From Cytophagaceae bacterium (GTDB taxonomy: Bacteria > Bacteroidota > Bacteroidia > Cytophagales > Cytophagaceae), in NCBI GenBank assembly GCA_029237685.1, contig JAQZBV010000008.1:1-43595 (forward strand): 43,595 nt of DNA, given 5' to 3'. The translations under genes and the position numbers were made by a program. Below are positions 1 to 43,595 of the stretch, piece after piece; the first letter of the stretch is position 1, and every line of letters starts with the position of its first letter. The notes under the pieces were generated by a model. That model worked only from the letters and a program-made list of their open reading frames with translations. It was not told the origin of the DNA and ran no database searches.

Positions 1-695
1 TGCGCTTTGTCAATAGGAGAGACGCTGAACGGCAAGGCCAGGTAATTGTCTACTTTGATTTTATTTTTCTTGTACTGGGTGTATTTCTTCAGCACATTCA
101 CACGGTTCATTTTGTTTTTTCTGATTTGGCCTTCCAGGTTATTGGCCAGTAACAGAAATACATCTTTATTGGTGAAGGTGAAATAAAGGAACAATAAGAA
201 CATGATGAACAACATGCCGACAAGGAGCGCGATGATTTCTAAAATGATATCCCATTTACTCTGAAATCCATTTTGGTATTGGAAGAAAAAGATATTGAAA
301 CAATATACCGTGACAAACAATACCGGAACGATGCTGTTGTTAAAACAAAAATTGGCGAAAGGACTTTTTATGGTGGCCAGAAAGCTGAACTTGTAACTGT
401 CCAGAATGTATATGGTAATGTGAAAAGCCGTAATAAATATGCCCATCGATAAGCCGATGATAAAAAATCCTTTGAGGTTGGTTTCATTCAGGTACTCCGG
501 ATCAAGAAATAAGTAAGGAGCTCCAAATACCCGACCGGCTGTTTGTGTGATGAAGCCAAACAAAAGTGCCCAGATCGCAAGCAATACCTGGTTTTTCTTG
601 AAATTCAGCAGCAACAATTGAATCGGAAACGAATGGTAAAAAGCTACCCATTGCGATCGGAGATTGTCTTTGTTGAAGTTAAACCTAAAAGTCAT
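1..695 (-). CDS. multi-pass membrane protein, N-terminal part (partial)
   Basis: An uninterrupted minus-strand frame starts at the ATG on 695 (protein begins MTFRFNFNKDNLRSQW) and runs off the left edge after 231 codons. Four hydrophobic segments are visible, at roughly residues 40-60, 85-110, 120-140 and 150-180. A basic segment rich in Lys and Asn follows, so this part is integral to the inner membrane. The layout, a short soluble start and four helices in about 180 residues, resembles from memory the N-terminal membrane region of large Bacteroidota patatin-like phospholipases. The catalytic GxSxG part would lie outside the window, so the family cannot be confirmed here. It faces away from lepA across a repeat-filled gap. 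Confidence 0.6.
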   Translation of the reverse strand, partial: MTFRFNFNKDNLRSQWVAFYHSFPIQLLLLNFKKNQVLLAIWALLFGFITQTAGRVFGAPYLFLDPEYLNETNLKGFFIIGLSMGIFITAFHITIYILDSYKFSFLATIKSPFANFCFNNSIVPVLFVTVYCFNIFFFQYQNGFQSKWDIILEIIALLVGMLFIMFLLFLYFTFTNKDVFLLLANNLEGQIRKNKMNRVNVLKKYTQYKKNKIKVDNYLALPFSVSPIDKA

Positions 696-875
696 GCTTT
701 AAATATAAGGTTTTTTAGACCAGTGAGGCAAGAAGGTGGATAATTAGTAACAGGAAATGACGAGGTTCAAGCAGGAGGGGATTTTGATTTTGTAAATGAA
801 GTAGGTAGGAATAATGGATTTGAATGAGATTTAGAATTGTAAGGATATTAGTAAGTTGAAGCATAATTTAATCTT

Positions 876-1012
876 GGGCGTTGCCCGCAGAATGGCGATC
901 AGGTTAATACAGACTTCGATGCGGGCCGGGCTCTCGCTCCAAGTCCGCCAACCGCACTCCCGATAGTCATCGGGACCCACGCGCTTCGGGCTTTCCACTC
1001 GATCCCTAACGC
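876..1012 (+). repeat. dispersed GC-rich intergenic repeat, copy 1
   Basis: The copy opens with GGGCGTTGCCCGCAG, continues through GCGGGCCGGGCTCTCGC and closes with ATCCCTAACGC. It contains a small hairpin, CCCGAT-AGTC-ATCGGG, at 959-974. Related copies lie in inverted orientation at 1121-1195 and 27763-27885. It is much richer in G and C than the flanking DNA and lies only in intergenic space. Confidence 0.7.
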
Positions 1013-1120
1013 AAAACAGCAAGGATTTGAGCGAGCGCACGATTCAACTTTCTGTGTTTAAGTGGTCTATTTCTACACTGTTCCTGCATCGTTTCGGCAT
1101 ATAAAATGTAACACTGAACC

Positions 1121-1195
1121 GCGTTAGGGATTGAGCCATTGCCTGATCCCGCCTTGGCGGGAGAGTGGCGAAAGCCCGGCCCGTAGGGAACGCCC
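1121..1195 (-). repeat. dispersed GC-rich intergenic repeat, copy 2
   Basis: This is the short form of the repeat, inverted relative to copy 1. It runs from GCGTTAGGGAT to GCCCGGCCCGTAGGGAACGCCC and carries an internal hairpin CCCGCC-TT-GGCGGG near 1148-1161. Copies 1 and 2 face each other with their CCCTAACGC ends 108 bases apart, so a transcript through both could fold into one long stem. Confidence 0.7.
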
Positions 1196-1383
1196 TTACT
1201 CCTAAGCAACGTTAGTACTTTAGAAAGCATTCGCTTTCTACGCGCAAAACAAACAAGTCTCTCTACCCATCAACTTATTCTTCACATCACCGTCCAAATC
1301 CTCTTTCCTGGGGAAAAAGAATAACCTAAACACCTGCTTATGACAGCATATTTTGTTAAATTTGAAGGCGTATTTATACATCA

Positions 1384-3171
1384 ATGGAAAACATCAGAAA
1401 CTTTTGCATTATTGCTCATATCGATCACGGTAAAAGTACCCTGGCAGACAGGTTATTAGAATTCACCAATACCGTTTCCAAAAGAGATTCCAAGGCTCAG
1501 GTATTGGACGACATGGACTTAGAAAGAGAGAGGGGCATTACGATTAAAAGTCATGCCATTCAAATGGATTATATTTATGAGGGTAAGAAGTATATCTTGA
1601 ACCTGATTGATACTCCTGGTCACGTGGATTTTTCCTATGAAGTATCGCGTTCCATTGCGGCCTGCGAAGGTGCGCTGTTGATTGTGGATGCTGCTCAAGG
1701 AATTGAAGCACAGACGATTTCTAACTTGTATTTAGCGCTTGGACAAGACCTTGAAATCATTCCGGTACTGAACAAGATTGACTTGCCCGGTGCGATGCCG
1801 GAAGAAGTGAAAGACCAGGTAGTGGACCTTCTGGGTTGCGACCGCGAAGGCATCATCCATGCCAGCGGTAAAGAAGGCATTGGTATTGAAGATATATTAG
1901 CCGCTATCATCACACGTATTCCTGCTCCGAAAGGAGATCCTGCAGCTCCGCTTCAGGCTTTGATTTTCGATTCGGCATTCAACTCTTTCCGTGGTATCGA
2001 AGTTATGTTCCGCATCTTCAACGGTACATTGAAAAAAGGAGAGCGTGTGAAGTTTGCAAATACCTCCAAAGAATATTTTGCGGATGAAATTGGTGTATTG
2101 CGTTTAGAAAAAGAACCACGCCTGCAAATGGAAGCAGGAAACGTAGGTTATATCATATCCGGTATCAAAGAAGCGAAAGAAGTAAAAGTTGGAGATACCA
2201 TCACGCACAAAGACAGGCCAGGAGAAGCAATTCAGGGTTTTGCAGAAGTAAAACCAATGGTATTCGCCGGGATCTATCCGGTAGAGACCTCGGAGTTTGA
2301 AGAACTGCGCGCCTCCATGGAAAAACTGCAACTCAATGATGCCGCCTTAGTTTGGGAACCAGAAACGTCCGCAGCGCTTGGTTTCGGATTCCGTTGCGGT
2401 TTCCTCGGTATGCTGCACATGGAGATCGTACAGGAGCGTTTGGAACGAGAGTTCAATATGACGGTGATCACTACTGTCCCTTCCGTGCAGTTCAGAGCTT
2501 ATACCACCAAAGGCGAAATGATTTTAATCAACGCGCCTTCAGATATGCCTGATCCTTCTTCACTGGATTACATTGAAGAACCCTTCATCAAAGCACAGAT
2601 CATTACGAAGTCTGATTATGTGGGTCCTATCATTTCATTGTGCATGGACAAACGCGGTTTGATCAAAAATCAAATTTACCTGACTTCTGATCGTGTAGAA
2701 CTGACGTTCGATTTGCCGCTCGCGGAAATTGTATTTGATTTCTTTGATAAACTTAAAACCATTTCCAGAGGATATGCTTCATTGGATTATGAGTTGATCG
2801 GTTTCCAAACCTCCAACGTAGTGAAGCTGGATATCATGCTCAACGGCGAGAAGGTAGATGCCCTGTCTGCCATTGTGCACAGAGAAAAGGCCTACGATTG
2901 GGGAAAGAGATTATGCGAGAAATTGCGTGAGCTATTGCCGCGTCAGATGTTTGAGATCGCCATCCAGGCTTCGATCGGAGCAAAGATCATTTCAAGAGAA
3001 ACTGTAAAGGCTCTTCGTAAAAACGTATTGGCAAAATGCTACGGTGGAGATATTTCCCGTAAACGTAAGCTCTTGGAAAAACAGAAAAAAGGTAAGAAAC
3101 GCATGCGCTCTGTCGGCAACGTAGAGATCCCGCAGGAAGCGTTTATGGCGGTTCTTAAATTAGATCAATAG
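1384..3171 (+). CDS. lepA: elongation factor 4 (LepA), ribosome back-translocating GTPase
   Basis: Translational GTPase that binds the ribosome and influences translocation and initiation; cytosolic or membrane-associated. The G1 loop AHIDHGKST is at residues 11-19, the switch II DTPGH at 76-80 and the G4 NKID at 130-133. The protein ends in the lysine-rich tail typical of LepA ([16 protein letters not shown]). At 595 residues it is full length (E. coli about 599). The ATG at 1384 gives the conserved start [16 protein letters not shown]. It is probably monocistronic: a hairpin-forming repeat follows within 6 bases and the next gene starts 101 bases on. Confidence 0.98.
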
Positions 3172-3176
3172 TAATA

Positions 3177-3237
3177 GCGAGGAGCTAGGAGGGACGAGGG
3201 ACGATAAAATCCTAGCTCGTACCTCCTAGCTCCTCGC
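3177..3237. repeat. intergenic palindromic repeat, AGGAGCTAGGAGG family, copy 1
   Basis: Perfect 16-bp inverted arms (3177-3192 and 3222-3237) start with GCGAGGAGCTAGGAGG and enclose a 29-base loop that repeats the same words. It begins six bases after the lepA stop. The words CTCGTACCTCC and TAGCTCCT recur in the gap at 11338-11430. It may act as a transcription end or an RNA-stabilising hairpin; there is no T-run directly after it. Confidence 0.75.
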
Positions 3238-3272
3238 TTGATAAATACATAAGAAATTAATATTCATTCATT

Positions 3273-4178
3273 ATGAGTACTCCTCTTTCTACTACATCCT
3301 ACACCCTCATCGACGGCAAAAAAGCCTCCGAAGCCATCAAAGAAAAAATCGCCTCCGATGTAATCGCCTTTAAAGCACAAGGTGGCAAAACACCGCATTT
3401 GGCGGCGATCATAGTTGGCAATGATGGTGCGAGTGAAACGTATGTGGGCAATAAAGTGAGAACCTGTGAAGCGATCGGTTTTAAATCTACCTTGGTTCGC
3501 TTTCCTTCAGAAATCTCTGAAGCAGAGTTGTTGCGAAAAGTGGAAGACATCAACAACGATCCAGACATTGATGGGTTGATTGTGCAATTGCCTTTGCCTG
3601 CTCATATCTCTGTAGAGAAAGTAACGTCTAAAATCAGACCGGAGAAGGATGTGGATGGATTTCATCCGGTAAACATCGGCCGCATGAACAAAGGGCTGCC
3701 TGCCTTTATATCAGCCACGCCTTATGGTATTCTTTTATTATTGGATTTTTATAATATTCCTACGAAAGGCAAACATTGCGTAGTGGTAGGTAGAAGTCAT
3801 ATTGTCGGTTCTCCGATCAGTATTCTGATGGCGCAAGACACCAAAGTAGGTAATTGCACCGTTACCATTTGTCACCGTCATACGGCTGACCTGGCGGCCA
3901 TCACAAAGCAAGCAGACATTTTGATCGTGGCTACCGGTCGTCCGGGTATGATCACCGGAGATATGGTGAAAGACGGTGTGGTGGTGATCGATGTAGGCAT
4001 CACTCGTGTGGTAGATGCTACGAAGAAATCTGGTTTCGCTATCAAAGGCGATGTGGATTTTGACAGTGTAGCACCAAAGTCAAGTTACATTACGCCTGTA
4101 CCGGGCGGAGTAGGTTTGATGACCATTGCTTCGCTGATGATGAATACACTCAGCTCCGCTAAAAAAGAAATTTTCTAA
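3273..4178 (+). CDS. folD: bifunctional methylene-THF dehydrogenase/methenyl-THF cyclohydrolase FolD
   Basis: Cytosolic one-carbon enzyme interconverting 5,10-methylene- and 10-formyl-tetrahydrofolate with NADP. It shows the active-site Tyr57 and Lys61 (ETYVGNK), Gln105 in IVQLPLP, Asp126 in [11 protein letters not shown], the nucleotide-binding [14 protein letters not shown] and the C-terminal PVPGGVG loop. The loop continues LMT rather than the commoner PMT. Its 301 residues match the family. The stop is followed after two bases by queE, so the two are translationally close and probably one operon. The product feeds purine synthesis, as does purB nearby. Confidence 0.97.
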
Positions 4179-4180
4179 AC

Positions 4181-4801
4181 ATGGACGCGGCTTTGAACAC
4201 CAACAAGCTACCGATCATGGAAGCCTTTTACACCATACAAGGTGAAGGCTTTTATACGGGCCAGGCCGCTTACTTTATTCGTACCGGTGGTTGTACTGTG
4301 GGTTGCCACTGGTGTGACGTCAAGGAATCCTGGGATGCTGCTGCTCATCCGCTTATTGCGGCAGAAGACATCGCTGAGGAAGCGGCGCGCTATCCGGCTC
4401 GTATTGCTGTCATCACAGGCGGAGAGCCGCTGGAACATGATCTGACAGCCTTGTGTGAGGCCTTGAAAGCAAGAGGGTTTCAGTTGAACATTGAAACGTC
4501 CGGAGCTTCGCCTTTATCCGGCACTTGGGATTGGATCTGTGTTTCACCGAAGAAATTCAAAGAGCCTTTACCGGAACTACTCGCTGCCTGCGATGAATTT
4601 AAACCGGTAATTTTTCATCCTTCAGATATCAAGTGGGCGGAAAAATTCGTTTCTTTACTTAAGAAGCCCCAAGTGAAATTGTTTTTACAACCGGAGTGGT
4701 CTAAACGAGAAGCCCTCATGCCGGAATTGGTAGAATATGTAAAGAACAATCCGCAATGGCAGATTTCTCTTCAGACACATAAGTACATGAATATTCCTTA
4801 G
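4181..4801 (+). CDS. queE: 7-carboxy-7-deazaguanine synthase QueE (radical SAM)
   Basis: Makes 7-carboxy-7-deazaguanine from 6-carboxytetrahydropterin in the queuosine pathway; needs SAM, Mg and a 4Fe-4S cluster. The cluster motif CX3CX2C is C38, C42 and C45 (GGCTVGCHWCDVKESW). The N-terminal MEAFYTIQGEG substrate-binding stretch and the ITGGEPLEHD motif are typical. At 206 residues it is normal for the short Bacteroidota form. Met1 (4181) is used here; Met13 at 4217 would also leave the domain intact. It starts two bases after folD and is followed 11 bases later by the OmpA-family gene. No other que genes are visible. Confidence 0.95.
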   Translation: MDAALNTNKLPIMEAFYTIQGEGFYTGQAAYFIRTGGCTVGCHWCDVKESWDAAAHPLIAAEDIAEEAARYPARIAVITGGEPLEHDLTALCEALKARGFQLNIETSGASPLSGTWDWICVSPKKFKEPLPELLAACDEFKPVIFHPSDIKWAEKFVSLLKKPQVKLFLQPEWSKREALMPELVEYVKNNPQWQISLQTHKYMNIP

Positions 4802-4812
4802 CAAACTCTATT

Positions 4813-6732
4813 ATGAAAAAGCTATTTATTATCCCTCTTTTTTTCCTTTTCCTTTCTTTCTCTGCTTCCGCTCAAACCGATCTTCATACCAAGAACAAAA
4901 AAGCGATCAAGTATTACGCCTTAGCTGAATCTTATATACAGGGTCGTCAGTTTGATCCGGCTATAGAGGCTTTGGAGAATGCATTGAAAGAAGACAATCA
5001 ATTCATCGATGCCTATTTTAAATTGGGTAGCATTTATATGCTGTATGCCAAGAACAGCATTGCCAAGAAGTATTACATGAAAGGTGCAGACCTGGACACG
5101 AACAATGTCAAGTCGGCCACCGCGTATTTTATTGTAGGGGAGATCTCCATCAAAGAAGGTGATTACGCTACCGCTAAAAAATACTTTCAGTACGTGATGA
5201 ATGTAAAGCCGAATAATAAAAAGCTGACAGACAAAGCGCCTAAATATATGGAGACCTGCATCTTTGCCGTGGAAGCGATGAAGCATCCGGTGGCTTTCAA
5301 ACCGGTGATTCTACCCAACAACATCAACAATTCTTTTGTACAGGCTTATCCAGTAGTGACCGCGGATAGAAAAACATTGCTCTACACGGTACGTTCCGGA
5401 CAAAAAAGCACAGACGATGAAAATATTTTTACCAGTAAATGGGAAAATGGAAAATGGGCTACACCGTATTCTATTTCTACTACAATCAATACAAAGTATA
5501 ACGAAGGCGCGAGTTCTATGTCTGCCGATGGGAAGACCATTGTGTTTGCTTCCTGCAACCGGGCGGATGGTGTAGGTTCTTGCGATATCTACATCTCTTA
5601 CAAGGAAGGAGAAGAATGGAGTGTGCCGGAGAACATGGGCAAGAAGGTCAATGCGGCCGGATGGGATTCTGAACCTTCTCTTTCTGCCGATGGTAAAGTA
5701 TTGTACTTTTCTTCTGAGCGTTCAGGAGGCTATGGCAGAGAAGATATTTATGTGTCTTATAAACAAGAAAACGGTACTTGGGGTGTCGCTAAAAACCTTG
5801 GACCTGTCATCAATACAGAAGGCAGAGAAGTTTCATCATTCATTCATGCCAGCGGAAGTACGTTATACTTTTCTACCAACAACAGACCTGGAATGGGAGA
5901 GTTTGACATCTTCAGATCTGACCTGGGCGATACGTCCTGGACAACACCTGTCAACGTGGGTTATCCCATCAACACAGCAGATAACGACGCTACCTTGTTT
6001 ATTACCGCCGACAATGAGAAAGGCTACTATTCCGTATACGATAAAAAGGATTACAACAACATGCGTTCCTACTTATATGAATTTGATGTACCGGAGGTGT
6101 TGAAGGCCAAACATAAAAGTACCTATGCAAAAGGTAAGGTATTCGATGCGGATACAAAGAAACCTTTGAAAGCAGACATTGAACTGTACAACCTGGCAAC
6201 GGCTGCACGCATGCAATGGTGTACATCAGATTCTATAAATGGCGGTTATATCCTGGTACTTTCAGAAGGTATGGATTACGCTGTTCATGCAGGTAAAAAA
6301 GGATATTTATTTGAGAGCATACAATTCAATTATAAAAATGCGAAAGCCTTCGATCCATTGACGCTGGATATTTATTTAAAACCAATCAAGAAAGGGGCGA
6401 CGACTAAACTCAACAACATTTATTATGAGACGAACTCTTATGCATTGGATAGTCGCTCTACCGCAGAGCTGAATAAATTATTAGCCTTCATGAAATTGAA
6501 TGCAACGACAAAGTTAGAGTTGGCCGGACATACCGACAATGTCGGTAACGAAGCAGATAACCTGAAGTTGAGCGGCAACAGAGCCAAAGCTGTTTATGAT
6601 TACCTGATCAGTAAAGGCGCCGACAAAACTCGTTTGACTTTTAAAGGGTATGGCAAATCTGTACCTGTAGCTGATAACGGTACGGAAGACGGTAGAGCAA
6701 AAAACAGAAGGTTGGAAGTGAAAGTGTTTTAG
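4813..6732 (+). CDS. OmpA-family envelope protein, TPR-PD40-CNA_B-OmpA (PorE-like)
   Basis: Exported protein: signal peptide 1-20 ending SASA-Q. TPR-like helices span about 30-165 (ALAESYIQGRQFDPAIEAL). A PD40/WD40-like propeller lies at about 175-400, with repeated 'SADGKxxxFxS' strands. A carboxypeptidase-regulatory/CNA-B-like fold covers about 435-510 and an OmpA C-terminal peptidoglycan-binding domain about 535-639 (LAGHTDNVGN, NRAKAVYDYL, GRAKNRRLEV, with the usual Asp and Arg). This domain order is that of PorE, the periplasmic peptidoglycan anchor of the type IX secretion system, but Bacteroidota carry several such paralogues and P. gingivalis PorE is a lipoprotein while this has no lipobox. 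The PorE role is therefore inference. Last gene of the folD run. Confidence 0.85.
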   Translation: MKKLFIIPLFFLFLSFSASAQTDLHTKNKKAIKYYALAESYIQGRQFDPAIEALENALKEDNQFIDAYFKLGSIYMLYAKNSIAKKYYMKGADLDTNNVKSATAYFIVGEISIKEGDYATAKKYFQYVMNVKPNNKKLTDKAPKYMETCIFAVEAMKHPVAFKPVILPNNINNSFVQAYPVVTADRKTLLYTVRSGQKSTDDENIFTSKWENGKWATPYSISTTINTKYNEGASSMSADGKTIVFASCNRADGVGSCDIYISYKEGEEWSVPENMGKKVNAAGWDSEPSLSADGKVLYFSSERSGGYGREDIYVSYKQENGTWGVAKNLGPVINTEGREVSSFIHASGSTLYFSTNNRPGMGEFDIFRSDLGDTSWTTPVNVGYPINTADNDATLFITADNEKGYYSVYDKKDYNNMRSYLYEFDVPEVLKAKHKSTYAKGKVFDADTKKPLKADIELYNLATAARMQWCTSDSINGGYILVLSEGMDYAVHAGKKGYLFESIQFNYKNAKAFDPLTLDIYLKPIKKGATTKLNNIYYETNSYALDSRSTAELNKLLAFMKLNATTKLELAGHTDNVGNEADNLKLSGNRAKAVYDYLISKGADKTRLTFKGYGKSVPVADNGTEDGRAKNRRLEVKVF

Positions 6733-6733
6733 T

Positions 6734-6801
6734 GAACTGAAACTGAAAACAGAAAACAGAGAACTGAAAACAGAAAACAGTTTTTAGTTCTCTGTTTCAG
6801 T
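6734..6801. repeat. intergenic hairpin repeat, CTGAAAACAG family
   Basis: Tandem words GAACTGAAAACAGAAAACAG follow the OmpA-family stop directly. They are closed by a perfect 12-bp inverted repeat (6754-6765 with 6786-6797, AAACAGAGAACT). A run of T precedes rather than follows the right arm. Possibly a terminator-like structure for the folD-queE operon; it is of the same 'text-like' kind as other gap repeats here. Confidence 0.6.
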
Positions 6802-6865
6802 ATACTAAAGAGAAGCGTTTGATGAAACATTGAAGTCTTTGTTTTATACATTTTTTATTTTTTAA

Positions 6866-7401
6866 ATGAATACCATGCAAGAATTATCCAAAGTATCCGA
6901 TGATGTATTAATGAGTAAAATCTACATGATTCGTGGACAAAAAGTAATGTTCGACAGAGATTTGGCTGAATTATACAACGTAGAAAAAAGGGCTTTGAAT
7001 CAATCTGTTAAGAGAAATTTAGACAGATTTCCCCCGGATTTTATGTTTCAAATAACTGAAAAAGAGTATAATACCAACTTGAAATCACAAATTGTGATTT
7101 CAAGTTGGGAGGCACTCGTCATTTGCCTTATGCTTTTACTGAACAAGGAGTTGCCATGCTGTCAAGTGTATTAAAAAGCGAACGTGCCATCGAAGTGAAT
7201 ATTCGTATTATCAGAATGTTTACCAAGCTGCGAGAAATGCTTTTTACCAATAAAGATGTTCTTTTGAAGTTGGAAAAATTAGAATATCAGGTAGGAGAGC
7301 ACAGCAGTGAAATACAAGTAATCTTTAAATACCTGAAAGAACTGTTGAATCCGGAGCAACCGGAACGAGTACAAATTGGTTTTAAAACTAAGAAGAAATA
7401 G
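6866..7401 (+). pseudogene. ORF6N-domain protein, frameshifted
   Basis: Two overlapping frames together give a complete ORF6N protein, a DNA-binding family spread by phages and common in Bacteroidota. Frame one (6866-7108) reads from the start through [20 protein letters not shown] to SQIVISSW. Frame two (7109 to 7401) continues [18 protein letters not shown] and ends with a coiled coil and an NPEQPERVQIGF tail. The break is in the run TTGGGAGG at 7105-7112, where one missing G explains the shift (SSW-GGTR is the usual reading). Left as is, frame one ends at 7174 with a nonsense tail after 81 good codons. It could be a true pseudogene, a G-tract switch or a base-calling error. The break touches a 35-bp perfect palindrome. 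Confidence 0.85.
7074..7108. repeat. 35-bp perfect palindrome inside the ORF6N gene
   Basis: Arms 7074-7090 and 7092-7108 (17 bp, CCAACTTGAAATCACAA and its complement) surround a single centre base. It is coding sequence (residues [11 protein letters not shown]), which rarely forms such a perfect palindrome by chance. Its right end coincides with the G-run where the frame breaks. Confidence 0.9.
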
Positions 7402-7411
7402 TGATTAATAT

Positions 7412-7453
7412 TTAAATAAAAATAGCCGGCAATCGCCGGCTATTTTTATTTAA
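7412..7453. terminator. bidirectional rho-independent terminator
   Basis: Perfect 19-bp stem (7412-7430 with 7435-7453) with the loop AATC. The GC core AGCCGGC/GCCGGCT is flanked by A-rich and T-rich arms, so it terminates both the ORF6N gene from the left and the purB operon from the right. It lies between the two converging stops. Confidence 0.95.
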
Positions 7454-7468
7454 GTACTCATTATATTT

Positions 7469-9091
7469 TTACTTGTCAAGATTAAACCAAACTACTTTTG
7501 AAATTTTATCGCCTTTGATTTCTTGAGTAACAATGGTAACATATTGTCCGGTCAATGGATTGAAATCTGAGGCGTTAAAATTACAGAATTGATTAGCGTT
7601 TGTCTTTGATGGTTTGCCAAACAAATAATCTTTAGTCAATTCTCCATTGGTCTGAAGTTTGTAATAGGTGGCCGTTAGGCTACTTAATGTCATCATTTGT
7701 TTTTTCTTGATGTTATCTGGATCTTCAAAATTATCCGGACGATTATTCATGAAGATGTAGTTGAATTTCTTGGAAGAAACCATATCGATGTGAAATAGCC
7801 AGTAACGCGGGAAACCAGATCCTGTCCAAGCTAGGCCAGGCTTGTAACCTTTTTTACCATCGTAATATGTAAATTGCACATGCGAGCCATCTAAATAGTA
7901 ATTGCATGGTATAATAAAGCCGTAAAGTTCTTTTCCTCCTTTGTCAAAACTAGTAATAGCTATTTCATTAAAAAAGGTTTGTCTACTACTAGAGGAGGAC
8001 TTTAAAATAGTATTCTGAAACAATACCATATGATTGCCTGATTGATCTACAAGATAGTTTTGAGGCATTCCTTGAAATCCTGTCTTACTGTTCGGTTTTA
8101 CATTTGTTACAAAATACTCATCAGCCTTTTGAGTTGGAAGAGAGAAGAGCGGTAGTAATGTTAAATCATCAGGATTTATTGGTTGTAAGAAAAAAGCATA
8201 GTTGCTTGTTTTGGTCTGTTCTAAATTGGTCTCTATAATCAAAAACAATAAATTGTTGATCGGGTCATATTCAAATTTACCATGGGAACGTTGGAATGCT
8301 GAGGCCTCTTTTATTTCAACATGAGAAAAAGAAGTAGAGCCATTCTTTAATTTGGATAGGTATGTTTTTGATTTTGCATTTTGTTGGAATTTGTCACTGT
8401 TGTATAAGAAGCTTCCGAGTATTACATACTTATCGGACTTTACATGAATACTGAGGTAATTGATGAATGAAAATGTTTTATCAGGTGCAGAAAAAGTAGC
8501 TTTGTTGATTTCTTTATGTTCGGGAGAAAAATGAATGATTTGGAAATTGTCACCTTCAGTAGCTTTTATTGAAAGACAAGACAATACGGCGTAATAATCG
8601 CTTTCAGGATCTTTTTTTAAAAGAAATCCATACGTACGTGTGTCATCATAACTGTCATATTTTTGACCATCAGCTCCTGACTTTGCGGTTGCTATAATTT
8701 CTTCTGATTTGAGTTTTGCATCATTGGGGTCAATGATCATTCTGATGAGTATCGACGATCCATTTTGAAAATCAACGAGAAATAAAACAATCTCTTTATT
8801 AATTTCATAAACAGCTTGTACTTCGGCTGCTTTCAATCGTCGGCCGGTATACTTAGGTTTAAGGGTATTATTGCCAATGGTCTTTCCTTCTTTATTGTAA
8901 AGAGAAAGAAAAATTTCCAGTTCCGGTCCTACGTTGATCAAAATGGTATTCCCATTTGAAAGTAATTTCAACTTCGACCATTCTTTTTGCTCAGGAAATC
9001 CTTCACTATAAGTGAAATTGAAATCTTGTGCAGTAACAGTGTTAATGATACTTAAAAAACACAATGACGTAATCAGTAGCATTCTTTTCAT
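7469..9091 (-). CDS. exported protein of unknown function
   Basis: 540 residues with a clear signal peptide (MKRMLLITSLCFLSIINTVTAQ), so periplasmic, outer-membrane-bound or secreted. I do not recognise a family. The sequence is beta-rich with spaced motifs such as KLKLLSNGNTILINVG and FKYDP-like turns, compatible with a WD40/kelch-like propeller, but no repeat is clear enough to call. There is no lipobox, no T9SS C-terminal signal and few cysteines. It starts 46 bases downstream of the methyltransferase stop on the same strand and ends 16 bases before the terminator, so it is probably the last gene of the purB transcript. Confidence 0.8.
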   Translation of the reverse strand: MKRMLLITSLCFLSIINTVTAQDFNFTYSEGFPEQKEWSKLKLLSNGNTILINVGPELEIFLSLYNKEGKTIGNNTLKPKYTGRRLKAAEVQAVYEINKEIVLFLVDFQNGSSILIRMIIDPNDAKLKSEEIIATAKSGADGQKYDSYDDTRTYGFLLKKDPESDYYAVLSCLSIKATEGDNFQIIHFSPEHKEINKATFSAPDKTFSFINYLSIHVKSDKYVILGSFLYNSDKFQQNAKSKTYLSKLKNGSTSFSHVEIKEASAFQRSHGKFEYDPINNLLFLIIETNLEQTKTSNYAFFLQPINPDDLTLLPLFSLPTQKADEYFVTNVKPNSKTGFQGMPQNYLVDQSGNHMVLFQNTILKSSSSSRQTFFNEIAITSFDKGGKELYGFIIPCNYYLDGSHVQFTYYDGKKGYKPGLAWTGSGFPRYWLFHIDMVSSKKFNYIFMNNRPDNFEDPDNIKKKQMMTLSSLTATYYKLQTNGELTKDYLFGKPSKTNANQFCNFNASDFNPLTGQYVTIVTQEIKGDKISKVVWFNLDK

Positions 9092-9137
9092 AAAAAGGTA
9101 GTTTAAATAATGGGTTATAAAAGTTAAGCGTATTAAT

Positions 9138-9902
9138 CTATTTCACGCAGCAATACAAGATCTCTCCTTTATCCAGTCTAAAGCGTTCAATCTGTTCTTT
9201 AGACAACTCTTTCGCTACTTCGTATTGATTGATTTTTAAACCAGATTCACCCAACCGTTGTCCATAGTCTCTGCCGAACAAACGCATGTGATCATTTTGA
9301 CCAAAGGCTTTTTCTCTTTCTAATGGATCAGTGATCGTAGGATCTTCATAAGTCTTCTCCACACGGTAATCCGCCGGTGATTGAAGGATAGCAAAGCCTC
9401 CCGGTTTCAATACACGTCTGATCTCACGTACCGCAAGTCTGTCGTCTGTAACATGCTCCAATACGTGGTTGCAGAACACCACATCAAATTGATCCTCCGG
9501 AAAAGGAATGGCATGCACGTCCATTTTTACTTTTGCCAAAGGAGAATACAAATCACCGGTGATGTAACCGTCTTTGTGAAGGGATTCAAAACTCCTGATG
9601 AAACAATGTTCCGGCGCAATATGCAGGACTTGTTTACCGGGTGAGAAGAAATCTGTTTTGTTTTTCAGGTAAAGGATAATCAAGCGATGCCTTTCTAAGG
9701 AAAGACAATTAGGACACAAGGCATTTTGGCGCGGTTGCAGTCTTCCGTAAGGTAGAAAAGAACGATAGGTCGAATTGCAAACGGTACATTCTACTTTGTT
9801 TCCGGTATAGAATATCCGAACAAAGAACATCACCACCGGTGTGATCAATTGCAAGACCGGACGAGGGATGTTACGCAGTACCCAGCTGATGATTTTTTTC
9901 AT
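9138..9902 (-). CDS. class I SAM-dependent methyltransferase with zinc ribbon
   Basis: 254 residues. An N-terminal hydrophobic stretch (about 10-32) could be a membrane anchor. Then comes a four-cysteine zinc ribbon (C39/C42 and C63/C66, VECTVCNS...ALCPNCLS) and a methyltransferase type 11 fold at about 90-200, with FDVVFCNHVLEHV and EIRRVLKPGGFAILQSP. The SAM-binding motif I is unusual: it reads VLHIAPE instead of a DxGxG-like loop, as in a subgroup associated with glycan modification. The substrate is unknown. It starts five bases after the purB stop, so it is co-transcribed with purB. Confidence 0.88.
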   Translation of the reverse strand: MKKIISWVLRNIPRPVLQLITPVVMFFVRIFYTGNKVECTVCNSTYRSFLPYGRLQPRQNALCPNCLSLERHRLIILYLKNKTDFFSPGKQVLHIAPEHCFIRSFESLHKDGYITGDLYSPLAKVKMDVHAIPFPEDQFDVVFCNHVLEHVTDDRLAVREIRRVLKPGGFAILQSPADYRVEKTYEDPTITDPLEREKAFGQNDHMRLFGRDYGQRLGESGLKINQYEVAKELSKEQIERFRLDKGEILYCCVK

Positions 9903-9907
9903 GAGAC

Positions 9908-11257
9908 TTAGAAGCGGATTCCAGTATAATTATGTGGGGTGATTTTCATCAACTCATTTTTCAACTCTTCACTGACATCCAGGGAGACAATGAAATCGAT
10001 GATGCTTTCTTCGGTGATGTGAGTATTGGTTCTTGTTAGGTCCTTCAATTTCTCATAAGGATTTGGATAACCTTCTCTTCTCAAAATAGTTTGTATCGCT
10101 TCAGACACCACGGCCCAGTTGGCATCCAGGTGAGCTTCCAGGGCCGCTTTGTTCAATTCCAGTTTACCCAATCCTTTCAACAAGGATTTGTAAGCAATGA
10201 CCGTATGAGCAAAGGGAACACCGATGTTCCTTAATACTGTAGAGTCTGTTAAATCTCTTTGTAAACGGGAGATCGGAAGTTTCGCGCTGAAGTGTTCGAA
10301 CAAGGCATTAGCGATTCCTAAGTTTCCTTCCGAGTTTTCGAAGTCGATCGGGTTTACTTTATGCGGCATCGCAGAACTACCCACTTCACCTTTTTTAATT
10401 TTTTGTTTGAAATAACCCATCGATACGTATTGCCAAACGTCTCGGTCAAGATCGGTCAAGATGGTATTGATGCGTTTGAACGCGTCACACAGCGCCGCAA
10501 TGTTATCGTAGTGTTCGATCTGAGTGGTATACTTGGAACGTTTCAATCCCAATGTTTTATTTACAAACTGATCGGCGAATTTAACCCAGTTTACTTTTGG
10601 GAAAGCTACGTGGTGTGCGTTGAAGTTACCGGTGGCTCCACCGAATTTTGCGGAGAACGGAATGTTTTTCAACTGTTGGTATTGATTGTTGATGCGCTCA
10701 TGGAATACCAGTAATTCTTTACCCAAACGAGTAGGAGAGGCGGGTTGACCATGTGTGTGTGCCAGCATCGATACATCATCCCAATCTTTAGCAAGGCGTG
10801 CTATTTCAGCGATCACCTGGTCTAAGATAGGAAGGATCACTTCTTCAATGCTCTCTTTCAGCAACAATGGAATGGAGGTATTGTTGACATCCTGAGAAGT
10901 CAATCCGAAATGGATAAACTCTTTCTGGTCTTTTATTTTTAGCTTGTCAAACTCTTGTTTGATGAAGTACTCCACCGCTTTGACGTCATGGTTGGTCGTC
11001 TTCTCTATTTTCTTGATTTCAACGGCATTACTTTCGTTGAAGTTCTCCATGATTTTGCGGATGTTTTTTTTCTGTACTTCCGTGAAAGGAGTAAAGCCTT
11101 TTAGTTTTTGTTCGGATAAGGCGATGATGTATTCGATCTCCACGTGCACCCTGTATTTGATCAGTGCATATTCCGAATAGAAGGCGGCCAATTCCTGTAC
11201 TTGGTTTCTGTAACGTCCGTCAACAGGTGAAATAGCGGTAAGTGCTTGAAGTTTCAT
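9908..11257 (-). CDS. purB: adenylosuccinate lyase PurB
   Basis: Cleaves SAICAR to AICAR and adenylosuccinate to AMP plus fumarate; cytosolic. Family signature GSSAMPHKVNP is at 293-303, THGQPASPT at about 168-176, TSQDVNN at 120-126. I place the start at the ATG on 11257 (MKLQALTAISPVDGRY, 449 residues), which matches the family N-terminus. An in-frame upstream codon at 11320 would add 21 residues that do not resemble the family and would lie upstream of a good promoter. Length is right for the bacterial long form. First gene of a three-gene minus-strand operon. Confidence 0.97.
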   Translation of the reverse strand: MKLQALTAISPVDGRYRNQVQELAAFYSEYALIKYRVHVEIEYIIALSEQKLKGFTPFTEVQKKNIRKIMENFNESNAVEIKKIEKTTNHDVKAVEYFIKQEFDKLKIKDQKEFIHFGLTSQDVNNTSIPLLLKESIEEVILPILDQVIAEIARLAKDWDDVSMLAHTHGQPASPTRLGKELLVFHERINNQYQQLKNIPFSAKFGGATGNFNAHHVAFPKVNWVKFADQFVNKTLGLKRSKYTTQIEHYDNIAALCDAFKRINTILTDLDRDVWQYVSMGYFKQKIKKGEVGSSAMPHKVNPIDFENSEGNLGIANALFEHFSAKLPISRLQRDLTDSTVLRNIGVPFAHTVIAYKSLLKGLGKLELNKAALEAHLDANWAVVSEAIQTILRREGYPNPYEKLKDLTRTNTHITEESIIDFIVSLDVSEELKNELMKITPHNYTGIRF

Positions 11258-11277
11258 TCTTAAGTTTTTGTAAGCGG

Positions 11278-11308
11278 CAAATATACTCAATTTGCTCAAT
11301 ACCACACA
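11278..11308 (-). promoter_or_regulatory. predicted purB promoter (Bacteroidota type)
   Basis: On the minus strand TGTG (11308-11305) is followed after 19 bases by TATATTTG (11285-11278), a full match to TAnnTTTG and three of four for the -33 TTTG. The purB ATG lies 20 bases downstream, giving a very short leader. It supports the shorter purB start. Confidence 0.55.
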
Positions 11309-11337
11309 GAAGAATGTCATAAGTGTGGAAATCTTAA

Positions 11338-11430
11338 AGCAAGGTACGAGCCAGGAGCTACATTAGATAGCAAGGAGGTACGAAAAGCGTATAGTTGCTA
11401 TTCCTAGCTCCTGGCTCGTACCTCCTCGCT
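11338..11430. repeat. intergenic palindromic repeat, AGGAGCTAGGAGG family, copy 2
   Basis: Perfect 18-bp arms (11343-11360 and 11405-11422; GGTACGAGCCAGGAGCTA and complement) enclose about 44 bases that repeat AGGAGGTACGA. It shares CTCGTACCTCC and CCTCGCTT with the copy at 3177-3237 but in a different word order. It sits between divergent purB and the reductase gene. Confidence 0.75.
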
Positions 11431-11510
11431 TAATTCTTTTAATCTCTTTAGCCTAGCAATTCTCCCTTATACTTCATAAAATTGCATAACAAATAAGCTT
11501 AACCATTCGC

Positions 11511-12560
11511 ATGTCAGAACGTTATTATTACCTAAAGGTAAAAAGCATACAACCAGAGACTCCCAGCTCTTATTCTTTAATTCTTGAACAGCCCAATCCC
11601 TCTATTGCCTATAAGCCCGGACAGTTCTTTACCTTACTCCTGACCATCAATGGAGAAAAAGTAAGACGTTCTTATTCTGCTTCTTCTCATCCGGAAGAAA
11701 AAGAGATTGTATTGACCATCAAAAAAGTAGCCGGTGGTTTGGTTTCCAACTACATTCCAGATCACATCAAGGCAGGCGATTTTGTAGAGGTCATGGCGGC
11801 AATCGGCAATTTTGCTTCCGATAAAAGAACCAAAGACAGAGTGCTGTTGGTCGGAGGAGGAAGCGGCATTACTCCGGTGGCGAGTATGCTGAAAGAATTT
11901 TTGAAGGACGATAAAGTATCGAAGATTCTATTGGTGGACTGCAACCGTTCTGAAAGTGAAATCATTTTTCATAAACAGTTGGATGAATTGGTCGCTCAAT
12001 ATGAAAGTAAATTCAAAATACTTCATTACCTGAGTCAACCGACTAAAGAGGGCGTCATTCCAGCTAAACTATCACCTTCTTCTCTCAAAGAAACATTGAT
12101 CCAACAAGGCTGGTTTGCCAATAAGTTTGATGCTTTCGTTTGCGGACCGAACGGCATGATGGAGAATACCATCGAAGCGTTGAAGTCTATGGACGTGCCG
12201 GATGAACTGATTCACAAAGAAAGTTTCTTCACGGCACCACCGGCATTTGAAAGCATACCCGATGAGGCTGCCGCTCCTGTGAAAGGTGAAGATACGGTGA
12301 CGATTGTATACAGCGGACAAGAATATGTGATTGATGTTCCTAAAAATAAATCCATTCTGGAAGCCGCATTGGACCTTGATATCGACTTGCCTTACTCTTG
12401 CCAAAGCGGACTATGCACCGCTTGCATGGGTAAATGCACCAGCGGTAAAGTCACCATGCCGGATTGCGACGGACTCAGCGAAAAAGAAATCAAACAAGGT
12501 TATGTCTTAACCTGTGTAGGCCGCCCTGTAGCGCCCAATACAGTAGTTGAGATTGATTAA
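11511..12560 (+). CDS. flavin/2Fe-2S reductase (PaaE/ferredoxin-NADP reductase type)
   Basis: Electron-transfer oxidoreductase with three modules. The FAD-binding barrel carries RSYS at 53-56. The NAD(P)-binding domain has GGGSGITP at 115-122 and a VCGPNGMM helix. A C-terminal plant-type 2Fe-2S ferredoxin has C297, C302, C305 and C335 (CX4CX2CX29C). At 349 residues it matches the PaaE/HmpX class, which passes electrons from NADPH to an oxygenase or another acceptor in the cytosol. No paaABCD or oxygenase genes lie nearby, so I do not name it paaE. The M3 peptidase gene follows after a 68-base repeat-filled gap. Confidence 0.92.
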   Translation: MSERYYYLKVKSIQPETPSSYSLILEQPNPSIAYKPGQFFTLLLTINGEKVRRSYSASSHPEEKEIVLTIKKVAGGLVSNYIPDHIKAGDFVEVMAAIGNFASDKRTKDRVLLVGGGSGITPVASMLKEFLKDDKVSKILLVDCNRSESEIIFHKQLDELVAQYESKFKILHYLSQPTKEGVIPAKLSPSSLKETLIQQGWFANKFDAFVCGPNGMMENTIEALKSMDVPDELIHKESFFTAPPAFESIPDEAAAPVKGEDTVTIVYSGQEYVIDVPKNKSILEAALDLDIDLPYSCQSGLCTACMGKCTSGKVTMPDCDGLSEKEIKQGYVLTCVGRPVAPNTVVEID

Positions 12561-12571
12561 TAACAATATTT

Positions 12572-12626
12572 TGTTAGTTGCTAGTTTATCTTAACTAACA
12601 ACTAATAACTAACACCTAACAACTAG
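12572..12626. repeat. intergenic repeat, TTAGTTGTTAG family, copy 1
   Basis: GTTAGTTGCTAGT is followed by several ACTAACAACTAA units, so the two halves are complementary and can fold into a hairpin. It occupies nearly the whole gap before the M3 peptidase gene and ends just before its ATG. Copies of the same word lie at 14635-14679 and 25744-25984. Confidence 0.7.
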
Positions 12627-12628
12627 TT

Positions 12629-14347
12629 ATGAAAGCCATAAAATTACAACGTCACTACCTTCCCAAAGACTGGAAAGTGACTACCTGGGAAAACCTGAAA
12701 CCATACTTCGAAGTCTTACTGTCCAGGCACTTGAATGGTATGGCCGACTTGCAGCAATGGTTGAAGGACCGCAGTGAGCTGGAATCCATCCTGGAAGAAG
12801 AGATGGGCTGGCGTTACGTGCGCATGACTTGCGATACGCAGAATAAAGAACTGGCAGATCAGTTCAATTATTTCGTAGCAGAAATTCAACCGCAAATAGC
12901 GCCTTACAGCAACGACCTGAATTTGAAATTGGTTCAACATCCCTTGAAGGACGAATTGAAGAAAGACCCCGGACTGGCGAATATCATTCGAAGCATCGAA
13001 ACAGACATCGCTTTGTTCAGAGAAAAAAATATCCAGCTCATGGCTGAGCTGGAGCAGGAGGCACACGAGTTCGGTACCATCAATGCTGCCATGACAGTAG
13101 AGGTAGACGGTAAGGAATTGACTTTGCAGCAAGCGTCTGATTTTCTTCAATCGACAGACAGAGCGAAGAGGGAAGACGTGTACATGAAAATTGCCAACAG
13201 AAGAATACAGGACAAACCGGCATTAAATAACTTGTACTCCAAACTCGTTGTCAAAAGAGACGAAGTGGCGAAGAATGCAGACTTTACCAACTACAGGGAT
13301 TACATGTTCAAAGCCATGGGCCGCTTTGATTACAGTGTGAAGGATGTATTTAATTTTCACGATGCGATCAAAAAACACGTCGTCCCATTGTTGAATAAGT
13401 TGGGGCAGGAGCGCAAAGCGGCATTGAAATTGGAAAAGCTTAGACCATGGGATGGTGCGGTAAACTATTTTGGTACCACTCCTTTGAAACCCTTTTCCGA
13501 TGGTGATGAATTGCTGGCTAAGACAGTGACTTGTTTCAACCGCATCAATCCTCAACTGGGCGGTTGCCTGGAAACCATGAAGAGCATGAAGCACCTGGAT
13601 CTGATCTCCAGAATCGGTAAGGCTCCGGGAGGCTACAATTATCCATTGGATGAAACGGGCGTGCCTTTCATCTTCATGAATGCATCCAGTTCCCTGAGAG
13701 ATTTAGTGACCTTGGTACACGAAGGCGGACATGCTTACCATTCTTTCCTGGTGTCGGGACAGCCTTTGCAGTTTTACAAACATCCTTCCTCAGAAGTAGC
13801 GGAGCTTGCTTCGATGTCGATGGAATTGTTTACCATGGAACATTGGGATATTTTCTTTGCCGATGAAAGAGACTTGAAGCGCGCGAAAAGAGAGCATTTG
13901 GAAGGCATCTTAGCGACTTTACCATGGGTGGCCATCATCGATAAATTCCAGCACTGGATTTACGAAAATCCTACACACAGCGCAGAACAAAGAGAGCAAG
14001 CCTGGTTAGACATTTCAGGTGAATTCAGTTCGAATCAAACCGACTGGACAGGATTGGAAGAATTTAAAAAATACACCTGGCAAAAACAGTTGCACTTGTA
14101 CGAAGTACCTTTCTACTACATCGAATATGGAATGGCTCAGTTAGGCGCTGTAGCGCTTTGGAAGAACTTTAAAAGTGACGCCAATAAAACCTTCCAACAA
14201 TACACCGAAGCCTTGTCCCTTGGCTATAGCAGAACGATTCCGGAGATTTACAGTACGGCAGGAATATCATTTGATTTCAGCGAAGCGTATGTCAAAGGAT
14301 TGATGGAGTTTGTGTGGAAGGAGTTGGAATTGGCTACGCCAGAGTAA
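12629..14347 (+). CDS. M3 family oligoendopeptidase (zinc metallopeptidase)
   Basis: 572 residues without a signal peptide, so a cytosolic peptidase that degrades short peptides. The zinc motif is H364-E365-G-G-H368 (LVHEGGHAYH). A third ligand is expected in the following SSEVAELASMSME helix, most likely Glu392. The length and the N-terminal helical lid resemble the oligoendopeptidase F (M3B) branch. The start MKAIKLQRHYLPKDW is supported by the adjoining repeat, which ends two bases before the ATG. The following gap is repeat-rich with a terminator-like hairpin. Confidence 0.94.
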   Translation: MKAIKLQRHYLPKDWKVTTWENLKPYFEVLLSRHLNGMADLQQWLKDRSELESILEEEMGWRYVRMTCDTQNKELADQFNYFVAEIQPQIAPYSNDLNLKLVQHPLKDELKKDPGLANIIRSIETDIALFREKNIQLMAELEQEAHEFGTINAAMTVEVDGKELTLQQASDFLQSTDRAKREDVYMKIANRRIQDKPALNNLYSKLVVKRDEVAKNADFTNYRDYMFKAMGRFDYSVKDVFNFHDAIKKHVVPLLNKLGQERKAALKLEKLRPWDGAVNYFGTTPLKPFSDGDELLAKTVTCFNRINPQLGGCLETMKSMKHLDLISRIGKAPGGYNYPLDETGVPFIFMNASSSLRDLVTLVHEGGHAYHSFLVSGQPLQFYKHPSSEVAELASMSMELFTMEHWDIFFADERDLKRAKREHLEGILATLPWVAIIDKFQHWIYENPTHSAEQREQAWLDISGEFSSNQTDWTGLEEFKKYTWQKQLHLYEVPFYYIEYGMAQLGAVALWKNFKSDANKTFQQYTEALSLGYSRTIPEIYSTAGISFDFSEAYVKGLMEFVWKELELATPE

Positions 14348-14469
14348 GTCGATCGGTCTGACCCCTAAATCCCTTGAAGGGGACTTTTGAGAGCGCAGAA
14401 ACAGAGCGGAGAGCGAGGTGCCAACACTGTTTTTGTTTCTCTTTCTCTTTCTCTTTCTCTTTCTGTCTG

Positions 14470-14591
14470 GCCCCTAAATCCCCTGAAGGGGACTTATGTT
14501 TAGTCTAAATGAAAAAACTCATCGCATATACTATGCAATGAGCTTTTTCATTTAGTTATGTAGTAAAGTCCCCTTCAGGGGATTTAGGGGC
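14470..14591. mobile_element. MITE-like 122-bp element with 25-bp perfect inverted ends
   Basis: The ends 14470-14494 and 14567-14591 are perfect inverted repeats beginning GCCCCTAAATCCCCTGAAGG. A second, nested hairpin sits in the middle. A third, nearly identical half-unit occurs outside it at 14362-14385. There is no open frame and no clear target-site duplication, so a mobile origin is possible but unproved. The hairpin centre may simply be the terminator for the converging genes. Confidence 0.5.
14507..14553. terminator. terminator-like hairpin between converging genes
   Basis: AAATGAAAAAACTCATCGCATA pairs with TATGCAATGAGCTTTTTCATTT around a three-base loop, with 20 of 22 positions matching. 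The A-rich left arm and T-rich right arm allow termination in both directions. It lies inside the inverted-repeat element. Confidence 0.65.
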
Positions 14592-14634
14592 AAGACCGCT
14601 GTAAAGAGTAATCACTTATTCAGTTAGCTCATTA

Positions 14635-14679
14635 CTGACAACTAACAACTAACAACTGATAACTAACAACTAACAACTA
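14635..14679. repeat. intergenic repeat, TTAGTTGTTAG family, copy 2
   Basis: Six near-tandem AACTAAC/AACTGAT units of seven bases reach to the stop codon of the minus-strand lipoprotein gene. Only the CTAACAA strand form is present, so unlike other copies this one does not fold on itself. Confidence 0.65.
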
Positions 14680-14681
14680 TT

Positions 14682-15272
14682 TTATATCTCAAACGTCAAT
14701 TTCTTTTTCAAACCCTGTCTGTCTTCATCACTGACTTCGGTCGTGGTTTGTATTTTTTCTAAGGATTCATTGTATTGATGTACCCAACGGTCGTATAGAA
14801 CTCTGTAATTAACCACCATGCCGTCTGCTTCACGAATGGATGTTTCCAGTTCTGCAGTAAGTGTGTAATTTTCGACCCCTTTGGTATTGCGTTTCAAGTC
14901 AAAAACTTGTCTTAATGCCTCGTCAGTTGCCTGGTCATAAGCATCTATAGCAGGAGAGGTCATCGTTTCAGGAGTATATCTTTTTTTGGATAATTCTTTT
15001 ACTAACGTAGACAATCTTTCCAATTCCTGTTCGTTGTGTCCGGGAATGTAAGAGATCTCCTGAAGCAAGCGTTCCAGGTCTTTTATCTTCTGATCATCGG
15101 AACTGATCATCATATTCCAGGCCTTAGAACAACTATCTTCTAAGGCTTGCAGATGGGCCAAAGCGGCACTGCTGGAAGGAGTTGACTTTTCCGTTTTTTT
15201 CTCACTGTTTTCTTTACAGGAAATGACAGTTAAAGCCAGTAAAAGGGCCACTAAAAAAGAGTTAATTTTCAT
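14682..15272 (-). CDS. lipoprotein of unknown function, helical
   Basis: 196 residues. A signal peptide ends in a lipobox (ALTVISC, acceptor Cys19) followed by a Lys/Glu/Ser-rich linker, so it is anchored in an envelope membrane. The rest is strongly helical (LERLLQEIS, ELERLSTLVKELSKK, ATDEALRQVFDLKRN), with no catalytic motif. The shape is reminiscent of LemA-type helical bundles, but I cannot support the family. It is divergent from the PorV/PorU operon with 120 bases between the starts, and so could share regulation with it. Confidence 0.8.
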   Translation of the reverse strand: MKINSFLVALLLALTVISCKENSEKKTEKSTPSSSAALAHLQALEDSCSKAWNMMISSDDQKIKDLERLLQEISYIPGHNEQELERLSTLVKELSKKRYTPETMTSPAIDAYDQATDEALRQVFDLKRNTKGVENYTLTAELETSIREADGMVVNYRVLYDRWVHQYNESLEKIQTTTEVSDEDRQGLKKKLTFEI

Positions 15273-15392
15273 ACGAAAACAGGTTAATTTAATGAGTAAT
15301 CTGAGGTTTAAAGAGACTCTAAATTAGGTAAATAGTTACGTTTTTGTCAAAAAATGAATATATATTTAAGTTATCTAAAAATAGCTATCCAC

Positions 15393-16481
15393 ATGAGGTC
15401 AACTATCCTGTTAGTCACAGGTTTAATCGTTTTAAGTGTTAGTGCGTCGGCCCAGATTACGGCTCCCAAATACAGTAATGAATTTTTATCCATTGGTGTG
15501 GGGGCAAGAGGCATGGCGATGTCGAATGTGCAATCTGCATTGGTCGATGATGTCACTTCAGGATATTGGAATCCTGCGGGATTGACTAAAATAAAAAACA
15601 AGTATGAAATCGCGCTGATGCACGCCGAGTATTTTGCAGGGATCGCGAAATACGACTATGGAGCCATCGCCATGAGAATCGATAGCCAAAGTACAGTGGG
15701 GCTTTCCATCATTCGATTTGGCGTAGACGATATACCGGATACCCGCTATTTGTTTGACAGTGATGGAAACAACAACGGTAAAATCAATTACAACAACATC
15801 CGATATTTCTCCTCTGCAGACTATGCCTTCTTATTGACGTATGCCAGAAAATCGAACAGGATTCAGGGCTTACGGGTAGGAGCGAATTTTAAAGTGATTT
15901 ACAGAACGGTTGGTGAATTCGCCAATGCCTGGGGATTTGGTCTGGATGCAGGTGCACAATACGAACACAAGAAATGGCAGTTTGGCTTAATGCTGAGAGA
16001 TGTGACCGGCACATTCAATGCCTGGACACATAACCCGGAATTGGTCAAAGACGTTTATGCTAAAACGGGGAATGAAATTCCTGAAAACAGTGTAGAGGTG
16101 ACTTTACCGAAAATGATTTTGGGTGTTGCCAGAACCTTTCAATTGTCTAAAAAAATCGGCTTAACGGCCAGCACGGATTTGATCTTTACCTTTGATGGGA
16201 AAAGAAATACAGTCGTGAAGAGTTCCTTTACCTCCATTGATCCGGCTGTAGGGCTGGAAGCTAATTATAAGAAGATCGTATTCCTGAGAGCAGGAATTGG
16301 AAACATTCAGCAGGTCAAGAATTTTGAAGACAAAACATATACCAGTGTACAGCCTAATTTTGGCGTAGGATTGAAAATTTACAAGTTTACCATAGACTAC
16401 GCCTTGACCAACATTGGGAATGTGTCGGAATCTTTATACTCCAACGTCTTCTCGGTTAAATTTACATTTGATTCTATTTAA
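15393..16481 (+). CDS. PorV/PorQ-family outer-membrane barrel protein
   Basis: 362 residues from the ATG on 15393, which gives a clean signal peptide (MRSTILLVTGLIVLSVSASAQ). An upstream ATG at 15354 would add 13 residues and spoil it. The mature N-terminus FLSIGVGARGMAMSNVQSAL and the SGYWNPAGL motif are the hallmark of the PorV/PorQ (UPF0164) family; the rest is alternating beta strands ending in an aromatic-poor but barrel-like strand. In T9SS, PorV carries cargo from the translocon to the sortase PorU and is essential. The PorU-family gene follows after three bases, so a PorV-like shuttle partner role is likely. PorQ or a PorV paralogue remains possible. Confidence 0.9.
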   Translation: MRSTILLVTGLIVLSVSASAQITAPKYSNEFLSIGVGARGMAMSNVQSALVDDVTSGYWNPAGLTKIKNKYEIALMHAEYFAGIAKYDYGAIAMRIDSQSTVGLSIIRFGVDDIPDTRYLFDSDGNNNGKINYNNIRYFSSADYAFLLTYARKSNRIQGLRVGANFKVIYRTVGEFANAWGFGLDAGAQYEHKKWQFGLMLRDVTGTFNAWTHNPELVKDVYAKTGNEIPENSVEVTLPKMILGVARTFQLSKKIGLTASTDLIFTFDGKRNTVVKSSFTSIDPAVGLEANYKKIVFLRAGIGNIQQVKNFEDKTYTSVQPNFGVGLKIYKFTIDYALTNIGNVSESLYSNVFSVKFTFDSI

Positions 16482-16484
16482 AGC

Positions 16485-19400
16485 ATGACAAAAAAAACAA
16501 TCTTCGCCTTCCTCTTTATTTTTACTTTTTGCTTTTCTACAGTGAAAGCGCAAGAAGGAAGAGAGTGGATTGTATCGGGACAACCGTATTATAAAATTCC
16601 GGTAGCAGAAGAAGGTGTATACCGTATACCACTTAGCGATTTGAATACTGCCGGCGTTTCTCTTGTAGATCCGTCGAAGTTGCAGATTTGGTTCCGAGGA
16701 GTGGAGCAGTCTATACAAGTAGATGCAACAGACCTTTATTTTTATGGAAAAGGCAACGACGGTACATTAGATTCTTTGCTCTACGAACCCTACACAGCGC
16801 AGTCCAATAAGTATTATAGTTTATTTTCAGATACGACCTATTATTTTTTAACGGTTGGTTCTTCCGCGGGGAAAAGATTAACGAACAATTTGCCTAATCC
16901 CACCTTGGCTCAAGCGAATCATGTGCACACAGAAACAATTTTCTATGCCGATGAATATGCATTAGGTGCTTTATACAGCGCAGATACACACTTAAGCACG
17001 GGTGATTTTGGAGAAGGCTGGGTGAGTTCGTCTATCAGTCGCGGCGGTACAGATGCTGTATCAAGAACCATTGAAATCCCAATCTCTAATTTGTACACAG
17101 GACCTACGGCAGGCAATGCAGAATTAGAAATCATGTTGGTGGGTACGAATCAAAACGGACACCGTGTGGAGATCCTGATTGGAGATCCTTCTTCACCCAG
17201 TGCTGTTTATGCCATTCCTACTAGTTTTAATGCAAGACAAAATTACAAATTTACACAGTCCTTACCATTAAATTACCTGACCAATAATCAACCCTTAAAG
17301 GTTACGGTCAGGTTGCAAGGAGGTTCGCCAAATAATCCGGACATGGTGGCACTTACTTACATCGTGCTGAAGTATCCTCAAACCACTAATCTTTCTGGCA
17401 AGAGTTTTTACTTCATCGAACCGGTGAAAGACAATGTGGCAAAGACTTTAAGCCTAAGCAATTTCACCGCCAACTCTTTTTTATGGGATCTTTCTGCGGA
17501 ATGGGCTTATGTCAACCTGACTTATAGTTTGACCGGAGGAACGGCTACTGTAGATGTATCGGGCAGTACAACAAAGATATTGTATGTAAATACATTTAAA
17601 AGCATCATCGGCATAGCGTCAGTCAACATGGATCCTTACCCGGTGTTGGCTAGTACAGACATGTTGCTGATCACACATCCGATATTATGGAGCAGTGTGG
17701 CTGATTATGTTACCTATCGACAATCCTTGGCAGGCGGTGGTATTGATATAGCGGTATCTGATGTGACTAAATTGTATAATTTGTATTCTTACGGAGAAAA
17801 GCATCCCATTGCCATCAAGCGTTACTGTAAAGAGCAGTTGAATACCGGTACGCCCAAGTATTTATTTTTAGTAGGTAAGGGGATCAATTACAATTACGAA
17901 GGCAATACCGATGAAGGTTATTTGAAATACCGTAAAAAACCGACGGCTTTCATTAACAATACCTACAGGTATCAGCAGCTCTATTACCGCATGGAAGATC
18001 TTATACCCGCTTATGGCTGGCCGGCTTCCGATCATTATTATACGATTACGGATGGTACCTTGCGTCCTAAATTAACGACCGGACGTTTGTCCGCAAGAAC
18101 CAATGCGGATGTCTTGCAATACCTGGATAAAGTAAAAGCAAATGACCAGGCACCTTCGGATGCCATCTGGAGAAAGCACCTGGTGCATTTGAGCGGTGGT
18201 AAAAATGCATCGGAAGTACAGTTGTTTGAAAATTATGTCAACGGTTTTAAGTCTATTGCTGAAGGCCCTCGATTTGGAGGGAAGGTGGTACGCAGTTACA
18301 AGAAGGACCTTACCGTGGGTGCCGTAGATACCAAGTTAATATACAGTGTGGCCGATGAAGTAAACAAAGGACTTTCTTATATTACTTTCTTTGGACATTC
18401 TTCTCCAAGCGTTATTGATTTGGATATTGGTAACGTATCCAATACTGTTTACGGATACGATAATAAAGGTAAATACCCTTTATTATTCATGAATGGCTGT
18501 CAATCCGCAGAATTTTTTATTCAGGGTTCTATACCGGAAGATTGGACGATGACACCTGAATTAGGTTCCTTGATGACGTTGGGTCATGGAGATATCGGTT
18601 ATCCTCAATACATGCAGAAGTATACCGAACTCTTTTATAAGTTTAATTTTAGAGACAACCGTTTTATCAATTCTTCTGTTGGTGATATTCAAAGCAAGAC
18701 CTTAGATACTTTTTTGACTATTTATCAATTTGACTTTAATAAAGAAATAGTAAAGGCACAGGCGACTCAATTCATCTTGCAGGGAGATCCTGCCATCAAA
18801 TTGTACAAGCCCTTGAAAACGGATTATGCGATAGCTGGTGATGGGGAAACAGGAGAGAAGAAGGTGTTTATAGCGGCCATCGGAAACGGCCCGGTCACCG
18901 CCATGAGTGATGCGTTCAATCTGGCTATTCCGATTACCAATTATGGACTGAGCGATCCGGATAGCATTCAGATCATGGTCAAGCACACGGTGACCAGCAA
19001 TGGTACGGTCACAATCAATCGCATCTATCCATTGAAAGTGATAGCACCGATTGGTTATGTGGATACGGTATATTTTACCATACCGGCAAAGGATGCGAAT
19101 CTGTTTGGTATCAACAAATTTGAAATCACGATCGATCCTAATGATTCTATCGATGAATTCAATGAGAGCAATAATATCGCTACGCTGGAATATTTTTTAT
19201 CGCTTAGTTCTGTTTCCTGTATTTATCCTTCCGAGTTCAGTGTCGTGCATGACCAGCCCGTTAATTTTGTCGCGCAGTCGATCGACTTGTTTCAGGATAC
19301 CAGAACTTACTATGTAGAGATTGATACCAGCCATTTGTACAACAGCCCGTCTAAAATCGTAAGAACCATTTCTTCCGGAGCATTGGTGAAATTTACACAA

Positions 19401-21518
19401 AGTTTACTGACCGATTTAGTCCCTTCCGATAGTTTGGTCTATTATTGGAGAATACGCTTTAATGATTTGGTAGCGGGTGAAGATACGTTGTGGGGTGAAA
19501 GTTCTTTTATTTATATTAAGAACAGTCCTGAAGGGTGGTCGCAAAGTGAGTATCCGCAATACTTTAAAAATACTTATAAGAACATTAGCGTGAATGCTCA
19601 AGGCTTATCTTTTACAACCACTACGGCTAAGTTATACGTCAAAACGCAAGGCAGCGATTCTACTAACGTCGAAATTGGATATAATAACAATACACTGGTA
19701 GCATTCATACCGGGTAATTATCAATGTCCTTTTAATAAAGGAGGATACGTAGTCGTGTTTGATGGTGAGTCAACGGTACCCTATCTGTTAGACCAAAGTT
19801 TAAAATGCGGTCCACTTGACAATCCATTGACACATCAATTCAGTGATTTATCAAGCACTACTACTCAAAACCAGTTGGAAGACTTTCTTAACAACATACC
19901 AGACGGCGAGACGGTGTTGTTTGTATCGTCAGGATCAGCTTCGGTCGATACATGGAGCTCTTCCTTAAAAGAGGTGTTTACAGATAAACTGGGAGCTGAA
20001 CACATTCCTGATTTAGGAGCACAAACCCCTTATATCTTATTAGCAAAGAAAGGAGCGGGGACAACACCTTTAAAAGAAATGTATTCTACCGATCCATCTA
20101 CAGTTCTTTTACTAGAAGAAACCAATTTGTTAAAAGGTACTTACAAAAGCGGATCCATCACTTCTACTTTGATCGGCCCATCGACTCTATGGGGTACCAT
20201 GTATAAAACGGTAAAAAGAACCAACGATGATTTTGCAGAACTAAAAGTCATTCGTATGAATGGTTTGGGTGTAGCGGTAGATACCATTGCGGTTCCTTTG
20301 GATGGCGATGTAGACCTTGCTCCCTTAGTCAATGCCACTGCGTTTCCATATATCAGGTTGCTGATGAATACATCGGATACTACTGATTTCACACCCGCTG
20401 ATCTGAAGAAATGGCAGGTCATATATGCACCGGTTCCAGAAGGTACCTTGGACCCTTATAAAGTTGGTATAGCCAATTATCCGAAGGGTACTTATGATAT
20501 CGGAACGGAATTTAACATTCCATTTTCTTTCGAAAACATTTCAACGGTTGATTTTCCTGATACCCTGCGCGTCGTCTTCTTTTTAAAAAATGAGTTTGGA
20601 AAGATAAAACGAGATACGGTAAACATCGGGCTCTTACCGAAGGGCCAGGCGACTACCTTCAATTACATTCTTAATACCTCTGAGTTTCCAGGAAAAAATA
20701 CCTTTCAGGCTTATGTGAATCCTCAGTTCCAACCGGAGGTTTATTACCAGAATAATTTCATCGTCTTAAATTACAACGTCCAGGAAGATAAGATACACCC
20801 TGTTATCGGTGCGCTGTTTGATGGCATGCATATCTTTGACGGTGATCTTGTATCGCCAAACCCTACGATTTCAGTGGTGTTGAAAGATAACAACAACCTG
20901 ATGACCATGGATAGTAGTACCACCTTTAACATCACGTTGCAATATCCAAACGGTGAGTTATTTGAAATACCTTACAAAACCAATCAATCTTTTATTATTG
21001 GCTATGTGGGACATGATCCAACCGATAAAAGCAGATTCAGATTGGAGTTCAATCCTACCTCAGACTTTCCGGATGGAAAGTATAAATTGATCATACAAGG
21101 CAGAGATGCTTCCGGTAACCGATCCGCGGCTCAGAATTTAGAGGTTAATTTTACCGTATTGAACCAATCCACCATTACCAATTTCTATCCTTATCCGAAT
21201 CCCTTTTCAACAAGCTGTCGTTTTGTGTTTACGTTGACCGGTAAAGAAATACCGGAAGATGTAAAAATCCAGATCATGACGGTATCGGGTAAAGTAGTTC
21301 GGGAAATCTTCAAAGACGAACTCGGAAGCATTCATATCGGTGATAACATTACAGATTATGCCTGGGATGGGAGAGACGAGTATGGCGATAAACTGGCCAA
21401 TGGGGTGTACATTTACCGCGTGATCATTAAGAACCAAAACGACAAATTTGAGCACAGGGAGACTTCAGGAGATAAAGCCTTCAAGAAAGGCTACGGTAAA
21501 CTGTACATTTTGAGGTAG
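16485..21518 (+). CDS. porU: PorU-family T9SS sortase, C25 (gingipain) peptidase, long form
   Basis: 1677 residues, signal peptide 1-22. A beta-rich N-terminal region leads into a C25 peptidase fold at about 390-780. The catalytic pair is visible: His638 (TFFGHSSPSVID) and Cys672 (LLFMNGCQSAEFF). CARDB/Ig-like modules follow (about 800-910 and 1325-1420; YGLSDPDSIQIMVKHTV), then a C-terminal FlgD-like Ig domain (YPYPNPFSTSCRF ... NGVYIYRVIIK). PorU removes the C-terminal signal of T9SS cargo and attaches it to surface glycolipid. The P. gingivalis enzyme is about 1158 residues, so this is the longer form sometimes called PorU2 in Bacteroidota. The three-base spacing to the PorV/PorQ-like gene supports a shared job. 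The exact paralogue (PorU or PorU2) cannot be settled here. Confidence 0.88.
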   Translation: MTKKTIFAFLFIFTFCFSTVKAQEGREWIVSGQPYYKIPVAEEGVYRIPLSDLNTAGVSLVDPSKLQIWFRGVEQSIQVDATDLYFYGKGNDGTLDSLLYEPYTAQSNKYYSLFSDTTYYFLTVGSSAGKRLTNNLPNPTLAQANHVHTETIFYADEYALGALYSADTHLSTGDFGEGWVSSSISRGGTDAVSRTIEIPISNLYTGPTAGNAELEIMLVGTNQNGHRVEILIGDPSSPSAVYAIPTSFNARQNYKFTQSLPLNYLTNNQPLKVTVRLQGGSPNNPDMVALTYIVLKYPQTTNLSGKSFYFIEPVKDNVAKTLSLSNFTANSFLWDLSAEWAYVNLTYSLTGGTATVDVSGSTTKILYVNTFKSIIGIASVNMDPYPVLASTDMLLITHPILWSSVADYVTYRQSLAGGGIDIAVSDVTKLYNLYSYGEKHPIAIKRYCKEQLNTGTPKYLFLVGKGINYNYEGNTDEGYLKYRKKPTAFINNTYRYQQLYYRMEDLIPAYGWPASDHYYTITDGTLRPKLTTGRLSARTNADVLQYLDKVKANDQAPSDAIWRKHLVHLSGGKNASEVQLFENYVNGFKSIAEGPRFGGKVVRSYKKDLTVGAVDTKLIYSVADEVNKGLSYITFFGHSSPSVIDLDIGNVSNTVYGYDNKGKYPLLFMNGCQSAEFFIQGSIPEDWTMTPELGSLMTLGHGDIGYPQYMQKYTELFYKFNFRDNRFINSSVGDIQSKTLDTFLTIYQFDFNKEIVKAQATQFILQGDPAIKLYKPLKTDYAIAGDGETGEKKVFIAAIGNGPVTAMSDAFNLAIPITNYGLSDPDSIQIMVKHTVTSNGTVTINRIYPLKVIAPIGYVDTVYFTIPAKDANLFGINKFEITIDPNDSIDEFNESNNIATLEYFLSLSSVSCIYPSEFSVVHDQPVNFVAQSIDLFQDTRTYYVEIDTSHLYNSPSKIVRTISSGALVKFTQSLLTDLVPSDSLVYYWRIRFNDLVAGEDTLWGESSFIYIKNSPEGWSQSEYPQYFKNTYKNISVNAQGLSFTTTTAKLYVKTQGSDSTNVEIGYNNNTLVAFIPGNYQCPFNKGGYVVVFDGESTVPYLLDQSLKCGPLDNPLTHQFSDLSSTTTQNQLEDFLNNIPDGETVLFVSSGSASVDTWSSSLKEVFTDKLGAEHIPDLGAQTPYILLAKKGAGTTPLKEMYSTDPSTVLLLEETNLLKGTYKSGSITSTLIGPSTLWGTMYKTVKRTNDDFAELKVIRMNGLGVAVDTIAVPLDGDVDLAPLVNATAFPYIRLLMNTSDTTDFTPADLKKWQVIYAPVPEGTLDPYKVGIANYPKGTYDIGTEFNIPFSFENISTVDFPDTLRVVFFLKNEFGKIKRDTVNIGLLPKGQATTFNYILNTSEFPGKNTFQAYVNPQFQPEVYYQNNFIVLNYNVQEDKIHPVIGALFDGMHIFDGDLVSPNPTISVVLKDNNNLMTMDSSTTFNITLQYPNGELFEIPYKTNQSFIIGYVGHDPTDKSRFRLEFNPTSDFPDGKYKLIIQGRDASGNRSAAQNLEVNFTVLNQSTITNFYPYPNPFSTSCRFVFTLTGKEIPEDVKIQIMTVSGKVVREIFKDELGSIHIGDNITDYAWDGRDEYGDKLANGVYIYRVIIKNQNDKFEHRETSGDKAFKKGYGKLYILR

Positions 21519-21604
21519 TTTCAGTACATTTTTTTTAATGGAATAAGGCGATTTTCTTACATAAATTGGTTTCCCAACGGTTACTTTAGCATATTGCGTA
21601 TGTA

Positions 21605-21640
21605 TTAAAGTAGGAATAATTCTACTTTAAATTGTACAAT
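21605..21640 (+). promoter_or_regulatory. two adjacent palindromes in the leader of the cargo gene
   Basis: TTAAAGTAG and CTACTTTAA (21605-21613 and 21622-21630) form a 9-bp inverted repeat around eight bases. The perfect 10-bp palindrome ATTGTACAAT (21631-21640) follows directly. They lie about 50 bases before the start at 21688 and could be a repressor site or an mRNA 5' hairpin. No clear -33/-7 pair was found. Confidence 0.4.
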
Positions 21641-21687
21641 TGCCCCAGACAAATACCGTACAAAATCGCAAATTAAAACACAATAAG

Positions 21688-24624
21688 ATGAAAAACAGTT
21701 GGTTACTCCTCCCGACGTTTGTTTCTCTTTTCCTGGTAAATTCTTTATACGGTCAGAATAACTGCCCGTCTTTACCAAAGAAAACGAGCTTTGATACATT
21801 GGCTTATATCAAAGCTGAAATTCCCACTGATCCTGCTCGTCCTCTTGGGTTATGGCTCGGACAAGGAATTGTTCAACGTACTCCTACAGAACGCAGACCT
21901 GGATATATTCCATCCAATAAACCCAGCTGGGCAATAGCTACTGCTGTAGCCTGGAACTATGCGAGAAACATTGATCAACGGGTAGAATATCCAAAGATCG
22001 GCTACTGGATGGCTACTTTGGTTCAGGAAACTGAATTGCGTTGTGCTACCGGTTTGACATGGAGCGCTCCTGCTCAAGTACCCATTGCCTATAATCCAGC
22101 TACCGTATATGCTGCTCAAATAAACAATGGTTGTTTGCAGATTGAAGGCCCCGGTTCGGCCTATTCGGCTTTGCAGCAAGGTTATCCTTACGGACGTTTT
22201 CCAACAGCCAATTACCATACCTTAATGGAAGGGGTGGACGGATACGAAGCCAGTGCTTTGGTGAAAACCTATTATGACAGTTACACAGGTCAGATTTTCA
22301 ATTACAACATGGGTTGGGATTTTTATGAGAACATTGATTGTAAAGATCAGTACGATGCTTACGCATATGAAAAAATGACGGCATCTGCCTATAATGCAGG
22401 CCCTAATGGTTTTTTAGGTGCTAAACCTATTTTAGATAATACCGGTCCTGGATGTTGGACCGGTCTTCCGGCTACAACTGCCGGTTATGCCAATGATATT
22501 GCGAAATGGATTTCAGTATTCGAGAATAATACCGGTTATTGTGACTATCCGGCGGGAAGTACCTGGGGTGGTTATTACAATAACAACATGGCATGGGCTG
22601 ATGTGACACACTATTTAGGCATCATCGATAACATGTATCCTGAAATTAACTTTGCTACCGATGTGATTCCATCTGTACAAGCAGCCTTTGTAGCTAAAGC
22701 AGGTTCTCTTGCTGGTACCATTCCGTTTCAACAGTTCGGCTCTGTCATAGATGCAATTGTCTTAAAATTACCATTGGAAAGACCAACTTATGTAGAAGGC
22801 TCTCCAATGGGAGGTAGTATGACCTGTTCCGGTTCTATATTACCGTATGGACATGTTGAGATTTTGGATGGTTCTACTACTATGTGTTTAGGCAATTCTG
22901 TAACACTTGAATTGGTGGTGGATGCCGGTGGAGGAACAAATCCTACTTACAAATGGTTTGCCAATTCAACTTCAGGAACCTTATTGGGAACAGGGAGAAC
23001 CATTACAATTACTCCTACATCAACCGGTGTATTCCGCTATGCCGCACAGATTTGTAACGGCGCAGGATGCTATACCGTTTACAGCAATAATCAAAATGCT
23101 TGTCAGGATTCTAGAAATCTGAATGGATTTAAAGTAACGGTAAATAATTGTAGTGGATGCAGTTTCACTGCGAGTGCGACTTCTGTCAATACACCTTGTA
23201 CAGGAATGAATGCCGGTACGATCAATTTGACATTAACAAATGCTCCTGCCAATTATAAAGTTACCTATACCGCTAACACTCCATTAGGACCGATCTCAAA
23301 TACGTTTAATTCATCAGGAAATACAGTAGCCATTAACAACCTGAGAGACGGTTCATACAATGTAATTTTGGAAGATCTTTCTAATCCTGCTTGCAGAGCT
23401 TATACCAATGTGATCGTTAATTATACGACTGCGATTAACGAATATATTGATGCTACTAAAGTTTCGCTTTCTGCTGATAAATGCACGGCTACAGTAAAAG
23501 CTGATCTTAAAGAATTACCTGCTCCTTGCAATTGGAAAGTGCAGACCTACGTAGATGTATTTTTCCAATGGGAAAACTGGGTGAATGTAGGGGTTTCTAC
23601 TTCTACCGGTATATCTACATTAGAGAAGTTCACACGTATCGCCATTAAACCGGAAGTAGATACCTGGAACGATGTGCCGGTCAGCGAACAGGTCATGAGT
23701 TTAAATACAGGTGACCAAATTGATATCTACATGGCGCTGACCACTACTCCCGGCGCCACTCAGCTCAGGGCTTATACTACAAAAATTTATGATGAGAATA
23801 ATGTACTCGTGCATACGATTGTAGCTCCGGCCGGTGCTTCGAATTCAGGTCCTTATCATGCAGGTTCATATACCGTGACTTGTCCTACACCAGCTCTTCC
23901 TGCGTACACTTATACCTGGTCTCCGGCATTAACCACCATGACCAATACAGCAAGAGCAAGTAACGGAACCATCGCCATTGATTTCCTTGTACCTACAACC
24001 TATACGGTGACGGCACAGCATCCAAGCAATGCAGCCTGTAGGTTGACAGACACACTCATTATACAACCTACCTGTCCGACGGCACTACCTGTTAATTTTG
24101 TTGCATTCACCGCTACTTTATTAAATGAAGAATCTGTTCAATTACGCTGGAGTACAGGCATGGAAGAAAACGCGTCGTACTTCCAGGTTGAACGCAGCTT
24201 GGATGGTGTACACTTCATCGGATTAGGAACAATTCCTGCCACTGGTTATTCTTCGTCTCTTAAAAGTTATGATTACATCGATTATTATGCGGTAAGAGGA
24301 ACAGTATATTATCGTATTGCGGAATATGATGTGGATGGAAGAAAAATGTATTCAGGCGTAAAAGCTGTACAAGGTTCTAAGAAAATGAACCTTACTGTTT
24401 ACCCTAATCCATCTGTAAATAGCTTTAATGTTTTTGTAGAAGGAGAGGATAATGAAAAAATAAACCTTGTCATCTACGATGTGTTGGGGAATGTAGCAGA
24501 ACATAAAATAGTGGTATCTAATACTATCACCATTGTAGGAGAAGGCCTTGCTCAGGGAGCGTATATTTTGCAAGTTCAAAAACCGGATGAAACGATTGCC
24601 ATTCAAAAGTTGATTAAAGAGTAA
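21688..24624 (+). CDS. T9SS-secreted protein with lytic-transglycosylase-like N-terminal domain
   Basis: 978 residues from the ATG on 21688 (MKNSWLLLPTFVSLFLVNSLYGQ signal peptide). An in-frame upstream start at 21640 would add 16 polar residues and destroy the signal. Residues about 75-260 carry three short motifs in the order of SLT/lysozyme-like transglycosylases: QETEL (candidate acid Glu114 or Glu116), GCLQIEG (148-154) and ASAYNAGPNG (232-241). Ig-like and cysteine-containing repeats fill the middle. The last ~75 residues (LTVYPNPSVNSF ... GAYILQVQK) are a type A T9SS sorting domain, so the protein crosses the outer membrane and is surface-bound or released. The enzymatic assignment is inference from motifs; substrate could be peptidoglycan or another glycan. 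Confidence 0.82.
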   Translation: MKNSWLLLPTFVSLFLVNSLYGQNNCPSLPKKTSFDTLAYIKAEIPTDPARPLGLWLGQGIVQRTPTERRPGYIPSNKPSWAIATAVAWNYARNIDQRVEYPKIGYWMATLVQETELRCATGLTWSAPAQVPIAYNPATVYAAQINNGCLQIEGPGSAYSALQQGYPYGRFPTANYHTLMEGVDGYEASALVKTYYDSYTGQIFNYNMGWDFYENIDCKDQYDAYAYEKMTASAYNAGPNGFLGAKPILDNTGPGCWTGLPATTAGYANDIAKWISVFENNTGYCDYPAGSTWGGYYNNNMAWADVTHYLGIIDNMYPEINFATDVIPSVQAAFVAKAGSLAGTIPFQQFGSVIDAIVLKLPLERPTYVEGSPMGGSMTCSGSILPYGHVEILDGSTTMCLGNSVTLELVVDAGGGTNPTYKWFANSTSGTLLGTGRTITITPTSTGVFRYAAQICNGAGCYTVYSNNQNACQDSRNLNGFKVTVNNCSGCSFTASATSVNTPCTGMNAGTINLTLTNAPANYKVTYTANTPLGPISNTFNSSGNTVAINNLRDGSYNVILEDLSNPACRAYTNVIVNYTTAINEYIDATKVSLSADKCTATVKADLKELPAPCNWKVQTYVDVFFQWENWVNVGVSTSTGISTLEKFTRIAIKPEVDTWNDVPVSEQVMSLNTGDQIDIYMALTTTPGATQLRAYTTKIYDENNVLVHTIVAPAGASNSGPYHAGSYTVTCPTPALPAYTYTWSPALTTMTNTARASNGTIAIDFLVPTTYTVTAQHPSNAACRLTDTLIIQPTCPTALPVNFVAFTATLLNEESVQLRWSTGMEENASYFQVERSLDGVHFIGLGTIPATGYSSSLKSYDYIDYYAVRGTVYYRIAEYDVDGRKMYSGVKAVQGSKKMNLTVYPNPSVNSFNVFVEGEDNEKINLVIYDVLGNVAEHKIVVSNTITIVGEGLAQGAYILQVQKPDETIAIQKLIKE

Positions 24625-24676
24625 ATAGTTTTACACGATTATTCAATTTCACAACTAATTCAAGGTCTTATTTGTT

Positions 24677-24705
24677 ACGAAAGAGGGGAATTTCCCCTCT
24701 TTCGT
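24677..24705. terminator. terminator hairpin after the T9SS cargo gene
   Basis: Perfect palindrome ACGAAAGAGGGGAA-T-TTCCCCTCTTTCGT, 14-bp arms, followed by CGTTTTG. It lies 53 bases after the stop and 87 before the trxB start. It also argues against the long trxB start, which would lie within it. Confidence 0.8.
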
Positions 24706-24791
24706 CGTTTTGTGACTGTGGAGTATTTCCATTTGGCATAAAGCAGGATTTTAGCGATATTTACCACCTTAGAACCACAATTAATACGATT

Positions 24792-25742
24792 ATGTCTGTT
24801 GAAAAAGTAAGCTGCCTCATTATTGGATCAGGACCTGCAGGTTATACTGCTGCTATTTATGCGTCAAGAGCTGGGCTTAAACCCGTGTTATACCAAGGAA
24901 GTCAACCTGGCGGTCAATTGATGATCACCAATGACGTGGAGAATTTCCCTGGTTATCCTGACGGGATAATGGGTCCGCAAATGATGGAGGATTTACAAAA
25001 GCAAGCCGCGCGTTTCGGTACGGACATTCGTTTTGGAATGGCTACAGCGGTTGATTTCAGCGGACATACGCATAAAGTGACCATCGATGAAAAACTGGTC
25101 ATTGAAGCCACAACGGTCATCATCTCTACCGGTGCATCGGCTAAATGGTTAGGATTACCTTCTGAAGCCAGATTGAACGGCAACGGGGTATCCGCTTGTG
25201 CGGTATGTGACGGTTTCTTCTTCAGAAACCAAGACGTAGCGATCGTAGGTGCCGGTGATACCGCTTGTGAAGAAGCAAGTTACCTGGCTAAATTGTGTAA
25301 GAAGGTGTACATGATTGTACGCAAGGAAGAAATGAGGGCCAGCAAGATCATGCAAAAGCGTGTATTGCATACGCCAAACATAGAAGTCTTGTTCAACACC
25401 AGCACGGAGGAAATACTAGGTGATCAGTTGGTATCAGGCGCAAGAGTGGTGAACTCTGTGACAGGTGAAAAAAGAGTATTGGATGTCACTGGTTTCTTTG
25501 TTGCCATCGGTCACCAACCCAACACCGCTATTTTTAGCGAATGGATTGATATGGACGATCATGGTTACATCAAGACGATTCCGGGTACGACCAAGACCAA
25601 TGTCGAAGGTGTATTTGCCTGCGGTGATGCACAGGACAATGTTTACCGTCAGGCTGTAACAGCTGCCGGTACAGGTTGTATGGCGGCTTTAGATGCAGAA
25701 AGATACCTGGCTGCGGTTGAAGCGGCAGAAGTAGAAAAATAA
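24792..25742 (+). CDS. trxB: thioredoxin reductase TrxB
   Basis: NADPH:thioredoxin reductase, cytosolic FAD enzyme, 316 residues. FAD-binding GSGPAG at 12-17, redox pair C136/C139 (ACAVCDGF), NADPH-binding GAGDTA at 153-158, and the C-terminal FACGDAQD motif. I choose the ATG at 24792 (MSVEKVSCLIIGSGPAGY). An in-frame start at 24672 adds 40 unrelated residues across the preceding terminator. It may act with the thiol cofactor bacillithiol, whose deacetylase gene is 1.3 kb downstream. Confidence 0.97.
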   Translation: MSVEKVSCLIIGSGPAGYTAAIYASRAGLKPVLYQGSQPGGQLMITNDVENFPGYPDGIMGPQMMEDLQKQAARFGTDIRFGMATAVDFSGHTHKVTIDEKLVIEATTVIISTGASAKWLGLPSEARLNGNGVSACAVCDGFFFRNQDVAIVGAGDTACEEASYLAKLCKKVYMIVRKEEMRASKIMQKRVLHTPNIEVLFNTSTEEILGDQLVSGARVVNSVTGEKRVLDVTGFFVAIGHQPNTAIFSEWIDMDDHGYIKTIPGTTKTNVEGVFACGDAQDNVYRQAVTAAGTGCMAALDAERYLAAVEAAEVEK

Positions 25743-25743
25743 A

Positions 25744-25984
25744 TGTTAGTAGTTAGTAGTTAGTTGTTAGTTGTTAGTTGGATTGTGTAGTCGCTAATAC
25801 CTGATGATAACTTGCTTCTTGTTATACCACTAACAACTAGAATTAGTAACACATTATAAGCGAAGAGTTGACACCCACTAAAAATAGTATTTAGTTGATA
25901 CCGTTGTTGGTCATTAGTCGTTAGTACTTGTACTTGTAGACTATTTCATCCGAACTAACAACTAACAACTAACACTAACAACTA
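25744..25984. repeat. intergenic repeat, TTAGTTGTTAG family, copy 3 (inverted pair)
   Basis: Left tract GTTAGTAGTTAGTAGTTAG(TTGTTAG)n at 25744-25780 and a complementary AACTAACAACTAACAACTAAC tract at 25954-25984 bracket about 170 bases. The middle contains scattered single words (CACTAACAACTAG, GTCGTTAG). The whole trxB-to-M23 gap is occupied by it. Transcribed, the ends could pair into a long stem just before the M23 start. Confidence 0.7.
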
Positions 25985-25990
25985 TAAATA

Positions 25991-27037
25991 ATGCATAAAT
26001 CATTAGCCTGCCTGACAGGAATTCTATTTGTATTGATCAGCTTCCATGCGGAAGCGCAGAAGAAAGGACGAGATTTTCTTCAGATCAAAGCGCCCACCAT
26101 TGAATACAGCAGACCGGATGCAGACGAATCTTTGTTTGAAGAAAATTTTTCAGATACATCAACTGTCATTTCCGAAACAGGTGTAAAGTTCAATCCGCAC
26201 CGCACGCCCAGCTTAGTGAGTGAAGATACGACCAGCTATGGCGACGAAGACGGGGATGGAGAAGAAGAAGGCGAGGGCGAAACTTCTATTGTAGAAGTTG
26301 CGGAACAATTGAACGTAGATTCTGTTTGGGTAACGATTGCTGAATACTATGCCATTTGGGATTCACGTAATGTAGATCCTTATAAAATTGATCCTTCCGA
26401 ATTTAAGGACACTTTAAAAATCCAATTGTACGATTCTCTTTCCGGACAATTCTGGTCTATGCCTATGGTAAACTGCCGCACCACGAGTGGCTTTGGTTAC
26501 CGCTGGCACCGCTGGCATTACGGTACCGATATCGGCTTGACCATAGGCGATCCGATCATGGCTTGTTTTGATGGCATCGTGCGTATAGCGCGTTATAACC
26601 CCAGTGGTTTTGGTAATTACGTATTGATCCGGCATTACAACGGATTAGAGACCTTGTACGGACACATGAGCGAGTACAAAGTGGAAGTGGGACAATTTGT
26701 CAAAGCAGGAGAGTTGATCGGACTCGGAGGAAATACCGGACACAGTACAGGACCGCATTTGCATTTTGAAGTTCGCTATGCGGGTAATGCATTTGATGCC
26801 ATGACTATATTTGATTTCGCCGGTATGAAACTGCGAAGTCCTGCTTTTACGCTTACTCCGGATCATTACGCGTACTCGAAAGAAGCACGTAAAGTGTATT
26901 ACCATAAAGTAAGACCAGGAGATACCTTAGGAAGAATTGCAGCGAAATACGGCATCTCCGCCAGCCGCATTGCCAAGCTCAATCGCATGTCTACGCGTTC
27001 GACTATAAGAGTAGGACAACGCCTTAGAATCAGATAA
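25991..27037 (+). CDS. M23 family metallopeptidase with LysM domain
   Basis: 348 residues, signal peptide to about residue 22 (FHAEAQ). An acidic low-complexity stretch (81-98, Glu/Gly/Asp) is followed by the LytM/M23 fold at about 165-285, with zinc ligands H176 and D180 (HYGTD) and H256/H258 (GPHLHFE), so all core residues are present. A LysM peptidoglycan-binding domain fills 303-348 (YHKVRPGDTLGRIAAKYGIS). Likely a periplasmic DD-endopeptidase in wall remodelling. The next gene, bshB1, starts eight bases after its stop. The start directly follows a repeat tract. Confidence 0.95.
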   Translation: MHKSLACLTGILFVLISFHAEAQKKGRDFLQIKAPTIEYSRPDADESLFEENFSDTSTVISETGVKFNPHRTPSLVSEDTTSYGDEDGDGEEEGEGETSIVEVAEQLNVDSVWVTIAEYYAIWDSRNVDPYKIDPSEFKDTLKIQLYDSLSGQFWSMPMVNCRTTSGFGYRWHRWHYGTDIGLTIGDPIMACFDGIVRIARYNPSGFGNYVLIRHYNGLETLYGHMSEYKVEVGQFVKAGELIGLGGNTGHSTGPHLHFEVRYAGNAFDAMTIFDFAGMKLRSPAFTLTPDHYAYSKEARKVYYHKVRPGDTLGRIAAKYGISASRIAKLNRMSTRSTIRVGQRLRIR

Positions 27038-27045
27038 TCGTTAGT

Positions 27046-27750
27046 ATGAAACTAGATGTTTTAGTCTTTGCTGCGCATCCCGACGATGCGGAATTGGGTT
27101 GCTCAGGAACCATCGCGGCGCACATCGCTAAAGGCTATACAGTTGGGGTTGTCGATCTCACCGCAGGAGAACTCGGTACAAGAGGAACACCTGAATTGAG
27201 AGCAGAGGAAGCCAAAGAAGCGTCTGCTCTATTGCAACTTTCTGTTCGTGAATGCCTGCACCTTGCAGACGGTTTTTTCGAAGACGATCAGCAGTCTATT
27301 CATGCCATCATCAAAGCCATCCGAAGATACCAGCCATCAATCGTAATAGCGAACGCTATATACGACAGGCACCCGGATCATGGAAGAGGAAGCGCCATCG
27401 TATCCAGAGCTTCTTTTTTATCTGGCTTAACTAAAATTGAAACAGATGGTTTGAAAGCCTGGAGACCCCAGCAGGTCTACCATTACATACAGGACCGCTA
27501 CATCAAACCGGATTTTATCGTAGACATCACCAATTTTTGGGAAGTAAAAATAGCTTCCATCAAAGCCTATAAAAGTCAGTTCTTCGATCCCACAAGTAAA
27601 GAACCGCAAACTTATATTTCTTCCGGGGAATTTTTAAAGTTCATCGAAGCCAGAGCACTGGAATTCGGCCATTCATCAGGCTTTATGTATGGTGAAGGAT
27701 TTACGGTGGAGAAGATTCCGGGGGTTAGTAATTTGTTTGATTTGAAGTAA
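27046..27750 (+). CDS. bshB1: bacillithiol biosynthesis deacetylase BshB1
   Basis: Zinc-dependent LmbE/PIG-L family deacetylase, 234 residues. It removes the acetyl group from GlcNAc-malate, the second step of bacillithiol synthesis; cytosolic. Zinc motif AAHPDDAELGCSG (H11, D13, D14) and the second motif DRHPDHGRG (H109-H112) are intact. The stretch VDLTAGELGTRGTPE and the ending SGFMYGEGF are typical of BshB1 rather than generic LmbE proteins. Eight bases separate it from the M23 gene, so one transcript. bshA and bshC are not in the window. Confidence 0.95.
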   Translation: MKLDVLVFAAHPDDAELGCSGTIAAHIAKGYTVGVVDLTAGELGTRGTPELRAEEAKEASALLQLSVRECLHLADGFFEDDQQSIHAIIKAIRRYQPSIVIANAIYDRHPDHGRGSAIVSRASFLSGLTKIETDGLKAWRPQQVYHYIQDRYIKPDFIVDITNFWEVKIASIKAYKSQFFDPTSKEPQTYISSGEFLKFIEARALEFGHSSGFMYGEGFTVEKIPGVSNLFDLK

Positions 27751-27762
27751 TACTATTGGTTC

Positions 27763-27885
27763 GCGTGAGGGATAGTCCCGATGCCTCGGGAGAAAGCCCA
27801 CAGCGAGCATGTAGATTTGGGAATGCTTCTAAGTAGGCTCCGAGCGAGGACTTGAAGCGGATAACCGGCCCGCAGGGACACGCCC
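27763..27885 (-). repeat. dispersed GC-rich intergenic repeat, copy 3
   Basis: Inverted relative to copy 1. It begins GCGTGAGGGAT, contains a TCCCGATGCCTCGGGA hairpin at 27776-27791 and ends GGCCCGCAGGGACACGCCC. Its middle shares the GAAGTCC/CGAGCG words with the copy at 876-1012. Confidence 0.65.
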
Positions 27886-27929
27886 AATACAATACAACCA
27901 CAGCAGATGCTAATCCACCTAAAGGACTT

Positions 27930-27954
27930 CGCTCTCCGCTCTGTTTCTCCGCTC
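27930..27954. repeat. short dispersed word shared with 14391-14416
   Basis: The reverse complement reads GAGCGGAGAAACAGAGCGGA then GAGCG. The same word with one substitution occurs at 14391-14416. Both copies are in gaps beside other repeats. Confidence 0.6.
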
Positions 27955-27958
27955 TTCA

Positions 27959-28600
27959 TTAGGGCGCTAATCGATTGATCAACCAGTTCTCACTATCCAA
28001 ACGATACGTAATCCTATCGTGCAGCCTGCTTTCTCTTCCTTGCCAAAATTCCATGTAATCAGGAATTAACACATAACCTCCCCAATGTTCAGGTCTTGGG
28101 ATGTCCAGCGTAAATTTGTTTTTTACTTCCTCCAGATTGCTTTCCAATAATTCTCTGCCGGAAATGACTTGACTCTGCGGCGAAGCCCAGGCACCCAGGC
28201 GGCTGGCGAAGGGCCTGCTTTGAAAATAGGCATCCGAAACTTCCGGAGCAACTTTATTTATTTTTCCTTCTATGCGTACCTGACGCTCCAACTCAGGCCA
28301 GAAGAAACACAATGCCGCATAAGGATGTTCTTGCAGTTGCTGTCCTTTGTTGCTGTTGTAATTGGTATAAAAAACAAAACCGTTTTCTTCTACACCTTTC
28401 AACAAAACAATGCGTGAAGAAGGTCTTCCGGAGGCTTTGACGGTAGAGAGATTCATGGCATTGGGTTCATTGACTTCCGCATCGATCGCCGCTTTGAACC
28501 ACTCCTGAAATTGTTGCAAAGGATCGGTTTGCACATCGGATTCCCTTAATTGTTGCAACCTGTATTCTTTTCTGATGCCTGCAATGTCCATGGTATTCAC
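27959..28600 (-). CDS. pdxH: pyridoxamine 5'-phosphate oxidase PdxH
   Basis: FMN enzyme oxidising pyridoxine- and pyridoxamine-5'-phosphate to pyridoxal 5'-phosphate; cytosolic dimer. 213 residues against about 218 in E. coli. It shows the N-terminal MDIAGIRKEY, the FMN region SSRIVLLKGV and FVFYTNYNSNKG, and the C-terminal PDYMEFWQGRESRLHDR. The ending NWLINRLAP is the typical xRLAP terminus, so it is complete. Met4 is an alternative start. It is divergent from the YqgE gene, with 134 bases between the starts. Confidence 0.97.
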   Translation of the reverse strand: MNTMDIAGIRKEYRLQQLRESDVQTDPLQQFQEWFKAAIDAEVNEPNAMNLSTVKASGRPSSRIVLLKGVEENGFVFYTNYNSNKGQQLQEHPYAALCFFWPELERQVRIEGKINKVAPEVSDAYFQSRPFASRLGAWASPQSQVISGRELLESNLEEVKNKFTLDIPRPEHWGGYVLIPDYMEFWQGRESRLHDRITYRLDSENWLINRLAP

Positions 28601-28734
28601 TTTCTTGGTAGAATGATTAAAGATAGAGCTTGAATGAAAAAAATACTATGATTATTCTCATTTAATCCCTTGAATATATTTTGCCTTGATCTGAAATATC
28701 GTTTATATTGATCGAAATAGTAAAGGGTAGAGGA

Positions 28735-29289
28735 ATGTTAGAAAAAGGGACCATATTGATTTCAGAGCCGTATTTGGAAGATCCGAATTTTGACAGAACG
28801 GTTGTATTGCTCTGTGATTATAACAAGGAGGAAGGTGCCATTGGCTTTATCTTAAATAAGAAAACGGAACTGTTTCTAAACGACTTGGTAGAAGGTCTTC
28901 AAGTTCAGTACAGATTTTCGGTATACTTTGGGGGACCGGTGGCGACAGATACACTTTTCTTTGTGTACCGTCGCAAAAACGCCGCTATTACGGGTTCTGT
29001 AGAGATCAGCCAATCGTTTTACTGGGGTGGAGATTTTGATGAATTCAAGGAACACCTGAACTTTGGCAGCCTGGAACCACAGGATATAAAGGTATTTCTC
29101 GGCTATTCCGGCTGGGCCATGGGACAATTGGAAGAGGAACTGAAAACAAAAGCCTGGTATACCTATGACATGGACAGCGACCTGGTCGTGGAATCGGATC
29201 CGGATACGATGTGGAAAGAAGTCCTCAGGCGAAAAGGCGGGAAGTACAAGATGATCAGTAATTATCCGATTGATCCTAAGTTAAATTAA
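28735..29289 (+). CDS. YqgE/AlgH family protein (UPF0301)
   Basis: 184 residues from the ATG on 28735 (MLEKGTILISEPYLEDPNFDRTV), the conserved family start. An in-frame TTG at 28708 adds nine residues that do not fit. Family motifs VVLLCDYNKEEGAIGFILNK, YFGGPV and FLGYSGWAMGQLEEEL are present. The biochemical role of YqgE/AlgH is not established; E. coli and Pseudomonas members were linked to regulation. The next gene starts 55 bases on. Confidence 0.93.
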   Translation: MLEKGTILISEPYLEDPNFDRTVVLLCDYNKEEGAIGFILNKKTELFLNDLVEGLQVQYRFSVYFGGPVATDTLFFVYRRKNAAITGSVEISQSFYWGGDFDEFKEHLNFGSLEPQDIKVFLGYSGWAMGQLEEELKTKAWYTYDMDSDLVVESDPDTMWKEVLRRKGGKYKMISNYPIDPKLN

Positions 29290-29344
29290 CATTGAATTGC
29301 GTACTTTGCAGGAAATAATTAACAATACAAAACAGGAAGATCAG

Positions 29345-31108
29345 ATGGAAAATCTGGAGGTTACAGATCAGCTACACAATGAAATTGCTCCAAGCTGGAA
29401 AGAAGAATTAGAAGGGTTGAATAAGCAGCAATTGCTAGACAAGATCAGCCATTGGAAGTTGGAAGACGACTATGCGGAGTCTTCACAGTTTCTGAAGGAA
29501 ATCCGTCATAGTTATGATGTGCTTTCCGATCAGGAAAAAGCCATCGCGCTTCAAAAGTTTTTGGAGACAGGCGGAGATGAAAAAGATTTCAGCTTCAAAA
29601 AAGATGAATCGGCTTTAGCTTTTGATAAAGCCTTCAACAACCTGCGTGATCGTTTGCAACACCATTACAAGGAACAAGATCGCAGCCGTCAGAAGAACCA
29701 GGAAATCAAACAAGGTTTATTGGAAAAACTGCGTCAGTTGGTCGCTTCAGAAGATGGAACGAACACACTGGAAGAGTTTAAAAAGATACAGGCAGAATGG
29801 AAAGCAGCCGGACCTGTACCGGGTGCCATCGCACATGAACTGAATGCCAACTTCCACGGCTTGCTGGAAATTTTTTACAACAACAGAGCCATTTACTTTG
29901 AGTTAAAAGACCTTGACCGCAAGAAAAATTCACAACTGAAAGCAGAAGTGGTGACTCGCATCGAGGCCTTGTTGAACCATAAAGATGCTTTTGAAGCCTT
30001 GCGTGAATTGCGCAAACTGCAGGAGGAATACCGCGAAATCGGTGCGGTAGTGAAAGAAGATTCAGAAGCCATCCATGCCCGCTACCGCGAAGCCATCGAT
30101 CAATTGCTGAAGAAGAAAGATGCTTTCATCGAGGAGTTGAAGAAAAGAAGAGAGCAAAGTCTGGTGGCTAAGAATGCTTTGTTGGAGCAATTGGAAGAGT
30201 ATAAAACCTATACTTCCGGTAAGATCGACGAGTGGAAAGAAAAGACCTTGGCCATCTTAAAGTTGCAGGAAGAATGGAAAAAGACCGGACCTGTGGCGCA
30301 AGAGATCAGCAAAGAAGTGAACAACAAATTCTGGGATGCCAGCAAGGTGTTTTTCCAAAACAAAAATACCTTCTTCAAAACCTTAGACGATAAACGCAAA
30401 GAAAACTTACACCAGAAGATCAGTTTGTGCGAACAGGCAGAAGCCTTGAAAGACAGCGATGATTTTCAGAAAGCATCCGCTACCTTGATCCGTTTGCAAA
30501 AGGAATGGACCAAAGTAGGTCAGGTGCCGATCAAACATAAAGAGAGCATCTACAAACGCTTTAAAGATGCGTGTGACTACTTCTTCAACCGTCAGCGAGA
30601 CAAGCAGGCCGAGTCAGAGAAAGAGCTGGATGTGAACGCTCAGAAGAAGCTGGACCTCGTCGCTTCCATCAAGCAAGCCGCAGATGTAACAGCGGAGAAT
30701 TTGGAAACGAAGTTCAACGAGTGGATCAAAGAATGGAACGAGATCGGACAAGTGCCTAGAAATAAGTTTGCCGAGGTTCAAGATGCATTTTCGAAAGCCT
30801 TGAAAGGAGCCATTGATAAACTGACCACCTTAAGTGAAGAACTGAAGGAAGAATGGCAATTGAAATTGGATGTGTTGCAAGCAAAAGGTGGTGGCGATTC
30901 CAAAGTCAAAGTTGAAAAGGTAGAAAAGGACCTGCAAAGAAAGATCAATGCACTCAAATCGGAGATCGATACCTATAAAACCAACATGGATTTCTGGGGA
31001 AGAAGTAAAAATGCCGATAAAATTAAAGAGGAGATCAAAGGTAAAATCCTTGAAGCTGAGGCAGAAGTAAGTAAGCTGTTAAAAAAAGTGAAAATATTGA
31101 GAGATTGA
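29345..31108 (+). CDS. DUF349 repeat protein, long coiled coil
   Basis: 587 residues from the ATG on 29345; an in-frame TTG start at 29297 is less likely. At least five DUF349 repeats, about 78 residues apart, are recognisable by their cores: AEWKAAGPVPG, EEYREIGAVVK, EEWKKTGPVAQ, KEWTKVGQVPI, KEWNEIGQVPR. Strongly charged, helical and without membrane segments, so a cytosolic coiled-coil protein. The role is not established. The C-terminal 60 residues form a separate heptad-like helix. It ends 60 bases before the tRNA. Confidence 0.9.
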   Translation: MENLEVTDQLHNEIAPSWKEELEGLNKQQLLDKISHWKLEDDYAESSQFLKEIRHSYDVLSDQEKAIALQKFLETGGDEKDFSFKKDESALAFDKAFNNLRDRLQHHYKEQDRSRQKNQEIKQGLLEKLRQLVASEDGTNTLEEFKKIQAEWKAAGPVPGAIAHELNANFHGLLEIFYNNRAIYFELKDLDRKKNSQLKAEVVTRIEALLNHKDAFEALRELRKLQEEYREIGAVVKEDSEAIHARYREAIDQLLKKKDAFIEELKKRREQSLVAKNALLEQLEEYKTYTSGKIDEWKEKTLAILKLQEEWKKTGPVAQEISKEVNNKFWDASKVFFQNKNTFFKTLDDKRKENLHQKISLCEQAEALKDSDDFQKASATLIRLQKEWTKVGQVPIKHKESIYKRFKDACDYFFNRQRDKQAESEKELDVNAQKKLDLVASIKQAADVTAENLETKFNEWIKEWNEIGQVPRNKFAEVQDAFSKALKGAIDKLTTLSEELKEEWQLKLDVLQAKGGGDSKVKVEKVEKDLQRKINALKSEIDTYKTNMDFWGRSKNADKIKEEIKGKILEAEAEVSKLLKKVKILRD

Positions 31109-31120
31109 GGCCTTAATTAT

Positions 31121-31151
31121 TTTGCATTTTGAGGAATAGACCCTACATTTG
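31121..31151 (+). promoter_or_regulatory. tRNA-Thr promoter, TTTG-N19-TAnnTTTG
   Basis: TTTG at 31121-31124, exactly 19 bases, then TACATTTG at 31144-31151. This is a full match to the Bacteroidota housekeeping consensus. Initiation is expected about 7 bases later, just ahead of the tRNA 5' end at 31169. Confidence 0.85.
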
Positions 31152-31168
31152 CAAACCAATTAATTATT

Positions 31169-31241
<73 letters not shown>

Positions 31242-31255
31242 CTCTTAAATGAATT

Positions 31256-31288
31256 AAAGCCTTGTAAACTAATAGTTTGCAGGGCTTT
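31256..31288 (+). terminator. tRNA-Thr terminator
   Basis: A 14-bp stem with two G-T pairs (31256-31269 with 31275-31288; AAAGCCTTGTAAAC/GTTTGCAGGGCTTT), five-base loop, then TTCTTTTT. It isolates the tRNA from the AT-rich operon that follows. Confidence 0.9.
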
Positions 31289-31312
31289 TTCTTTTTGTGG
31301 TCAAGTAATAGG

Positions 31313-31345
31313 TTGAGTTTTATTACAGCTTTCTTACATTGTAAG
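31313..31345 (+). promoter_or_regulatory. candidate promoter/operator of the AT-rich four-gene block
   Basis: TTG at 31313-31315 is followed after 19 bases by TACATTG (31335-31341), a weaker version of the TTTG-N19-TAnnTTTG promoter. The -7 part overlaps the small palindrome CTTACA-T-TGTAAG (31333-31345), a possible operator. The first gene starts 46 bases downstream. Confidence 0.4.
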
Positions 31346-31391
31346 AGTTTTTAGTTTTTAATCTTTTTTGACAAACTTTTAATCTGGAATT

Positions 31392-32039
31392 ATGAAGTGC
31401 CCACATTGTTTAGTTGACTTTCATGATAGTCTTGAAACTATAAGTATAGGAACAGACATAGATGGATATTGGGATATTCAGTTGCGATTGTGTTCAAGCT
31501 GTAAAAGAAATATCTATCATCTTAGCAATAGTAAGTACGAATCATTAACCGGATTGACTCGTCACAAATCTACTATCTTAATTAGACCTAAAATAGCTAG
31601 TAGAACACCCGTTCCTGCCATTGTCCCTAGCGAATATTCAAATGACTATACAGAAGCGTGTTTAGTTTTAGCTGATAGTCCCAAAGCAAGTGCAGCTCTT
31701 AGTCGAAGATGTTTACAGTATATTATAAGACAAAAGCTAAATATACAAAAGCGAGATCTTGTTCAAGAAATACAAGAGGTAATAGATAAAGGTCTTCTGC
31801 CAACAGATATTCTTGATAGTATTGATGCAATACGTAATATTGGCAATTTTGCAGCACATCCTACAAAAAGTAAAAGTACTGGAGAAATTGTAGAAGTTGA
31901 GCCTCACGAAGCAGAATGGAATCTAGATGTGCTTGAAATGCTTTTTGAATATCTTTTTGTTAGACCTGATGCTATCCAGAAAAAACGGGATGCTTTAAAT
32001 GCAAAACTGAATGATGCTGGTAAAAATGATATGAAGTAG
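31392..32039 (+). CDS. zinc-ribbon DUF4145 protein, candidate defence gene
   Basis: 215 residues. The N-terminal zinc-ribbon-like pair is C3/C6 (KCPHC) and C34/C37 (LCSSCKRN). The C-terminal half, about 95-195, is a DUF4145 domain with KASAALSRRCLQYII and DAIRNIGNFAAHP. DUF4145 recurs in restriction and abortive-infection loci as an accessory or effector-linked helical domain; its activity is not known to me. It has no signal or membrane segment, so cytosolic. First gene of the AT-rich block; the next gene starts 15 bases after its stop. It could be a regulator or toxin-like RNA-binding protein. Confidence 0.82.
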   Translation: MKCPHCLVDFHDSLETISIGTDIDGYWDIQLRLCSSCKRNIYHLSNSKYESLTGLTRHKSTILIRPKIASRTPVPAIVPSEYSNDYTEACLVLADSPKASAALSRRCLQYIIRQKLNIQKRDLVQEIQEVIDKGLLPTDILDSIDAIRNIGNFAAHPTKSKSTGEIVEVEPHEAEWNLDVLEMLFEYLFVRPDAIQKKRDALNAKLNDAGKNDMK

Positions 32040-32054
32040 ATCTATTTTAAGTGT

Positions 32055-33092
32055 ATGATTAAATATTTATTGTTTTTCTTATTGATTTCAATTTCTAACA
32101 GCTTTGCCAAGACAGTTGTAGATAATACATCAAAGCTTCAAAAACAGATGGATCTGATAAGATATCGTCTTAATGAGAAGGATTCGTTAATTCAAGTTTT
32201 ATCGGACCAAACATATCATTTGAAAACAAATAATGAAATACTTTCCACTACTCTTGATGCAAACGGAAATATTTTTGATGGCTTATCTACTTATTTTACT
32301 ATTATCTCGATTTTACTTTCAATTATAGTAGTAGCGATACCTATTCTTAATTATTTCATTGTTCTTAAGCCTAATAAAGAAACTATAAAGAGATTAGAAA
32401 ATCTTGAAATTGAAATACCACAAAAAATAGAAAATGATTTTGGTAAGTATTTAGAAGGATTCGAAAAGCGCAAAGCCAAGAGTCTTATTAAGTCATTAAC
32501 AGATCCAAGTAATTTAAAACAAGTTGTTAATTTCTTTTTTTTAAGTACATTTTCTGATTTTGATGATGAGGATCAAAATATTGTTGTTTCTTTTCTAGAA
32601 AATAATAGAGAAATAGAAGAAAGTGATAGGCGTATTTTGACTTATATTTTAAGCTATAGAGTGTCACTCATTTCAGAATCTTTCTTTAAAAAAGTCATAG
32701 AAAACATGGATCCTTTAGATTATATATATGCTATAGAGTATTTAACAGATAATACTCCAGAAAAGTATATCAAATTCTGGGAGTTAGTTATTACTGCATC
32801 ACCTAAAGGCCACCATATACTTTTGGATATATTTAACCATCTTCTTCGTAATTACGTTGGAAGTCCTGTAGATAAGAAGTCTCCTGACAAAGTAACTTTT
32901 GGTAAAAAAACTATTGAGTTGTTTTTTGATAATGAAGCAATTTGTAATGCAATTGAAAATCAAAAGTTGTCAAAACATAAAGTAATAAATGGGACTATTT
33001 TAGGCTGGAATCCATTTATTAAAGATACCACCTACTATAAAAGATTTTTTAATGAAAATGGTAAAATGCATGACCATCTATTAATTGGATAG
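32055..33092 (+). CDS. membrane-anchored coiled-coil protein of unknown function
   Basis: 345 residues. N-terminal signal or anchor (MIKYLLFFLLISISNSFA), an extracytoplasmic coiled coil at about 24-65, a transmembrane helix at about 80-104 (FTIISILLSIIVVAIPILNY), then about 240 residues, mainly helical, expected in the cytoplasm. I do not recognise a family. The DNA is very AT-rich (one 60-base line at 32281 is 27% GC). Lying 15 bases after the DUF4145 gene and 16 before a small two-helix membrane protein gene, it looks like a partner of the latter, perhaps a sensor or membrane effector. Confidence 0.75.
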   Translation: MIKYLLFFLLISISNSFAKTVVDNTSKLQKQMDLIRYRLNEKDSLIQVLSDQTYHLKTNNEILSTTLDANGNIFDGLSTYFTIISILLSIIVVAIPILNYFIVLKPNKETIKRLENLEIEIPQKIENDFGKYLEGFEKRKAKSLIKSLTDPSNLKQVVNFFFLSTFSDFDDEDQNIVVSFLENNREIEESDRRILTYILSYRVSLISESFFKKVIENMDPLDYIYAIEYLTDNTPEKYIKFWELVITASPKGHHILLDIFNHLLRNYVGSPVDKKSPDKVTFGKKTIELFFDNEAICNAIENQKLSKHKVINGTILGWNPFIKDTTYYKRFFNENGKMHDHLLIG

Positions 33093-33108
33093 ATTAAAAT
33101 ATAAGATT

Positions 33109-33819
33109 ATGAGTTGGAAGGTGATATTTTTTTTAGGTTCATTCCTGTTGTTGACAATGTTTGTTTTTCTTGTTGTACATACTCAATATACTGATCATTT
33201 CGGTAGTATTAATAAATCTGCTTCAACTGAAGTATGGGGACAATACGGTGATTATATCGGTGGGTTGTTGAATCCTATATTATCTATATTTAATATATGT
33301 CTCCTAATATACTTGTCTGTGAACGTTGCAACGAACGAAGAAAGGAGAACCAAGGAAGCTAGAGAGTATGAAGAAAAAAGAAGTAGAGAAGCGATTGAAA
33401 CTCAAAAATTAATAGCATTGAATGCTTTTAGACATGAAGCGCTCAATAAATTAAGAGATCGATTAGATAGCTTTGAAGAATTCCCGGATACTTTTTCTGA
33501 CATGTTAAGAGACTATACTCATCTGTCAGATTACATTTCTAATTTTGATCTTCACTATGGATATTTATTTGGTACAGATGATTTTGGTAGAACCATTGTT
33601 GACCTAGAAGGAACATTGTCTTCAATAGTTATAAGTATAATTCCGTTCAGTAAAAGAGATGAAGAACCTGTAATTTTTCTTAATTCCGATTCTGATACTA
33701 GCGATTTTGATACACATTATACGAGGTATACGGAATTAAGATATGACCTGATTTTAATAATGCAGCTTATAATTCTTGATAAGCCATATAACAACGTTAG
33801 CGAAGATTTTAATAATTGA
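33109..33819 (+). CDS. two-helix membrane protein, putative phage abortive infection (AbiC-like) family
   Basis: 236 residues from the ATG on 33109; a TTG start at 33085 would overlap the previous gene and adds eight residues. Transmembrane helices lie at about 4-24 and 48-70. The second begins with WGQYGDYIGGLLNPIL (43-58), the signature G-x-x-GDxxGGxxNP of the 'putative phage abortive infection protein' family (putAbiC, from memory PF16872). A charged coiled coil (75-105) and a cytosolic helical domain follow. Members are linked to phage defence mainly by context; the mechanism is unknown. Next gene 25 bases on. Confidence 0.8.
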   Translation: MSWKVIFFLGSFLLLTMFVFLVVHTQYTDHFGSINKSASTEVWGQYGDYIGGLLNPILSIFNICLLIYLSVNVATNEERRTKEAREYEEKRSREAIETQKLIALNAFRHEALNKLRDRLDSFEEFPDTFSDMLRDYTHLSDYISNFDLHYGYLFGTDDFGRTIVDLEGTLSSIVISIIPFSKRDEEPVIFLNSDSDTSDFDTHYTRYTELRYDLILIMQLIILDKPYNNVSEDFNN

Positions 33820-33844
33820 TTTTTTTAATTAACAATCCATCTCT

Positions 33845-36800
33845 ATGCATTCTAATTCTGTTACTATAAAGCATATTAAATCACTTGAAGATTCAGAACT
33901 TTGTTTACTTCTAGATTTGCTTCTACATGCCGAAGCAGCAAGTTGTAATCTACAAAGTTGTGTTATTTCTGTACCTCAAAATATCAACGTTACAGATGGG
34001 GGAGAAGATGGCCGAATTACATGGGAAGGTTTGCCATTAACAACTGATAAGATTAAGAACCAATTTACAATCTTTCAATGTAAAGCAACAAAAATGTCAG
34101 CTCAGGATTGCTATGATGAAATAATAATCCAAGATGATGGCTCAGGACTAATTAAGCTTAAACCACAAATAGAAGAAGTTGTCAAGAAAAATGGTAGTTA
34201 TATTCTTTTAACCACTCAGCCATTAACTTCTAAAATAATAACTCCTAGAATTGCTAGTATTCGCAAGGCTATCCGAGATGCTCGACATGCGAATTTCGAT
34301 TCATTTAAAATTCTGTTATATGATGCCAATATTATTTGCCAATGGGTAAATAAATATACCGCAGCTGTTACATTTGTTCAAAAGTGCAATGATATTAGTA
34401 GACCTAACTCTTTTAGGACATGGGAAGAATGGCAGCGAGATATGCCAGGGGCAAACATACCTTTTCAAAGTAATGACATATTAGAAGAGTATATAAATAA
34501 TATAAGAGATACTATTGAGACAGATAAAGTAGTTAGAGTAATTGGGCCTAGCGGCCTAGGCAAGACAAGATTAGTTTTAGAGGTTTTTAGAGATGATAAA
34601 CAGAATTCAAAAATTCTTGATTTACAAAGACAATTGATTTATTGTGATTTAGGATTAACTGATGTAGAAAAGATATCAGATTATATTATATCCCATCGTG
34701 AAACTCAATCTGCTATTTTTGTATTAGATAATTGTATTGAATCATCTCATATAGTTCTGTCCCATCTTGTTAATTCTGTTGGTAACTTTAAAATAATAAC
34801 AATTGATTTTGATTCAGGAACATCTGAGAGATCAGTAATAATGCTTGATAGAAATAATCAAAAAGACATTGTTAAAAAAATTGTTCAAGACATTTTTAAA
34901 GATTCTTTGACCTCTACACAGAAGGAATTGATTGCAGAAATTTCAGAAGGATTTCCTCAAATGGCAATTATGTTTTCAGAATCAGTAAAAGCAGACGGAT
35001 GGGATGAGAGAAATAATGAATTACCTGAAGATTATTTAACAAAATTAATTTTTGCTAGACAAGATAAAAGCAATTATGATTATCATGTTATAAAAGCTTG
35101 CTCTGTTCTTTCAAGTTTTGGGTTTGTGAACGATACATTAAAATTCCTAAGTGAACCTGAACAAGCGAATTTAAAAAAGCAATCAGAATATGTACGGTTG
35201 AAAATATGCGGTTCTTTTGAGGGAAGAGAAGTTACAGACAGAGATTTTTATAGGATTTGTGAGAAGTATAGAAAATATAATATAATAGAACAACGGGGGA
35301 GGAAAATAATGGTTAAACCAACTCCACTCGCAATGAATTTAGCGGCTAAATGGTGGTTAGAAACATCCTCAGATTTCATCAAAGAAATTTTAATTGAATT
35401 GAAGGATGACGAGCTAGGTTTAAAATTTGTTGAGAGAATGCGTGAATTGGATCACATGGATAAAGCGAAATCCATTGTTAAAGAGTTATATGGCGTTGGA
35501 GGCCCTTTTGGGACAGCGGAAGTGCTTAATACAAAATTGGGTTCACTTCTCTTCCGCTATGTTGTTGAAGTGAATCCTGAAGTTACAGTTCAAGCGCTTA
35601 ATAAAGCCATAGAAAGCTTGGACAAAGCTGAAATTTTCAATTTGAAGGAAGGTAGACGCAATTTAGTATGGGCTTTGGAAAAATTGTGTTTCAGAAAAGA
35701 AACATTCGAAATGGCAGCTAAAATTCTTTACAGTTTCGCAGTATCTGAAAACGAAACATGGGGTAATAATTCGATAAATCAATTTAGTCAATTATTCCAA
35801 TCTCAACTTGCTGGCACAGAAGTGAACTTAGAAGAGCGTATTAAAATAATTAGATGGGGTTTAGAGAAGAAGGATATTGACTATACTAGAATTGCCATTT
35901 TGGCTCTTTCAAAAGGCATTCAAAGTTCTGCACGTAGAATAGTTGGTGCAGAAAGACAGGGTAACAGTGTAATATTAATAGATTATCGACCTTCCGGGAA
36001 AGAAATCTTATTATACTGGAATGAGATTCTTTCAATACTTACAACAATTGCAATTACAGATATTATTAATTCAGATTTAGCAAAGGAAAAGATTGCCTCT
36101 GCGATAAGAGTATTAATTAGAGAAGGACAGATTAGTTTAGTCGAAGAATCAATTAATACTATAATTGATAAAACTTCTAATTTATGGATTGATGCTAGCA
36201 AGGCTTTGAGAATAACATTAGCTTATGAAAAGGATTTAGGGGAAGGAATAATTCGCAGGATTGAAGTACTAATAGATAGACTTACTCCTAAAGATATAAA
36301 GAATAAAATTCTTCTAACAGTTACTAAACCTGAATGGACAAAGTACGAACCGGATTCATCTGGTAATATTATCGATCAAGCTGTTCTTAATGTTGAACAG
36401 CTTGTTAAGCAAATTATAGAAGAAAAAATAGATATTGAAGATTTTCTTGTTGATGTGCTTAAAGGCGAACAGAGGTTAGGCTTCGCTTTTGGTAAATCTA
36501 TTGGTAAGCTTGATGCAAACAGTAGGAAATTGATAGAAACAGCTTTTGATGTATTAAAAACAATTTCTTTAACTGACCAAAATCCTGAGTTTATTGCTGG
36601 TATTTTGTTTGGCTTAGAAGATCCTGAATTTTTTCGTAATAAGATTGATGAGATAATTGCTGATGAGAGGATTCGGAAACATGCGTTTTACTTTACGAAA
36701 GTTCTTAATGGAAATATTAGAGACTTAGATAAGCTGTTTGTTTTAGTTGATAAATTCGGATTATCGATTGATTGTTTTCAGGTGTTTCAATATGGACGTG

Positions 36801-37681
36801 CATTATTAGAACAACTACAAGATTCAGAATTAACCCTCTTGTGCAATCGTATCAGTCAATATGATAAACTAGGGAAATGGACAGCACTATCTATTTTACA
36901 CATGTACTGTTTTGATAATGAACCTGTATTTACTAAGAATACAGAGACCTTTGTTGCTATTATAGGAAGTGATAATATGCTGATTGATAATAGTAATAGA
37001 AATAGTGAAGTATATCATTGGTCTGATAGTGTTACTAAGATTTTATCGTTGAATAATAATAATGTCAAATTTGCGGAAACTATATCAGCACAATTAATCG
37101 AATTTTATTCTAATCATAGAATGGATTATTCAATTGATGGTTATTTAGATGATGTGATTGTATTATTGTTAGAAAAATATTTTAACGAAGTATGGCTGTA
37201 TTTCGGAGAGGCTCTTTTATATGATAGTGGAAAATACAGTTTTCATCTGGAGCATATCCTTGGAGCTAATAGTGGATTTGGTGGAATTACTCATGGCGTA
37301 GCTTTCCGTAACACTAATAATTTTCTTACAATTATGAACTGGTGTAAGAAAACTAAAGGTGCGATAGGAGCTATTGCTCGAATTATGCCTTTAATGGAAA
37401 AGAAAGATGAAGAAGTTACACTACACCCATTCGCAATTTCTTTTATAAATGAATTTGGCAATGAAGATTCAGTTTTGAGTGCAATTTCAGCAAACTTAGG
37501 TACGTTTGGATCGGTTGGATCATCTATACCATATTACAAGGATCAATTGGTTATTTTAAATGGATTAGCTGTTCATAATACTCAGAAAGTCAAAGAATGG
37601 GCTACGAAAATGATTGAATATACAAATCGATTAATTAAACGAGAAGAAATTGATGATGCTGAACGTTTTTCTTCTGAATAG
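33845..37681 (+). CDS. nuclease-STAND-type NTPase, Avs-like candidate defence protein
   Basis: 1278 residues, cytosolic. Residues 1-150 show a PD-(D/E)XK-like nuclease pattern: D51/D55 in VTDGGEDGRI and Q78-x-K80 in FQCKA. A P-loop NTPase follows: Walker A GPSGLGKT at 234-241 (K240), Walker B AIFVLDNC with D295, and a winged-helix-like region to about 480 (KYNIIEQRGRKIMVKPTP). The remaining ~800 residues lack motifs and look like an alpha-solenoid. This order is that of STAND sensors such as the Avs anti-phage proteins, where the C-terminus recognises a phage protein and the N-terminal nuclease then degrades DNA. Specific Avs type cannot be assigned. Strongly AT-rich (sample line at 36061 is 28% GC). 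Fourth gene of the block; the CapA-like gene starts 10 bases later. Confidence 0.82.
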   Translation: MHSNSVTIKHIKSLEDSELCLLLDLLLHAEAASCNLQSCVISVPQNINVTDGGEDGRITWEGLPLTTDKIKNQFTIFQCKATKMSAQDCYDEIIIQDDGSGLIKLKPQIEEVVKKNGSYILLTTQPLTSKIITPRIASIRKAIRDARHANFDSFKILLYDANIICQWVNKYTAAVTFVQKCNDISRPNSFRTWEEWQRDMPGANIPFQSNDILEEYINNIRDTIETDKVVRVIGPSGLGKTRLVLEVFRDDKQNSKILDLQRQLIYCDLGLTDVEKISDYIISHRETQSAIFVLDNCIESSHIVLSHLVNSVGNFKIITIDFDSGTSERSVIMLDRNNQKDIVKKIVQDIFKDSLTSTQKELIAEISEGFPQMAIMFSESVKADGWDERNNELPEDYLTKLIFARQDKSNYDYHVIKACSVLSSFGFVNDTLKFLSEPEQANLKKQSEYVRLKICGSFEGREVTDRDFYRICEKYRKYNIIEQRGRKIMVKPTPLAMNLAAKWWLETSSDFIKEILIELKDDELGLKFVERMRELDHMDKAKSIVKELYGVGGPFGTAEVLNTKLGSLLFRYVVEVNPEVTVQALNKAIESLDKAEIFNLKEGRRNLVWALEKLCFRKETFEMAAKILYSFAVSENETWGNNSINQFSQLFQSQLAGTEVNLEERIKIIRWGLEKKDIDYTRIAILALSKGIQSSARRIVGAERQGNSVILIDYRPSGKEILLYWNEILSILTTIAITDIINSDLAKEKIASAIRVLIREGQISLVEESINTIIDKTSNLWIDASKALRITLAYEKDLGEGIIRRIEVLIDRLTPKDIKNKILLTVTKPEWTKYEPDSSGNIIDQAVLNVEQLVKQIIEEKIDIEDFLVDVLKGEQRLGFAFGKSIGKLDANSRKLIETAFDVLKTISLTDQNPEFIAGILFGLEDPEFFRNKIDEIIADERIRKHAFYFTKVLNGNIRDLDKLFVLVDKFGLSIDCFQVFQYGRALLEQLQDSELTLLCNRISQYDKLGKWTALSILHMYCFDNEPVFTKNTETFVAIIGSDNMLIDNSNRNSEVYHWSDSVTKILSLNNNNVKFAETISAQLIEFYSNHRMDYSIDGYLDDVIVLLLEKYFNEVWLYFGEALLYDSGKYSFHLEHILGANSGFGGITHGVAFRNTNNFLTIMNWCKKTKGAIGAIARIMPLMEKKDEEVTLHPFAISFINEFGNEDSVLSAISANLGTFGSVGSSIPYYKDQLVILNGLAVHNTQKVKEWATKMIEYTNRLIKREEIDDAERFSSE

Positions 37682-37699
37682 ATATTCTAGAATGTCTAT
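37678..37699. repeat. 22-bp near-palindrome at the right junction of the AT-rich block
   Basis: ATAGATATTC-TA-GAATGTCTAT, 10-bp arms with one T/G mismatch; the core ATTCTAGAAT is perfect. It covers the stop of the STAND gene and the start codon of the CapA-like gene, exactly where base composition changes. Confidence 0.6.
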
Positions 37700-38630
37700 C
37701 TTATGTTTTTCGTTTTTTATTAATACGTTGTTATCTGGCTGTACTACGAAGGAAGAAAAATTGACCATCCTATTTACCGGTGACATGATGCTCGATCGTG
37801 GTACCAGAAAAATAATTGAACATAAAGGTGTTGATTATTTATTCGAAGAAGTAAAACCGTTATTTCTAAATCAAGACTTAGTAATCACAAATTTTGAAGG
37901 TACAGCTTGCGATAAAGGATTGACACCGTCTTCAAAAGCTTTTTGTTTCCGTACAGAACCAGAATGGATTACTAGTATAAAGAAGAATGGAATTAGTGCT
38001 GTCTGCCTGTCTAATAACCATAGTGGTGACTATGGTAAGATAGGATTATTTCAAACCGCGCAGTATCTCAATCACAATAAGATAGAAGCGTTTGGTTATA
38101 ATTTAAAAGGAGATCCATGTGCACCTTTTGTTTTAGAAAAGAATGACATAAAGCTGGCGGTATTTGGCTCTTCTTTACTGTATGAGAAAGATCCTGCCGG
38201 CAGCTGTCATGAATCAGATTCGATTCTTTGCCGACGTGTAAGTATTTTCAAGAAAGGACATCCGGATTTCCATATAGTTCTTTGTCTGCACTGGGGTATT
38301 GAAATGCAAGGCCAACCAGAGACGAAACAGGTACAACAGGCACATTCCTTTATAGATGCTGGTGTGGATCTGATTATAGGGCATCATCCGCATGTTGTCC
38401 AACCAATTGAAAAATACAAAGATAGATACATATTTTACAGCCTCGGAAATTTTATATTTGACCAGGAAAAGAGCCCGGGAAATAAAGGTATATTGAGTAG
38501 TTTTTCTGTGACGCGTTCACAAATAAGATTGGAAGAGGTAATTCCATTTAACATTATTGATTCAAAACCTATATTGATGGATCTGGGTGAGGCAAAACAA
38601 TTTCTAAAACCTTTTAACCATTCTTTGTAG
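37692..38630 (+). CDS. CapA-like (PGA_cap) metallophosphatase-fold lipoprotein
   Basis: 313 residues from the ATG on 37692, which gives a normal lipoprotein signal (ILCFSFFINTLLSGC, lipobox Cys17). An in-frame start at 37650 lies inside the previous gene and is unlikely. The PGA_cap fold motifs are FTGDMMLDRG, ITNFEG, LSNNHSGDYG, CLHWGIE and GHHPHVVQP, with YIFYSLGNFIFDQ. CapA homologues take part in poly-gamma-glutamate capsule synthesis, but no capBC genes lie here, so a capsule role is not supported; many Bacteroidota encode stand-alone members. Composition is near the genome average, unlike the gene before. Two further lipoprotein genes follow, with 10 bases to the first. Confidence 0.88.
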   Translation: MSILCFSFFINTLLSGCTTKEEKLTILFTGDMMLDRGTRKIIEHKGVDYLFEEVKPLFLNQDLVITNFEGTACDKGLTPSSKAFCFRTEPEWITSIKKNGISAVCLSNNHSGDYGKIGLFQTAQYLNHNKIEAFGYNLKGDPCAPFVLEKNDIKLAVFGSSLLYEKDPAGSCHESDSILCRRVSIFKKGHPDFHIVLCLHWGIEMQGQPETKQVQQAHSFIDAGVDLIIGHHPHVVQPIEKYKDRYIFYSLGNFIFDQEKSPGNKGILSSFSVTRSQIRLEEVIPFNIIDSKPILMDLGEAKQFLKPFNHSL

Positions 38631-38640
38631 CTTAAGATTT

Positions 38641-39201
38641 ATGCGTGTTACTTTTTACCTTTTATTTTTGTTCAGCATTCTGACAGCGTGCTCCGATCAG
38701 TCTTTTGAAAAAGAAATGATTATATCAGATGATTTCTTCAAAGGTAGCGTCTCACTGGTGAAAATGGAAAATATGAAGAAGTATAAACTTTCGATTATTG
38801 ATTCTTCAAAACAAATAGTGGATCATATCTATACACCTTACGATGTTTTTCAATTGGAAACTGGTGACATCAATCGAGACGGTAAAACAGATATTTGTTT
38901 AGGCATAATCAAGCCTACGCCTTTTGATCCTGTGTTAAAGAAAAGACTCTTTCTCTTTCAGATAGATCAGGGTTATATACGGCCTTTATGGCTCAGTTCA
39001 AGATTGGTAAATCCTATGGAACAGTTTTCTGTTGGTAAAGATAGCCTTGGCCATTCTATTATTCATACCATAGAAAATAAAGGATCAGATCTATACTGCG
39101 TTCGCACATATCAATGGGGCACATTTGGAATGTCCTATATTAATACTTCACATGATTCAATAACTTATGAAAAAGCAGAGCAAATACTTCAGGCTTATTA
39201 A
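38641..39201 (+). CDS. lipoprotein of unknown function with VCBS-like motif
   Basis: 186 residues, lipobox LFSILTAC (Cys17). The stretch LETGDINRDGKTDICLGI at about residues 77-93 resembles an FG-GAP/VCBS calcium-loop strand (GDxNxDGxxD), of the kind found in beta-propeller or repeat adhesins, but only one copy is present. Otherwise unrecognised. The gene overlaps the next by 35 bases in another frame, so translation is likely coupled. Conserved CapA/lipoprotein/DUF3160 neighbours suggest one surface function. Confidence 0.75.
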   Translation: MRVTFYLLFLFSILTACSDQSFEKEMIISDDFFKGSVSLVKMENMKKYKLSIIDSSKQIVDHIYTPYDVFQLETGDINRDGKTDICLGIIKPTPFDPVLKKRLFLFQIDQGYIRPLWLSSRLVNPMEQFSVGKDSLGHSIIHTIENKGSDLYCVRTYQWGTFGMSYINTSHDSITYEKAEQILQAY

Positions 39202-41641
39202 GCACCTTATTGTTTGTTTATTATTGATTTTCACCTGTGCTTGTTCTCAAAAAGAAGAGAAGAAGGATACAACTTCTGATCCTTACAAGCTGAACGCGCC
39301 GCTAAAGACTTATGCTTCTTACGATGAAGGTTATCCAATGACCTATAAGCCGGTTGATCCGGCTTCCTGGTATAAGACACCTGAATACCTGGATATGTAT
39401 AAAGATTTCTATTCAGATAAAGTTGCCCCTCCGCCTTTTGATTACAATGTAGATTTGTCAAAGAAGACATTTCAGGACCTAAGATTACTCCGTGCTGAGA
39501 TACTGGCGCGTCATGGTTTCTTGTTTATGGATTATGTTTCACGTTTTCATTTTAATGCCAAGAAATGGTATCAACCTGTATTTTGGGATAATAATTTCAG
39601 GATAAGCCTAAGTGAACAAGAGCAGAAATTCATTGATAAAGTTCTTAGCTATGAGCAAAAACTGTATAAGAACAATTATGTAGGCACAGGTCCTGTTAAA
39701 AAGGCAAACCTGGCTAATGTTGTGAATTGGAATCAATTTGAAAAGATCACTCCGGTCATGCTACAAAAGCTTACCTCCAATGGATTTGTTATTAATAGTG
39801 CCGCTCATGAGCAGTTATTTCACGTTTACGATCAGAACTATTACGATTATACGCCAAGCTTCATTACAACGGATCTATACCTTCAGGTCTTACACATGCA
39901 CATCAGTAAAGAAATGCAGGCACTTGAAAATAAAAAGCTGTTTCCTCTATTAGATGAATTGCTGCAAGAGCAATACGATAAGTCACAAAAGGACAATAAC
40001 GCTACTGCGCCGGTATTAAAGCAGGCCAGTGGATGGAACCAAGTATATTATGCAGTCGCTTTGTCTTTATTGAAAGGCAAGAAATATGAAGTTGCTCCGG
40101 AGTGGCAAAAAGCATACGACTACGAATACAGCCATACTGCAGAAGCGAAAGATTACAGATCCGACTTCCTAGGAGATTCTGTAATGGACTATACACAGTT
40201 CATTCCACGGGGAAACTATACAAGATCCGATTCCTTAAAACAGTATTTTAAATGTGTGAAATGGTTAAATTCCGCTTCTATATATTTGGATGATAACCAA
40301 AGCTTATCAAGAGCCGTGTTAATGGGCTATAACCTGTCTAATGATCCAAAGTCATGGAAGAATTATACTAAACTATCCGACATTATAGGCTTTCTGGCAG
40401 GGGAAGAGAATAACCTTTCCTTCTCGCATCTACACCAGGTACTGCAGAAATATAAGAACATATCCATACAGGATCTACTGTTGCCTGCTAATCTTGAAAA
40501 AATAAGACAAGAATTATACAGTAAGGATCCTCGAAAATTCGGACCGGTTGGAGTCAATGATAGGACAGATGAATTTGTTAAACGTAAAAAAATATTGTTC
40601 ACAGCGGGGCGCTATACATTTGATGCAGAGATCATGCGGAGATTGGTGCATGTTAAAGATCCAAATCCTCTGAGACCATTTCCGAAAGGGTTGGATATCT
40701 TCGCAGCTGTAGGTAATGAAACAGCAGAAGATATTCTGCTTCATACTTACAAAGAACAAAATCAATGGCCGGAGTATGAAGATGAACTCGAAAAATTAAA
40801 GGATAAGTTCACGGGGTATAACCAATGGAATACTAGCGTTTACAACAAGCAGATGGAGGCGGTGCTTTCTTTAGAGCAAACCAATAACAAAGCACCTTAT
40901 TTTATGAAGCTTCCGGCCTGGAGAAAGAAAAATCTTAATACCATGCTGGCTTCCTGGACCGAGTTGAAGCATGACATGGTGCTCTATGTAGAACAACCTA
41001 GCGGTGCTGAAATGGGTAATGGAGGAGAAGTGCCTCCACCTCAAAAGATAGCCTATGTAGAGCCTAACGTTGCTTTCTGGAATAAGTGTCTACAGCTTTT
41101 AGCCTTGAATAAACAGATGCTGGAAAAGAATGAGGTCGCTACGGATGTATTGTTATCAAGAAATAATTCGCTGGTAGAAGTAGGGCAGTTTCTACTTAGA
41201 ATCAGTGAGCAGGAATTATCAGGGAAGAATATTTCCAACAATGATTTTGATGAATTGGCTTATATCGGTGGTAAAATAGAACGTTTAACGTTGAATATCA
41301 TTGAGTCAAACGAAGGCTTCGTTTCGCAGGTTTCTACACCAGAGAAGTATGTGGCCGTTGCAACGGACGTGTACACTTACAGAGATCAATGCTTGCAGGA
41401 AGGAGTAGGGATGGCAGATGAAATTTATGTGATTGCAGAAATCAACGGTTTGTTATACCTGACTAAAGGCGCTGTATTCAGTCATTATGAATTTACCGGA
41501 CCTTCATCCGGGCGTTTGACTGATGAAGCTTGGCAGAAGCAATTACTCGATCATAAGGTTCCTAAACCCGCCATCTGGATGAATGATATTAAGATCAGCG
41601 TACCGGCTATAAAGACAGCACCTAATTTTAATTTATATTAA
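39167..41641 (+). CDS. YARHG-DUF3160 lipoprotein
   Basis: 824 residues. Signal peptide with a cysteine cluster at residues 24-26 (IFTCAC), an imperfect lipobox. A YARHG domain spans about 98-165 (DLRLLRAEILARHGFLF ... KKWYQP), then a large DUF3160 region to the end (FITTDLYLQVLHMH, FLAGEENNLSF, MLASWTELKHDMVLYVEQ). DUF3160 proteins are widespread exported proteins without a known reaction. It starts inside the previous gene and ends two bases before a terminator, so it closes the three-gene operon. Confidence 0.85.
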   Translation: MKKQSKYFRLIKHLIVCLLLIFTCACSQKEEKKDTTSDPYKLNAPLKTYASYDEGYPMTYKPVDPASWYKTPEYLDMYKDFYSDKVAPPPFDYNVDLSKKTFQDLRLLRAEILARHGFLFMDYVSRFHFNAKKWYQPVFWDNNFRISLSEQEQKFIDKVLSYEQKLYKNNYVGTGPVKKANLANVVNWNQFEKITPVMLQKLTSNGFVINSAAHEQLFHVYDQNYYDYTPSFITTDLYLQVLHMHISKEMQALENKKLFPLLDELLQEQYDKSQKDNNATAPVLKQASGWNQVYYAVALSLLKGKKYEVAPEWQKAYDYEYSHTAEAKDYRSDFLGDSVMDYTQFIPRGNYTRSDSLKQYFKCVKWLNSASIYLDDNQSLSRAVLMGYNLSNDPKSWKNYTKLSDIIGFLAGEENNLSFSHLHQVLQKYKNISIQDLLLPANLEKIRQELYSKDPRKFGPVGVNDRTDEFVKRKKILFTAGRYTFDAEIMRRLVHVKDPNPLRPFPKGLDIFAAVGNETAEDILLHTYKEQNQWPEYEDELEKLKDKFTGYNQWNTSVYNKQMEAVLSLEQTNNKAPYFMKLPAWRKKNLNTMLASWTELKHDMVLYVEQPSGAEMGNGGEVPPPQKIAYVEPNVAFWNKCLQLLALNKQMLEKNEVATDVLLSRNNSLVEVGQFLLRISEQELSGKNISNNDFDELAYIGGKIERLTLNIIESNEGFVSQVSTPEKYVAVATDVYTYRDQCLQEGVGMADEIYVIAEINGLLYLTKGAVFSHYEFTGPSSGRLTDEAWQKQLLDHKVPKPAIWMNDIKISVPAIKTAPNFNLY

Positions 41642-41642
41642 A

Positions 41643-41679
41643 AAAGAAGATTGAACGGGTATAGTTCAATCTTCTTTTA
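41643..41679. terminator. terminator of the CapA-like/DUF3160 operon
   Basis: Perfect 15-bp stem (41643-41657 with 41665-41679, AAAAGAAGATTGAAC) around a seven-base loop, with T-rich right end. It follows the stop directly and also faces the minus-strand phage-like remnants. Confidence 0.9.
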
Positions 41680-41683
41680 TTGT

Positions 41684-41895
41684 TAATGAGGTAAATTTAG
41701 CTGTGTCCTCACTTCGGTTTTAAAGTCTGCTAATTCGATCGTTTGATTTACTGTGTTTTTACCTAATTTTGTCATTTCAATAGGAGATACAGTTTTTCCA
41801 CTATTGATCCCGTCAATAACGAGCTCTGAATTACCTTTGATAAAAGTAAGTCAGGAGCATACGCGATCTTCGGCACCGCTTTACTAAAGCTATTC
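41684..41895 (-). pseudogene. decayed duplicate of the 42022-42297 phage-like gene
   Basis: Reading the minus strand, LTFIKGN...IDGINSGKTVSPIEMTKL...FKTEVRTQLNL aligns along its whole length with LTVSKGN...VEGINSGKKIPLSLMMNL...FNDEVKSSINL of the intact neighbour. A TGA at about 41851-41853 stands where the neighbour has Trp, and the upstream GVAAERERV region is garbled. Further upstream (about 41906-41970) a separate open tail reads NPFYIDFNVMKAWTKLNIEVKQ before a stop; it looks like the end of another lost gene. Start limits are approximate. Confidence 0.65.
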
Positions 41896-41961
41896 AAAAA
41901 GTTATTGTTTAACTTCAATATTTAGCTTAGTCCAGGCTTTCATTACATTAAAGTCGATATA

Positions 41962-41996
41962 AAAAGGATTAAGACCAAACAAGATCTAATCCTTTT
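41962..41996. terminator. hairpin with terminator-like form between remnants
   Basis: AAAAGGATTA (41962-41971) pairs with TAATCCTTTT (41987-41996) around 15 bases. It follows the minus-strand 42022-42297 stop by 26 bases, so it can end that operon. Confidence 0.55.
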
Positions 41997-42021
41997 CTAA
42001 GCCTGTAATTTTAGCGATGCT

Positions 42022-42297
42022 TTAAATATTTAGGCCATACTTTAGATTTATTGACGATTTTACTTCGTCATTAAATGCTGAAATTTCATCTTCGTTAGCT
42101 TTTGTTTTTTTTGTCAAATTCATCATAAGTGACAATGGTATTTTCTTGCCACTATTTATTCCTTCAACTACTACAGAAGGATTTCCTTTTGAGACGGTCA
42201 ACCATGCATCAACGCGCTCTCTTTCTGCAGCGACACCTTCTGCGAAAACTTTATCGAATAATTCTTTGTGTTGGGATTTTAGAGTTTGAATATCCAT
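42022..42297 (-). CDS. small phage-like protein with GINSGK motif
   Basis: 91 residues, complete. AAERERVDAW and VVEGINSGKKIPL resemble the C-terminal region of phage prohead protease/scaffold-type proteins (AERxRVxAW ... GIxSG), recognised from memory and without a catalytic part. Cytosolic, helical. A decayed copy lies just downstream. It starts 38 bases after the upstream gene's stop and is probably co-transcribed with it. Could be a stand-alone domain kept after loss of a prophage. Confidence 0.65.
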   Translation of the reverse strand: MDIQTLKSQHKELFDKVFAEGVAAERERVDAWLTVSKGNPSVVVEGINSGKKIPLSLMMNLTKKTKANEDEISAFNDEVKSSINLKYGLNI

Positions 42298-42335
42298 AAT
42301 TTTATAGTTTATGATTTTAATTGATGATTGATACT

Positions 42336-42932
42336 TTATTGATGTTCTTCGATTATCTCGTCTACAAGCAAATTGATTTCTGTTATTGATGAGCTTATTT
42401 TATCTTTACACTGCGAAGTATAGCGGTTTGTCAATACCATTTGATCATCGATAGATAGTGGATGCCCTAATTCATTTCTGATCGATATTTCCTTTTTAAT
42501 TATCGTCTCAAAACATTCTGAAAACACACCGATTAAATTATAGAAGACGATACTAGCGGGAATAAATCTTTGGCTGTTTTCGTTAGCAATAAGATCAACT
42601 ATTTTCTTTTCTGCATCTCTATCATAAATCATTTTTGAAAAGACATCAGTACTTTCAAAGTAGCTAAGTATATCTTCATAAATATCAACAGGCAATATTT
42701 TAATATTTTGACCCGTTGATGATTTGTGTTTTGATTGATTATCGATTAAAAGTTCTTTTTTAGAAACAATTAGATCTCGGTGTTGTTTGAAGATTATGTT
42801 TTGGGGCAGAGTATCATCAATATAGTCTCCGGTAGCGACAACCTTTCTTCTTTTAGGTCCTAAATACACAGCCAATTCCTTTGTTGTCATACCACAAAGG
42901 GCTGCAAATTCCTTCTTTTTGAGTAATGCCAT
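42336..42932 (-). CDS. phage-like protein with HTH-type N-terminus
   Basis: 198 residues from Met at 42932 (MALLKKKEFAALCGMTTKELAVYL); an upstream in-frame start at 42986 would add 18. The first 60 residues look like a helix-turn-helix followed by the basic strand GPKRRKVVATGDYIDDTLPQN. This start recalls small-terminase-like or packaging proteins of Bacteroidota prophages. The rest is helical and unrecognised. No large terminase or capsid gene is present in the window, so the role is open. Confidence 0.6.
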   Translation of the reverse strand: MALLKKKEFAALCGMTTKELAVYLGPKRRKVVATGDYIDDTLPQNIIFKQHRDLIVSKKELLIDNQSKHKSSTGQNIKILPVDIYEDILSYFESTDVFSKMIYDRDAEKKIVDLIANENSQRFIPASIVFYNLIGVFSECFETIIKKEISIRNELGHPLSIDDQMVLTNRYTSQCKDKISSSITEINLLVDEIIEEHQ

Positions 42933-43100
42933 AACTTTTGATCGTTTTAACTGAATATTTGTTGCCGTTAAATCTTCTATGGTCAACAGAATGACAACAT
43001 TAATTGAAATCCCCCGGTTCGTGTTTTTTTTCGCCGTCTGGCAGACCTTGCGTTCGTTTTTAAACCCTCCCGGAGTACCTTGGAGTATTTAGTATAAGAT

Positions 43101-43150
43101 AGTGCAGTAGTAAGCCTCTCTATAACCTTGCAAGGCTAATCTACTGCACT
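43101..43150. repeat. long stem-loop between phage-like genes
   Basis: AGTGCAGTAG (43101-43110) pairs perfectly with CTACTGCACT (43141-43150), and inside it AGCCT (43113-43117) pairs with AGGCT (43133-43137). It lies just downstream of the 43162 stop (minus strand) and is GC-richer than its neighbours. A terminator without a T-run, or a structured RNA or recombination site, are all possible. Confidence 0.55.
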
Positions 43151-43161
43151 ACTAGGATCCC

Positions 43162-43595
43162 TTAACTAAACAGAGCTACTTTATTCCTTTCAAAGAAGAG
43201 ATGATATGTAACCATAGTGTTATCAGGTTGGAATAGAAAGTAGTTATTTAGCTTTAATTCACCATTCAGCGAGACTTGGCCATTAGATACGGCTTTAAGT
43301 TCCTCATTCAATTGATTAAGCACTATTACTGCTTTTGAATAAACCTCAAGCATTTTTTCTTGTTTTTCATTTTTGCATATAATAGAAAACTCTTCTTTTA
43401 TAGACTGAAGGGAATCTTGACTAATAATAACCTTATTTCCTTTTAGTGTTAGGTAATGTAGCCATCTAAAAGAATCATCAACATATGTTCCTAATAAATG
43501 ATTGGGACCACCTTTCACATCTTTAGCTAAGTCGTTTAGCTTACTAAAGCTTGGAAGATCTAACATGTCAATAGAAACTTCTTTCTTGATTTTGA
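43162..43595 (-). CDS. protein of unknown function (partial, continues past the right edge)
   Basis: The minus-strand frame remains open to the last base (upstream residues KIKKEVSID precede the internal Met at 43566), so the start is outside the window. About 144 residues are visible: KIKKEVSIDMLDLPSFSKLN, GTYVDDSFRWLHYL, and an amphipathic C-terminus ending in LFFERNKVALFS. No signal or membrane segment. Family not recognised. Same strand and style as the two phage-like genes downstream, but separated by a stem-loop. Confidence 0.6.
   Translation of the reverse strand, partial: KIKKEVSIDMLDLPSFSKLNDLAKDVKGGPNHLLGTYVDDSFRWLHYLTLKGNKVIISQDSLQSIKEEFSIICKNEKQEKMLEVYSKAVIVLNQLNEELKAVSNGQVSLNGELKLNNYFLFQPDNTMVTYHLFFERNKVALFS

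Follow-up and report, generated by a model that had tools for sequence, protein, structure and literature searches.

A putative cluster of separately acquired defense genes beyond tRNA-Thr in a Cytophagaceae bacterium, including an NLR-like relative of PD-Lambda-4 protein A

Gene content and left edge of the block

The window, i.e., the whole stretch of DNA analyzed here, is one entire contig of 43,595 bases from a 4.02-Mb assembly (199 contigs; completeness, 92.9%). Beyond a tRNA-Thr gene lie four plus-strand open reading frames (ORFs) separated by 15, 16, and 25 bases, an arrangement reported in a first-pass annotation and reproduced by ORF analysis. The features of the region are as follows.

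31169 to 31242, plus strand: tRNA-Thr (TGT); homology with the same-genus genomes G002 and G003 stops at its 3′ end.
31392 to 32039, plus strand: gene 1, 215 amino acids (aa); zinc ribbon (C3, C6, C34, and C37) and DUF4145 (HEPN superfamily); PD-T7-4 relative.
32055 to 33092, plus strand: gene 2, 345 aa; membrane/helical protein of an unnamed family.
33109 to 33819, plus strand: gene 3, 236 aa; a pair of membrane helices at the N terminus, followed by a soluble part; near-orphan.
33845 to 37681, plus strand: gene 4, 1,278 aa; nuclease-like N terminus, STAND-type NTPase, and C-terminal part of ∼870 residues; PD-Lambda-4_A relative.
33845 to 34414, plus strand: N-terminal effector of gene 4, residues 1 to 190; PD-(D/E)xK type by motif (D...QxK).
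37692 to 38630, plus strand: CapA/PGA_cap gene (PF09587; E value, 9.7e−62); outside the defense block.
38641 to 41641, plus strand: 186-aa gene and YARHG/DUF3160 gene (PF11369; E value, 3.2e−145); outside the defense block.

Tight packing had been put forward as a feature of the four genes. The spacings are real, but the packing runs on past gene 4 into three further genes that are equally tight (spacings of 10, 10, and −35 bases). Among 13 other same-strand neighbor pairs, from a window ORF list picked by hand, 6 were also ≤25 bases apart. The CapA-like/186-aa/YARHG-DUF3160 trio is syntenic in G010, where it lies on another contig among other neighbors (65.6% over 38247 to 41640), and it was therefore placed outside the defense block. 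As spacing alone would sweep in this unrelated trio, tight packing is no proof of one system. Directly after the DUF3160 gene (41642 to 41678), a perfect inverted repeat of 15 bases around a loop of 7 bases was identified, which is likely a terminator. Three minus-strand ORFs of low G+C content (31 to 34%), perhaps phage-like by eye, occupy the contig end (42022 to 43593). A strict Bacteroidota-type promoter pattern had a single match within the block, at position 37475, close to where gene 4 ends.

The mean G+C content was 31.4% for positions 31244 to 37681, compared with 41.8% to the left of it and 36.3% in the right flank (37682 to 43595); genes 1 to 4 had values of 34.9, 27.5, 31.8, and 32.3%, respectively. 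The 60-base lines counted by hand in the first-pass annotation (26.7, 28.3, 41.7, 43.3, and 48.3%) were correct, and the contrast drawn from them holds on the left side. On the right it is modest, as the two lines chosen there, although accurate, lie above the mean of that flank. Alignments of the window to three same-genus genomes (81 to 84%) extended through a DUF349 gene into tRNA-Thr. The alignment to G001 ended at 31227, where the G001 contig itself ends, while those to G002 and G003 ended at 31243 and 31242, respectively, which corresponds to the 3′ end of the tRNA, with other genes beyond. Because G002 and G003 carry different genes past the tRNA, the DNA to its right is variable within the genus, and the DNA of the block was probably acquired. 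No integrase was found among the seven window proteins scanned, and a search of the window for a second copy of the tRNA-Thr 3′ end as an attachment site returned only the tRNA itself. The right edge of the variable DNA lies out of view, the contig stopping at 43595. Thus, of the earlier proposal that a single event brought in the block as a unit, the left edge at the tRNA stands in the comparison with G002 and G003, and with that edge alone demonstrated, acquisition as a unit was rejected.

Genes 1 to 3 and their relatives

Gene 1 matched Pfam PF13643 (E value, 1.4e−14), and this match together with the cysteine positions bore out the earlier assignment of DUF4145 with a CxxC...CxxC zinc ribbon. 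It also matched the PADLOC model PD-T7-4 (E value, 8.6e−20; residues 2 to 161 on profile positions 15 to 159 of 211), and it shares with PD-T7-4 (Vassallo et al. 2022) the zinc ribbon and DUF4145 profile match. The motif RNIGNFAAH was located at residue 148. DUF4145 is a member of the HEPN superfamily and has been linked to restriction and abortive-infection genes (PMC3710099). A search of 299 Flavobacteriaceae-like genomes identified relatives of gene 1 in 3 of them, and a search of 58 other genomes related to the source genome identified none; the relative in G611 likewise matched PD-T7-4 (E value, 1.1e−23). Relatives of genes 2 to 4 were absent from all three gene 1 loci. PD-T7-4 relatives often overlap an integrase, according to the original description (PMC9519451), whereas none was present among the scanned neighbors of gene 1. 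A role for gene 1 as a mere regulator was considered and rejected; the prediction is that it forms an independent second module of the HEPN type, resembling PD-T7-4.

The product of gene 2 consists of a hydrophobic N terminus, a long helix, a strong membrane helix at approximately residues 77 to 103 (by hydropathy), and a C-terminal helical domain (residues 150 to 330). An AlphaFold2 model had an overall pLDDT of 78, with ∼86 to 97 per ten-residue block from residue 141 to 300. Using this model, Foldseek returned no match at an E value of 0.001 or better, the top rows being helical-repeat proteins; the sequence had no match among solved structures, and nothing in Pfam came near the cut-off of any family. 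Fifteen proteins are listed in the family, i.e., that of the window and 14 others, one of which is titled “Phage abortive infection p...” in UniRef. A scan of genome contigs with the single sequence gave 52 pattern matches and zero relatives, and tblastn against plasmids gave no match. With a profile, five of 395 genomes of the class were matched, namely, that of the window, G369, which was kept, and G087, G233, and G349, whose weak hits were dropped before counting; in a Flavobacteriaceae-like sample, 2 of 397 genomes were matched and both were kept. The resulting three loci have differing surroundings. In G572, the gene sits between two genes that are core-metabolic by eye, at spacings of 19 and 0 bases. 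A distant relative in G519 adjoins SduA (Shedu) and Abi_alpha in a small defense island, and another in G369 lies amid small unknown ORFs. Relatives of genes 1, 3, and 4 were absent from all three.

Gene 3 may alternatively start at a TTG codon at 33085, and in this longer form it matched phrog_8999 (E value, 1.6e−13; residues 20 to 103). A single other relative was identified (36% across 44% of the query). The membrane hairpin of gene 3 is common to plasmid proteins, one of which is annotated as a “putative phage abortive infection protein” (putAbiC), and gene 3 had earlier been called putAbiC-type. The defining domain, PF16872, lies within the C-terminal part of the annotated protein (residues 224 to 301) and has no counterpart in gene 3, where no match was obtained even at an E value of 5. 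As the N-terminal hairpin alone is held in common, membership of gene 3 in putAbiC was rejected. No match to gene 3 was found in phages using tblastn, and viral contigs searched with genes 2, 3, and 4 yielded no relatives.

Genes 2 and 3 could be read as a two-protein membrane effector pair, with genes 1 and 4 acting independently. Both encode small helical membrane proteins 16 bases apart, and both have some association with abortive infection, through the UniRef title of one gene 2 relative and the putAbiC hairpin of gene 3. However, a gene-3-like ORF was present at none of the three gene 2 loci, and the 14 listed relatives of gene 2 compare with one distant relative of gene 3, which makes a pair unlikely. 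Instead, gene 2 and gene 3 would each constitute one more single-gene membrane module of abortive-infection type, the function of gene 3 being the least certain.

Gene 4 and its neighborhoods

Gene 4 matched the PADLOC profile PDLC03991 (E value, 6.2e−62) from residue 9 to 1274 of 1,278 (profile positions 9 to 1278 of 1,283), and hence protein A of PD-Lambda-4 (Vassallo et al. 2022; PMC9519451) over its full length. In PADLOC, this system also has a protein B (PDLC03992), for which no partner of gene 4 was found: the source genome, 92.9% complete, gave no match, while a control search was positive in E. coli. With the A profile matched and B missing, gene 4 is regarded as a relative of protein A and not as a complete PD-Lambda-4 system.

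In the effector domain, D51, G53, D55, F77, Q78, and K80 were invariant in 33 of 33 alignment rows, these rows having been preselected by hand as nuclease-type. The Walker A motif (GPSGLGKT, residues 234 to 241), D295/C297, and G369xP371 were all invariant as well. We take G369xP371 to be the STAND GxP motif, and the QxK nuclease motif is presumably of the Mrr type. The Pfam nSTAND3 match of gene 4 fell below its cut-off; the intact nuclease-type and Walker motifs are consistent with the original description of a nuclease-STAND ATPase. The N terminus has a mixed alpha/beta order in a confident structure model. Sequence comparison of this part with solved structures gave three chance-level rows and nothing credible, and VIA-align with the gene 4 model returned no restriction-endonuclease row, residues 1 to 186 being hardly covered.

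Foldseek with the gene 4 model placed PCH-2 at rank 1 and Avs4 at rank 2 (E value, 3.6e−5), and superposition on Avs4 was loose (TM score, 0.31). Structural alignments put NLR proteins first, tied with Cdc6/Orc1 and ClpA. The model thus shows a P-loop NTPase fold whose first-ranked structural alignments, to NLR proteins, tie with other AAA+ rows. Avs4/AVAST (PDB 8dgf; PMC12931631) is like gene 4 a single gene with a nuclease-type N terminus, a central NTPase, and a long C terminus. At an E value of 1, no Avs model appeared among the PADLOC matches of gene 4 and no Avs chain was found in the PDB by sequence. Gene 4 is NLR/Avs-like, and membership in the Avs family is not claimed. The C-terminal part of ∼870 residues is likely the sensor, and the protein is probably, as first suggested, a phage-sensing nuclease-STAND protein.

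One profile scan of species genomes with one short pattern provided 55 gene 4 loci, a sample rather than a census, with flanks of up to 10 kb where contigs allowed. Using the gene 2 profile and gene 1 and gene 3 queries against the ORFs, relatives of genes 1 to 3 were found at none of the 55, and they were also absent from five additional gene 4 loci with flanks of mostly ∼1.5 kb, one in G024 and four in Flavobacteriaceae-like genomes. These counts rest on sampled genome loci, the nearest relatives being known as proteins alone. No same-strand ORF of ≥100 aa was present within 60 bases at 51 of the 55 loci. Of 135 neighbors of gene 4 relatives, 92 were scanned with PADLOC and 43 were omitted (mostly short, a few long); the Gabija-, OLD-, and AriA-like, HEC-01A, and mads models had three matches each among those scanned.

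Two arrangements stood apart. At L006 (14285 to 18205), a second large protein lies beside the gene 4 relative, and its N terminus matched the PADLOC model Aga_REase (E value, 1.5e−21). In two Flavobacteriaceae-like genomes (L127 and L128, from G752 and G760), a version of the gene 4 family is split into two ORFs. The first, ∼485 aa in the fetched stretch with its start cut off, is TIR-like by eye and matches the gene 4 profile, and the second (∼657 aa) corresponds to the C-terminal half and is followed by an ORF that is HsdR-like by eye.

Exchangeable effectors and the organization of the block

A motif script applied to the 55 loci assigned 36 N termini to the nuclease type, 8 to the hydrolase type, and 1 to a metallophosphatase, with 10 left over. 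Inspection by eye added one nuclease (L032), two hydrolases (L022 and L030), and three TIR-like domains (L025, L026, and L031), leaving L035, L052, L054, and L055, which are broken or short, without a type. Four N-terminal effector types are therefore distributed across 51 typed loci of the 55. When nine relatives were compared with Pfam, the alpha/beta-hydrolase family passed its cut-off in L021, L027, L029, and L030 and fell just under it in L048, the calcineurin-like phosphoesterase family passed in L057, and the CAP12-type TIR family did not reach its cut-off in L025 or L031 and had no match in L026.

A tree was built by a quick method from 51 cores (that of the window and 50 others) with N termini removed, the four untyped sequences and the split L051 being left out. 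It required 4 changes of effector type, compared with a minimum of 3 for four types and a mean of 13.3 after shuffling, and branches with good support make 3 changes unavoidable for the nuclease label and 2 for the hydrolase label. One of the changes rests on L057, a long branch of unsure placement; without it, 3 changes were counted by hand. Gene 4 of the window was placed among Bacteroidota rows, which makes a host from this phylum likely. A core that is kept while the N-terminal effector changes is as expected of a sensor switch.

These data also bear on whether gene 4 could be a DNA-modification-dependent restriction enzyme (Mrr/McrBC-like) and not a protein-sensing, NLR-like switch. Such an enzyme would suit the QxK motif, which is presumably of the Mrr type, and restriction-related genes occur nearby: a methyltransferase-like ORF follows the relative at L003, at 4 of the 55 loci a second same-strand gene, in some cases restriction-like by eye, is no more than 60 bases away, and type IIG models matched 2 of the 92 scanned neighbors. 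However, the same core also bears hydrolase-, TIR-, and phosphoesterase-type domains, which better fit a sensor of a signal, and NLRs lead its structural alignments, albeit level with other AAA+ rows, making a restriction enzyme quite improbable.

The block had first been interpreted as possibly one undescribed four-gene system, in which phage sensing and DNA cutting fall to gene 4 while the two membrane proteins, from genes 2 and 3, supply a membrane-damaging arm. In such a system, gene 1 would have a regulatory role or contribute cleavage of RNA. The common strand, the spacings of 15, 16, and 25 bases, the low G+C content of all four genes, and the membrane helices in both gene 2 and gene 3 suit this view, but the combination was found at 0 of 55, 0 of 3, and 0 of 3 sampled loci (gene 4, gene 2, and gene 1, respectively), gene 3 has almost no relatives, the PADLOC matches of genes 1 and 4 are to two different systems, packing is just as tight into the CapA trio, and G+C content is unequal among the genes, so that a four-gene system is very unlikely and retains a residual chance because its closest relatives, known as proteins without readable context, could not be placed. 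A DNA-cutting arm joined to a membrane arm is accordingly not supported. Within the sampled collections, both findings that the first-pass annotation had said would count against its reading were obtained: none of the sampled loci had the four families together, and the large protein instead matches a known family, PD-Lambda-4_A, with a tight same-strand partner lacking at most loci. In the titles and abstract openings returned by a limited set of word searches of open-licence papers, neither the four-gene combination nor effector exchange in PD-Lambda-4_A was described. Packing and low G+C content had made one system an attractive over-reading; comparative neighborhoods point to independent genes.

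Overall, a role of the block in defense is likely, and our preferred reading, at a probability of about 0.72, is a cluster of separately acquired defense genes beyond tRNA-Thr, with gene 4, which resembles PD-Lambda-4 protein A over its full length, predicted to function by itself as an NLR-like switch. The C-terminal part of gene 4 would recognize a phage protein, the STAND-type ATPase would then assemble, presumably as an oligomer, and the nuclease-like N-terminal domain would cut DNA. By analogy with the outcome reported for Avs1 to Avs4, the infected cell would probably die or be arrested.

What most merits follow-up is the exchange of effectors on the PD-Lambda-4_A core, the rest of the finding being modest. 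At somewhat less than even odds, this core may represent a second line of bacterial NLRs, similar to Avs, that works as one protein with no B partner and whose killing domain has switched on three or four occasions among DNA nuclease, lipase-like hydrolase, TIR-like, and metallophosphoesterase types while one phage-sensing half was kept, with gene 2 as a new lone-gene membrane defense family slipping between core genes. Confidence in both this reading and that of the lone switch is tempered slightly by the AAA+ ties and the long branch of L057. If the core is a widespread, NLR-like one with swappable effectors, its C-terminal half should recognize a single class of phage protein regardless of the effector attached, and it would allow the sensor to be mapped by chimeras and compared with Avs proteins.
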